From the NCBI RefSeq assembly GCF_000001735.4, contig NC_003070.9, positions 27,513,971-27,577,970 of the forward strand: DNA of 64,000 nt. The letters run 5' to 3'. Shown here piece after piece: positions 1 to 64,000 of the stretch. Made by a program: the position numbers and the translations under genes. The notes under the pieces are model-generated. The model was given only the letters and a program-made list of their open reading frames with translations, searched no databases and was not told the origin of the DNA. Every line of letters starts with the position of its first letter. Position 1 is the stretch's first letter. The DNA comes from Arabidopsis thaliana (lineage: Eukaryota > Streptophyta > Magnoliopsida > Brassicales > Brassicaceae).

Positions 1-813
1 GCAAAATGATGACTACATATCAAATCCATGATCTAAAGGAACTATGAGCAAGCAGATCAATGTAGGAAGAAACTAACACAAACCTAATCATTGTAGTTTT
101 CCCCACACCTGGAGGACCAATAAGCAACAATGAGTTCCCATCTTGAACAAGATCACGCAGCAAATTAGCGCTTCCTCTAACAGATCGACCAACACGGCAA
201 GTTAATCCAATAATTTCTCCTTTCCGATTCCTTATCGCACTAATCCGATGCAACGTCCGGCTGATTCCAGCTCGATTATCATTAGTAAACTCACCAACCT
301 GAGCAGTTTCATGGTCTTATTAAGCATCTATTATATAGATGTTTCATCAGACGAAAATATCACCAGAGAAGAACACTTACCAACCTGAGAAACAGCGAAT
401 TCCAGATCTTTAACTCTAACAGCATCGTCGGAGATAACAAAGTCACCTGAAGGGAATCGCGCCAGAGGTTTACGACCTAAATCCAACACTATCTCTATGA
501 GTTCACTAATTTCAGGGTGCTCCTTCAGTGTCTGGCGTATCTCCTCCGGTACGAGCGCCAATAGACGACGTAATTCGTCATCGAAGTGGTCCTCGTCTTC
601 TAATTCCGGAACTGCGACTGAAGACGGAGATGCCGAAATAGCAACAACTCCATGTGAAGAAGACAAAGAGGAAGAATTCGACAGGAGAAGGAACTTAGTG
701 TGGAAGAGTTGGTGAAAGAGAATAGACGATCGACTTTGGAGCTTGAGGATTCTTCGTTCATGGCTCAAGAGCGTTAATGGAGGAACATGATTACTCAATG
801 ATAAGCTCAGCAT
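1..813 (-). CDS. Plastid ycf45-like P-loop ATPase, 5' part (runs off window)
   Basis: This is the N-terminal part of a nucleotide-binding protein; the rest lies beyond base 1. Exon 1 runs from the ATG at 813 to about 383 and opens with a Ser/Leu-rich, acid-poor leader like a chloroplast transit peptide. An acidic stretch (ELEDEDHFDDELRRLL) follows. The next exon, from about 317 to 86, carries NRKGEIIGLTCRVGRSVRG and then the Walker A motif GPPGVGKTT near bases 95-125. A donor follows at about 85. This order matches the ycf45/SPD1-type AAA+ family, whose members carry ssDNA-binding R3H or related C-terminal regions; that part is not visible here. From memory this is At1g73170, a paralogue of SPD1 (At3g10420), which acts in plastid development. 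The junction between the first two exons is uncertain, because a duplicated CAGGTTGGT offers more than one splice choice. Confidence 0.75.
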
Positions 814-976
814 ATTCCTCGCTTGATTTTTTTTTTTGGTTTTGAGATTTTAAATAGGAGCCGTTTGCCAACCACGTGGACGAATCATCACGAGACACGT
901 CAGCGACAAATTCTTAAAATTTATGCCACCAAGGTTTTTTTTAATATTAAGTAGAGTAGCAATTATGTCTTCATCA

Positions 977-2681
977 TACAAAGCCAGGAACATCTTATTG
1001 CATGGGATCGTGTGTGCTTGCCAAAACAGGATGGAGGGTTAGGCATCTGGTGCTCTACACAGATGAATACGGCTCTTCTCTCGAAAATTGGGTGGCGTTT
1101 ACTTCATGATGATGTGAGTCTATGGTCGAAAATCTTGAGAAGCAAGTACCGTGTCGGTGATATTCATAACAGAGCGTGGATGGTGTCTAAAGGTACATGG
1201 TCTTCTACATGGAGGAGCGTTGTCGTGGGTCTGAAGGAGGTGGTTTTCTCGGGTTTGAGCTGGGTTCTAGGGGATGGTGTTGATATCCTCTTCTGGAAAG
1301 ATAGGTGGATGTCGCAGACCCCGTTATGTGAGGTGGTAACATGCGAATTACCGGCGAACTGGGAGGCGGTTAAAGTTGTGGATGTTTGGAGAGATGGAGT
1401 GGGCTGGGATTTACAGAGGCTTACGCCGTATATCACAGAAGGTATGAAGCTCAAGTTACTATCTTTGGTGGTGGATAATGTGACAGGGGCTAGGGATCGT
1501 TTGTCTTGGGGAGGGTGTTCCAATGGTAAATTTACAGTCAAGTCAGCTTATTCTTTTTTAAGCTTGGACTGGAGTTCGAAGCAGCAGATGGCGCGTTTTT
1601 TCTCTAGAATTTGGCGTGTTGTAGCTCATGAAAGAGTTCGAGTGTTCATATGGTTGGCTGCAAATCAGGTGTTGATGACGAATGTTGAGAGACACAGACG
1701 GCACTTATGTGATTCGAGCTTATGTTCAGTATGCAAGAGTGGGGAGGAGACAATTCTACACATTTTACGGGACTGTCCGGCGATGGCGGGAATTTGGACC
1801 CGCTTGTTACCAGCACGGAGACTCTCTTCTTTCTTTTCGAAATCGCTGTTAGAATGGATCTATGCAAATTTAGGAGAGGAGATAGAGATTAATGGTTGTC
1901 CATGGGCGGTCACTTTTTCGCAGGCCATATGGTGGGGGTGGAAATGGCGTTGCGGTAACATCTTTGGCGAGAACAGGAAGTGTCGGGATCGGGTTCGTTT
2001 TATTAAGGATCGTGCGTTGGATGTTTAGAAGGCGCATGTGCACAAAATGGGAGTGACGACGCGGACAGCTAGGGAGGAGAGATTGATTGCGTGGTCTCCG
2101 CCAAGGGTGGGTTGGTTTAAGCTCAATACTGATGGGGCTTCGCGTGGTAACCCGGGACTAGCTACAGTAGGTGGAGTAGTTCGAGACGGGGATGGAAATT
2201 GGTGTTATGGGTTTTCGTTGAATATTGGGATTTGTTCGGCTCCGCTTGCGGAACTATGGGGAGCATATTACGGTTTAAATATCGCTTGGGAGCGCGGTGT
2301 CACACAGTTGGAGATGGAGATTGATTCGGAGATGGTAGTGGGTTTTCTTCGGACAGGGATTGATGATTCGCATCCGCTGTCCTTCCTGGTGCGGTTGTGC
2401 CATGGCTTACTTTCAAAGGACTGGTCAGTCCGGATTTCGCATGTTTATAGAGAAGCTAATCATCTCGCGGATGGGTTAGCTAACTATGCTTTTCTTTTAC
2501 CGTTAGGTTTTCATTTGTTTAATTCTACTCCAGATAGTGTTATGTCGATTGTTCACGACAATGTAGCGGGGTCTGCGTACCCCCGGAACGTTCAAGTGTA
2601 ATTTTTTTTAGTTTTTCAGTTTTAATAAAAATGGGGGTTCGCCCCCCTCTTCTACCAAAAAAAAATACAAAGCCAGGAACA
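977..2681 (+). mobile_element. 5'-truncated LINE retrotransposon with 16-bp target-site duplications
   Basis: The body is about 993-2665 on the plus strand. Its 5' end is cut inside the reverse-transcriptase tail, so the endonuclease and RT core are missing. It ends in a G/C-rich stem (gggggttcgcccccc) and a short poly-A at about 2657-2665. The sequence TACAAAGCCAGGAACA occurs at 977-992 and again at 2666-2681 with no mismatch, which is a target-site duplication made by target-primed insertion. The perfect duplication suggests a fairly young event. The element lies tail-to-tail with the BONSAI/APC13 gene, whose stop codon is only about 70 bp from the duplication. This agrees with the published description of BONSAI as flanked by a LINE in the Columbia accession. 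Confidence 0.93.
1012..2601 (+). pseudogene. LINE ORF2 remnant: RT tail, zf-RVT and RNase H, split by an in-frame TAG
   Basis: The reading frame holds the C-terminal end of a plant non-LTR reverse transcriptase (PKQDGGLGIW motif at the start). A zf-RVT zinc-binding segment follows, with its CSVCKSGEETILHILRDCP Cys/His pattern near 1717-1776. The RNase H domain at about 2104-2500 keeps the D (NTDGASRGNPG), E (ELWGAYYGL), D (IDSEM) and D (ANHLADGLAN) positions. A TAG at 2026-2028 interrupts the frame between the zinc segment and RNase H; the frame is otherwise unchanged on both sides. With the 5' truncation, the copy cannot make a working ORF2 product. It is treated as a dead retrotransposon fragment. 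Confidence 0.9.
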
Positions 2682-2750
2682 GTTTTGGTTTTGATCATAC
2701 ACAACGAGAAACAAGACTTGTAAGAATTTTCCATTGTACTTAAGAGGCTA

Positions 2751-3382
2751 TTACTGTGTATCAAGAGCTAGATCACGCCAAGTTTCAGCATCTGCTTGCT
2801 GAGTTTCCTGATCTGAAACAATCACAATGTGAGGGATTATATTAGTCAAGCTGCTTATATGAAGATTCATAGGTATCTTGGAAGTGAAAGTTGTTAAATC
2901 TCAGAAACCCTCTGAAACAAAGCTCAAATTTGAGCTTTACTATGTTTGAAACATACACAAAAAGTGACGTATGTGTCTCCATTACTTTCCTTATGACATT
3001 TCAAGGTCTCAATATGGGTGTTTAACATCTTGGATCAGAAATGCATCACCAGTGTGGATTCACAGCTAGCAGTTTTAAGAAAAGACTATATTCCAAAGAA
3101 TTTAGACCTTAAGAATCATAAAGCTATGTAAACTGTAAAGCAAAGCAAAGAAAAAAACAAAGAGCCATACTGGTTTCTTCAGTATCATCAGTTTTAACAG
3201 CAAGCACTGGAGGCAATGGAAGATCTGCAACAATAATCTCTTATGAAATAGAAAATAGGAGAAACACAATGATCTTGAGGTATAATGTAGGAGGAAAAAG
3301 GGTTACCATCATCAGGCAAAGTGTCCCTCATCCACTCTTCGTCCACAATGTCTATAAGCATACCAAGACTTACTTCCGCCAT
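2751..3382 (-). CDS. BNS: APC13 subunit of the anaphase-promoting complex (BONSAI)
   Basis: This tiny three-exon gene encodes 63 residues: coding exons 3307-3382, 3171-3224 and 2751-2812, total 192 bases with the stop. All junctions are GT-AG and stay in frame. The product starts [20 protein letters not shown], continues with the conserved LPDD..LPLPPV segment, and ends in an acidic tail with [12 protein letters not shown]. That pattern is APC13/SWM1, a small stabilising subunit of the anaphase-promoting ubiquitin ligase, which drives cell-cycle progression. The locus corresponds to BONSAI (At1g73177 from memory), known for progressive DNA hypermethylation in ddm1 mutants, which is linked to the adjacent LINE. 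A long 5' leader reaches back toward about 3880, where the divergent eIF2A gene begins, so the two probably share a bidirectional promoter. Confidence 0.92.
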
Positions 3383-3639
3383 ATTCGAAAAACTGGAGCT
3401 TGGAAATCCCACAAATTACTGATGAAATCATCCAATAAGTAAACATATATACAAATATCAGACAAATGGTGAAGAAATTTGGATTGTTGAAGTAAAAAGT
3501 CAATTTCTTTACAATAGGAAAACATTGAACAGAATTGGGACTTCTGATATCCAAAATTTTGAATTTTGAGAAAGTGACAGTATATAACAGACAGAATAAA
3601 GCTCAATAACCTATATATGAATATCTAAAACAATCTACA

Positions 3640-4364
3640 GGTAGTTTCGCCGGAGATTATGAAAAAGAGAGTAGGGATTCATTGAGAAATTACGTCGAGC
3701 AGTTGGTGAACTATCTAGTAAAGAGACCAAATACGAAATCGTACCACAACTCAAAGCCGACTCTTTATAAACAGATATGATTCTCTAAGGAAAAAAACCT
3801 AATTTGAATCGAATTAGCAAGAGATTCACCTGGTAGAAACAATGCAGCCGTACTCCACACAGAGAACTAAAAACCTCTAGCTTATAAAAAAAGCTGATTT
3901 TTTTTCTCTTTGGTTATAAATATACAGTAACCTTCTGGTTTACCTAGAGTATTCAAAAGGCTGATGAAATTTAAGTTAGGGTATCTCTTTATACGGTTCA
4001 GAGCTTAAGCCGGCCACTACAGCGACCGACTTCTCTCGCCGTCGATTACCGGATCGTCTCCGTTATTGCGTGCTTCATTTAGGTGCTTTCTTCTTCTTCT
4101 TCTCCAGTTTCAGATTTTCCTGTTCTTGCATTTCACCTTTGAGAAATTGTGATATAAAAGTTGTTTACTTTACTTCAATCCAGTAAAGTAATTTGGTGAT
4201 TATCGTTTCCTCTACCGCGATCACTGTGTAATTGATGATGAGGGTTTTATACGTTCAGTACAAATTTGAGAGCTTTTATGTTGACTTCAATTTGTAACCA
4301 GTGTATCAATTCTGGGATTTTAATTTTCATCATTGCATTATATATTAGGTGTATCAAGTAAGCA
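3640..4364. promoter_or_regulatory. Shared divergent promoter/leader region of BONSAI and eIF2A
   Basis: The stretch separates the ATGs of two divergent genes (3382 minus, 4365 plus). It contains a CT-rich leader (cttcttcttcttctcc, about 4087-4104) typical of Arabidopsis 5' UTRs and a GT donor-like site consistent with a leader intron. I see no clear TATA box in the middle. Bidirectional use is inferred from geometry only. Confidence 0.5.
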
Positions 4365-7300
4365 ATGAGTTCTTCACCGTCGTTGGAGATTTTAGGTACA
4401 TATCTCTGAAACTCAATTTCATTCTTCGAGTTATGTTTAAATGTCTCTCTCTTATCTAAAGTCGCTTTTCTGTGTAGTTAGAGAAGCTGAAGGCTTCACT
4501 GTGTGGAATGGTCCTCCATTTACTAATGGCCAGCCCACTCTCAAGCTTGAACGAGTTTCATGCTCTAACACGAAGTTCAGTGTTGATGGATCGAAGTTAA
4601 TGGCGATGAAATCTGATGGAGTTATTAGTATCTATGATGCCACCAGCTTGACAGAAGTGCGGTCATTCACTATAGCAAATGTTACAGCTGCTGAGCTATC
4701 TCCATGTGGGACTTATCTTCAGACTTTTCAAAAACCCACTACTCCCCAAGAGAAGAATGTCTCCATTTGGAATACTGAGACAGGGGATCTAGCACACAGT
4801 CATTACCAAAAATCCATTACTAAAGCCTCATGGTAAGCAGGTCTCAGTGCTTTATTGGCATCATATATGATGCATCAATTATAGATAGTCCTTGTGCTTA
4901 TTATGCTGCTTTTATAATAACGAGTGTTTCTGTGGTTGCTCTATAGGCCATCAATTCGCTTCTGTCCTGATGAATCTTCTGCGTGCCGGTTAGCTACAAA
5001 TGAGGTCCAATTCTTTGACCCGAAAGATTTCTCGAAAGGAATAACATCCCGGATCAGAGTTCCTGGGATTGCTGCATTTGAGCTTTCTAAAACGCCAGCT
5101 TCCCATGTTGCTGTGTTTGTTCCAGAATCAAAGGTACTTTTCACTGCTTGGGCTATCGCATTATACTTTTGAATAGCAAAAAAAGACATCTTTTCTTCTA
5201 TATGTTAAATCTGTTGCAGTCTTCTCTCTCACAAAGTAGTCTATTTTCATTCCTGAAGTTGCAGAACATCATGTGTATAAATGTTTCCTCTATAGACAAG
5301 CAACTCTAACATGTTAATTCATTCATATATAGGGGAGTCCAGGCAGTGTCCAGATTTTTGGATGTGGGGAAGAATTGCAGAGCCAGCCAAGTGCTCGACG
5401 TAGCTTTTTCCGATGTTCCTCTGTGCAGTTTAGTTGGAACCATGGTTCCACTGGACTCCTAGTGGTTGTACAATCAGATGTTGACAAGACCAACCAAAGT
5501 TACTATGGGGAAACGAAGCTACACTACCTTACAATAGACGGCACACATGAGGGCCTTGTTCCATTACGTAAGTCCTAAGCTTTATGTATCTGCTGTTGTG
5601 ATTGTTGGTTGTACTGACTCTTTGGTGCTTTAACAGGTAAAGAAGGACCAGTTCATGATGTTCAGTGGTCCTTTTCGGGTTCAGAGTTTGCTGTTGTATA
5701 TGGCTGTATCCTTTTTCCATCAGCTATAACGACTTATCTCTACGAGTTCATTTAGGAATAATGTTTTTTCATTGACATGTTAATATCATTGTGTTCTTGT
5801 TAAGATGTTATTTCGATTTGGATCTATATACTCCTTCTGGCATTGCTTTCCCTCAACTCCGACTTCAGTTATGCCTGCTTGTGTGACAATCTTTGACAAG
5901 AATTGTAAACCATTGATGGAACTTGGCGAAGGTCCTTATAACACTCTTCGATGGAACCCAAAAGGGAGAGGTATGATGCTTTTCTTCATCCCTGTTTTCT
6001 GTTGTCCTCTCGTTTTTGTTTCTTCTTAAACAGAGGATTTCTGTACATACCTGTTTTTGTAACTTTCAATCGATGTTCCACAGTTTTATGTGTGGCTGGA
6101 TTCGGTAACTTGCCTGGTGATATGGTAAATAACGATCCCTTGTGTTGTTCATATTTTTCAGTTCTCGGGTGACAATAAGTCAGCAATTGACATTCTAAAC
6201 GATTCTTTCTAAATGGTTATATTTCAGGCCTTCTGGGATGTTGTAAATAAGAAGCAGCTAGGAAGTAATAAAGCCGAGTGGTCTGTGACAAGTGAATGGT
6301 CTCCAGACGGGCGTTATTTCTTGACTGCCTCAACAGCACCAAGACGTCAAATTGACAATGGGTATGTTAATACTTCTTCCCTCATAATTGAGTGATACAA
6401 TGAGTACTATGCATCGTGCATCAATTGTTTGTTTTCATACCCGCCTATTTTAATCCATCACTTTTGACTTATGAACCAACCAGTCAGAGATGGTATTATT
6501 CTTTTTTTCTCCTTGGTTTAAAGTTGTGTTCTATATCTTTCGTCTTTGTCCTGACTGAAGGATGAAAATCTTCAACTACGACGGAAAGCGTTATTATAAG
6601 AAGATGTTTGAGAGGCTGTATCAGGTATGTGTCTCTTAAACAGCTTTGAAAAGCATACATTGATTATTATAATTGTCTTACTGGAGTGCTATGATTTTTA
6701 CCTGCAGGCTGAATGGAAACCAGAGTCTCCAGAGAGGTTCGGTGACATCAGTGAACTTATCAAGTCAGTTGAATCATTGAAACTCGGCGAGGGCAAATCG
6801 CAAGGTCGGAAATTCTTGGTTCAAATGCTTGAAACTGTCTCTAATTATGAGATATTTTTGTTAACTTATCATGTTCTTAACCAATTTCTACTTATCTATC
6901 TTAGGACAAGGATCAGCTCAGAAGAAAACTATTGCCCCCAATCCTATTGCACAGAAACCGGCCGCATATCGACCTCCGCATGCTAAGCATGCAGCTGCTG
7001 TTCAAGCCGAGGTAACTCAACAACTTTTCAATAATCACCCGTGATATCAAATTACTAATTATTAACCATACAGTCATGATTCTGTCTCATACTTGAAACA
7101 AAAAACGAAAATAACTCAAGTTTCTCTCAATGAGCCCTTAAATATGCGTGTCCATAACCATATGGCCTTAAATATACACTGCTACTACCGTTTTCGATTG
7201 AACATTTGGCATCACATATCATTATGTCTCTGATAGTTTTTATTATTTGAAATTGCAGTTACTTGGAATAAGCACAACAGGGTAAGTCTCTATCTTGTAA

Positions 7301-7462
7301 TACATACATAAATCTCAAAAACTGTCGCTCTTATGTTGATGGAGACTCCTCTGGTGTTAATACAGAGAGATGAGCAAGAACGCTCTTAAAAACAAGAAGA
7401 AGAGGGAGAATAAGAAAGCGGCTGCGGCTGCGGCTGCTGCTTCTGGATCTAACAACGCCTGA
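4365..7462 (+). CDS. eIF2A-family translation initiation factor (WD-type beta-propeller)
   Basis: Thirteen coding exons can be placed with GT-AG borders and a continuous frame: 4365-4395, 4478-4832, 4947-5133, 5333-5567, 5637-5705, 5869-5970, 6084-6124, 6228-6361, 6561-6624, 6708-6804, 6905-7011, 7259-7281 and 7366-7462. Together they give 513 residues. The N-terminal two thirds reads as the eIF2A propeller: VREAEGFTVWNGPPF, SVWNTETG-type strands, VQWSFSGSEFAVVYGFMPA, FGNLPGDMAFWDV and SEWSPDGRYFLTAST. The C-terminus is a basic/Ala-rich helix (NKKKRENKKAAAAAAAASG). eIF2A delivers initiator tRNA to 40S subunits in a GTP-independent, non-canonical way; the factor is cytosolic. From memory it is At1g73180. 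The donor of exon 10 (CAAG|GTCGG) is weak but needed for the frame. Confidence 0.9.
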
Positions 7463-8184
7463 TTGAAGAAATCACACTCCGATATCAAATTCAATGGAGA
7501 TCACAGTTTTGAAATTCATTTGATGGTAATAAAGATTCTATAGAAGACAGAAAACATTATGTAAACAGTTGTTTTTTTTTTGTCAAACATTTTTGTTGTC
7601 AGTTACCCGCCAAAATCATTTGAAGCCTAAGAAGAAAGAAGCCGAAATTTTACCAGGTTAAAAGTGAAAATCATTTGTCACATGTTATGCTTGAACTAAG
7701 AAATAATTATTGACTTGCAGAATTATCAAACGATCAAATCATAAAGAACATATTACAATTTCATTAACTTCCGATTAATCTGCCGTGAAACCGTGCAATC
7801 TCACAGTTTTCCCAACTCTAGAAGGTTCATATGCTTGTTTATCTACTTGGCACACATGCATGCTTAGTCAACACAACACATACACATACATAAACACGTA
7901 CACGAGGACATGTATTATATATCCCGAACCTAATAAGGTTCGTCCAAAAATAACTCACCAAGAGAAGATAAGAAAGCAGCACGAACACCAACTCTTAAGG
8001 AAAACATCTAAGTTATGGTTAAGTAATTGCATGCAATTTAAAGCTACGTGTCCAGCTTAAGACACTCAAGTCTCACATCTGTCCCTTTTTACTTCGACTT
8101 CGCTTCTTTTGGTTTCTTTTAAACTCTCTCTATCTCTCTCTTTCTTCTTCACACTTTGTTGTTAATTTCAAGTGTTTGATCATA
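7463..8184. promoter_or_regulatory. Seed-type promoter of TIP3;1 with RY and ABRE elements
   Basis: Within 350 bp of the TIP3;1 start are two RY-type motifs, CATGCATGC at 7855-7863 and TGCATGCA at 8028-8035, and an ABRE-like TACGTGTC at 8045-8052. RY elements are bound by the B3 factors ABI3, FUS3 and LEC2, and ABREs by bZIP factors such as ABI5. The combination fits the known seed-maturation expression of alpha-TIP. A CT-rich leader (about 8125-8150) precedes the ATG. The first part of the stretch is the 3' UTR of the upstream eIF2A gene. Confidence 0.7.
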
Positions 8185-9201
8185 ATGGCAACATCAGCTC
8201 GTAGAGCATACGGTTTCGGTAGAGCCGATGAGGCTACACACCCTGACTCCATTAGAGCAACTTTAGCTGAGTTTCTCTCCACTTTTGTCTTCGTCTTTGC
8301 AGCTGAAGGCTCTATCCTCTCTCTCGGTTCGTACAAGCACCGTTCTGACTCTAATACTTGAGTCTTTGCATATGTGATATGACTTCAGACTTCTGACTTT
8401 TTTTTTCTTCTCCTTAGATAAGTTGTATTGGGAACATGCGGCTCATGCGGGGACAAACACACCAGGAGGGCTGATTTTAGTAGCGTTGGCTCATGCGTTT
8501 GCTCTGTTTGCTGCTGTTTCAGCAGCCATTAATGTCTCCGGCGGACACGTTAACCCGGCAGTCACTTTTGGTGCTCTTGTTGGAGGCAGAGTTACAGCGA
8601 TCCGCGCCATCTACTACTGGATCGCTCAGCTTCTTGGAGCCATCCTCGCTTGTCTCTTGTTAAGGCTCACAACAAACGGCATGGTAACACTAGTCAACTT
8701 CATATATATCTAGCTAGTACTTAGTGTTGCAATGCTTTTTAAGATGGAACCTACCATATTAATATAGGGTATATGACTTAAAAAGAGTTTGTGTTCATGC
8801 AGAGACCAGTTGGTTTCCGTCTAGCATCAGGTGTTGGAGCGGTTAATGGACTTGTATTAGAGATCATTTTAACATTTGGCTTAGTCTACGTAGTGTATTC
8901 CACTTTGATTGATCCAAAACGTGGAAGCCTCGGGATCATAGCACCGCTTGCAATCGGACTCATAGTTGGGGCAAACATCTTAGTAGGTGGACCATTTTCT
9001 GGTGCTTCGATGAATCCAGCTAGAGCTTTTGGTCCAGCGTTGGTGGGATGGAGATGGCATGACCACTGGATCTATTGGGTCGGACCATTCATCGGTAGTG
9101 CTTTAGCCGCCCTTATATATGAGTACATGGTCATACCCACCGAACCACCTACCCACCACGCACATGGTGTACACCAGCCCTTGGCCCCTGAAGATTACTA
9201 G
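8185..9201 (+). CDS. TIP3;1: Tonoplast intrinsic protein TIP3;1 (alpha-TIP aquaporin)
   Basis: Three exons (8185-8326, 8418-8683, 8803-9201) encode 268 residues, the usual TIP length. Six membrane helices and both aquaporin half-helix motifs are present: [10 protein letters not shown] in the first half and [10 protein letters not shown] in the second. The N-terminus [20 protein letters not shown] carries the Ser/Arg-rich region typical of the seed isoform, and the C-terminus ends in a His/Pro-rich tail ([18 protein letters not shown]). The protein forms water channels in the membrane of protein storage vacuoles during seed maturation and early germination. RY and ABRE motifs lie just upstream. 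It corresponds to At1g73190 from memory, and nothing in it looks broken. Confidence 0.96.
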
Positions 9202-9483
9202 ATGGAACTTTCCTCATGTCACCACTGCTTTTGTTCGTTGTTCAAGCTCTCTTTGTCTGTATGATGAGATCACTTGCATAGATACTTTTTTTCTTATGCT
9301 ACTCTTATGTTGTAATAATAAAAAATAAAGAACGATTTCGCAATGCTCGATATCTTTTTACCAAACATGAATACAAGTACCAATACCTATACTCTAATCT
9401 ATTGACTTTCTTCTGTCTATCAGTTTTGTGTTCGTCTGAAACCTGAAAAAGAAAGAAAGAAGCTTCTTCTCCTTGTTATTGTG

Positions 9484-12400
9484 TCAAGGTCCTCTCATCT
9501 TTTCAACAATCTGTCTACTTTTTTCCTCAACGTGACGTTTCTTCTCTTCAAACTTCTCTCCCACTTTCTTCCTAAAATCGAACATCCTCGCCTTTGCTGC
9601 CCCCATTTTCTTTCCTTTTGAATTTGAATCATCCTCTTCACCCGAAACAGTCGACATAGACGGTGATTGACCAATACCCGGAATTATATCTCCCGCACTG
9701 CCTCCTCTCGCTATTGTATCATGCTTTTCGCTGCTTTCCAGCAGTGGAGTCTTGAGTTCTTCTAAGGATTTGTCACTCTCTACTAGGAGAGCTATGGAAT
9801 TAGCTGATGGTGCAGTGTCAGCCGACACAGATTCTTCCTCAATTCTAGGCTTCTGCGGGATGTTGACAGTTTTCTGCATTTGTTCAGAAGTCGGTGGCTT
9901 GTCAGCTTTAGATTTCGCTTCTGCAGCTTCCAAATTTTCGCGATCACTGGTGGAGTCTTGATTCAGCCACATGAATGGAGCGACATTGCGTTCGACCCAA
10001 TCATCCTTTTCAGCTGTCATCCAAGGAATGGTAACGCTTTCACAATTGGGGAGCACCATGACGTCTCGTATCGCCGTCTGCAGAATTTGTTTTTTGTCTT
10101 ATGGTTAGTTAGGAATTCCTTCATAAACAAAAAAAAAACGCAACAGCTTACCTTGAACCGGTTGACCAAGAACATAGCAACATGGCTGTTTGTGATTTTG
10201 TGTTCACCAACAGAAGAGACAAGGTTGAATTCAATATCAGGCATGCTTGTGAAGCCAAACCACAGTTGATCAGATGGAGGCGGCTTCATGTGTACACACA
10301 GTGTCCCTCGAAGCGAAGACACCCCTATAGACAAAGTAATTGGGACCTGCAGTTTTACAAAACGAGATAGTCTAAGATACTACAAGAGCTAAGAAAAAGG
10401 TGTTTCTAATTCTGCTTGCAGATCCTATTAATCATGCCACAATCCGAGCTTGTGAAGCTTGGGCAGTGAGGGAACTAAGAGTGCAACAAGCAACGAAACT
10501 GTCTTCTAAACATAACAGAAAAACGAAGATCAACCTGGGAAACTTGTTCAACGATGTTCTTCAGCATAGACTTCCACTTGGATCCATTGCTCGAACCTGT
10601 TTTTGTACCTTTTGGACCCTTCGATTCATCTGCACAGATGAAAATAAATATAATTTCTCATCCTTAGTCTAATGCTTCTAAGCATTATGCAAAACCACAA
10701 GAAAATGGATTAGATGATTACATAAAACCAATCAGCAAATACCGTACTAACCAGCTTTATCAGTTCCACCACTTTTCACATCTTGTGCATCAACAGTTCC
10801 TCCGGGAACATTTAATTGCTTTTCAAAATCTGCAAGACCTTCAAGGAGATCTGGTGGAACATCCCCAGCAGAATTTGGCTGCAACTTTCCCTCAGCTATG
10901 CCTTTCTGCAAATCTTCCTCTCGAGCATCAACCCGAGTTTCAACTTCAAGTCCCGCACCACCAGTGTATTCAATATCTATTTCGAACGCCCACACACCAT
11001 TCATCTCCATTGGAAGAATTCTCGTACCGTGTATGTAAGGCGGGAGATTTCCAATGTCTACGTCACAGCAGATTAATTCGCCTATGTAGCTGGGAATTCT
11101 CATGTTGGACATTATCCGCTGTTTAAACACAACAATAGTTAGATAATAAATGAACGCAACCAATATCCTCATTCAGTGAAAGCTTTCATATTCATGGAAC
11201 AGACCTGGATTCGTTCGCGCACTAAATTCTTCAGTACTGTGTTCTGTTTAACATCAAAAAACAGCCGAGATAATACTACGTTCAATGCCAATGTTCCTTC
11301 ATCAAAAGACTTGTCTTCTGAATCTACATCTGATGCATGACTGCTATGGCTCCAAGAACGTGAGATAACTTGGACATCAGTTTCCTCCGGGATGTTATCT
11401 TGCATCCTCCTTGCTGAGGTACTCTTTCCAGAGCTACCAGTAGATTGTGAATCTTGGTAAGAACGGGATGAAGTCTTCTTGTCGTCACGAATCGACGGGG
11501 GAAAATTCACTTTAGTTGAGCACTTTTTCGAAAATTTCTTCCAGATCAAACGAACCTTTGATGAAGGACCATCTGCTTTAAGCCCCTTGTCCAATGACTC
11601 AAAACTAAACCCAGCTGATGGTTTCATAAAAGAAGGATAGGCAGCATTAAGGGAAGCCAGATAGTTCCGGAAATCTTCTTTCAATTTGGTGGACCAAATA
11701 AACCTTTCCTGATTCTCGCAAGCAGCAAGACGAAGAGCTTTACACCATGACTCCTTCTCCCAAGAAGTCTCTAAGAAAATGTAAAACACTCTGTTTCCTT
11801 TATACAAGACAGAAGTTTTGCTTTCTACTTGTATAGGAAATCTTTTAGCCCTAAGATAACATAAAACAAAGGAGTATGAATACGAAACTCGAAACATTAT
11901 CGAAAATGGATCCGATTAATACGCTTTTTGAGAGTCTTACCATTTCCTTGTTGGTCCAGAGCCTGAAACAGCGTCAACAAAGCAACCTTTCAAAGTAATA
12001 GGAGTCTGAGGGCCATCTAATGAATCAGACAAGATGAGCTTATGATCTTTGATGCGAGCAAATCTCCTAACTGGATGTACCTCCAAGAGATCTACTCTCT
12101 TCTTCTTTTGCTCTTTTGGTAATTTCTCCTTCATCCAATCTTTTACATTTTCATCTAATTCCAATATCCAGATCACTCCCTGAGAGATATAAGATATCAA
12201 ATGCATCAACACAATGAAATCAAACACCTTCCACTTCAGATATCTAAAAATAGAGAAAATCATCAAAATTGCCTCAATACCAAAACCACCAGATTCTAAT
12301 TCTGACTAATCGGAACTAAATTAGGGTTTCGTTGAGATCACCAATGCAAGAAACTCAATGTACACTGCGGAACTAACGAGAAACTTTAAAACTGATCACC

Positions 12401-12603
12401 TGTTTGTTGAGACTAAAATCAATGGATTGGCGAGGATCAAAACTCTTGAAGTTTGGATCAGAACTCGAATTCGATTCCTGACGATCTCTTTTCCGATTCA
12501 ATCGCTTCAGAAGATACAAAAACCCTACAACTTCCGCCGTAACGATCGCAAGAATCCCAAGTAGAATTCCAAATACGAAAGCGAAACCCGTAAACGAAAC
12601 CAT
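9484..12603 (-). CDS. TEX2-like SMP-domain lipid-transfer protein with PH-like region
   Basis: At least seven coding exons run from the ATG at 12603 (the in-frame GTG just upstream is not needed) to the TGA at 9484. Exons read include 12603-12400, 12179-11941, 11850-11205 and 11118-10752. The N-terminus has one membrane helix (FAFVFGILLGILAIVTAEVV) followed by RKRDR. Next comes a PH-like region (VDLLEVHPVRRFARIKDHKL..., then NRVFYIFLETSWEKESWCKAL). The SMP module follows (GTLALNVVLSRLFFDV, IMSNMRIPSYIGELICCDVDIGNLPP, WAFEIDIEYTGG, then LVNRFK). The C-terminus is Lys/Glu-rich coiled coil. SMP proteins hold lipids in a tubular groove at organelle contact sites, and TEX2 homologues sit in the ER. 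Family assignment is firm; the membrane contact used is inferred. From memory this is At1g73200. Confidence 0.85.
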
Positions 12604-12659
12604 CTCCGGGAAGACCACAAGTCTCTCGATTGGTCAACTAGTGGAGAAGATTTCTTACG

Positions 12660-13920
12660 AAGGAATCAATAAGAGAAGAAAACGCGTAATGTTGTATAGT
12701 TCATGTCACTTGGAAGAAGAAGAAGAAGAAGGAGGATGAGATTAATTTGATTGATAAACTTTGCAATTTCCAACCAAATAATTTGCTCAAAAAAGAATTA
12801 TTATTTTTTTTTTTTTTGAAAAACAAAAGACCATTATCAGAAGAGAGAGTATCCAGCTAACAAAAAGCGAAAAATTGACTCAGAAAATCATAAGAAAACA
12901 TTTGAAAAACAACCATAAATGTAGTGGTTGGAAAAAAAAAATCATAAAAGTTTATTTCTTAACATATTAATATGAAATAGGATTTTTTGTTTACTGATTT
13001 GATATATTTAGTATTGATTTTATGATTAAATTTTATGTTTTTATTTTAAGTAGATGATAATTTAGATTTTATTACTTATTGTGTGTACACATGAAAATCT
13101 ACATAAATTCATTTCAAATCGCTAAAGACATAAAGATTTCAAGAATCCATTGCATGTGTTTTTATAGGTTGGATAATTTGGTTAAACTCAAAATTATATC
13201 AAAATATTGTGTATTGTATTTTAAATTTACTACATGTTAATGTTACCATTAATTATGTTTGATTGTTAATGATCTACATGTTAAATTTCAGGGTTTAATC
13301 GATTTGAATGCAATAAATAAGAAAATGCCAACAAAAATGCAAAGAAGAAATTGTCAATATAATTTTAAATTTACTACATGTAATTTCATATAAAGTTAGC
13401 ATTAATTATTTTTGATTGTAAGTGAATTACATGTAAAATTTAGGGTTCGATCGATATAAATGCAATAAATAATACAACGACAACAAAAATTGACAAAACG
13501 ATCGGTTGTGATTGTAAATATCATTAAATTGTCTATATAATTTAAAATGTACAACAATACATTTCATTTCATATACAATTAGCATTAATCTTTTCGTTTG
13601 TCAGTTATCTAAATTTTAAAATTCAGGATAAGATCAATTTTAATACGATAAATAAGAAAACGACAACAAAAATTGTAAAAACAGTATGTTACAATTGTAA
13701 ATGTTATGAAACTGTCTATATTATTTGTATACCATGTAGGCATATACCTACCTGTGTTCAACAAAAAAATAAAATAAATACTTTTTTACCTGTGTTCGAC
13801 AGTAAATATCAGCCCGATATAGCAAAACAATTTTGTTGAACTAGTAAGTTTGACTGTTTCAGTTTGGGATTGCACAATTCTTTTAAGCTTCGAAAAGAAC
13901 ATAGAAACAATTTAAATTAA
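12660..13920. other. AT-rich intergenic DNA upstream of the SMP gene
   Basis: The stretch begins with the probable leader/promoter of the SMP-domain gene (AAG-rich near 12714-12735) and then becomes very AT-rich. The only organised structure I see is the degenerate tandem repeat listed separately at 13218-13730, plus a short direct repeat of ACCTGTGTTC at about 13751 and 13789. No coding frame is supported. Confidence 0.6.
13218..13730. repeat. Degenerate tandem repeat, three units of about 144-176 bp
   Basis: Three successive blocks share the same order of words: a TTTAAATTTACTACATG-like start, then TTAGCATTAAT, GATTGT, a GGGTT..ATCGAT-like word, AATGCAATAAATAA and GACAACAAAAATTG. Block starts are at about 13218, 13362 and 13538, with the start of a fourth (TCTATATTATTTGTA) near 13714. 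The spacing is 144, 176 and 176; block 1 lacks roughly 30 bases that blocks 2 and 3 have before the next start. The copies are clearly diverged, so this is an old array. The function is unknown. Confidence 0.75.
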
Positions 13921-14457
13921 ATTATAAAGAACATAGAAAAAAAAGTATGCAACAACTGTTACTAAGTAAATATTGTATGACAACATCGTCATCATATTCA
14001 ACACTAAAAAATCTTGAAAAGAAACGAAAGGACATATCAAATCTATCAAAAACAGTCTTCTTCTTCCACTCATACCGACATACAAGAAAGACAGATTTTT
14101 TTATATATTTTAGACAGAAAAGTACAAAACAGAGTCCTCTGTTCAAGGTCAATTTACATGATCTCTCACCCAAGAAAAGAAAACAACTTTCTTGTTTTCT
14201 CAACACCGTTAAAAAAAAAGAAAAAAAAGCTCTGTTTTCTTCTTAGAAACTTCCATGATTGGCTTGCAAAAGGAGAAAAAACTCCGCGATGGCGGTTGCT
14301 ACCTAAAACAACACAACGAGCCAGACAAAAACAAAAAGAACAAAAAACACAGAGAAACAAAAGGAGCTTGAAAACAACAAAGAAAAAGGGTTATGAGGTC
14401 TTTTTTTTTTGTTTAAGGTTTGGAGAAGGATAAACATACGAACGACCCGATTGATCT

Positions 14458-16483
14458 TTAGAAGCTCGAGTTAAGGAAGAAGTTATAGTCATGGTGATCA
14501 ACATTGAGCTGTTTCAGCCATGAATCCGCAGCGCTTTGAAGATAAAGCAACCGGTCCTGGTCAAACCCCGTCTTCCCCCAAAGATCTCCTTGCATTTTGT
14601 AAGTTGTTACACCAAACGGAGGCAATGGCATTCTCTTGTTTATTACGGAATCTTCACAAAACTCTGTTTCTTCATTGTTGTTGCTTTGATCTCCTTCCAC
14701 CACATTATCTGCAGCATTTTTAACACCATTAATAAAACCAGAAAATGGTGCTTGTTACTGAGCAATGAATTCGAAGTGATCATACGTACCTTGAAAAGAC
14801 GAAGATAGAGTATGATAAGTTAGGAAGCCTGTCGTCAAATCTTTCTCGTTCCTGCAGGTTGGGATGTGGTATATCGGGTACCTAATTCATCAAACCATCA
14901 CTCAATCACTATTTCTAGCAGTTAACCAAACAGGAAGGGTTTTGTTAACTTAACAAAGAACTACTTACCACGCAACAGCCATCCAACTTGCAGGAGACAT
15001 GTCGACACTCCTTAAGGTCATGAGTCCCGGATATTTCTCCACCAATACGTTTATCTGAACAAGAACCAAGAACGTTACTTTCGTTTCAAAACTGAGAATG
15101 AGGTTACTAAGAAATGAAAATGAAAGGAGAGAAGAGAACCTTGTCGGTTAAGGGAATCCGCTTGTGCGGAGGATCTCTTTCAATGTACTTAAAGTCAAGG
15201 TTACCAAGTCTATCTTTCAGCAACGGTGAACCATCCGGATCGAAAACCGAATCTTCAGAGACAGCATCCCATGTTTTGCTTGAATCATTGCTCATTGACC
15301 TTGACAACAACTTTTCACTCTCACTATCGCTCCAACCCTCGCTACTCTCAGATTCAGCCACCTCATTCTGGTTCCTGCAACACCCAAGAACAAACCATCA
15401 AGAGATGTTCTAATACTTCCATAGTCAAACTTTCATCACAACAGACTAAAATGTCACAGAATCAAGTGGGAAACGTAACCTGGAAAGCAAGGCGGGTTTG
15501 TTAGTGTGGATTTGGATAGCGGATAGGTACGGGACGTAGTACTGCATAACGGTTTCGCCATTGTTTAAATCAACCTGTGTGCCAAAGCCATACGCACTCA
15601 TCTCATCATAACAATCCCAGAGATCACCAAGCCTGAAATACTCAATCTCCTCCTTTCCCTGTTCCTGCCACAAATTGTTAATATCATCAACTCACAAAGC
15701 TCTGAAACTAACACACTACAAAGCAGCACACTGAAAGCCAATGTTTAGCTGATAATCTAGCTATCATTAACTCCTAATTACCCCCAAAATGTAAATGCAA
15801 CAACATGATCTTTAGGTTATTAGACCAACATGTATTGAGCTCTTAATCCATAATCAGAGATATAAACCAAGATTACTGAATAAGACAACCTTGTAATGAT
15901 ACAGAACCAGAGGATATACCAAAGCAACCAAGAAGATTCAACCAAAACTCAGTACTTAGCTAATGGATTACTGAATATAATAGTAATATAAAAAATAGTT
16001 GAGTAAAGCAATTCTGTCGCACGTTTCCACGTGGTGTTATAGAATCCATAAACTGATGTGACACCATTTAAATTGGATATAGATTTCATAGATAATTTTT
16101 CTCCTTGATGGACCATGCAATTATTGTCTCTATAGCCCAAATCTCATCTGAAAACTCACACCAAATCATTAAACTATTACAAGTTCTAGGTTGTCTGATA
16201 CATCACCCTTGATTAAAAATAAGACCTTTAGGACAAAATCTGCTGATTAGAGACGAGAGATTTGTGGGGAGAGACAATCGATTAAAATAGTTTTTTAAAA
16301 TTTGATTAGTTGAGGCTTAAGACCTTAATTTACCCCCAAATTAAGGATTAGTCTAAGAGAATGAAGAATTAAAAAAAAAAAAATTACCTGAGGAAGAGAG
16401 AAGGAAGGAGGCTTAGGAGTGATTCCTAAAAGAAACCTCTCCAGATTCGAACGACCTTTAGTTGAAGAAGACCACCACCACAT
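14458..16483 (-). CDS. DUF789 family protein
   Basis: Six coding exons keep one frame: 16388-16483, 15480-15664, 15140-15374, 14969-15054, 14790-14881 and 14458-14708, giving 314 residues. The protein starts MWWWSSSTKGRSNLERFLLGITP, then has the DUF789 core FRLGDLWDCYDEMSAYGFGTQVDL with the following YYVPYLSAIQIH. After an acidic Ser-rich linker (SESSEGWSDSESEKLLSRSM) the second block reads LVEKYPGLMTLRSVDMSPASWMAVAWYPIYHIP, TCRNEKDLTTGFLTYHTLSS and finally LPPFGVTTYKMQGDLW. The family is plant-specific with no assigned biochemical role that I know. An upstream in-frame ATG at 16528 would add an Arg-rich lead, but homologues begin at the MWWW-type start as I recall them. From memory this is At1g73210. 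Confidence 0.85.
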
Positions 16484-16990
16484 TCTCTCAATTCTTCTTC
16501 TTCTTCTGCTTGTTCTTGGTCGTCTCAATCTCTCTGATTTGAGATCTTTATAAACAAATTTGAGTCCACAAAATGGAACACAAAGTTTGGAAATTTAATA
16601 ATTTCCAGATTATTTTAGTATTTACATAGAATCTTTTTATGTAAATCCCATTACTCAGATTCTCACCCAATATTCCAAAAAAAAAAAAGATAACTCTCAC
16701 CAAAAAAAAAAAAAAACAAGAACACAGATTCTGGGTTTTGTTAAAAATCGAAGCTTTCGATTATAAAGAGAAAATGAGAATCATAAACTGGGGTTTTTTT
16801 TTTGACTTTATCTCAGATTTTGAGGTTACAGTTTTAACTCTCAGATGAAAAATGGGGACAGAGAAACTGAAGTAGAGAGGTTGAATAAAGAAGCTTTCAG
16901 AGTAGGATTTGCTTTGTATTAATGGAAGAAGGAAACGAAGAGGACGAAACGCTTCTTCTCTTTCTCTTTCTCTTTCACTCACTCTGATCC
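16484..16990 (-). promoter_or_regulatory. Long leader/promoter of the DUF789 gene
   Basis: A GA/CT microsatellite on the minus strand (gaaagagaaagagaaagagaag, about 16955-16976) followed by AT-rich sequence fits a plant 5' UTR, probably with a leader intron. Poly-A runs at 16677-16688 and 16702-16715 lie in this leader. No separate gene is supported. Confidence 0.4.
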
Positions 16991-19900
16991 TTTTTTTATT
17001 TGATTTATTATGTTATTAATTTCCAATTTTTTAATAAACCAAAACCCCCCTCAAGTATGAAACTGAAGACTTTTGTTTCTTTCTAACACAAATAAATAAA
17101 TTATATAATTAATAAAAAAAGACAACTCGTATCTAGCTGAATTAAAAAAGAGTGGATTGCGATATTTATTATTACATAATAATCATAATTGTATATTTAT
17201 ATAGATAGCAAAGAAAAAAAAAATTAGAAAATGTGGACATGATTACGTCATTACAAATTTACAAGTACACCAAAAATCTAGTCATATTGCAAATAAAAAT
17301 TAAATTGGTTATTTATACATCGAATGTGTTGATGACCTTTTTTTTGCATTATGTATTTATCTAAGAAGATAATTAGCTAAATATGGATTAAATGAAATTT
17401 TGGAGATCACGAGGACGTTAGGCATAACAACTAAAATAAACCCTTTTAAAATTGTGCGGTGAGTGATAAAGCTTTTCGAAAACAGCCATTAATAAGATTT
17501 TGTTTTTTTTCGTAAGTTTTGTTATTGACGTAATATATTTAATGTTTTTTTTTAATATAATGGTTTAAGAAACTGTAAAGACACAAATATAATAAACGGA
17601 AAGAGTTGTTTAATGCTGATTACTGGTTAGTTTATGTAGATATTTTATGAGAGATATTACATGTCTTTTATAGGTAATATATCTCTATTTTAAAAAATAT
17701 ATATATATATATTTCTAGTTTTTCTCACAAACAAAGAATATCTTATAGGATAGCAAATTATATATGTTTTAAAAATATATATATATATATATATATAGTA
17801 TATAGCAAATTATATAGTTTTTAGAGCTCTAACAAAGAAAAATGTTCTTATTCTCAGTCGATAAATAATAATTTAAGCATTTTTTTTGGAATTGTGATTT
17901 TACTATTTCATCACTAGTTTTTGTTTTGAGGAACTAATAAAACATTATTTTCTAAAATAATTTACTTTGAAATGAGAAAATAACTAATATCCGTCATGTT
18001 TATTTTGTCGTTAAATTGATTCATTAACAGGAAATTACAGAGTGAATACTTAATACCAAGATATTACATATTTCTGAGAATTAAGTATACCTGATTTAGC
18101 TATATATATCTATATCTCATCTGCAAGACTGCAACATTTGTTTTCGGCTAATATGCTGAAAGTCAAAACTTGCAAAATTGGGATAGCAAAAGGTAAATTG
18201 CTATGAGAAAGTGTTTCAATCTTGATTTGAACTGTTGAAGGTTTTTGTAATAGACGTCATATTTAATCCAGCATAGGAGACTAGGAGTCAATACCGACGT
18301 AAACTTAATTATCAGACTAAAAAAAAGTCAGAAGGAAGATAATTATAACACAAGTACAATAAATAATTTTTTAAGAATGTGAGAATGTGAGAGTGAAATA
18401 AGAAGAGCGAAGTATGCGAACACTGAAGAGTGTTGTGTCGGAGCAGTGCGTTTACTGCTAGACAGACGCGTGTTTGCCAAAACTGCGTCGGTCTCTCGCG
18501 TTTTGCTTCTTCTTTTTTATTCTTTTCAATTTTTCTTTCTTTCTTTACACTGTCTTCTTTTTCTTCTTTTTTTCCCAGTTTAATTATTCAAAATCTTATC
18601 AATTATTTTATTTTTCTAAATCACGCTCGAGGCTGATTCTTTCATTCAAAATCAATTGTATTCTTACTAATTTCCAATGTTCTAAGTATTTTTTTCATTT
18701 GTGATTAGCAATTACTGAAACTGTATTAAAAAATTCTACCGACGAGGTAAATGGAGTCATGTGTGGTATAGATTAGTGTAAGAAAATGGATAGTGGACAT
18801 TGAAATGATTAATTAACTCACTACATAGTCTCTAAAATAGATGCTATAGCATCTAATAAAAAGTGTAAATGATCAAGTTGGATTCTAGAAAGCTCTCAGC
18901 AATTTCTTTTGTTTTTTGTGAAAGAGCATTTTCCTATAAAAGATTTAAATTATATTGAGATGTCAAAGAAAGGAAAAAACAATCTGAAAATGATATTGTT
19001 TGTTTTAACACGTGGGGAAAGTGGTTTGTTACTTTGTTTAGCTAAAGTCACGTGTCCAATATGTTGTCGTATCCTCATCACACTACTCCGAGTCGCTATG
19101 TCGCCAACGCTATGGAGTTTTTATTATTATCAACAAACTTAAATCGTTGTACTATAGTGAAGTGGTTATAGTGTTATTGATTATATGTGTTGGACCGTGT
19201 GATGCAACGAATATGCCCATCTCAGAGATGTGACTACAGAGCTACAAATTATGGTCAATAACTCGCTTGGGCTTAGGCTTAGCTCAATTTCTGAGGCCCA
19301 TTTATTTTCTTTTTGATAAAGTATTTGCTTCTTTTTTCGCGGCAATTCTTTGTTTATGTATCATACCTCAAAACAAGTAAAAGACAAGAAGATCTTGTGT
19401 TTATTCGAATAAACTCGCACCTGCATTAGTTTTTACGGTCTTGGTTCTCTTGTATGTGTTGTATTTTCAGGGTTGTATCATGTATGACCAATATCAATAT
19501 GAAATGGTACTTAAAAATTTAATATCTAATTTTCTTTTTATTTATCGATAAATGTTCAAGTTAGTTAACATCTCTCATGTTTTAGATAATTAGTCTCTCA
19601 TAATCATTCACTATATAAACAAGAATAAAACAACAATGAAAACGTCAGTTTTTAGGAGACTACTAATAAAGACACACCTAATATGGAAGACCAATAACCA
19701 TTCACTAAATTGACTCTAGTGTATCCCATTTTCTTGTTATCTCTTTGATTAAATGCATCTTTTTATTTCTTTGACAAAAGAATCATTGCAGCCTTTGGCA
19801 CTTTAGTCCTACATTGGTGTGCAACTTCATCAACTATCTATAATCTGCGACTGCACACCGGTTCTTGACGTGATAGGCAATGCAACAAGAATGCTATTGT

Positions 19901-22900
19901 CGACCTATTGGTCAAGGAGTTTTCTCGTTGGCACATTGGAGACTACTTGTTATCCAGATCAGAAAAGATTTTTATTCAAGGTTGTGTACCAAATAATACG
20001 GACGTTTATGAGGTTTCAACAGAGATGGGCTGGATAGTACTCAACTGTCCTTAGAGAACTTGAGTCTGACAATCAGAAAGCATGCATGTTAAGGTTCATA
20101 TGCAATTTTCAGCTAGATGATTATGGAACTCTAGTCGTTATTTCTTTTTTTTGGTTTAACACTCTAATCGTTTTTAGTTTGTGGATCTTTGCATTTTGCA
20201 TTTCGTTGGCATGAGAGTTGGTGGAGTCAAATTATCTGATTTTGTATTATTTTTCTAATTCTATTTAAAGTTTCAGTTTGAATTATTGCTAGTCTTTTTT
20301 CATTGTAGCTCGGATACTCGTCTGAGAAATATGATTTGGATCATGTTTTTGTCACATCCAATGCCTAATCTTTAAGAGTGGAAAACACTATCTGGTTCTG
20401 ATTCTATTATAGAAACCTTCTCTTCTTTACCATTTATATCTTTGATAATTGGACTTTACAATTTATTCTCTCATCTCCTTCCTATGTTTCTTCATTCTTG
20501 TTTTCAAAACAGAGCAGCTTGATTAAGGGAATGGTTTTACATTTAATGTTCTTGAACTAAAATATCCGGACAGGCCGGTCCAACCACGACCCGGCAAGAT
20601 CAGATTACATGTTTGACTGTAAGTGTAGAGAGCACGAGGGTCATGCAGGTCCTTTGGTCTTCAGGTTTGTAACATAGCATCCATGTGAATCAATGGATCT
20701 CAAGGACTATCTTCTTACAAGGTTGATCTGAAAGCTTTGCTCTTTCACAGATCAAAATGGTGTAACCTCAAGTGTGATTTTCACTTTCACCGTACCGCAT
20801 CATCTTCTGGTGATTACTAACTAACTGTGGATAGTTTTTAAGTTTCAAGTTACTCAAAGCATGAGAATTAGGGTAGCATTTCTTCATGAAACTCACTATA
20901 ATAGAAACCGATTGCAGTCACGTCTAGCACAATTCCATCGTCTAAATGCAAGAATTTGTCTCCATCCTAGATATTAGCAAATTTGTCCAAAACGTCATTA
21001 CCATTTCATTGAAAAAAAAATCGGGCATTTAGGAAAATACCTTATACTGAGTGATACATAATCAGGTAAAAATCTAAAAAAGTAAAATAGGAAGGATATA
21101 TGTTGGTAACTAAAATGTAAATGCTTAGATTGTTCGTCATCCTCCATTTTTCCCTATCTTTAACCTGTAAATGGAATTATATTCCATTACCTCTAAATGG
21201 AATTGAAAGAGGTCGACATATAATCTACTAATGTGAGTTGGTATTTTTTTGGGTAGATATATCGAGAAACAAAAATAGGAAAAAAATATATATTCAATTC
21301 AATGGCAGAGTTCTCTCATGTTAAATTTTATAATTTAGTAACATATATCAACTGTAGGTTAAACTGCCAAAACATTTTGGGGATACAGGTATACAGAACT
21401 GCAAAACATTTCAATGATTTCTCTTGTGTTCATTTATTTGTTGATTTTTATTTAACAATTAGGTTGTAATACCTTTAATGTCAAGAGATTGTGAACCAAG
21501 TGATAGTGTTTTTATATTTTTTTATAGAAAGATATAGGCTTGCCTAACTTTAACAGAGCATTTGGAGTGTTCCCACAACTCGTCATCCACTAATTATTGA
21601 TCAAGTACTACATATCCCAAATTCTTTATTATTGTGGAAAATAATTGATAAGAAGACAAATATAAATGGATTTAAGTAACGATTGGATGATCATTTGGTA
21701 TGGTAGTATATTGCATTTATGTCGTGTCATTACTAGTTCTTCCACTAGTGAGTGTATATTCGGTCTTCCTCATTTTTATGCTTCTTTCATCTAATTGATG
21801 AAAGACAGACTAAATTCTTTTCTTTCTTATGTCACTTTGCAACATAATGTGATGTGGTTCACTAACACTCGGATGTACATAGGTATGCTTAGCATTAGCT
21901 ATTATAGTATAATACATATATGGATATGTGCGTGTATGTTCGGACTGAATTAAAGATTTACTCGTTATTTTTGTGAAATTCTGGTTGACATATATAGTTT
22001 CGTAATTACACTTCTACGATACCCTTAGTTCCATATATGGCGAACCGAACATAATTTATTAATATTTGTTCTTTTTTATCAGCCAAATACTCTTATTTCA
22101 ATAATCGGGTAAATGCTTTACCAAAGTCTAGACTAATTTCCAGAATTAATGGAAGATTAACGTCGTTCTTTTATTTTGGGATTCATAACACATATAGTGG
22201 CCAAGATTGAGATCGCACTAAAATGGTTTGAACAATAGTCTCTCCTTCTTTCAGGAAGAATGGAGAACACTTCGATCATTGAATCGCTATTCTTCGTTAC
22301 ACCGATTTGAATTGATTATTTTATGTTTGCATATATATCTCGACAGAAACATCCAAATCTTGTATTCAAAATGATATCAGGAATTTGTTTTCTCAATTTT
22401 TGTTGCCTCCTAACACTTATAATTCCACGATTTATAGTATATACAAAAGACTTCGAAAACTATAGACATGTACATAACAGTCCCATGGAATCAAAAGTAG
22501 AATATGCCATATATCCCATAGACATAAACACTTTAATTCTCATCTGTCCACGATATATAAACGAATAACAAATTCACACGCAAATTGTCACCACATACGA
22601 GAAAAACACATGAAAAAGGAGCTTTGGCTACGCATATTCCTCCTAAAAAAAGGTATATCTTAATCAAGAAAAAAGTTTATAGATGATTATACTAACGTAG
22701 ACGATAATACTAGACGGACGTAATCACAAGTACTAACATTTTCACCCTCGAGATCATATTACTATATTCCAAATTGAAATTTTATATAAGAAGTTCCGGC
22801 TAATTAACACCATTAACACAAACAAATAATATTCACGTGACGAAGATTCATGAACGATATGTTGCTTTCCAGATGGAGTAATAAGTCCAAATATATATAT

Positions 22901-24416
22901 TTGTTAGTGATGTTTGTGTTTGTGTAATGTTTTGTATACAACAAACAAGGATGATTCTATCACGGAAAACGACCTTCGGAAATTTTTTGTATTGATCGAT
23001 AGCATGCAAAAACTTACATAGGTATAGTCATATAGAGCCTAGACCTAGGTTTGAAAAGGAAAATGAATTTTCACATTCTAGAGAATAGGAAAAACTTAAT
23101 TAAGAAAGGAAGATAGAGATAGGTACATCAAATATACGAAAATATATTACGTACCAATAGACCCCCCACATCACGTAATGTCCTAATCCTACTATTAATC
23201 CCACTTTCTTCATGGGCTCTTGGGATGATCGCACCTCTTTAATTAACTAATCTTTAATAATGCCATTATGCAACAACTTTTTGATAATTGGATAACCTAA
23301 ATCGAAAACTTAAGTAGTTGCAGAGTCTGTGAAAACCGAATAAAATTGAGTTCTAAAAGTTATGCTAGCTAAGTTTTACAAGTAAATATTTCTATTTGCA
23401 ACTTTTTCTCAGATTTGTTTGTTCCATTTTTCATTATTACTCAGATTGATAGTTTTTTTCTGTTCATTATCTCTCTATATGGAATAATAGTTATTAAACG
23501 CCAAAAAACGGATCAACTATAATTTTGGCTTAGATTTCTCATTTACTTTTTTTAGGTAAAGAAATCTAGTACTACACACATAATCGCTGAACCGTACATG
23601 TATATTGTAAAGAGTGTGTATGCAGTATGCCATACGTAACACTCAAGTACTTACGGATGAATATACGTTCACTTAATTACAACGGGTTTCTTGCAAATTA
23701 TAAACTCAAATTTCATGTTTTTATTCGGCCAAAAACCCGCAAAACGAACCAAACTTTGGAAATCACGATCGATCGAAATAATATTTGACAAGTATCAAGC
23801 CACATGCATTGGTTACACATCATATTATTCAATTTGTAATTTTAGCTATGTGTTGTCCTCATGCATCATAAATTTTTTTTTTCTCTTTCTCGTCACGCAT
23901 CATGCATTCTAACCGTAACCTTTGTCGTTTATTTTCTTTTTCCAATATATTTAAAATTAGTGGGAACTAAAAGAGTTACGTTTGTTGCAAAAAGAAAAAT
24001 GAGTTACATTTGTAGACAAAAAGATGAAAGAGAAGTATAGACAAATAAAACAAGAAGGAAAAAGAGAGAGTTGCATTTTTGTTAATGTCACGAATCAAAA
24101 GTAATTCTTCTTTTCAAGATAATTGAATTTAGAGTTGTAAATGATCATGAGAACTTAATGAACGTGTACCAATCAAACGCAACAGATAATATAGACAACA
24201 CAATATAAGAAAGTTAAATTGTTTATACGAAAATTTTAATGACTCGGTATGCACAATTGCTTTTTGATTAGTTTATTAGAGAGAGTGAGAAATTGGATGC
24301 AAAACACTCCTCGACCATGTGTATATATACCATCGCTAACTTAAGACATATATCAATCAATCCCACAAACCTAAATTGAAAACAAATATATTTCCACCTG
24401 AAACAACATAAACAGA
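16991..24416. other. 7.4-kb gene-poor interval between the DUF789 gene and OCT1
   Basis: This is by far the longest stretch without a recognisable gene in the window. It is AT-rich, with AT microsatellites near 17695-17710 and 17777-17798. I saw a CACGTG G-box at about 19049-19054 (AGTCACGTGTCCA) and a small palindrome at 21170-21188. A few patches have a less AT-rich composition (18420-18500, 19800-20000, 20565-20700), which could be old gene or element relics or noncoding transcripts. The open frames in it are short and match no family I know. The last 200 bases act as the OCT1 promoter, with a TATATATA-type box near 24320. Confidence 0.6.
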
Positions 24417-26139
24417 ATGGAACCTTCAAAACAAGAAGTTCCAAAGCTCATGGAGACACCACCGAACATATCAAACGATTCATCAGCAACCGAGAAAGGA
24501 GAAGCAACAAGGCAACAACAGCTACCAAACAATAGGTACGCACTCACAGTTGACGAGGTGATCGAGCAACACATTGGAGCACTTGGGTTTGCTCAGATCT
24601 TGCATGCTCTCTTGGTCTCTATCGCTTGGATCTTCGATGCTCAGACCACTCTTATATCCATTTTCTCCGATGCTCAGCCCGCGGCGAGGCTTCTTGCAAC
24701 CGGTGCCATCGTGGAGGGTGCCTCCTTGTGTGGATTGGCCAGTGGAGAATGGGAATGGATTGGACCAAAGAGTGACACTGTTGTTTCTGAGTGGAATCTC
24801 ATATGTCAACATAAATTTCTTGTGGCTGTTCCTTCCACACTATTCTTCATCGGATCTCTTTTCGGTATGGATCATAAAAACTATGGATATATAGCTTCTT
24901 AAGTTTGTTAAATACGATTTGGTTTGGTAAGGGCTCTTTTACATGATTCTTTTGTTTTATTTTACAGGTTCTGGTGTGTATGGATATCTTGCTGATTCAT
25001 GGTTTGGTCGAAAGAAGACTTTATTACTCTCTTGTGTATTAACTTTCGTCACGGCCTTTGCGATCTCTTTTTCACCAAACGTTTGGGTTTATGCATTCTT
25101 GCGTTTTGCCAACGGTTTCTTTAGATCAGGAATTGGGTCTTGTTGTATCGTACTCGCAACTGAGATTGTTGGCAAAAAGTGGCGAGGCCAAGTAGGGCAA
25201 TACGGTTTCTTCTTCTTCACGTTAGGTTTTCTATCTCTACCACTCATGGCTTACTTGGAGAGAAAGTCCTGGAGAAATCTTTACCGGATCATATCCTTTC
25301 TTCCTCTTGGATACGCGGTTTGTCTCCTGCCCTTTGCTTATGAGTCTCCTCGATGGCTTCTTGTCAAGGGACGTAATAAAGAAGCCATGGTGGTCTTGAA
25401 GAAACTCGCGAGGCTCAACGGGAAACAACTTCCGGCGGATCTAAGCCTAGTCGATCCAATTCCAGAGAGAGATGATCAAACTTCATCATCGGAGAAGTTT
25501 TGGAAAACAAAATGGGCAGTGAAAAGAATCATAATGGTTATGATGGCTGGATTTGGCAGTGGCTTTGTTTATTATGGAATTCAACTAAATGCTGAAAATC
25601 TCAACTTCAATCTTTACTTAACTGTTGCTGTTAACGCTCTGATGGAGTTTCCAGCGGTTTTCATCGGAAGCTTCCTCCTCGGGGTCATGAACCGCCGTCC
25701 ACTATTCTCGAATTCATCATACCTCGCCGGATTCGCGTGTCTGCTCTGCGCGGTTCTCTCGATCCACCGCGTGATCCGTGCGATATCTGTGGCAAAATGG
25801 TTACAACTTGCAGTTGAGGCGGTTGGGTTCATGGCATCCTCGACAGCGTATGACGTCCTATATGTCTACTGCGTAGAGCTGTTCCCAACAAACGTTAGGA
25901 ACACTGCTGTCTCACTTTTGCGTCAAGCGTTTATGCTAGGAGCGTCTGCAGCACCACTGCTAGTTGCGTTAGGAAGGGAAAGCGCAATGATGTCGTTCAT
26001 CGTGTTTGGTGTTGCATCAGTGCTGAGCGGCATCGTGAGTCTCTGGCTACGAGAAACTCGAAACGCTCCGCTTTACGAAACACTAGCACAACAGGGGAAA
26101 GCGGAAGAGATCGAAAACGAAACAATCATGATTACTTGA
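24417..26139 (+). CDS. OCT1: Organic cation/carnitine transporter 1 (MFS)
   Basis: Two exons (24417-24864 and 24968-26139) encode 539 residues. The protein starts with a hydrophilic tail, followed by [36 protein letters not shown], which is typical of the OCT/SLC22 branch of the major facilitator superfamily. A large first extracellular loop contains EWNLIC. The motif [15 protein letters not shown] matches the loop 2-3 signature GxLaDrxGRK, and ESPRWLL is the OCT signature after helix 6. The C-half has [20 protein letters not shown]. Twelve helices can be counted. The family carries carnitine and other organic cations; OCT1 (At1g73220 from memory) is a plasma-membrane carrier linked to carnitine supply and root branching. 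No defects are visible. Confidence 0.93.
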
Positions 26140-26535
26140 TTGCATTCAGAGTGTTGTATTTCTATGGAATGTTTACATCCAATAATTGGAAATATGTAAA
26201 ATCTTTGGAATTTCCATTTAAATGTACGAAACTGTTGATTGTTCATCTCAAGACATCGTTGACTCAAAACAAAGGACTGTGTTGCAAGAAGTGTATGAAG
26301 CGACAGGACATAGTAGTACTCATTTGAACAGGTGGTAAACAAAAAGCGATCTAACCTTAATAAAAGGAAAATTGCTGTTCGGACCAAAAAGCATCAAGTG
26401 ATAATAAAACCAAGTCTTTCTGTTCGCAAGCATTAGAGAAAACAAGAATCTGACAGTGCTCAGAAGAGGTCGAGCGACAAACATTTTTATGATGGGTTTT
26501 GCAGGTGAGCTCTTCTCCTTCTTCTTCCTCCTCCT

Positions 26536-27394
26536 CTAAGAAGCAGCAGCTTTGGGAGCCTCTTCAGTAGCAGGGGTCTCGAAAGTCTCTCCCACTACAA
26601 GATCTGGGACATCATCATCATCGTCCTCTTCTTGGATTGTTGCTGGGACATCACCTGCACCTGGAGCTTGTTTCTGGAATTGCTCTGCTAGCTTCTTCAG
26701 GTTGTCCAAGTTATCTGGTCCTGCGATTATCAAAGCAAGAAAACAAAATGTTAACTTAAGGGACCACTGGTTTGGGAAAGGACATCAGAGTGTAACACTT
26801 AATGCTGCATACCAAGTTGGCTGATAATCTGAGGAAGAATGTCTTGCAATTCTGCAGGATAATTCACATTCCGAGATTAGACTATGCATAAACCGAGAAT
26901 AGTATTGGATCAACAATGAGGATACAAACACTTACTTTTCGTCTGTGGTGTACCACTCACAACCCATGTGTTAGCAGCAATTGAAGCTTGAACTGTGATA
27001 GCAACATTAAAACAGAGACACAACAACCATTAATACAATAAATTTTATACGAAACCTGAGATTTATAAAGCCATAAAATTTGATGTTTTACCTTTAGGGT
27101 TAATGAACTGAATGACTACATCATCCTTAAAAATGTTAACTTCTTCAATGGCGGGAATGGAATTGACTCCAACTCTCTTAAGAGTGCTCTGGAGCCTCTT
27201 GTCATCGGTTGTAGTGGTCTTGTGAACAGCCTTCTTCTTTCTGAAATGAGAGTCAAAATGTTTAGAGAATATAACATGAAAAATGGCAAAAACACAAATT
27301 CACAGAAAAGACATAAATGAGTATACCTTCTTACTGTCCCCTTTCCGCCAGTGCGGACAGTGTTAGCCATCTTCATCAACTTTTCCCTATTCAT
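26536..27394 (-). CDS. Nascent polypeptide-associated complex subunit beta (BTF3-like)
   Basis: The coding part starts at the ATG at 27394 and ends with TAG at 26536; six exons are readable and give about 165 residues. The order is [26 protein letters not shown] (the basic ribosome-binding motif near RRKKK), the NAC domain from [22 protein letters not shown] through [22 protein letters not shown] to [13 protein letters not shown], and an acidic tail ([12 protein letters not shown]). NAC binds nascent chains at the ribosome exit and prevents mistargeting to the ER. A noncoding first exon near 27850-27940 is likely. Its upstream region has a telo-box and a TGGGCC site, typical of translation genes. 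From memory this is At1g73230. Confidence 0.93.
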
Positions 27395-27839
27395 CTGTTT
27401 TTCAAAACAAACACACAAAGCTAAACCCATTTAGCCCAAAATGTATCTTATAAATTAAGCATATACAATAACTAATACTGTTATTAATTAGCCAATGACA
27501 AAAACAGTAATACTGAGCAATAGTCACAACCCACAAATTGATTACACTAGGATTATGAGAACAGTGCAGCGAGAAGAACAAAGCTCGTATTGTTACAATG
27601 AGCTTAACCTAAAGTTTCAATTTTTTCAATCGATTAGGTCACCATTACACAAACATTACTTTTAACTAACTAACAAGTTATTGGAAAACAAGATAACCAA
27701 TATCAAAAACAGTAATCAATGAAAAAAAACATATGAATCGAGGAAGAACAAAAACAAAAAAATGATCTTGACCCTTGTGCTAAATCAGAAGGAAACAATC
27801 GAATATCTTGGAAATGAAATGAGTGAACGATTTGCTGAA

Positions 27840-28090
27840 GTGGGCTTACCTTGTTAATCGATTTCTAGGGTTCTTCGTTGGTCGAAGGGTATAAGAAGAA
27901 GATAAGGGAAGAGAGAACAGAGGAGAGAGAGATCCAAGCGGCGCTGGAGGGTTTTGCCCTTTAAGTAAATGCGATGTGTAATGTAGCCAATCTAAGCTTT
28001 AACCACTATACAATTATTATATTAATCATCATCCAACGGTCACGATCTCTCCTTCGATATTACTATTAGCCACGCCATGGGCCCTAATAA
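27840..28090 (-). promoter_or_regulatory. NAC-beta leader and promoter with telo-box and site II element
   Basis: On the minus strand the leader holds AACCCTAG (complement of 27865-27872), a telo-box, and a second AAACCCTC near 27947-27956. The palindromic TGGGCCC at 28078-28084 is a TCP-bound site II element, and another GGCCCA lies near 28097. This pair is characteristic of Arabidopsis ribosomal and translation-factor genes expressed in dividing cells. Confidence 0.6.
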
Positions 28091-28426
28091 ATCTCTGGCC
28101 CATTTCAGATTCTAATTTTGGTTTCCTTCGTAAATTGCGTAAGAGTTAGTTACTGTTAAGCATATAGAGAGTCTTCTGCAAAATTTATGTAATCAAGATT
28201 TAAGATGCAAAACTTACCATTAAAGTTTGATTCTTATATAATTTTCTAGTTTACCAAAAACAAGATTAATCCCAAATTTCTGCAAAATCGAGGGATTTCA
28301 TTTTCCAATACAAGGCTTTTTGATCATGTAACAAAATACTCTAGTTCCTTTTTCTATCCAGCTCTTGAATCATGATGACACTTGTTACCACATTTAATCG
28401 AGGAATTGTACCTCTTTAATCTTCCA

Positions 28427-30731
<2,305 letters not shown>

Positions 30732-30739
30732 TTAAGGTT

Positions 30740-31242
30740 TTATTAAATTAATTTGAAATGAGTTTCGTGTCAGAGCTTGAGCGGGGCCGTGAAGTCAAGT
30801 GACTGAGCCAACGAAGACGAAGAAGAAGGTAAGCGAAAGAGAGACAGGTTAGGGCTAGTGAGCCGCGTTTTGTTCACGCTATCTTTAACAAGGCTTGTGT
30901 AAGCCCATTGGGCCGAGAATTCATTATTTGTCATTTTAGCGTTGCAACTTGCAAGGATAGCCAAATTAGTGAGATATCAAATGTTTTTCTTGAAACTTCT
31001 TACAACTGTTTTGATAATTTGTATAGAAGAGAGCTAATAATAGACCATACTCGGAGATCCAAAATTAAAATTCCTCAGACAATGTTGTATAAAGAAGCAA
31101 GTCTTATCTCTAAATGAATCAATTTTGATAAAAAAAAAAGCAATTCTCGAATCTCAAAGAAAGGTTTAAATCACAATGTGGTGATAAGCTGATTTACCTG
31201 AGACTCAATAGTTGTGTATATATGAGAAGAGAAACCATTAAC
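30740..31242. other. Intergenic DNA between NDC1 and GER1
   Basis: The first 170 bases are the probable NDC1 promoter/leader, with GGCCC words near 30783 and 30910. The remainder is AT-rich and includes the 3' UTR of GER1. The small open frames on both strands have no family signature. Confidence 0.5.
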
Positions 31243-32390
31243 TTATCGGTTGCAAACATTCTTCAAATACCAATCATAAGTTTGGCTCAGACCATCTCTA
31301 AGAGAAACCTTAGGTGTCCAACCCAAAGACGCGAGCTTTGAGCTGTCCATAAGTTTCCTCGGTGTGCCATCTGGCTTAGTGCAATCCCATCCAAGCTTCC
31401 CTTCAAAACCAACAACCTCTTTCACCAACTCAGCCAACTCTCTAATAGTCACTTCTTGACCACTTCCAATGTTAACATGCTCCAACCCGCTGTATCGATC
31501 CAGCAAGAAAACACAAGCATCAGCCAAATCATCAACATGCAAGAACTCCCTCAACGGACTACCTGTACCCCACACCACAACTTCCTCCGCTCCATTCACT
31601 TTCGCCTCGTGGAACCTCCTCATAAGAGCAGGAAGCACATGAGAATTCTCCGGGTGGAAATTGTCATTAGGACCATAGAGATTAGTAGGCATGCCAGAGA
31701 TTGCATCCCATCCGTGCTGAATCCTATAAGCCTGACAAGTCTTAATCCCAGCGATCTTAGCAATAGCATACCACTCATTAGTTGGTTCAAGCGATGCTGT
31801 TAACAAAGCAGACTCAGGAATTGGCTGAGGAGCAAATTTAGGGTAAATGCAGGATGATCCAAGGAAGAGAAGCTTCTTCACACCGTGCTCATATGCAGAG
31901 TGGATCACATTGGTCTGAATCTGGAGATTGACACCAATGAAATCAGCAGGATAGGTGTTGTTAGCGTGAATACCACCAACTTTAGCTGCTGCTAGGATTA
32001 CATAAACTGGCTTCTCTTGAGAAAAGAAGGATTCAACATCGGCTTGACGAGTGAGATCAAGCTCGGCGTGTGTTTTAAGAACGAGATTGGTGAAACCTTG
32101 TTCCTGAAGCTTGCGGACAATGGCAGATCCAACCAAACCACGATGACCCGCGACGAAGATTTTGGCAGATTTGTCAGACATGGACGAAACCTCTGCACAA
32201 TTATAAAAACGCTGCGAAATTAAAGACTAAAGGTTTTGACGATATCTAAAATCAATCACTATACAAAATCAATCGATATCGTCCATACATTTTTAGTTCC
32301 AGAACATTCGCATGTTGACATACGAAAGATTCAATTGAGAAAGGTGAAGAAGTAAAAGAAAGATGTACCTGAGCCGATCGTTTCCGCCAT
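31243..32390 (-). CDS. GER1: GDP-4-keto-6-deoxymannose epimerase-reductase (GDP-L-fucose synthase) GER1
   Basis: A short first exon (32369-32390, MAETIGS) joins a long second exon (31243-32192), giving 323 residues. It is an extended short-chain dehydrogenase: the NADP-binding motif [14 protein letters not shown] lies near residues 22-35, [11 protein letters not shown] gives the catalytic Ser region, and [10 protein letters not shown] holds the YxxxK pair. [25 protein letters not shown] is typical of GDP-fucose synthases. The enzyme makes the last two steps of GDP-L-fucose synthesis, 3,5-epimerisation and 4-reduction, in the cytosol, for cell-wall and glycoprotein fucose. It works after the GMD dehydratases (MUR1/GMD1). 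From memory it is At1g73250. A single-exon reading from the second Met would lose 11 residues. Confidence 0.94.
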
Positions 32391-32479
32391 TTTCGTTCAA
32401 AGGTTCCAAGAGGCAAAGGGTAGAATTGTAAATGGAAGAAGCTGAGAGATCGGGAAGAAGACGATATTGGTCAGCAAAA

Positions 32480-33439
32480 AAATTTATACCTTTTAAAAAA
32501 ACTGTTTAGGTCCAGGGATCTGTGAAACCGTTGACTTTCACCGATAAAACGTAGAACTTTAATTTACTAATTTGTGTTGATATCGACTGAAACAAATCTC
32601 GTTGGCCCAAAACAGGCCCATCTTTGAGTAGCTGTTTTGATAACATATTAGGTAAACCGAAAGATTCCGGTTCGTACCTGAACATTAGTGTGTTCCTCAC
32701 GTTTCGCAATGTTTTCCACAACTTTGCTTTTGTTCTAGTAAAAATTTTGCAACGCCACACATTTTCATAAGCCTTTCTTTGTTTTGCATAAAATTATCCC
32801 TTAACTGATTCCATGCATTGAGGACAAAAATAATATTTTTCTATAAATTTCTACGCAGAATTTTTGCAAACTAACCTTTCATAGATTCAATTTTTCAAAA
32901 GTTTTTTAAATTACCTAAATATCATTTTGTAAATTGATTCAGTCACTTTTGCTATTATATAAACAAAAATAAAATTCAAATTAAAGAATAAGAGAATTTA
33001 AATATATAAAAAAATCAATTAGATTATGTAAAGAGAAACTGAACTAAAGTCATTAGACTAAATGAAAACATTAGTTATTAGTCAATCTAGAGACTAGAGT
33101 ATTAATTATTTTTATCATTTTCTATATCACTACCATCATCAGAATTCTCTAGAGAACGGGTACTGTTTAAAAGCTTCCTTTTTCTTATTAAATACACAAC
33201 AATAATTAGGGGCTTGTATTGTTAGCTGGTTTTATTTAAATGGACGTCCACTCTATCCCTTTGATTTATATCGGGCATTAAGATTGAGAGAAGATGAAGA
33301 TTTAATAAATAGGCATGTGCTTCACTAGCTTTTATTCAATTTGTAGTTTTCAAGAAAACAGAGAGCGGGTGTTTTATCAAAAAAAAAACATAGAGGTTTT
33401 ATTATGAGTAGTCAAAGTAAAAGATCGAGAGTTGTCCTC
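32480..33439. other. Intergenic AT-rich DNA between GER1 and KTI1
   Basis: The GER1 side carries GGCCCA words near 32604 and 32616, which fit a promoter. The remainder is AT-rich up to the 3' UTR of KTI1. I see no gene, element ends or long repeat here. Confidence 0.5.
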
Positions 33440-34087
33440 TCACATAGTCTTGGACGAAACTTCGGTCACATTAGCTTTTTTGAACATAACCAAGAACGGC
33501 TTATCGCTTAAAGCCAAACGACGAACGCCAAGTTCATCTATGAATATCCCGACATCGCTGCATTTTGGATTGCCAGAGTCGCAAGTCCGAGGACAGAACA
33601 CAAACTTGTAAGCATCCTCTCCAGATTTCTCGATCTTGAAGAAACTCTTCAACGAATCTTGTCCGAACCCTTCTGGCTTTGGACCAGCAACCACGAAGTA
33701 CTGCTTCCTCTCGTGGTCAAACTCACCGACCCGCCAGTAGGTTGACTGGATGCAGATCGTGGCTCCGACGTCTGTTTCGATGTTGAGGTTCTGTGATTCG
33801 GGAACGAACGCAACCTTAAGCCTCCAGTTTGAGAATTTTACGGGAATGCCCTCATCAACTTCTGAAGATTCCTGCACGATATCGTAAGGACATGGCTGCC
33901 CACCGCGGCCTGCTAGAGTCAGGCCTCCGCCTCGGCCACGGATGACAGGGAGAACGTAGTAACTTTCGTGGAACATGGCGTTTCCATCGATGTCTACAAC
34001 CGCACCATATGCGTTTGAGGCCAGAACCGCGGTTAAGGCAAGAACCAAGTAAAACTTAGGATTCATGGTTTTGGTAGTTTTTGTCAT
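33440..34087 (-). CDS. KTI1: Kunitz trypsin inhibitor 1
   Basis: This intronless gene encodes 215 residues from the ATG at 34087. A signal peptide (FYLVLALTAVLASNAYG) precedes the Kunitz signature VDIDGNAMFHESYYVLPVIRGRGGGLTLAG. Cysteines in QPCPYD, TICIQS and FCPRTCDSGNPKC provide the two usual disulfides and one extra Cys. The beta-trefoil family inhibits serine proteases and is secreted or vacuolar. The product matches Arabidopsis KTI1 (At1g73260 from memory), described as an antagonist of cell death in pathogen response. Two more Kunitz-fold genes lie 20 kb away on the same strand, beyond the SCPL block. Confidence 0.93.
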   Translation of the reverse strand: MTKTTKTMNPKFYLVLALTAVLASNAYGAVVDIDGNAMFHESYYVLPVIRGRGGGLTLAGRGGQPCPYDIVQESSEVDEGIPVKFSNWRLKVAFVPESQNLNIETDVGATICIQSTYWRVGEFDHERKQYFVVAGPKPEGFGQDSLKSFFKIEKSGEDAYKFVFCPRTCDSGNPKCSDVGIFIDELGVRRLALSDKPFLVMFKKANVTEVSSKTM

Positions 34088-35435
34088 AATTATAGCCAAT
34101 GGTTATTTGTGGATGAAGAAGATATGGGTTGATGTAATACTTATTTATAAACACGTAAGTATGATTATTCCAATGGATATTGGAGAGTAGGTGAGGCGGC
34201 TTGATAGCTAGTGTATGCTTAGCTTGTGAACTTTAAACTCTCAATATTTATATGAATTTAAGCATACTACACATTGAGAAGATGATCATGATCATATCTA
34301 CGAACATTCTACACACGTTTCTTTGATTTATATATTTTGGTTAAGCTCAGTTTTTTTCAAAGTGTTTGACTAATCTGAAGGTGGAAGCTATTAACTTAAG
34401 AGTCGAGATCACTGTGTCCTGACGTGTGGATTTTGGATTAAAATTTGCTGCTATTCTAGTTTGATTTAGCATGTTTTCAATTTTCTCCGTTCCTGACAAA
34501 TTACAACTCGAATTTCTTAAAACAATTATGTTTCGCTCAATGGTTTCAATAACGTTTTCAGATATAGAAAATTTGCAAAGAATGCAAACCAAGATTTGTT
34601 TATGCTTTTTGAGTGTCTATTGCAGTTCAATTTGACTTAACCAACCTAATTAATGGACACGTAATAGATCATAGACTTTGATCCGATCCTAATCCTTACA
34701 TGTCATGTATTTATCTTTCTCTCTAGGCAAATATTCATATATAAATTCAATTTGCCATGTGCATGATCATCTTTGTTGGGAATTATAAAACTTTTAATTT
34801 AATGAGTAGATGTCAGTATGTGCTTCAAGTGATGAAAATTTCTTTCTCAATATTGCCAACTTTAATTTCTCGATAATGCGATCCTACAAAAAATCTGTTT
34901 TCTATTAGAGTAGCCCAAGAGATCCAAAAGCACAAAATCATAGACTTATCTCTCTCTTTTTTTTTTTTTTTTTGTTAAAAGGCTTAAGACATAGAGTCGT
35001 AGATTTATCTTCATTACAAAAATAAACATGAACATTCTTCTAATATTGATTTACTCAGTTTTCTGCAACAGTTTCACTTTACCATATCTGCATAAATGAC
35101 GACGTTTTACCATTTGTAGAAATTTTGCCTTTGGATCATTGACTTTTATATATGCAGTTGTTAAAATGTTTCTATCTATAAAGTACAAAAGAAAGAGAGA
35201 AAGACAAATTTCTGATCATTTCTTTCCAAACACCTCTCGATAATTGTTAGTTTGTTTTTCATAGGTTTTTTGCTAAATAGCCCTTCGACTTAAAGAAAAA
35301 AAAATATCTTCTAACATAAAAACATACAAACAAATAATCTTTTCAAAATAAACCCAAATATAGCCGTCAACCATATAGCAACGACCCAACAATTGTCCTT
35401 TGTACGTAAAACGGTAAAAGCCACATTTTCTTCTA
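34088..35435. other. Intergenic DNA between KTI1 and the first SCPL gene
   Basis: A likely KTI1 TATA region (tatttataaa) sits near 34140-34150. The rest is AT-rich with a T run at about 34958-34973. No coding frame is supported. The last part (about 35280-35435) is the probable SCPL6 3' UTR. Confidence 0.45.
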
Positions 35436-38400
35436 TTACAGAGCTTGTCCATTGATCCACCTTTGGAACATGATAAAGGTTTCATCTGGCTTATACTCTG
35501 CTGTGTGCCCACCTCCCTATAATCAAAACCCACATCTTAGTGTAAGAAAATACAGTTTAAAACCACTATAAAAATATGTCTGAGTGGAAAAAAAGAATAA
35601 AGACTTGCTTTGACAGTAGCAAATGTCATTTTATTCGCATAAGTTCTTGTGTATCTGCAAGGAAGAATCGAGTGATTTAAACTTGAGTCTGATATAGCAA
35701 TTAAACAAAAGAATCCTAGTTTGGTTTACTGAAAAAGATTAGTATACCCAGCGACTTGATTGTTGATCATCCATGGTCTCCATTTATCAACGATGGCATA
35801 GTTGAGAGACTTTATCCAAACTTGAGTTCCAATTAAAGGTACTTCGAAATCGTGATCACCACTATTCACCGAAAACATCACAAAGTTTACAAATACTTCA
35901 ATCTAATTGGTAGGTATAAATAATCAGCAAAAAGGTTCAACTCTGAACCTGAAAATGAGAGAACGATAGCCATTTATGCTATTGTTCATATGGTAAGGTA
36001 CGCTGCTTATAATGTCTTTAGTGTATGGCTTACTCCAATCACATCGTTTCCATTCCCTTATACTCTCCTGCAATCATCGATTGAGTATACTTATACATTG
36101 TTTTATTTTAGTTATTTTTTGTTGTTGACACACCTACTTAATATTTCTATGTTAATAGACAAGTTAAATTAAACTATAACATTGATTTTGTAAGAATTTA
36201 CTTTCCATGTCATTCGTTTATTAGTTTTAATTAGAAATCATGCTTAAATTAGTGAAAACAATTCTCTTATATACATCATATGCTGTTCATTAGTTTAGTT
36301 GCTATATCATATATATTTCAATTAGGATTAAGTTTAACTTATATGTTACCTTATTGATTTGAAGAGCTTTGCGTACGGTTTCGTCATTAACCCAGTAGTG
36401 ACTTAGTGAATACCGATAAATCTGTAAAAGCAGTCATCTTTAAATTATTTTTCTCAGTGATTTAAGGGTAACATAGAGAATAATGGATTACGTACATAGC
36501 AATCCGGATTTGTCATTTCACACAATGGGTATAATATATGTGATCTGTATAGTTTACTTGTACACTATAAAACAACCACAAGGAGACTAAATTAGTGAGA
36601 CACAAGAACAACATCAATTAAGATTCGACGAGTGTACCGTGTACGTATACGGTATATATACCTCATTAAATTCTTCAAGAAGTTTCAAGCATTCTGTGTT
36701 ATATGGATCAACATGTTCATATTCTCCTTTGCAGATTCTCTTTAGCGACTATACGAAAACAAATTAGAGTTTTTAAACAGCTTGTTTTATTAAGTTTTCA
36801 TTGTGGGGACAAGAAATAAAAGCATTTCATTAATTTCATACCTCGTAGAGTTCATCAGATATCAGTGCCATTCCATGAGCATACGGAATTTGGCTGTTAC
36901 CATCAATTTTGGAGTCTGTTATTGGGTTACCGAGCATATAACCCTGTAAGTCAGTGAATCAAGGACGAAAACTATCAATAAAATTCCCAAATAATACTAA
37001 AATATAATTGGTACAATATATAAGAACTTATGAACGGTACGTGAATTATCCATTAATATATCATATTTTTGTCTAATTTTGCAACATATTAAAATAGTTA
37101 ATTAACTACTTACGAAAATTACGCACGTAATATAATGTTTGTCAGACATATAGCAAATAGAATGTTATAGTATAATGTTTATTTACGCACAATAATTAAA
37201 CAAATAGAATGTCAAACAAATACAACGGGAAATCACATGCATGGTAGATATATAGCAAATATGGTCACACAATTAAATAACATAATATTTGGTTACTACG
37301 AGTCTACTATGCATGTTATTTCCCGTTGATCTCAGTTTTGCACATTCTCCTCTTGGTTCTTGTTTTCTCAATATAATATTTTTCTTTCCTATCTACCTAA
37401 TCACCTATTCACCTCAACTATCTATTTTTAATGCTTATCATCACAAGGTGTGTACTATATATAGAAGCAAAGAAATTCCGATGAACCTGAAGATTTATTG
37501 GAGGTTTGCAGCATTGATAATTTCCTGCATCATCATGTATATTCATTCTGTTAAGAGAGAAGTGGTTGATTGACAAAAGGGCTTGGGGAGTGATATCATT
37601 AAACCATACCTTTGGAGATTTCTTGAACAGTAGCCGGAACAGTGATACCGGAATAAGAATCTCCACCAACATAGAAAGGGTTGGAGGAAAATTCTTGATG
37701 CTTGCCTAGCCACTGCACAAACAACAACAATTGAAAAAGGCTCCTACTAAGAACCGTTGCTTCAAGACACAATTAAGTTTGTCATTAATTTACCTTTTGA
37801 AGAAACTCATGGATCCGTTTGGCTTCTCCTGTATCACTGGGTTTATTAAAAAGTTCAGTTCTTGAATAGGAGAAGCCAGTTCCAACGGGCTGATCCAAGA
37901 ATATCATGCTCGAATTCTGAGGAAAATGATGATCAAGAATATACATTGATCACTGGGTTTTGATGATCTCGATCATATATATCATTATACACTTTTGTAT
38001 TACCTTTGTCCATGAATATGTAGTAGATACCAAGGAAGGAAGAGTTCCATTGTAAACATCAAGCTTCATAGTCAAAGGGCCTGCTTATATACATCTATAG
38101 AATTAAAACGAGTAAATCCTAGACACACAAAAAGTTTATCCATGTTTATTTTTGTTTCACCATTCTCATAAAGAAGGCCAGAGATGGCAGAGCAGCCAGG
38201 TCCTCCAGTTAGCCAGAGAAGAAGAGGGTCTTCTTTTGGGTTCCTCTCAGACTTGATGAAGTAGTAGAACAGTTGCACTTCCTCTTCCTCACCAACACCA
38301 ATATACCTTTATTCACAAGAAACAGTATTCTACGTTTTTTTAGATTATCTCCAAACTCGGAACAGCGAATTAATCAAACGAAGATATCAAAAACAAACCC

Positions 38401-38547
38401 GGTTTCGAGCTCAAAGGGAAGAGGGCCTTCAAAACCAGGAAGAGACTTGACGACTGAGGCAGAATCAACATGGTGCTGACCTAAGAATACAAGGTGAATT
38501 AACAGAAGCAGCGACTTGAAAACAAAGGAAATGTAGTCGTTTGCCAT
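35436..38547 (-). CDS. SCPL6: Serine carboxypeptidase-like protein SCPL6
   Basis: This is the most 3' member of a head-to-tail block of five. It reads in about 14 exons from [26 protein letters not shown] (signal peptide) through [53 protein letters not shown]. The nucleophile is in [18 protein letters not shown] (about 37650), the acid in [11 protein letters not shown] (about 35860) and the base in GGHTAEYKP (about 35490). All three are present. Sequence type is clade IA, whose characterised members (SNG1/SMT, SST) are vacuolar acyltransferases using 1-O-glucose esters rather than peptidases; the substrate is unknown here. Unlike its four neighbours it has an extra 543-bp intron at 36944-37486 between INLQ and GYMLGNP. 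From memory it is At1g73270. Confidence 0.9.
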
Positions 38548-38999
38548 TTTTTTGTTTGTTTCTGATTAGCAATAATGCCTATAAGGACAACTATTGCATT
38601 TTTCTACTAAAAGTCTAAAATCTAAAAAAAGTCGTCTACCAAGTCTATCTTTAAATATTGGCTACATGACCAACCTTGTCCTCTACCAACATATAATTTT
38701 ATCATTAAAAATATAATTTAAATATCTTTAGTGACACTTATTAATAACAATACATGTAAATTAACTTTTGCTTCAAACAAATGGAAAACAAGCTTGTTGA
38801 CAAAAAAGAAGGTAAAATGCAACTGTACCAAGCTTGTTGAATAGAGCAACACACATTTTGCTTACAAATTATGAGTTTAACTTAACCCTAAATTCTATTC
38901 ACTTATAAGGCCAAGGGTCCTTATGTATATATTTTTGGATGTGTTACTAGAATCATACTTTTCTTTTCCTTTATACGTAAAGGACGTTACTCCCCTCTT

Positions 39000-41352
39000 T
39001 TACAGAGGTTGGCCTTTGATCCATCTTTGAAACATGATAGAGGCTTCCTCTGGTTTAAACTCTATTGTGTGCCCACCTCCCTACAATCAAAACCCACATC
39101 TCAGTACAAGTTAGAAAACCGCAATAAAAAAATATTGGAGCGGATAAAAAAAAGAAGAAGAAAGACTTTACTCTGATAGTAGCAAATGTCATTTTATTGG
39201 CATAAGTCCTTGTGTATCTGCCATTCAAGTAAGAATCAAGAATACATTTCAAAGTGAATCTCATAAAACGGAAGAACAAATTCGGTTTATATATACCCAG
39301 CAATTTGATCTTTGATCATCCATGGCCTCCAATCATCGATGACTGAATAGTTGAGAGATCTTATCCAAGCTTGGGTTCCAAGGAAGGGTACTTCGAAATC
39401 GTGATCACCACTATTCACCAAAAACCGCACAAAGTTTAACAAAAGACTAGAATCTTGGTAGGGACAGAAGGGTTATAAACTCTAAACCTGTAGATTAGTG
39501 AACGATAACCATTGATGCTGTTATTCATATGGTAAGGTATGCTACTTTTAATGTCATAATTGTAAGGAATACCATAATGACATCGTACCCATTCCCCTAT
39601 AGTCTCCTGCAATCATAGATCCTCCTATAAGAATGACATTGTTCTCTTACCAAGAAACATTGTTCCCTTACCAAGAAAATTAAAATAAATTGTTACCTTC
39701 TTGATTTGAAGAGCTTTGCGTACGGTTTCGTCATTGGCCCAATAGGCAGCTAGCAAAAAACGGTAAATCTGCAAAAGCAACCTTGTATACATATATTTTT
39801 CTCAAATGGTTTAACAGAGGGCAAGAATAAGTTGTATGAATTACTTACATAGCAATTTGGAGTTTCAGTTTCACAAAATGGATCTATTATACGTCGTTGA
39901 CATATGCTGTTTGTACACTAAATAAAGATAATCACAAAAAGGTATGAATTTAGGGATGAATATTTATTTACGTACGGCACAAACAACATCAGCTTTGAGT
40001 GTGTAACCTTATTAAATTCTTCAATGAATTTCAAGCATTCTGTATTACGTGGATGAACATTTCTATAGTCTCCTTTGCAGGTTTTCTTCAATGACTGCGG
40101 ACAAAAAGTTTTGTTTTGAACCGCTTTTCATTGGGGTGACACGAAACAAAAGCAAATGTCATACTTCATACCTCGAAGAGTTCATCAGAGATTAGTGCCA
40201 TTCCATGAGCAAATGGAATGCGGGAGTTGTAATCATATACAAAGTCTGTTAACGGGTTACCGAGCACATAGCCCTGAAGATTTATTGGAGGATTGCAGCA
40301 TTCATAATTTCCTGCAATCATCATCATAAAACCATATATATATATATACCTTTTGTTATAATAAAAGACTGAGAAAAGGTCTTGGGGATTGATATCATAA
40401 AATCATATATATATATATATATATACCTTTTGAGATTTCTTGAACGGTAGCCGGAACAACCATACCAGAGTAAGAATCTCCTCCAACATAGAAAGGATTG
40501 GAGGAAAACTCTTGATGCTTGCCTAGCCACTACACCACAACAACAAAAAAAAGAAAAAGGCTCCTACTAAGAACCGTTTGGCTTCAAGAGGCAATTAAGT
40601 TTATCATTAATTTACCTTTTGCAGAAACTCATGAATCCGTTTGGCTTCTCCTGAATCACTAGGTTTATTTAAAAGTTGAGTTCTTGAGTAGGAGAAGCCA
40701 GCTCCAACGGGCTGATCCAAGAATATCATGCTCGAGGCCTGAGGAAAATGATGATCAATCGGGTTTTGTTGATAGTCGTATCACTAGACACTTTTGTATT
40801 ACCTTTGTCCATGAATATGTAGTAGAGACCAAAGAAGGAAGAGTTCCATTGTAAACATCAAGCTTCATAGCCAGAGGCCCTGCTTATATAGACATATATC
40901 GAGTTACAACGAGTAATCAGAGACGCAAAAGAACAAGTTTATCGATTTTTTCAATTTTACCATTCTCAAAAAGAAGGCCAGAGATGGAAGAGCAGCCAGG
41001 TCCTCCACTTAGCCAGAGAAGAAGAGGGTCTTCTTTTGGGTTCCTCTCAGACTTTATGAAGTAGTAGAATAGTTGCACTTCCTCTTCCTCACCAACACCA
41101 ATATACCTTCATTCACAAGAAACAGTAACCTAATTTTTTTACATTATCTCCAAACTCAGATTCAGAACACGGATTTAATAAAACGAAGACATCCAAAGCA
41201 AACCCGGTTTCGAGCTCAAAGGGAAGAGGGCCTTCAAAACCAGGAAGAGACTTGATAATTGTGGCAGAACTAACATGGTGCTGACCTAAGAATACAGTGT
41301 GAATTAACAGAAGCAGCGACCTCAGAACAGAGAAAACGTAGTTGCTAGCCAT
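39000..41352 (-). CDS. SCPL3: Serine carboxypeptidase-like protein SCPL3
   Basis: This is the second copy in the tandem block, with about 13 exons and no break that I can see. It starts [30 protein letters not shown], and the oxyanion region reads [19 protein letters not shown] (Thr replaced by Ser in LSGG). The catalytic Ser motif is [20 protein letters not shown] at about 40430-40500, Asp lies in [16 protein letters not shown] at about 39370-39410, and His lies in [11 protein letters not shown] near 39060. It shares clade IA features with its neighbours. A TA-rich microsatellite (about 40405-40427) sits beside the exon encoding VQEISK. From memory it is At1g73280. Confidence 0.9.
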
Positions 41353-42159
41353 TTGTTTTTTGTTTTTTTCAGTTTCTGATTAGCAATGTAGCAATAATGC
41401 CTTTTAAGGACAATAATTACATTTTTATACTAAAACAAAAAAAAAGTCGCCTACCAACTATCTTTCAATTTTGGCTACATGACCAAACCTTGTTGCAATT
41501 TTTAATTGGAAAATCTCGCAATCTTGATTCTCCCACCTCGTAGATAATACAAAAATTATTTGTTAATTCCTCGTTTTTTTCGCGATCACGATCATAGAAG
41601 TATTAGAATAAATTTTTAATTTTACATATCTTTAATGATCTGAATCCTTTTTTCGTTCTTCTTCAAGATTACCTTTAAAAACAATTGATATAAAAATACA
41701 TATGTGATCTGTAAAAATGTTAAAAGAAACATAGGAAAAATGTTTTTATTCCAGATTTGATGAACAAAGTAAACAGAGAAACACAAAGAGAGTTATGACT
41801 ATAAAATTTTGTTTATAATCGTACATGAAAAATCAAGCAATTGTACACAAATATAATGTTGTAAATATTCTTAGATTACTTTCCAGAAAACTGGTTCATT
41901 TCATCCAATTTGGATCCCATTCATCTCAGAATTTTTATTTTTTATTTTTTTTCAAATCTCATTTGCATACATTCAATGATCCAGCAATCAATAAAAGCAT
42001 GAAAAACCTTAATTCAGACAACGGATATATATATATATATATTTTTTTTTTTTTGGCAAGGACAACGGATATATTTTGTATAAAGTGAAATGCAACTGTA
42101 CCAAGCTTGTTGAAAAGCAACACTCATGTTGCTTACAAATTATGACTTTATGAGGCCGA

Positions 42160-42360
42160 GGGTTCTTATTTTTTTTTTTTTTATTATTTTTTTTTTTTTT
42201 GAATAAAATGTTAAATTTATTCGAAAAAACTTTTTTACATCAAGTGCAACGTTTGTTTAGAAGATTTTTATACAGGTCAGAAGATAAGGAAAAAAAACCT
42301 AAGCTTTTGCAATTATCTTGAGGCAAACCAAGCTTGCATACAACGATCATATCTTAAATA
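42160..42360 (-). mobile_element. Retroposon-like insertion behind SCPL5
   Basis: On the minus strand this stretch runs from about 42355 to a tail of A (T run at 42171-42201 on plus). The neighbouring SCPL copies have GGGTTCTTAT joined almost directly to ATTTGGATGTGTTACTAGAATC in their 3' flank. Here about 180 bp lie between the same words. The insert ends in AATAAATTTAACATTTTATTC followed by poly-A, which looks like a LINE or Sadhu-like 3' end. Clear target duplications were not found, so the exact borders are open. Confidence 0.55.
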
Positions 42361-42426
42361 TTTGGAGAATGGGTTACTAGATCCATAAACTCTAATCCTT
42401 TATACATAAAAGGCCACTCTCTTCTT

Positions 42427-44800
42427 TTAAAGAGGTTGGCCATTGATCCACCTGTGGAACATGATATAGGTTTCATATGGCTTGTACTCTGCTGTGTGCC
42501 CACCTCCCTATAATCAAAATCCACAACTTAATACACCTTAAACCGCAATAAAAATGTTCGAGTGGATTAAAAAAAGGAAAGAAGAAAGACTTGCTCTGAC
42601 AGTTGCAAATGTCATTTTATTGGCATAAGTCTTTGTGTATCTGCCAAGTAAGACGAGTCAAGAGTAAATTTCGAAGTGATCGAGCCTTATAAAACGAAAG
42701 AATAAGAGAAGCCATTTAAAAACAAAATCAGTTTATTATTATATACCCCCCGATTTGATCTTTGATCATCCATGGCCTCCAGTTATCAATGATGGAATAG
42801 TTGAGAGATCTTACCCAAGCTTGAGTTGCAAGGAAAGGTACATTCAAATCATGATCACCACTATTCACCAAAAACCCACACAATATTTTACATAAGTCTT
42901 GGTTCCTTTTTAGGGACAACGATGATCGTAAAAAGGTTAAACTCTGACCTGTAAATGAGAGAACGATAACCATTGATGCTGTTATTCATATGGTAAGGTA
43001 CACTACTTTTAATGTCATGAGTGTAAGGAATACCAAAATAACATCGTACCCATTCCCCTATACTCTCCTGCAATCATAGGCCCTCCTATAAGAATGACAA
43101 TGTTCTTTTTACCATGAACTTAAAAAACAAACTGGTACCTTGTTGATTTGAAGAGCTTTGCGTACATTCACGTCATTGACCCAGTACGTAGTTAGCAAAT
43201 ATCGATAAATCTGCAAAAGCAACCTTGTATACATATATATATATATATATATATTTTCTCAAATGGTTTAACGGTTAAGAGAGGGCAAGATACTTGGATT
43301 ACTTACATAGCAATTTGGAGTTTCAGTTACGCACAATGGTTTTATTACAACTTCTTGGCATACTCCTTTGGTACACTAAAACACACAATAACCACAAAAG
43401 TGATGTTGTTTATTTACTAAGGGAGACAGACACACACACACACAACAGCTAAAATATGATTCTTCGGTTGAATATGTAACCTTACTAAATTCTTCAACGA
43501 GTTTCAAGCATTCTGTGTCACGTGGATCAACATATTCTCCTTTGCAGACTCTCTTCAACGACTGCCAACGAAACAATGTTTTTGAATTGCTTGTTATTTT
43601 ATATTTTCCAATTGTGGGGACATGAATATATGTTATGTTTCATACCTCGTAAAGTTCATCAGAGATCAATGCCATTCCATGTGCAAATGGAATGCGGTAG
43701 TTATAATCGATTGCATGTTCTGTTATCGGGTTACCGAGTACATAGCCCTGAAGATTTATCGGAGGACTGCAGCATTGATAATTTCCTGCATCATCATGGT
43801 TCTTCACTTAGAAGATACTAAGGTTTTGGAGAATGATATCATTACCATATATACCTTTGGAGATTTCTTGAACGGTAGCTGGAACAACCATACCGGAATA
43901 AGAATCACCGGCGACATAGAATGGGTTGGAGGAAAACTCTTGATGCTTGCTTAGCCACTGCACCACATGCAACAGCAACAAAGGAAGAAAATTCTTCTAA
44001 ACTGTCTATCCACAAAGAACCGTTTGGCTTCAAGAGACAATTAAGTTTGTCATTAATTTACCTTTTGAAGAAACTCATGAATCCGTTTGGCTTCTCCTGA
44101 ATCACTAGGTTTATTATATTGTTGAGTTCTTGAATAGGAGAAGCCAGTTCCAACGGGCTGATCCAAGAATATCATGCTCGAAGTCTGAGGAAAATGATGA
44201 TCAAGAATTATTGATCATTGCGTTTTGCTGATCGTCATATCCAGAATACACACTTTTTTGTATTACCTTTGTCCAAGAATATGTAGTAGGGACCAAAGAA
44301 GGGAGAGTTCCATTGTAAACATCGAGCTTCATAGCCAGAGGCCCTGCTTATATGTACATATATAGAGTTACAACGAGTAATCAGAGACGCAAAAGAACAA
44401 GTTTAAAGATGTTTTCGATTTCACCATTCTCAAAAAGAAGGCCAGAGATGGAAGAGCAGCCAGGTCCTCCACTTAGCCAGAGAAGAAGAGGGTCTTCTTT
44501 TGGATTCCTCTCAGACTTGATGAAGTAGTAGAACAGTTGCACTTCCTCTTCCTCACCAATACCAATATACCTTCATCCACAAGAAACAGTATACTATGTC
44601 TTTTAGATTATCTCCAAACACAGATTTAATCTCACAAAGAGATTGAAAACAAACCCGGTTTCGAGCTCAAAGGGAAGAGACCCTTCAAAACCAGGAAGAA
44701 ACTTGACGATAGAGGCAGAATCAACATGCTGCTGAATCAAGAAGACAAGATGAAGAAGCAGAAGCAGCGACTTCAAAACAGAGGAAATGTAGTTAGCCAT
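42427..44800 (-). CDS. SCPL5: Serine carboxypeptidase-like protein SCPL5
   Basis: This is the third SCPL copy, with about 13 exons. It starts [40 protein letters not shown], a cleavable signal. Catalytic motifs are [18 protein letters not shown] (about 43880-43915), [17 protein letters not shown] (about 42820-42870) and [19 protein letters not shown] near 42450-42500. The exon after the signal carries [20 protein letters not shown], as in SCPL3. The protein is likely secretory or vacuolar and of the acyltransferase clade; the substrate is not known. Its promoter (44801-45038) is clearly homologous to that of SCPL3 and ends abruptly against an orphan SCPL exon. From memory it is At1g73290. Confidence 0.9.
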
Positions 44801-45038
44801 TTCTTTTCAAGTTTCTGATTAGCAATAATATATGGCTTGAAAATTATTGCATTTTTATACTAAAACCCAAAACAAAAGTCGCCTACCAACTATATATCAT
44901 TCAATTCTGGCTAGATGACCAACCTTGTCGCATTCTTTTATCGGAAAATCTCGCAACCTTGATCCTCACACCTCGTAGATAATACAAAGTTATTTGTTCA
45001 TCATCCTCGTTTTTCACGATCACGATTATATAAGCTTA

Positions 45039-45132
45039 TTGAGGCATAATCAACATGGATCTGACCCAAGAATACAAGGTAAATTAACAGAAGCAGCGAC
45101 TTCAGAACAGAGGAAACGTAGTTGTTTGCCAT
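45039..45132 (-). pseudogene. Orphan first exon of a lost sixth SCPL gene
   Basis: The minus strand from the ATG at 45132 to about 45039 matches exon 1 of the SCPL genes: about 31 codons starting [20 protein letters not shown], in frame and without a stop, up to the Ala-Ser-Ile position. The match then ends abruptly, and the next sequence is the SCPL3/SCPL5-type promoter of the downstream SCPL5 gene. Upstream of the ATG the SCPL-type 5' flank continues (about 45133-45330). No other SCPL exon is found between it and SCPL5. It looks like the head of a gene whose body was removed, probably by unequal crossing-over. Confidence 0.85.
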
Positions 45133-45702
45133 TCCCTGTTTCGGATTCTGGTTAGCAATGTCTTTACGGACAACAATTACTACATCTTTATACTAAAACC
45201 CAAAAAAGTCGCCTACCAAACTCTTATCTTTTAGTTTTGGCTTCTTCACCAACGTTGTCCCATTTTTTCATGGATAAAAATATTAAAATCTCGCAATCTT
45301 GATCCTCACTCCATGTATAAAATTACTAAACAACAAAACTATGTTAAAGAATAAACCGCGATCATAACAAATTAATTATACTACTGTATAATATTTTAGT
45401 TTAAAACATTTTATGATAACCATATATATAACTTTAATTTAGCTCTATAATTGTGATACTTATTGATACAATATATGTAATTTAACTTTTGCATCAAACA
45501 AATAGAAAACAAGCTTGCTGAAAAAAAAAAAGGTGAAATGCAACTATACCAAGATTGTGGAAAAGCAACACACATGTTGCTTACAAATTATGAGTTTAAA
45601 TTCTATTCATTTATAAGGCCAAGGGTTCTTATATATATTTGGATGTGTTACTAGAATCGTATTTTCTTTTCCTTTATACGTTAAGGCAGGTACTCCCCTC
45701 TT

Positions 45703-47592
45703 TTAGAGAGGTTGGCCATTGATCCATCTTTGAAACATGATAGAGGCTTCCTCTGGTTTAAACTCTATTGTGTGCCCACCTCCCTATAATCAAAACCCAC
45801 ACATCTCAATACAAGTTAAAAAAATCCGCAATTAAAATGTATTCGAGTGGATAAAATAGGAAAGAAGAAAGACTTGCTTTTATAGTAGCAAATGTCATTT
45901 TGTTGGCATAAGTCCTTGTGTACCTGCCAAGCAAGAGAGTCAAGAGTGAATTTCAAAGTGAGTCTCCTATAGGGAAAGAATAAAAAAAGAATCCATTTAC
46001 ATACCCAGCGATTTGATTTTTGATCATCCATGGCCTCCAGTCATCAATAATTGAATAGTTGAGAGATCTTATCCAAGCTTGAGTTCCAAGGTAAGGTACT
46101 TCCAAATCATGATCACCACTATTCACCAAAAACCGCAAAAGTTTTAGTCTTGAATCTTGTTAGGGACAAAACAAGTGTTAAACTCTCACCTGTAGATGAG
46201 AGAACGATAACCACTGATGCTGTTATTCACATGGTAAGGCATGCTACTTTTAATGTCATTATCGTAAGGAATAGTGCGATAACATCGTACCCATTCCCCT
46301 ATACTCTCCTGCATGAATGAAATCATATATCCTCCTATCAGAAGGACTCTGTTCCTTTACCAAGAACCTTAAAAATAAATTTGGTACCTTATTGATTTGA
46401 AGAGCTTCGCGCACAGTCGCGTCATTGGCCCAGTAGGTAGTTAGCAAATACCGATAAATCTGCAAAAGTATACAAATTCCTTTTCTCGAATACCGATAAA
46501 TCTACCAAAGTATAACAGAGAACATTTAGATATATAGATTACTTTCATAGCAATCTGGAGTTTCAGTTTCGCACAACGGATCTAGTATAAGTTGTTGGAG
46601 TATTCTGTTTGTACACTAAAATGAAATAACCACACACAAAAAAAAAGTGTCTGAACTCTGAATTTAGTGATCATGAACCTTTTTATTTACTAAAGGCGCT
46701 AGAGTGTGTAAACCTTATTAAATTCTTCAATGAATTTCAAGCATTGTGTGTTACGTGGATGAACATTTGTATATTCTCCTTTACAGGTTTTCTTCAACGA
46801 CTGCGAACCAAATAGTATTTTTTTAAAACCGCTTTCGTTGTAAGGACAAGAAAAAAGAAGCAAATGTCATGCATGTTTCATACCTCGTAGAGTTCATCAG
46901 ATATCAGTGCCATTCCATGGGCAAATGGAATGCGGCTGTTACTATCAATTGCATAGTCTGTTAACGGATTACCAAGCACATAGCCCTGAAGGTTTATTGG
47001 AGGATTGCAGCATTCATAGTTTCCTGCATCATCATGCATGATTTTTTGTTATAATAATTGATTGAGAAAAGGGCTTGTGGGATTGATATTAAAAATACCA
47101 TATATACCTTTTGAGATTTCTTGAACGGTAGCGGGAACAACCAAACCGGAATAAGAATCTCCGGCAACATAGAAAGGGTTGGAGGAAAACTCTTGATGCT
47201 TGCCTAGCCACTGCATAAACAACAACAACAATAAATATAGAAAAAGGCTCCTAGTTTCTCCATGCACAAAGAAACGTTGCATCAAGATTTGCCATTTACC
47301 TTTTGAAGAAACTCATGGATCCGTTTGGCTTCTCCTGAATCACTAGGTTTATTAAATTGTTGAGTTCTTGAATAGGAAAAGCCAGTTCCAACAGGCTGAT
47401 CCAAGAATATCATGCTCGAAGTCTGAGGAAAATGATGATCAAGAATATATTGAATATTGGGTTTTGCTGATCGTCATATCAAGAATACACACACTTTTTT
47501 GTATTACCTTTGTCCAAGAATATGTAGTAGAGACCAAAGAAGGGAGAGTTCCATTGTAAACGTCAAGCTTCATAGTTAGAGGCCCTGCTTAT

Positions 47593-47642
<50 letters not shown>

Positions 47643-48078
47643 GACTAATCAGAGACGCATAAGAAGGAGTTTATCAATGTTTTCGATTTCACCATTCTCA
47701 AAAAGAAGGCCAGAGATGGAAGAGCAGCCAGGTCCTCCAGTTAGCCAGAGAATAAGAGGGTCTTCTTTTGGGTTCCTCTCAGACTTGATGAAGTAGTAGA
47801 ACAGTTGCACTTCCTCTTCCTCACCAATACCAATATACCTTCATCCACAAGAAACAGTATACTATGTCTTTTAGATTATCTCCAAACACAGAACACAGAT
47901 TTAATCTCACAAAGAGATTGAAAACAAACCCGGTTTCGAGCTCAAAGGGAAGGGGGCCTTCAAAACCAGGAAGGAACTTGACGATTGAGGCAGAGTCAAC
48001 ATGTTGCTTACTCAAGAATACAAGGTGAAGAAGCAGAAGCAACGACTTCAGAACAGAGGAAAAATACTTGTTTGCCAT
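45703..48078 (-). CDS. SCPL2: Serine carboxypeptidase-like protein SCPL2
   Basis: This is the fourth copy, with about 13 exons. It starts [38 protein letters not shown]. Catalytic motifs are [20 protein letters not shown] (about 47110-47170), [24 protein letters not shown] (about 46050-46110) and [19 protein letters not shown] (about 45735-45780). The oxyanion exon reads [25 protein letters not shown] pure TA microsatellite lies in an intron at 47596-47639. Clade IA placement predicts an acyltransferase acting on glucose esters in the secretory pathway; this is inference from family. From memory it is At1g73300. Confidence 0.9.
47596..47639. repeat. (TA)n microsatellite in an SCPL2 intron
   Basis: An almost uninterrupted AT run of about 44 bases lies in the intron after the exon encoding the LFENG segment. 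It is likely to vary in length between accessions. Confidence 0.9.
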
Positions 48079-48844
48079 TTCGTATTTCAGATTCTGATTA
48101 GCAATGTCTTTAAAGACAACATCTTTATACTTGAACCCAAAAAAAGTCGCACATTGTCACAGTTTTCTAATGGATAAAATCTTGCAACCTTTATCCTTAC
48201 ACCCTGTATAACAAATTAACAATGAATTGTCAATGATAAACGGACTATAAAATTATTGAGTATTATATAAAATTACTAAATAATCGTCCTCGCATTTTGC
48301 GATCATAGAAATATAATTATACTATTAATCTTTTGCTCTATAATTGTATCTGATTCAAAACGCAAACCAGAGTATCTTCAATGATCTGAAATTCTGAATC
48401 CATTTTTTAAAGCACCAAAAAACAAAAAAAAAAAAAGGTCCACACAAAAATAGACCAATTAACCAATCCACTAATATTATTGTTTTGGACTCGTGTGGTT
48501 TTAAGAGATTTACTTAATTATTTTATAGCACCCATTTCATTTCAAGCTTAACGTGTTAGACATTCGATTTACTACTTTGGTATTCGTTAAAACTTTTAAA
48601 ATCTGCGATTTTCCTTCACCATTGTTTATTAAAGGAACCTCACTTGTATCTGGAAGAAACAACTGAAATATCGAGAAATAGCTAAAGCAGTTTCATAGAG
48701 TCGATGTTAGAAATGATGAATCCACATCATTTTGATTTGTCTCTATGAGAAACTTGGGCCGAGAGGCAGCATTGATTTGGAAAATGTGTTACTAGAATCA
48801 CACACAATCTCTTGTCCGTTGTACGTAAAAGTCACTCTCTTCTT
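48079..48844. other. Spacer between SCPL2 and SCPL4
   Basis: The first 300 bases resemble the 5' flanks of the other SCPL genes. The part from about 48415 to 48775 is not obviously shared with the other spacers and may be an extra insertion. The SCPL-type 3' flank resumes near 48785 (GTGTTACTAGAATC). No gene is seen. Confidence 0.45.
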
Positions 48845-48984
48845 TCACAGAGGTTGGCCATTGATCCACCTTTGGAACATCATAAAGGTTTCCTTTGGTG
48901 TAAACTCTGCTGTGTGCCCACCTCCCTATAATCAACACCCACAACTCAATACAAGTTAATAAAAATGGCAGATGGATTAAAAGA

Positions 48985-49026
<42 letters not shown>

Positions 49027-51207
49027 AGAAGAAAGATTTACTGTGACAGTAGCAAATGTCATTTTATTGACATAACTCGTTGTGTATCTGCCAGTTAAGT
49101 ATCAAGAATAAACTTCAAAGCGAATCTCATAAAACAAAAGAATAAGAGAACCCGTTTTAAAAAAAAAAAAACCCGTATATACCCAGCGATTTGATCTTTG
49201 ATCATCCATGGCCTCCAGTCATCAATGATAGAATAGTTGAGCGATCTTATCCAAGCTTGAGTCCCAAGGAAAGGTACTTGGATATCATGATCACCACTAT
49301 GCACCAAAAACCTTACAGTTTAACAATAGTCTTGAATCTTGATAGGGACAAAAGATCAGCAAAAGGGTTATAAACTCTGACCTGTAGATGAGAGAACGAT
49401 AACCATCGATGCTGTTATTCATATGGTAAGGTACGCTACTTTTAATGTCATGATTGTAAGGAATACCGCGATAACATCGTGTCCATTCCCCTATACTCTC
49501 CTGCAATCGTAGATCCTCCTATAATAATGACACTGTGCTTTTACCAAGAACCTTAAAATAAATTATTACCTTATTGATTTGAAGAGCTTTGCGTACGGTT
49601 TCGTCATTGGCCCAGTAGGTAGTTAGCATAAACCTATAAGACTGCAAAAGCAACCGTGTATGATAGATATATTCTCAAAGGGTTTAACAGATAAGAGAGG
49701 GCAAGATATATGGATTACTTACATAGCAACTTGGAGTTTCAGTTTCGCAACATGAATGTAATATATGTCGTTCGCATACTCTGTTTGTTAACTATAAAAA
49801 TAACCACACAAGGTCTGAATTTAGTGATGAATCTTTATTTATTAATTTAAGGCAGATCCACAACACGAAATCAGCTCTAGTGTTTAACCTTGTTAAATTC
49901 TTCAACGAATTTCAAGCATTCTGTGTCATGTGGATGAACATTTACATATTCTCCTCTGCAGGTTCTCTTCAACGACTGGGAACAACATAGTGTTTTTGAA
50001 CAGCTTTTCATTGTGAGGACAAGAAAAAAAACAAAATGTCATCGTATATACCTCGTAGAGTTCATCAGAGATCAGTGCCATTTTATGAGCAAATGGAACG
50101 CGGTAGTTACAATCATATACACAGTCTGTTAACGGGTTACCGAGCACATAGCCCTGAAGATTTATTGGACGATTGCAGCATTGACAATTTCCTGCATCAC
50201 CATCATGTTTCTTCTGTTACAATAATGGTATTTGAGAAAAGGGCTTAGGGGATTGATATCATAAAACATACATATACCTTTTGAAATTTCTTGAACGGTA
50301 GCTGGAACAACCAGACCGGAATAGGAATCTCCGCCAACATAGAAAGGGTTGGAGGAAAACTCTTGATGCTTGCCTAGCCACTGCACAAACAACAACAATA
50401 GGAAAAGGCTCCTACTAAGAACCGTTTGGCTTCAAGAGACAATTAAGTTTGTCATTATTTTACCTTTTGAAGAAACTCATGGATCCGTTTGGCTTCTCCT
50501 GTATCACTAGGTTTATTAAAAAGTTGCGTTCTTGAATAGGAGAAGCCAGTTCCAACGGGCTGGTCCAAGAATATCATGCTCGAAGTCTGAGAGAAGTGAT
50601 CAAGAAATGATCATTGGGTTTTGCTGATGGTTATATCAAGACTACACACTTTTTTGTATTACCTTTGTCCAAGAATATGTAGTAGAGACCAAAGAAGGGA
50701 GAGTTCCATTGTAAACATCGAGCTTCATAGCCAGAGGCCCTGGTTATATTTTACATATATAGGGTTACAGACAGTAACCAGAGACGCAGAAGAAGGAGTT
50801 TATCCATGTTTTCGATCTCACCATTCTGATAAAGAAGGCCAGAGATGGCAGAGCAGCCAGGTCCTCCAGTTAGCCAGAGAAGAAGAGGGTCTTCTTTTGG
50901 GTTCCTCTCAGACTTGATGAAGTAGTAGAACAGTTGCACCTCCTCTTCCTCACCAACACCAATATACCTTCATTCACAAGAAACAGTATCTGACGGATTT
51001 TAAATTATCTCCAAACTAAGAACACCAATTTAATTAAACGAAGAGATTGAAAACAAACCCGGTTTCGAGCTCAAAGGGAAGAGGGCCTTCAAAACCAGGA
51101 AGGAATTTGACGATTGAGGCAGAGTCAACATGTTGCTTACTCAAGAATACAAGGTGAAGAAGCAGAAGCAGCGACTTCAGAACAGAGTAAACGTTGTTGT
51201 TTGCCAT
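48845..51207 (-). CDS. SCPL4: Serine carboxypeptidase-like protein SCPL4
   Basis: This is the fifth and most 5' copy of the block, with 13 exons read. It starts [38 protein letters not shown]. The exons run through [41 protein letters not shown] (about 50270-50345), [61 protein letters not shown] (about 49220-49300) and the last exon [25 protein letters not shown] ending in TGA. The triad is complete. An A run of about 35 bases (48990-49024) lies in the last intron. The start ATG and signal peptide are firm; the acyl-transfer role is inferred from clade. From memory it is At1g73310. Confidence 0.9.
48990..49024. repeat. Poly-A homopolymer in the last SCPL4 intron
   Basis: There are about 35 uninterrupted A on the plus strand (T on the coding strand), just outside the exon encoding [10 protein letters not shown]. 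On the coding strand it gives an unusually long poly-U before the final acceptor. Its exact length may be a sequencing or assembly weak point. Confidence 0.9.
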
Positions 51208-51757
51208 TTCCTATTTCAGTTTCTGATTAGCAATGTCATTAAGGACAACAATTACTGCATCTTTTATACACAAAAAAGTCGTCTATCAAAACTCTCTTAT
51301 CTTTCGGTTTTGGTATATTTTTTTAATGGATCAAAATATTAAAATGTCGCAACCTTGTATAAAATTACTAAACAATCGTCCTCACTTCACGCGATCATAA
51401 AAAGACAATTATTCCTATATTTTAATTTAAACATTTTAGTGAGAAACAATACATAAAATTTTAATTTTGCTCTATAATTGTGTCTGACTTAAAACGCAGA
51501 CCAGATATCTTCAATGATCTGAATCCATTTTTTACAACAGCAAAAAAAAGTTAAACGTAAAGAAGAAGAGTACATTTGTTTCTTAGATATTCTTCAAGAT
51601 CACTTTAAAACAAGGTTAAAATAAAAATTAGTATATCTGTAACACTCTATAAGCTAGATGTATGCAAATATGCAAGGAAGGATCAGGCCAGAACTATACT
51701 TCCCGCTTAGGGCCATCTACTTCAGTTGTCAAGTGTAAACAAACAATACCTCAATGG
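51208..51757. other. Spacer between SCPL4 and the methyltransferase gene
   Basis: The first part resembles SCPL 5' flanks (CTGAT-rich leader, TCGCAACCTTG words). The remainder is AT-rich and passes into the 3' UTR of the methyltransferase gene. No gene is supported. Confidence 0.45.
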
Positions 51758-53236
51758 CTAACAAGATTGATTAAGCGAAGATTCATCAGCGAGGCATCTC
51801 TTCGACTTCTTTTCAAGAACGTAAAGCACTACTCGATGGCTGCGATAATCTGGATGCCATTGTGTTTGTTCCACACGCCCGATCGCAAAATCTTTCAGTG
51901 CGGTTTCTAAGAAGTACTCAAGAACAGCATCTGACAGAAAGAACGAGCAAGCAAAATTAGACATTGTGTTCTTGTTATATAAGATGATTGAAAACCACAA
52001 AAAGAAAATGATTAACCATTTCGTAGTTCTCCTGATAGGAAGATTGTAGTTTGATCGCTGCAAAGTTGCAAAAGCGTTTTTACCAAATGGTGAACAGCTT
52101 CTTCGCTGTATATAACATCTGAGCCTAATACTACAAGTACATAGCAAATAAAAGGTGTGAGAATGGTATGTACAAGGCAAAAGGAGAAAAAATGAAACCG
52201 AGATGATTACCGTAATCAGGGAATGGTTCGATCAAATCTGGATCAGGGTCATCTCCCCAAACAAGTTCCTGCACAATAGCAGATCCACGCGTGTTCCCAC
52301 GGTGCAAATTGGTTTGGATGTTCTTTTTGAGTAGCCTCAGTCTATCTGGAAGATCAGTGAGGACAGCATTGCCTCCCAAAAGTGCTGCTATACAACTGAA
52401 AGAAGAAACTAACTAAATGTTTTACACGTTAATAGTAATTCTCAGAAGAGAAATATCAGCGGTTTTTGCTCACCCAACTAAGCCACAGCCAGAACCCAAC
52501 TCGACGATTTTCTTGCCTTCAAGAGAAAGAACCTTAGAGTCAACAGAATGTTCTAAGAACTTCCCTAGCACCACTCCACTGTCCCACATCACTGACCCGG
52601 TTACTCCAGGCGTGTTCTTCACAGTACAAAAACAAACAACCATCAGATAGTTCTAACACGCTTCATGTTCAACCCAAGAAGAATCAAAGTTTATCACTTT
52701 CTTCAATGTTAAGCTAAATCCACTTAACAAAAGCTGAATGTATCAGTAAACATGTTCTAACAACATCCCAATGTAGGTTTGATGATAGCCGCAAGACACA
52801 TATACACAAACTCGTTAAGGATCCGAAAGACGCAAACTTGATTGCAATAAACCCTAAAAGCGAGAAATTTGACACTGAAACAGAGAAGCTAAGGAGTTAC
52901 CAATGAACATGGCGACTGGAGAATAGAGAGTGAGTGGCCACAAGCGTCGAGACGCAGCTCAAGAGAAGATTGAGCAACGAGTGTGTTTGGAGCAAAAGAA
53001 GTTGGCCCTTGAATAGCCCATATAACCATAATCTCCGCCGCCGCCAAATCGGATTCAGATTCAGATTCCGACTCCGACGCCGGAAACCCACCTACTACTA
53101 TCACATCTCCGCCGTAACCACTCATACGTCGTATCTCCTCCACCGCCTCATCCTCCTTGCCCATTTTCTCAGCTTCAAAACGCGCCGCCGAATGGACTAT
53201 CTCTGCTGCTTCCATGTGCATCGACGGACCAAACAT
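51758..53236 (-). CDS. METTL21-type lysine methyltransferase family protein
   Basis: Five exons are seen (about 53236-52903, 52626-52475, 52396-52213, 52132-52015 and 51931-51758). The N-terminus holds MEAAEIVHSAARFEAEK and a Ser/Glu repeat (SESESESES). The second exon carries GVTGSVMWDSGVVLGKFLEH and the SAM-binding motif I VELGSGCGLVG. Next come LLGGNAVLTDLPDRLRLLKKNIQ (motif II acidic/DLP) and VLGSDVIYSEEAVHHLV, the motif equivalent to the post-I D-V-[IV]-Y. This is Methyltransf_16 (METTL21/FAM86 type), whose members methylate lysines in chaperones or translation factors. The target here is unknown. The start is uncertain: 53236 is chosen, but an in-frame ATG at 53275 adds 13 residues. From memory it is At1g73320. 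Confidence 0.82.
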
Positions 53237-53547
53237 ACTCTCACAAACGAGGGGCACCAAAGTGAAATATAGCATAGTTTTGGAGTTATCAATAAATAGT
53301 ATATATTTCCATGTTTTCTCTAAATTACCCCAACATTTTATAAAATATTAATTAACCCACAAAGAATTATTTTCTAGGTTATTCATAGTAGTATAGTACA
53401 TTGTTAGTTGTTACTTAAGTGTTAAGATAATTCATTAGATTATAAAACACACAATAACTACGTTTTATTTCATAGAAACCGTTGGTTACATCACAAACTT
53501 GGCATTGTCTCAACTCTCAAGCATAACAATTTACCAAAATTTAACAC

Positions 53548-54216
53548 TTAGAGAAAAAGGAACATTCTCGAGTTAGACTTAAGATTACAGTTGGAGTTTG
53601 AATCATAAGCCTTCTGAAACTTAACAACGAAAGACTGATCAGTGCTAAGAACCAAACGTCGAACTCCATGATCATCAATCTCCAAACTCACATTAATACA
53701 CGCAACAATGGAGCTAATAGGACAATACATAAGCTTGTAAGCATCTCCATCTTCTTGAATCTGAAACCAACTATTACCCTTACCTTTCTGACCACCAATG
53801 CTTACAAAGCTCTTTCTTAGTTGTACAGAGTGGTCGATTCTCCACACTTTGGAGTCAGGGCATAACCAAACCGTGGAATCAAACTCGAGGTTGAGACTAG
53901 CTGAGAGCTGAACATGCTTGACTTTGGTGTTTAGTGGGGAGAATGTTACGGGAAGGCCTGAGACGAAAGGAGATGATGATTGGACAATGTCAAGATTCAG
54001 ACACAAGTCTTGTGTGCTTAAATTTCGGTTTGAAGGGATAAGACCACCTCCGGTTCCGATCTTGGCCGGTATGATGTAGTATTGGACATTGGACTGAACC
54101 GGATGTCCAGCTATGTCTAGGACTACTTGGCTTGGTGTAGCATCGGCCGCTGAAGCTGCGGTGAAGATGGCTGAGAGAACGGTGAGAGTGATGAAAGACA
54201 AAGTAAGCTTCTCCAT
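53548..54216 (-). CDS. Kunitz-type inhibitor family protein
   Basis: This intronless gene encodes 222 residues from the ATG at 54216; an upstream in-frame ATG at 54282 would place 22 residues before the signal peptide and is not preferred. A signal (LTLSFITLTVLSAIFTAASA) is followed by the Kunitz motif VLDIAGHPVQSNVQYYIIPAKIGTGGGL. Four Cys positions (DLCLNL, WLCPDS, MYCPIS, ACINV) fit two disulfides. Fold and secretion are clear; inhibitory activity is not shown by sequence. It is a tandem neighbour of DR4 (55052-55681) and a cousin of KTI1. From memory it is At1g73325. Confidence 0.88.
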   Translation of the reverse strand: MEKLTLSFITLTVLSAIFTAASAADATPSQVVLDIAGHPVQSNVQYYIIPAKIGTGGGLIPSNRNLSTQDLCLNLDIVQSSSPFVSGLPVTFSPLNTKVKHVQLSASLNLEFDSTVWLCPDSKVWRIDHSVQLRKSFVSIGGQKGKGNSWFQIQEDGDAYKLMYCPISSIVACINVSLEIDDHGVRRLVLSTDQSFVVKFQKAYDSNSNCNLKSNSRMFLFL

Positions 54217-54282
54217 AGTTTGAAAATTGTTTCGTGGTGTGTGGATACTGGATAGCTTATCATATGTAAATTTATGTAACAA

Positions 54283-55051
54283 AAATAAATGCTAACAATT
54301 GAAAATTTTTGTAACCAAACAATATTTGAAGTTTGTATCGTTCTTTATGTCTTTATCATCCATCAAGAAGGAATATTCGCTCTCATTTACGCACGTTTAA
54401 TTTTTGGCCTCCCAAAATCTTTGTGTAACGAAATTTTTGTAATTTAGTAGATATTTTCCAAGGAAACAATTATCGTTTAAATCTTAAATTACTGGTCAAT
54501 TATTATATTTAAAATCATCGTAGAAAAACAACTTTACAAACATTCCTACGTGAACGCAGTTGATAGACACAGTAAGAAAAGTAAATTTAACATTATAAGC
54601 AATTCGTGAAAAGTTGACATTTGAGTGAAATTTATACAACCAAATTTGCAAGGAGAAAGTGGTAGTTATATAGATATATATGAAACTGGTAGTAACTTAA
54701 TCAAAGTCGTTAATTTAGGAGTAATTGTTTTTTAGTCAACAGATTTATTTAGGGTTAATTATTTAAGCACTTTTTAATTGGTCAAATTTTACAAAGTTGT
54801 TGCGAGACCGAAAGAATAATATGTCGTCCGCTCTAGTATACATATCTCCCAAATCCATAAACACAAAGCGGGTTTTATATAATTCATTTATACACAAGCA
54901 TAATCCTTAAACAAAGCAAAAAACACATGACAGTGACACACTGATCATACCAGAAAAAACACACAAACTAATCACAAGTGGTTGGTATTGTCTCAACCAT
55001 TATTCAAGAGGCCATATTTTTGACACTTTTTCTTGGTACAAGAGTTGTGAA
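54283..55051. other. Intergenic DNA between the two tandem Kunitz genes
   Basis: AT-rich, containing the promoter of the 53548-54216 gene and the 3' UTR of DR4. No gene or element ends were seen. Confidence 0.4.
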
Positions 55052-55681
55052 TCAGTAGAAAGGGAACATCCTCAGCTTAGTCTTCAAATCAGCTTTTGGA
55101 GTTGCTGCCTTCTGGAACTTAACTAGGAGAGCCTCATCGCTGGTCAAGGCTAAGCGTCGTGCACCAGAGATATCGGTGAATATGCCAACGTTCATGCACG
55201 TAGTAGTCGAGATGTTTGTACAATATACAATCTTGTAAGCACCTCCGTCGACTCGATGGATCTGGAAGCCACTTGGGTTTGATGAACCACCAGTGCTTAT
55301 TATAAGACTCTTTTTGAATTCTTCAGAGTACACAACTCTCCACCCCTTGGATTCTTTAGGACACAAAAACCAGTTCGGAGCCTCAAACTCGATGGTGATA
55401 CTATTCATTTCCTTAACAAACCATAACTCGGACTTAAATTTGATGGGTAGGCCCAAGTCAAGCGGATTGTTTGACTGGAAGATGTCAAGAGGACAGATTT
55501 CTTCACTGTTCGAGAAAATACCTCCTCCTGTCTCGGGATTCGCAGGTACGATGTGGTACGTTTGACCAGGACGAAGTAGACGGCCTACAGAGTCCTCGAC
55601 ATGGTTGTCAGGACGAGCTAGGGAGGGTGCGGCCAAAGCGACCACGAGAAAGATGGTAGTGATGGATATGGTGGCCTTCAT
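55052..55681 (-). CDS. DR4: Kunitz-fold protein DR4 (drought-repressed 4)
   Basis: This is a single-exon gene of 209 residues. A signal peptide (ISITTIFLVVALAAPSLA) precedes VEDSVGRLLRPGQTYHIVPANPETGGGIF, the Kunitz signature with the first residues altered from the usual VLDxxG. Cysteines in EICPLD, FLCPKES, VYCTN and TTCMN make two pairs. The C-terminus is KLRMFPFY. It matches Arabidopsis DR4 (At1g73330 from memory), a transcript repressed by drought. Protease inhibition is unproven. Its promoter runs into the long intergenic interval with a Mutator-like element. Confidence 0.92.
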   Translation of the reverse strand: MKATISITTIFLVVALAAPSLARPDNHVEDSVGRLLRPGQTYHIVPANPETGGGIFSNSEEICPLDIFQSNNPLDLGLPIKFKSELWFVKEMNSITIEFEAPNWFLCPKESKGWRVVYSEEFKKSLIISTGGSSNPSGFQIHRVDGGAYKIVYCTNISTTTCMNVGIFTDISGARRLALTSDEALLVKFQKAATPKADLKTKLRMFPFY

Positions 55682-56220
55682 GATTGTTTCTTTCTTTTAG
55701 CTAATTGTGTTTATGGAATTTGTTACTTTGCTTGATGTGTTTGATGTAATTAGTCACAGAGTATATTTGATTCTTTATATAGAAAGCACTGGCTGCTAGC
55801 CTGCTACAATATGATGATTTTAAAAGGTATTGATAACAAATCATCACTTAGGTAAAAAAATAAAAAAAAATTGTTTTCACTTTTAATTTTTATAACCCAT
55901 TTCCTATGAAGAAATTAACAAATTTGATTGTTTGTTTTTATATCCTTAGTATTTTCCCAACTCCTTTATCATGTGGAGACACACTGCCAATCAGAATGCA
56001 GTACCTAGTGTTAATTTATCCTCTAGTAACCTTTTTTTGCTAATGTTACTCTTTAATGATTTAACTATAAGTTTATATTATCAATTATCAAAAAAAAAAA
56101 AAAAATAGTTTTATAACGTGAAATTTGCCATAGCTGTCATTTTCCGACAAATTATAAATATTTATAAACAATCAGCATGGATTATTGCTGTAACGAGTGT
56201 TAGGAAATAGAGAAAATATA

Positions 56221-57227
56221 GGAAAAAAGGGTAATAAAATTCTCATCTTTTCCAAATACATGTAAAAAAAACCTCATTTTTTTGTTTGAAGTTTTAAACC
56301 CTAACTTTTTTAAAAATGGTAAAATAACACCTAATATTAACAAATAAACAATAAACAAACTTAGTTTGAAATTTACTTTTTCAAATTTTAGTTTGCAATT
56401 TTTCTTTCTAAAATTTGATTTTTATGCTATAAAAATTAATTAGTTTCATTGCCATTAAAAATTATTACGTAAACTATAAACATTTATAGATTAGCCCATT
56501 CTGTTTATTTTTTGTTTGAATTTGTTCTAACTTGAATTCTAACTTTTCAAGTTATGAATTTAAAATGACTTAAATTATAAACATAATTTTTTTCTAAACT
56601 TGAGTAGTCAAATCAAAAAAAAAAATTATAAACATATATTTATATTCAATTTGGTATAAAAATTTCTATATCGCTCCATGTTACAAAATTAGTTTGGTTT
56701 CACGTTCACCTAAAATTTGATTAATTGTTAATTTCCTTTTTTATAAATTTAATAAAAATATATCATATACAACACAAAATACATATTTATATCTAGCAGA
56801 TAAATCAAACCTAAACTTGACCCAAAATAAATTTGGGTATAGTTTGAATCTATTATATTAAATATGACCAATTGTCCAAGAAAATAAATTTAAATTGTTT
56901 ACATAACAAAAGATTTTAATGATAACGAAACTGTTTCCTATGTCTCAAATAGATTTGAAATAAGAATTTTTATATATTAAGTTTATACTAAAACTAAATA
57001 ACTTTAATTTGGAAAAAAACAATTGTAAAATAGAATCTAGAAAAATTATCTTAAACAAGATTATTTATTTATTTAAATTAGTATAATGTTTGTTTTTAAA
57101 TTGATTTTATTGATATTAGGTGTTATTTTACCACTTTAAAAAGGTGAGAGTTTAAAATTCCACAAAAAAATGTGAAGATTTTTTACATGTTTTTAGAAAA
57201 GTTCAAGGTTGTTTTACCCATTTTTCC
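56221..57227. mobile_element. Non-autonomous Mutator-like element with long inverted repeats
   Basis: The left end (56221 to about 56345) and the reverse complement of the right end (57227 to about 57105) align over about 120 bp, beginning GGAAAAAWGGGTAA and later sharing ACATGTAAAAAA, ATTTTTTTGT, and GGTAAAATAACACCTAATAT. The 9-bp word GAAAATATA flanks both ends (56212-56220 and 57228-57236), the target-site duplication size of Mutator-like transposons. The 1007-bp body has no open frame, so it would need transposase in trans. Confidence 0.82.
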
Positions 57228-58986
57228 GAAAATATAGCAAGGGACCAAGGGTATAGAATTCAGATGTGTATTACATAAGAGAGTTTATCTACATGGATAC
57301 CTAATAGGCTAATACCGAAAGTATGTGATATATATCAGTCTGCATGAGCTATGTATGGATTTGATTTGCATGCCGCACAAACTTTTTTAACATGTCAGGG
57401 AGTATTCGCATAAATAGGTTTGGAACCATGCGTCTCTCCTACTTTCTTTTCGAGATACTTGCTCGTCACATCTTGTTCTTGCCACTAGCTACATCTTGTG
57501 TAAAATACTTCGATTTATTACACATTTACTCGGTTATGTTAGTTGCGTAGTTTTTATGACATAGGTCGATGGGAAATGATAGATTTCACATATCGAACTG
57601 TGATTGAGACTGAGATTCCACTCAAAGAAAAATTAACTAAATATTTAGTTTTTTTTCATTTATTATTTGAATAAAATATCAATTAACCTAGGATTAGGAA
57701 GACGCAGAACCAATCAAGTAAATCAACTAACTAGTGTTTTGTCCTACAATGATTTTTGTTTGGTTAAACAGTTATGATTCTATAATGATTAACAACATTT
57801 GCAACGTGAAATTTGCCAAAGCTTTCATTTTCGGACAAAATAAACTGTAATAATTTGTGGGCCATTATAAATAATAAACATGTATTATTGCATTGACTAG
57901 TGCTTGTCCTACAATGATTTCCATTATGATAATAATATAATACTATATACTATTAGTTAATTAATCACATTTTTCAGAAACTATTTATTTATTTTCTAGA
58001 GTATAATAAATCATAGTTAGAACATTATTTTCTGGAATATATTATAATTTATAGTACTTTTATTTTGGCTTTAATGGTTGTGGCAGATAGACCAACAAAA
58101 CTGTTTGTAGACTGAACCATCTTTTGGTTTTTGTTTACCATTCACAACTGGCAGTACGTAATGGTGTGGACGAAAAAAAACATAAAAGAAAATCATTGGC
58201 GAACCAACTAATTACTTTTGATGTGTAGTAGATTATTGTCCAATATATGATATGATGGTTTAGTCCGTTTCGTTGACAACATCCATTCTCATATCATCAC
58301 TAGCAAAGTTGACCATAGTGCGCTCTACTTTAGATTTTGGGCTTCATTAGATCGGCCCTTAAGTTACGGTTATCAAATTTTTGGTCCACAAAAAATATGA
58401 GTCTGATACATGTCAAGGTTTACAATAACTTCAACTTAAAACCACCTAATAAAATAATTATAGCATTGGTGTGAAGTGTAAACACTGAAGCGTGTAACAG
58501 GATGATTGAGCAACAAGTCAGGAGTCTCCGACTGACTCGGAGGCTTTACCCTAGAGGCCAAGATTGTCTTAGCTGGCTTCTGCTGGCTCCTTATGTCAAT
58601 TGTGTTAGAATAATCATTTCTTATATTTCTTTCATACGCATACTTCGCATATTTTCTGTACTAAAAAAAAAAGTTTGGTCTGTAAGTCAAGGAGAATAAA
58701 ACTATTTAAAAACTCGAAACAGACCACGTTTGCGTCTAAAACGCGTGGTTTTTGATGCGGCTCACGACGCTTATGATATCGAGCCCTATCAGAAGCATTA
58801 TTAGCCATTAGGCGGCTCCAAACCACACTTGACTCGTTTTAGTGGCTCCATAAAGTTTGACCTTACCCTCATGATTCCTTCACCGTCACGTTAACCAAAA
58901 AGGCTACTTGAGGTCAAAGCAACATCGCAACACTACAACGACGACTCTCTCATCTCTCTTTTATAATGCTTAACATTATCACTTCT

Positions 58987-58991
<5 letters not shown>

Positions 58992-59048
<57 letters not shown>
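58992..59048. repeat. (TA)n microsatellite upstream of CYP720A1
   Basis: An uninterrupted TA run of about 56 bases lies about 120 bp before the ATG, near where core promoter elements are expected. The actual TATA-like word is probably TATATAAAA at about 59110-59118. Confidence 0.9.
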
Positions 59049-59051
<3 letters not shown>

Positions 59052-59165
59052 AATTCAAAATTTCCTCAGTTGCTGCTTACTTGTTATGCAGTCTTAGCTG
59101 TAAAAATCTGTATATAAAACTCTCCACGAACTCTCCACACACACCGAGACAGGGTAATTGATTTT

Positions 59166-61303
59166 ATGGCGGAATCTGCAGGAGAATCCTATAGGCTTCT
59201 CTCTGTTTCTTCATCAACCACATTTCTTGCCTTCATAATCATCTTCTTACTTGCGGGTATAGCAAGAAGAAAGAGAAGAGCGCCTCACAGGCTGCCTCCG
59301 GGAAGCAGAGGATGGCCTTTGATCGGAGATACCTTCGCTTGGCTCAACGCCGTCGCTGGTTCTCATCCTTCAAGCTTCGTCGAGAAACAAATAAAAAAGT
59401 TCGTCTCTTTGCTATGCTCTGTTTTGTTATTAATACTCAAGAGGCCTGATAATAGTGGTTTTAATGAAATTAGGTATGGGAGGATATTCTCGTGTAGCTT
59501 GTTTGGGAAATGGGCAGTGGTATCAGCAGACCCGGATTTTAACCGGTTTATAATGCAGAACGAAGGAAAGCTATTTCAGTCAAGTTATCCAAAGTCTTTC
59601 AGGGATTTGGTTGGGAAAGATGGAGTGATCACAGTGCATGGTGATCAGCAGAGACGGCTTCACTCGATTGCATCGAGCATGATGCGTCATGACCAGCTCA
59701 AGACTCATTTTCTTGAGGTTATTCCCGTCGTTATGCTCCAGACACTGAGTAATTTCAAGGACGGTGAAGTCGTGCTTCTCCAAGATATCTGCAGAAAGGT
59801 AAGTGATTGAATATGAAGAGTAAGAAGAAGAAACCTTTTCGGAGATTTTTCTTGATTTCTGATCTTTGTTTGGTTCTGTTTTAGGTTGCCATTCATCTTA
59901 TGGTTAACCAACTTCTCGGTGTGTCGAGCGAATCAGAAGTCGATGAAATGTCTCAGCTTTTCTCTGATTTTGTTGATGGATGTCTCTCTGTTCCTATTGA
60001 CTTGCCTGGTTTCACATACAACAAAGCAATGAAGGTAAGTTTCAAACATCTGAGTCAATTATTGATTTGTGGCTTTGGAGCTTGTTTGCTGAGATTTTGT
60101 TTGTTTCTTATTCAGGCACGAAAGGAGATCATAAGGAAGATAAACAAGACGATAGAAAAGCGGTTGCAAAACAAAGCAGCATCAGATACTGCTGGTAATG
60201 GTGTACTTGGAAGATTGCTTGAAGAAGAAAGTTTACCAAACGAATCAATGGCAGATTTTATCATCAATCTACTGTTTGCCGGAAATGAAACAACCTCAAA
60301 AACAATGCTGTTTGCGGTTTACTTCCTCACTCATTGTCCTAAGGCCATGACCCAACTCCTGGTACATATAAGGCCTCTTGAATGATAAGTAAATTAGTTC
60401 CTCTTGCTTCTCTGTTGTGTTTATCTTCTGAAACGTTCTGCAAATGAGCAGGAGGAACATGATAGGCTCGCGGGTGGAATGTTAACATGGCAAGATTACA
60501 AGACAATGGACTTCACTCAATGCGTAAGTAAATTAAGAAGCTCAAGAAACTACTCTGCTTCTGATCTTAGATGATAAACCTTCACTAAATGCTTTCTTGA
60601 TTTCTCAACAGGTAATAGATGAAACACTCAGGCTTGGTGGAATTGCGATATGGCTTATGAGAGAGGCCAAAGAAGATGTCTCATATCAAGGTACGTTATT
60701 GCGTCTTTGATTATTGGTACATATATTGAGGCAGATACATGGTCTAAAAATCAACTTTTTTCGGTTCTTATGCAGATTATGTCATTCCCAAGGGATGCTT
60801 CGTAGTTCCGTTTCTCTCGGCAGTGCACTTAGACGAGAGCTATTACAAAGAAAGTCTCTCCTTCAATCCATGGCGATGGCTTGACCCTGAAACTCAGGTT
60901 TTACTTTTCGTTTGACATTGTAACATAATTTCCTAAACCTTGTATCAATCTAGAGGTTAACATTCATTGATGTGAATGCAGCAAAAGAGGAATTGGAGAA
61001 CGAGCCCTTTTTATTGCCCATTTGGTGGAGGAACTCGGTTTTGCCCAGGAGCAGAACTGGCTCGCCTTCAAATTGCTCTCTTTCTGCATTACTTCATCAC
61101 CACATATAAGTCAGTACATGTTATGCTTCTGAAGTATGTTTGTCTAAGACTCTAAATTAACTAAAATCTGATTCATTCTTATTGCCTGTTTTAGGTGGAC
61201 ACAACTTAAGGAAGATCGTATCTCCTTCTTCCCTTCGGCTCGTCTAGTGAATGGCTTCAAAATCCAGTTGAACAGACGAGACAGTGATCCTCCGAATCAA
61301 TAA
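59166..61303 (+). CDS. CYP720A1: Cytochrome P450 CYP720A1
   Basis: Nine exons keep one frame: 59166-59398, 59474-59798, 59885-60034, 60116-60361, 60452-60523, 60612-60690, 60776-60897, 60982-61109 and 61195-61303, giving 487 residues. An N-terminal membrane anchor ([13 protein letters not shown]) is followed by the hinge [14 protein letters not shown]. The I-helix oxygen motif is AGNETT, the K-helix ExxR is ETLR, the PERF-like region is NPWRW, and the haem loop is [11 protein letters not shown]. It belongs to the CYP85 clan, near brassinosteroid and terpenoid P450s. From memory it is At1g73340 and the only CYP720 in Arabidopsis; the substrate is unknown to me. All catalytic residues are intact. 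Confidence 0.93.
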
Positions 61304-61712
61304 TGAACCAACAATCTTCACCCCCTTGTAGATCTCTATGTATTGAATATATTCACTACAAAACCTTTTTTTTTGGTGTAAAAGAATCAGCACAAAACCA
61401 AGTGATTCTCTTGTAACTCCAAATTTGTATGATAGTGTTTTTAACTCCAAAGTTGCTCAGTTAAGTACTCTCTAACTCAACACTCCAGTAAAACCCACAA
61501 CAGCTAACAACCGTATGCTTTTGGAAATCATCTTCTTTAGATTCTCTGCTTCAAAGTTCAAACTCCAACTAACCCATTTGGTTTCAACAATTACAACAAG
61601 TACAGGGCTAGATGGCAAAAGATGTATTGTATCCTAAAGCTAAACTCTTGTAAGCTTTCGACAAAATAAAAAGCAAGAAGACTTATAGGAGATTGCAGGG
61701 TTATCACTCCAC

Positions 61713-63156
61713 TCAGTCTTCTTCATCTGAACTATCATATGCTAATCCCAACAAGCCTTTCGGAGCATTTTGACCTTGCCCATTGCTTTCCGTAGCTTTT
61801 CCGTCATTTCTGTCTGCGCCAGGTTTCTTCAACACTGGCATAGCTTCTTCTTTCTGCTTATCTCTGTGAACTTTTGCCTCTGTTGGACCTCTATCACTTC
61901 TAACAGGGGGAGATAAGCTTGGGCTTGATGGTGTTGAGATCTTTGGACGTTTAGGTTTAACCTCTACAACTTTCCTCAGCAAATCTTGCTGCCTAGACAT
62001 TGGAAAACACACACAAAAGTTGGTCACCGAATGAAAATCCAATTCATGGTGTGAATAAGGTGGAAAGGAAGGGATTTTCCACCTGATACCACTCTTTGGT
62101 TTGGGCTCCACACGAAGTGGCAAGGGAATAGATGCTGGAGATGAATCAGCTTGGGTTGCAGCTTTGTGATATATGGTCAAGAAAGATTACAAAAAAACAT
62201 CTAGGCAAGTATATATCAAATAACTTAGTGCTCAAAATCATGATATCTGAGCATTTAAGAAAGGATATTTTAAAGGCAGCAAAAGCCCGTTTCTCAGTTC
62301 GTCTCAGAAGACGTTCTGCATCTTCCTCTGCTTCCATCTGTTCTTTCAGATAAAGTAAATCGTCGCTATCTAAAGCTACAAGAAACTCAAGAATTATGGC
62401 CATGACACAACTACAAAAGAAGAACGAAAAACAAAAAAAGAGAGAGAGAGAGATTGGTACCGCCTCGTCCATGAAGATAGCCTCCACGTTCACCAGCAAC
62501 CTCTTGCATCTATATGCAATAACCAGAAAATGTGGCGGGGCCGTTATCCCTGCCGGGGCAAGTTATCAGAAAAGTCGAGTCCCAATATAGAGTCAAACAT
62601 AAGAATCACTTCACACACATCAATAACCACTAATGCTAACAAAGATATATATATCTAAACAACTTCACTAGCTACAACAGCAAAAAAAAAACAATCAATA
62701 AAACCACAACTTGCTCCAACGCTAAGCAAAAAAAAGAAACAAGAGCTTAATCGAATCAATAACATTTAGCATACAAACTACACTCATCAAATCACTGTAG
62801 TATACTGCAGAAAAGACCAATCAAACTCTAAGATATATACAAAGACAACCTCTCTCGCATACAATTTGTGCACAGTAAGATTGCTCAAAAGAAGATTCGG
62901 TAAGAATATTGGAGAGGACGATGCGCTAACCTTTGCAACCATTCGTTGAAAGGTGACGTCTTCATCATCAATCTTACCTTTCCCTGATTTCTTATCTGCA
63001 ACAAAAGAGCCCCGAAAGAAAGAAAAAGAAACAGAGCTCAAAAAAGGAATTCTCGAGAACCCTAGAATGAAATTAACCAATGAACCATATTCAATCAAAT
63101 GTCTCACCTTTAGGGTCAGACAGATTTGTGTATTCTTTAACTTCTCTCCCTGCCAT
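61713..63156 (-). CDS. Unknown small protein with Lys-rich middle and acidic tail
   Basis: About six exons run from the ATG at 63156 (MAGREVKEYTNLSDPK) to the TGA at 61713. Pieces in order are DKKSGKGKIDDEDVTFQRMVAK, MQEVAGERGGYLHGRG, a helical Glu/Arg-rich segment DLLYLKEQMEAEEDAERLLRRTEKRAF, AATQADSSPASIPLPLRVEPKPKSG, then QQDLLRKVVEVKPKRPK and the C-terminus KGLLGLAYDSSDEED. The ending LxGLxxYxSSDEED occurs in several nuclear eukaryotic proteins, and the helical segment may be a coiled coil. I do not recognise a family; from memory this locus is At1g73350. Exon borders in the middle are approximate. Confidence 0.7.
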
Positions 63157-64000
63157 CGTCTTCGATTCTACCTCGCTTTAATCCCGTAATCTAGTTCTTC
63201 AGATTCGATTGAAATTTCTAAGAAGATTAGGGTTCCAACGTTTTCTAGGAGTGAAGGAGACGAAGATGACGATCGAAATTGGTAATGGTTCTCTAACAAC
63301 AGGATTGGCTGTGAATTCTGATGGAGTGATTTGGTTTTTACTCTTCTCCATTGGGTTTGGGTTTACTATGAATAACTTATGGGCCTATATTTAAGCCCGT
63401 TTTAACTGAGCCCAATACTCTTCTTTTTTATTTTATAATGACTTCAATAATCATTTAATTTCTTCAATCCAAAAAAAAAAAAGAGGAGACAATTTGTCTC
63501 CCACAAATTATTAAAACAACTACAAGATAAGAATAAGAATTGCATATTGTTTAGAAGAATGAAAAAAATCATTAAATTTTGCAACAAATTACACCACTAA
63601 GAAACTTATCTCAAATTTATTTCATATGTCCCATTCATTTTTTTATATACTATAGTATCTATCCACTTAATTTACAATTCTGTAAATCATTTATGATTTT
63701 TTTTCATCATGATTCATGACGCCTTTAAGTTAAGTGCTTCACTATCAATCTATTTAACGGTCTAGTCGTAATAATTTCGATATTTCAAAATAAATATATC
63801 AGAAACACCTGTTTTTTTTTTTTTTGAAATTACTAATAGACAAAAAAAATGGCTAGCTTAGCCTTAGACAGTTAGACTAGTAACGTGAAGTTCATTGGCA
63901 CCATGGCATGGACCTAATTTAGGTAGAAAGTACCTTTACTTTACTGTTGATACATCATTAATTACGAGTTCATAATACGGATCAACCCTACACAAGACTA
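63157..64000. other. Terminal intergenic region
   Basis: The first 100 bases are the leader/promoter of the 61713-63156 gene, with GGGCC and TTAGGGTTCC words near 63225-63237 that resemble a telo-box. The rest is AT-rich with T/A runs and a short inverted repeat (GGAGACA...TGTCTCC, 63485-63501). No gene is supported. Confidence 0.45.

Follow-up and report, generated by a model that had tools for sequence, protein, structure and literature searches.

Several plant genes are known whose epigenetic state is set by a transposon or other repeat; their epialleles include FWA, tad3, and BONSAI (BNS). FWA, under the control of a SINE in the promoter region, gains function when methylation is lost, according to a review (PMC3431836), whereas at BNS function is lost and methylation spreads into the gene from its 3' side. 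Like BNS, tad3 is reported to rely on CMT3 and KYP (PMC5257005). The methylation genetics of BNS is cited here as later papers recount it from the two primary BONSAI studies.

According to these accounts, the BNS epiallele arises in ddm1 lines through a progressive hypermethylation that depends on a neighboring LINE (PMC3431836, PMC4406451). The LINE is present in 70 of 96 accessions, and Cvi, an accession without it, has no BNS methylation even in ddm1 (PMC3431836). The methylation is reported to be independent of RDR2, DCL3, AGO4, Pol IV, and Pol V (PMC3431836) and likewise of DRM2 (PMC4406451), and to need KYP and CMT3 (PMC3431836, PMC4406451). It is described as beginning at the LINE, and spread in the 3'-to-5' direction is known from other loci too (PMC4406451). 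BNS is also reported to be hypermethylated when IBM1 is compromised (PMC5257005), and a local gain of CHG methylation is reported for the exon closest to the LINE, exon 3, in eighth-generation cdca7 double mutants (PMC12711577). Elsewhere BONSAI is cited as an H3K9me2-seeded, RdDM-independent case (PMC8630088). A 2020 review describes the LINE as reactivated and its small RNAs as repressing BONSAI (PMC7385966); this account conflicts with the RdDM independence given in PMC3431836 and PMC4406451.

The window analyzed here, 64 kb at bases 27,513,971–27,577,970 of contig C1, evidently belongs to Arabidopsis thaliana and contains this published epiallele site (BNS, AT1G73177) on chromosome 1: the APC13 gene and the tail-to-tail LINE are the same, and no difference was seen (Table 1). 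From left to right, the locus consists of a minus-strand gene, the LINE fragment on the plus strand, BONSAI on the minus strand, and a piece of a plus-strand gene. The left-hand neighbor, with a frame opening near 813, is divergent from the LINE; profile searches with its pieces hit an AAA-type P-loop ATPase and, past the window edge, Spore_III_AA. The plus-strand piece beyond the 5' end of BONSAI (4489–4830) matches eIF2A at 22 bits (cut-off 20.5), as well as WD-repeat models below the cut-off. The arrangement holds up and has been published before, the locus being a well-studied one of the reference genome. The two close relatives of the LINE, its private decay, the exact junctions, and the CG and CHG content of the gene are additions of the present analysis.

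Table 1. Features of the LINE fragment and of BONSAI (window coordinates).
Feature	Position	Strand	Evidence or remark
Left target-site duplication, TACAAAGCCAGGAACA	977..992	+	Identical to 2666–2681
5'-truncated L1-type LINE fragment with poly-A tail	993..2664	+	98% to C5:14578742-14580412 over whole length; Pfam domains
zf-RVT domain of broken ORF2	1531..1797	+	PF13966, E 3.1e-14
Premature TAG	2026..2028	+	G-to-A at 2027, private; G in both close relatives
RNase H-like domain (RVT_3)	2125..2490	+	PF13456, E 5.8e-24
AATAAA, LINE sense strand	2624..2629	+	Sole plus-strand copy in 2591–2760
3'-terminal hairpin GGGGG-TTCG-CCCCC ahead of tail	2633..2646	+	p 0.14 alone against shuffles; covariance model match 2623–2662
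Poly-A tail	2657..2665	+	Final A ambiguous with duplication
Right target-site duplication, TACAAAGCCAGGAACA	2666..2681	+	Identical to 977–992
BONSAI 3' non-coding, duplication to stop	2682..2750	-	69 bp
BONSAI exon 3, TAA stop at 2751–2753	2751..2812	-	Gene model
BONSAI exon 2	3171..3224	-	Gene model
BONSAI exon 1, ATG at 3380–3382	3307..3382	-	Gene model

The original prediction had described a young, 5'-truncated LINE with a dead ORF and perfect 16-bp target duplications, ending about 70 bp from the stop codon of a convergent gene with 192 coding bases, and had recognized that gene as BONSAI with its LINE-dependent, progressive hypermethylation in ddm1. As an observation, this is correct in nearly every detail. 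The duplicated word TACAAAGCCAGGAACA occurs at two places only in the 64 kb (both strands searched), and the two copies agree in all 16 bases. Under the local composition, any one pair of places has a chance of about 4e-10 of matching exactly over 16 bases, and the expected count of such matching pairs within the surrounding 3 kb is about 0.002. The base before each copy is an A (976 and 2665), and this 17th base is indistinguishable from the poly-A tail, so that the duplication may span 17.

The fragment between the duplications is 1,672 bp long. The lost portion is the first 72% of the element (4,241/5,912 bases, with a full-length relative as the reference), and owing to this truncation the fragment has no ORF1, endonuclease, or reverse transcriptase (RT). 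It does have zf-RVT and RNase H domains, which in plant L1-clade LINEs lie 3' of the RT, as well as a poly-A tail and a target-site duplication; in all these features it resembles A. thaliana L1-clade LINEs of the ATLN/ATLINE1 type, the assignment being to the type and not to a named family. Because ORF1, the endonuclease, and the RT are absent here and present in a relative with 98% identity, the element is a truncated fragment of a plant L1-clade LINE, not a complete LINE. Apart from the single in-frame TAG, its ORF stays in one frame up to 2601. In the PDB, the RNase H region finds cellular RNases H, with 4e19_A as the top match (E 4.2e-10); a search of the window against Rfam gave no match.

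BONSAI consists of three exons (2751–3382, minus strand) that sum to 192 bases, stop included, and encode 63 residues. Its stop codon lies 69 bp from the right duplication and 85 bp from the LINE tail. With E values of up to 10 allowed, the PDB offered human APC13 (4ui9_M, E 7.3e-4) and no other distinct sequence, and the Pfam model Apc13p scores 21.4 bits (E 2.9e-4) against a curated cut-off of 22. A genome search with the BONSAI protein returned three matches, which are its own three exons; hence there is a single APC13 locus. At1g73177 is listed as APC13 in a published account, where only CDC27 is given as duplicated in Arabidopsis (PMC3095333). From stop to ATG (632 bp), the gene contains 4 CG and 22 CHG sites. 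When overlapping segments of 632 bp were taken across the 64 kb, those over BONSAI itself included, at most 4 CG were found in 35/1,268 segments and at most 22 CHG in 1,000/1,268. Judging from this composition, the CG-poor and CHG-ordinary body of BONSAI would lend itself to methylation by CMT3 more readily than to CG maintenance.

At least two genomic copies besides the LINE itself share 98% identity with it (C5:14578742-14580412 and C1:5958638-5959569); these counts are lower bounds, with 40 of 64 candidates scored and 44 matches listed in the search. The remaining matches among those listed have at most 75% identity over the aligned part. The C1 copy (L010, C1:5958638-5959680) lies on the minus strand of the same chromosome as BONSAI. 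It is 5'-truncated, has an internal deletion of about 520 bp, and was recovered in two pieces, the second being an adjoining 112-bp piece at 99% identity; a flanking duplication, TATCACTT, was identified by eye and is too short to be picked up by a repeat search.

The C5 copy (L009) is full-length, about 5.9 kb (5,912 bases), with target duplications of its own, AACTCTACCTTTTC. By profile search it encodes a DUF4283 ORF1, an Exo_endo_phos endonuclease, RVT_1, zf-RVT, and RNase H. With its first 2 kb as query, a genome search gave no further copy above 73%. In place of the expected FADD, its RT motif is FADY (L009 5773–5784; C5:14578272), and a single extra A, absent from the BONSAI copy, breaks its ORF2 frame. 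Because of these two defects it is improbable that the C5 copy, the sole full-length relative at 98% among the matches listed, still acts as a functional source.

The original prediction called the LINE young. Perfect duplications are weak evidence of this: at 7e-9 changes per site per year, the substitution rate used here, half of identical pairs persist unchanged for about 3 My, so that dating by target duplications is uninformative. The comparison with the two relatives does bear the claim out. Over 1,039 sites aligned three ways (a BLAST-anchored alignment, with indels left out of the date), private changes number 6 in the BONSAI copy, 9 in the C5 copy, and 14 in the C1 copy, and all three copies differ at 1 site. 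A further 11 differences over 631 sites comparable with the C5 copy only are unassignable and were excluded from the date. The six private changes of the BONSAI copy include five of the G-to-A or C-to-T kind, the pattern that methylated DNA would be expected to show, and one of these, at 2027, created the premature TAG. At the above rate, six changes correspond to 0.8 My (0.3–1.8), a figure of the upper-bound kind, since changes in the source prior to insertion are counted and methylated cytosines mutate faster. With only six private changes, the premature stop among them, the LINE is thus estimated to be young, about 0.8 My at such an upper-bound reading. This agrees with the reported polymorphism among accessions (70/96; PMC3431836). 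A first three-way MAFFT alignment had given 8, 17, and 72 private changes for the BONSAI, C5, and C1 copies, respectively; these counts were discarded because the C1 deletion junction and the C-run of the C5 copy were misaligned.

The 3' end of the BONSAI LINE reads AATAAAAA-T-GGGGG-TTCG-CCCCC-CTCTTCTACC-An. A 3' hairpin with compensating changes has been described for one monocot L1 lineage, and relaxed recognition was proposed for other L1 lineages of plants (PMC3747384). In the literature as covered by titles and the beginnings of abstracts, mostly outside subscription papers, we found no report of such a hairpin for Arabidopsis. We gathered L1-type 3' ends at 43 places in the genome (L012–L054 among them) and used 42, dropping L032 with six A only; the tail start was picked by eye where several A-runs were possible. 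The best hairpin lies 6–12 nt before the poly-A in 38/42 ends. The best uninterrupted hairpin within the last 40 nt has p ≤0.05 against dinucleotide shuffles in 25/42 ends, and there are 31 distinct arm pairs. The other 17 ends do not beat shuffles, the BONSAI copy included (p 0.14 for its hairpin alone), and folding of the BONSAI LINE 3' end gives nothing unusual compared with shuffles (z -0.75).

Arms were then exchanged among 36 distinct ends (four with the hairpin outside 6–12 nt were left out and two duplicates merged). The mean score was 17.9 for own arms and 14.4 for swapped ones, and 0/20,000 permutations reached the observed mean, in a test that is favored by picking rows with a hairpin and is uncorrected for relatedness among the ends; the own right arm was unbeaten in 13/36 ends only. 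In a set of 15 ends chosen by hand, all of similar geometry, pairing holds in 86.4% of cells. None of 500 shuffles reached this percentage, the count of cells with changes in both partners, or the score for covariation, whereas the two other measures of the five are unexceptional (60 and 224 of 500 shuffles). A covariance model built on these 15 ends, with the BONSAI copy and two close relatives excluded, finds the BONSAI 3' end (2623–2662) in the 64 kb with 37 bits (E 4.5e-5). At E up to 1, it matches 25 of the 26 loci outside the model (the BONSAI copy and the two relatives included) at the expected end, 22 of them at E <0.01; L037 was missed, and two extra matches lie elsewhere. Finding the window site is by itself no proof of structure, because a sequence-only model finds it too (19.8 bits, E 5.1e-5).

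RNAalifold on a MAFFT alignment of 40 L1 3' ends gave no pairs, the stems appearing to be out of register. The exact pattern AATAAAA...CTACCAAAAAA occurs at 22 places, against 2 for a reversed control; by eye, 9/22 of these contain such a hairpin and most of the others are A+T-rich without one. Scans for bacterial-type promoters and terminators, which are uninformative on plant promoters, served only to confirm the hairpin position. Taken together, the stem-loop 6–12 nt ahead of the poly-A in many A. thaliana L1 elements, with arms covarying between lineages in the sets tested, suggests that the RT recognizes a 3' RNA structure, a reading to which we give about even chances.

For the locus as a whole, we consider it very probable that a recent LINE insertion seeds a KYP–CMT3-dependent spread of chromatin marks into BONSAI, with RdDM not the driver. 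An L1-type LINE, 5'-truncated, would have been inserted by target-primed reverse transcription into the 3' non-coding flank of BONSAI, probably within roughly the last million years, and would still be segregating in A. thaliana. Once silenced, the fragment would constitute a small region methylated at H3K9 and at non-CG sites. Whenever heterochromatin or H3K9 demethylation is disturbed, in ddm1 or otherwise, the KYP–CMT3 feedback loop would extend this region over generations from the LINE to the 3' end of BONSAI and on to its 5' end, with stochastic silencing as the outcome. Chromatin spreading is preferred here over small-RNA direction because of the published mutant genetics. A trans signal seems to be needed besides the LINE in cis, since hypermethylation is reported to arise also in DDM1 wild-type epiRILs with hypomethylated chromosomes (PMC4406451). 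Against an account based on chromatin only, the small RNAs from BNS that accumulate in ddm1 (PMC3431836) are left as a by-product, and in one review a reactivated LINE and small RNAs are held responsible for the silencing (PMC7385966).

Transcription of BONSAI itself into the LINE is a further candidate: Pol II leaving the gene would run into the LINE heterochromatin, and this coupling would favor movement of the marks back along BONSAI. We regard this as possible but rather doubtful, and as contributory rather than exclusive; its premise is that the insertion hit the region of BONSAI 3'-end formation. The distance from the stop to the tail is 85 bp only, and no AATAAA is present on the minus strand within 2401–2760, so that the 3' end of the BONSAI mRNA may fall within the LINE. 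This point is weakened by the frequent absence of AATAAA from plant poly(A) sites. According to a figure legend, the LINE lies within the 3' noncoding part of BONSAI (PMC7365398), and the 3'-to-5' spread reported at other loci (PMC4406451) also speaks for such a contribution, while AT1G73177 was not found in the main text of a paper on gene–TE chimeras (PMC10241880).

The mechanistic gloss of the original prediction is the part that holds poorly. It proposed that short spacing and convergence favor antisense transcripts running from the LINE through BONSAI, leading to double-stranded RNA and methylation directed by small RNAs. A LINE promoter is expected at the 5' end of the element and would here be gone, since the first 4,241 of 5,912 bases are missing; a promoter must then come from elsewhere, e.g., from the divergent gene with the frame opening near 813. 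The AATAAA at 2624 on the LINE strand, ahead of BONSAI, would tend to stop LINE transcripts before they reach the gene. The convergent arrangement with its 69-bp gap, the small RNAs from BNS in ddm1 (PMC3431836), and the statement of the same mechanism in one review (PMC7385966) favor the antisense route, but RDR2, DCL3, AGO4, Pol IV, Pol V, and DRM2 are all reported to be dispensable (PMC3431836, PMC4406451), which makes it very unlikely. Some other form of antisense transcription may occur. The interpretation originally given is, as a whole, partly supported. Least probable is a LINE that is a mere bystander, with BONSAI among many genes hypermethylated by genome-wide feedback after heterochromatin loss: increased non-CG methylation is indeed reported for many other loci, both in ddm1 and in epiRILs that are hypomethylated (PMC4406451), but LINE-less Cvi stays unmethylated in ddm1 (PMC3431836) and the spread starts at the LINE (PMC4406451).

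BONSAI is a reference case of how a temporary lapse in silencing can become a heritable epimutation of a gene when a transposon lies next to it. The very probable seeding of KYP–CMT3 spread by the LINE corrects the mechanism, which would be one of chromatin spreading rather than small-RNA direction, despite the wording of one review, and the date of the insertion was obtained without leaning on its target duplications. A target gene that is poor in CG and ordinary in CHG would fit the enzymes reported as needed for its methylation.
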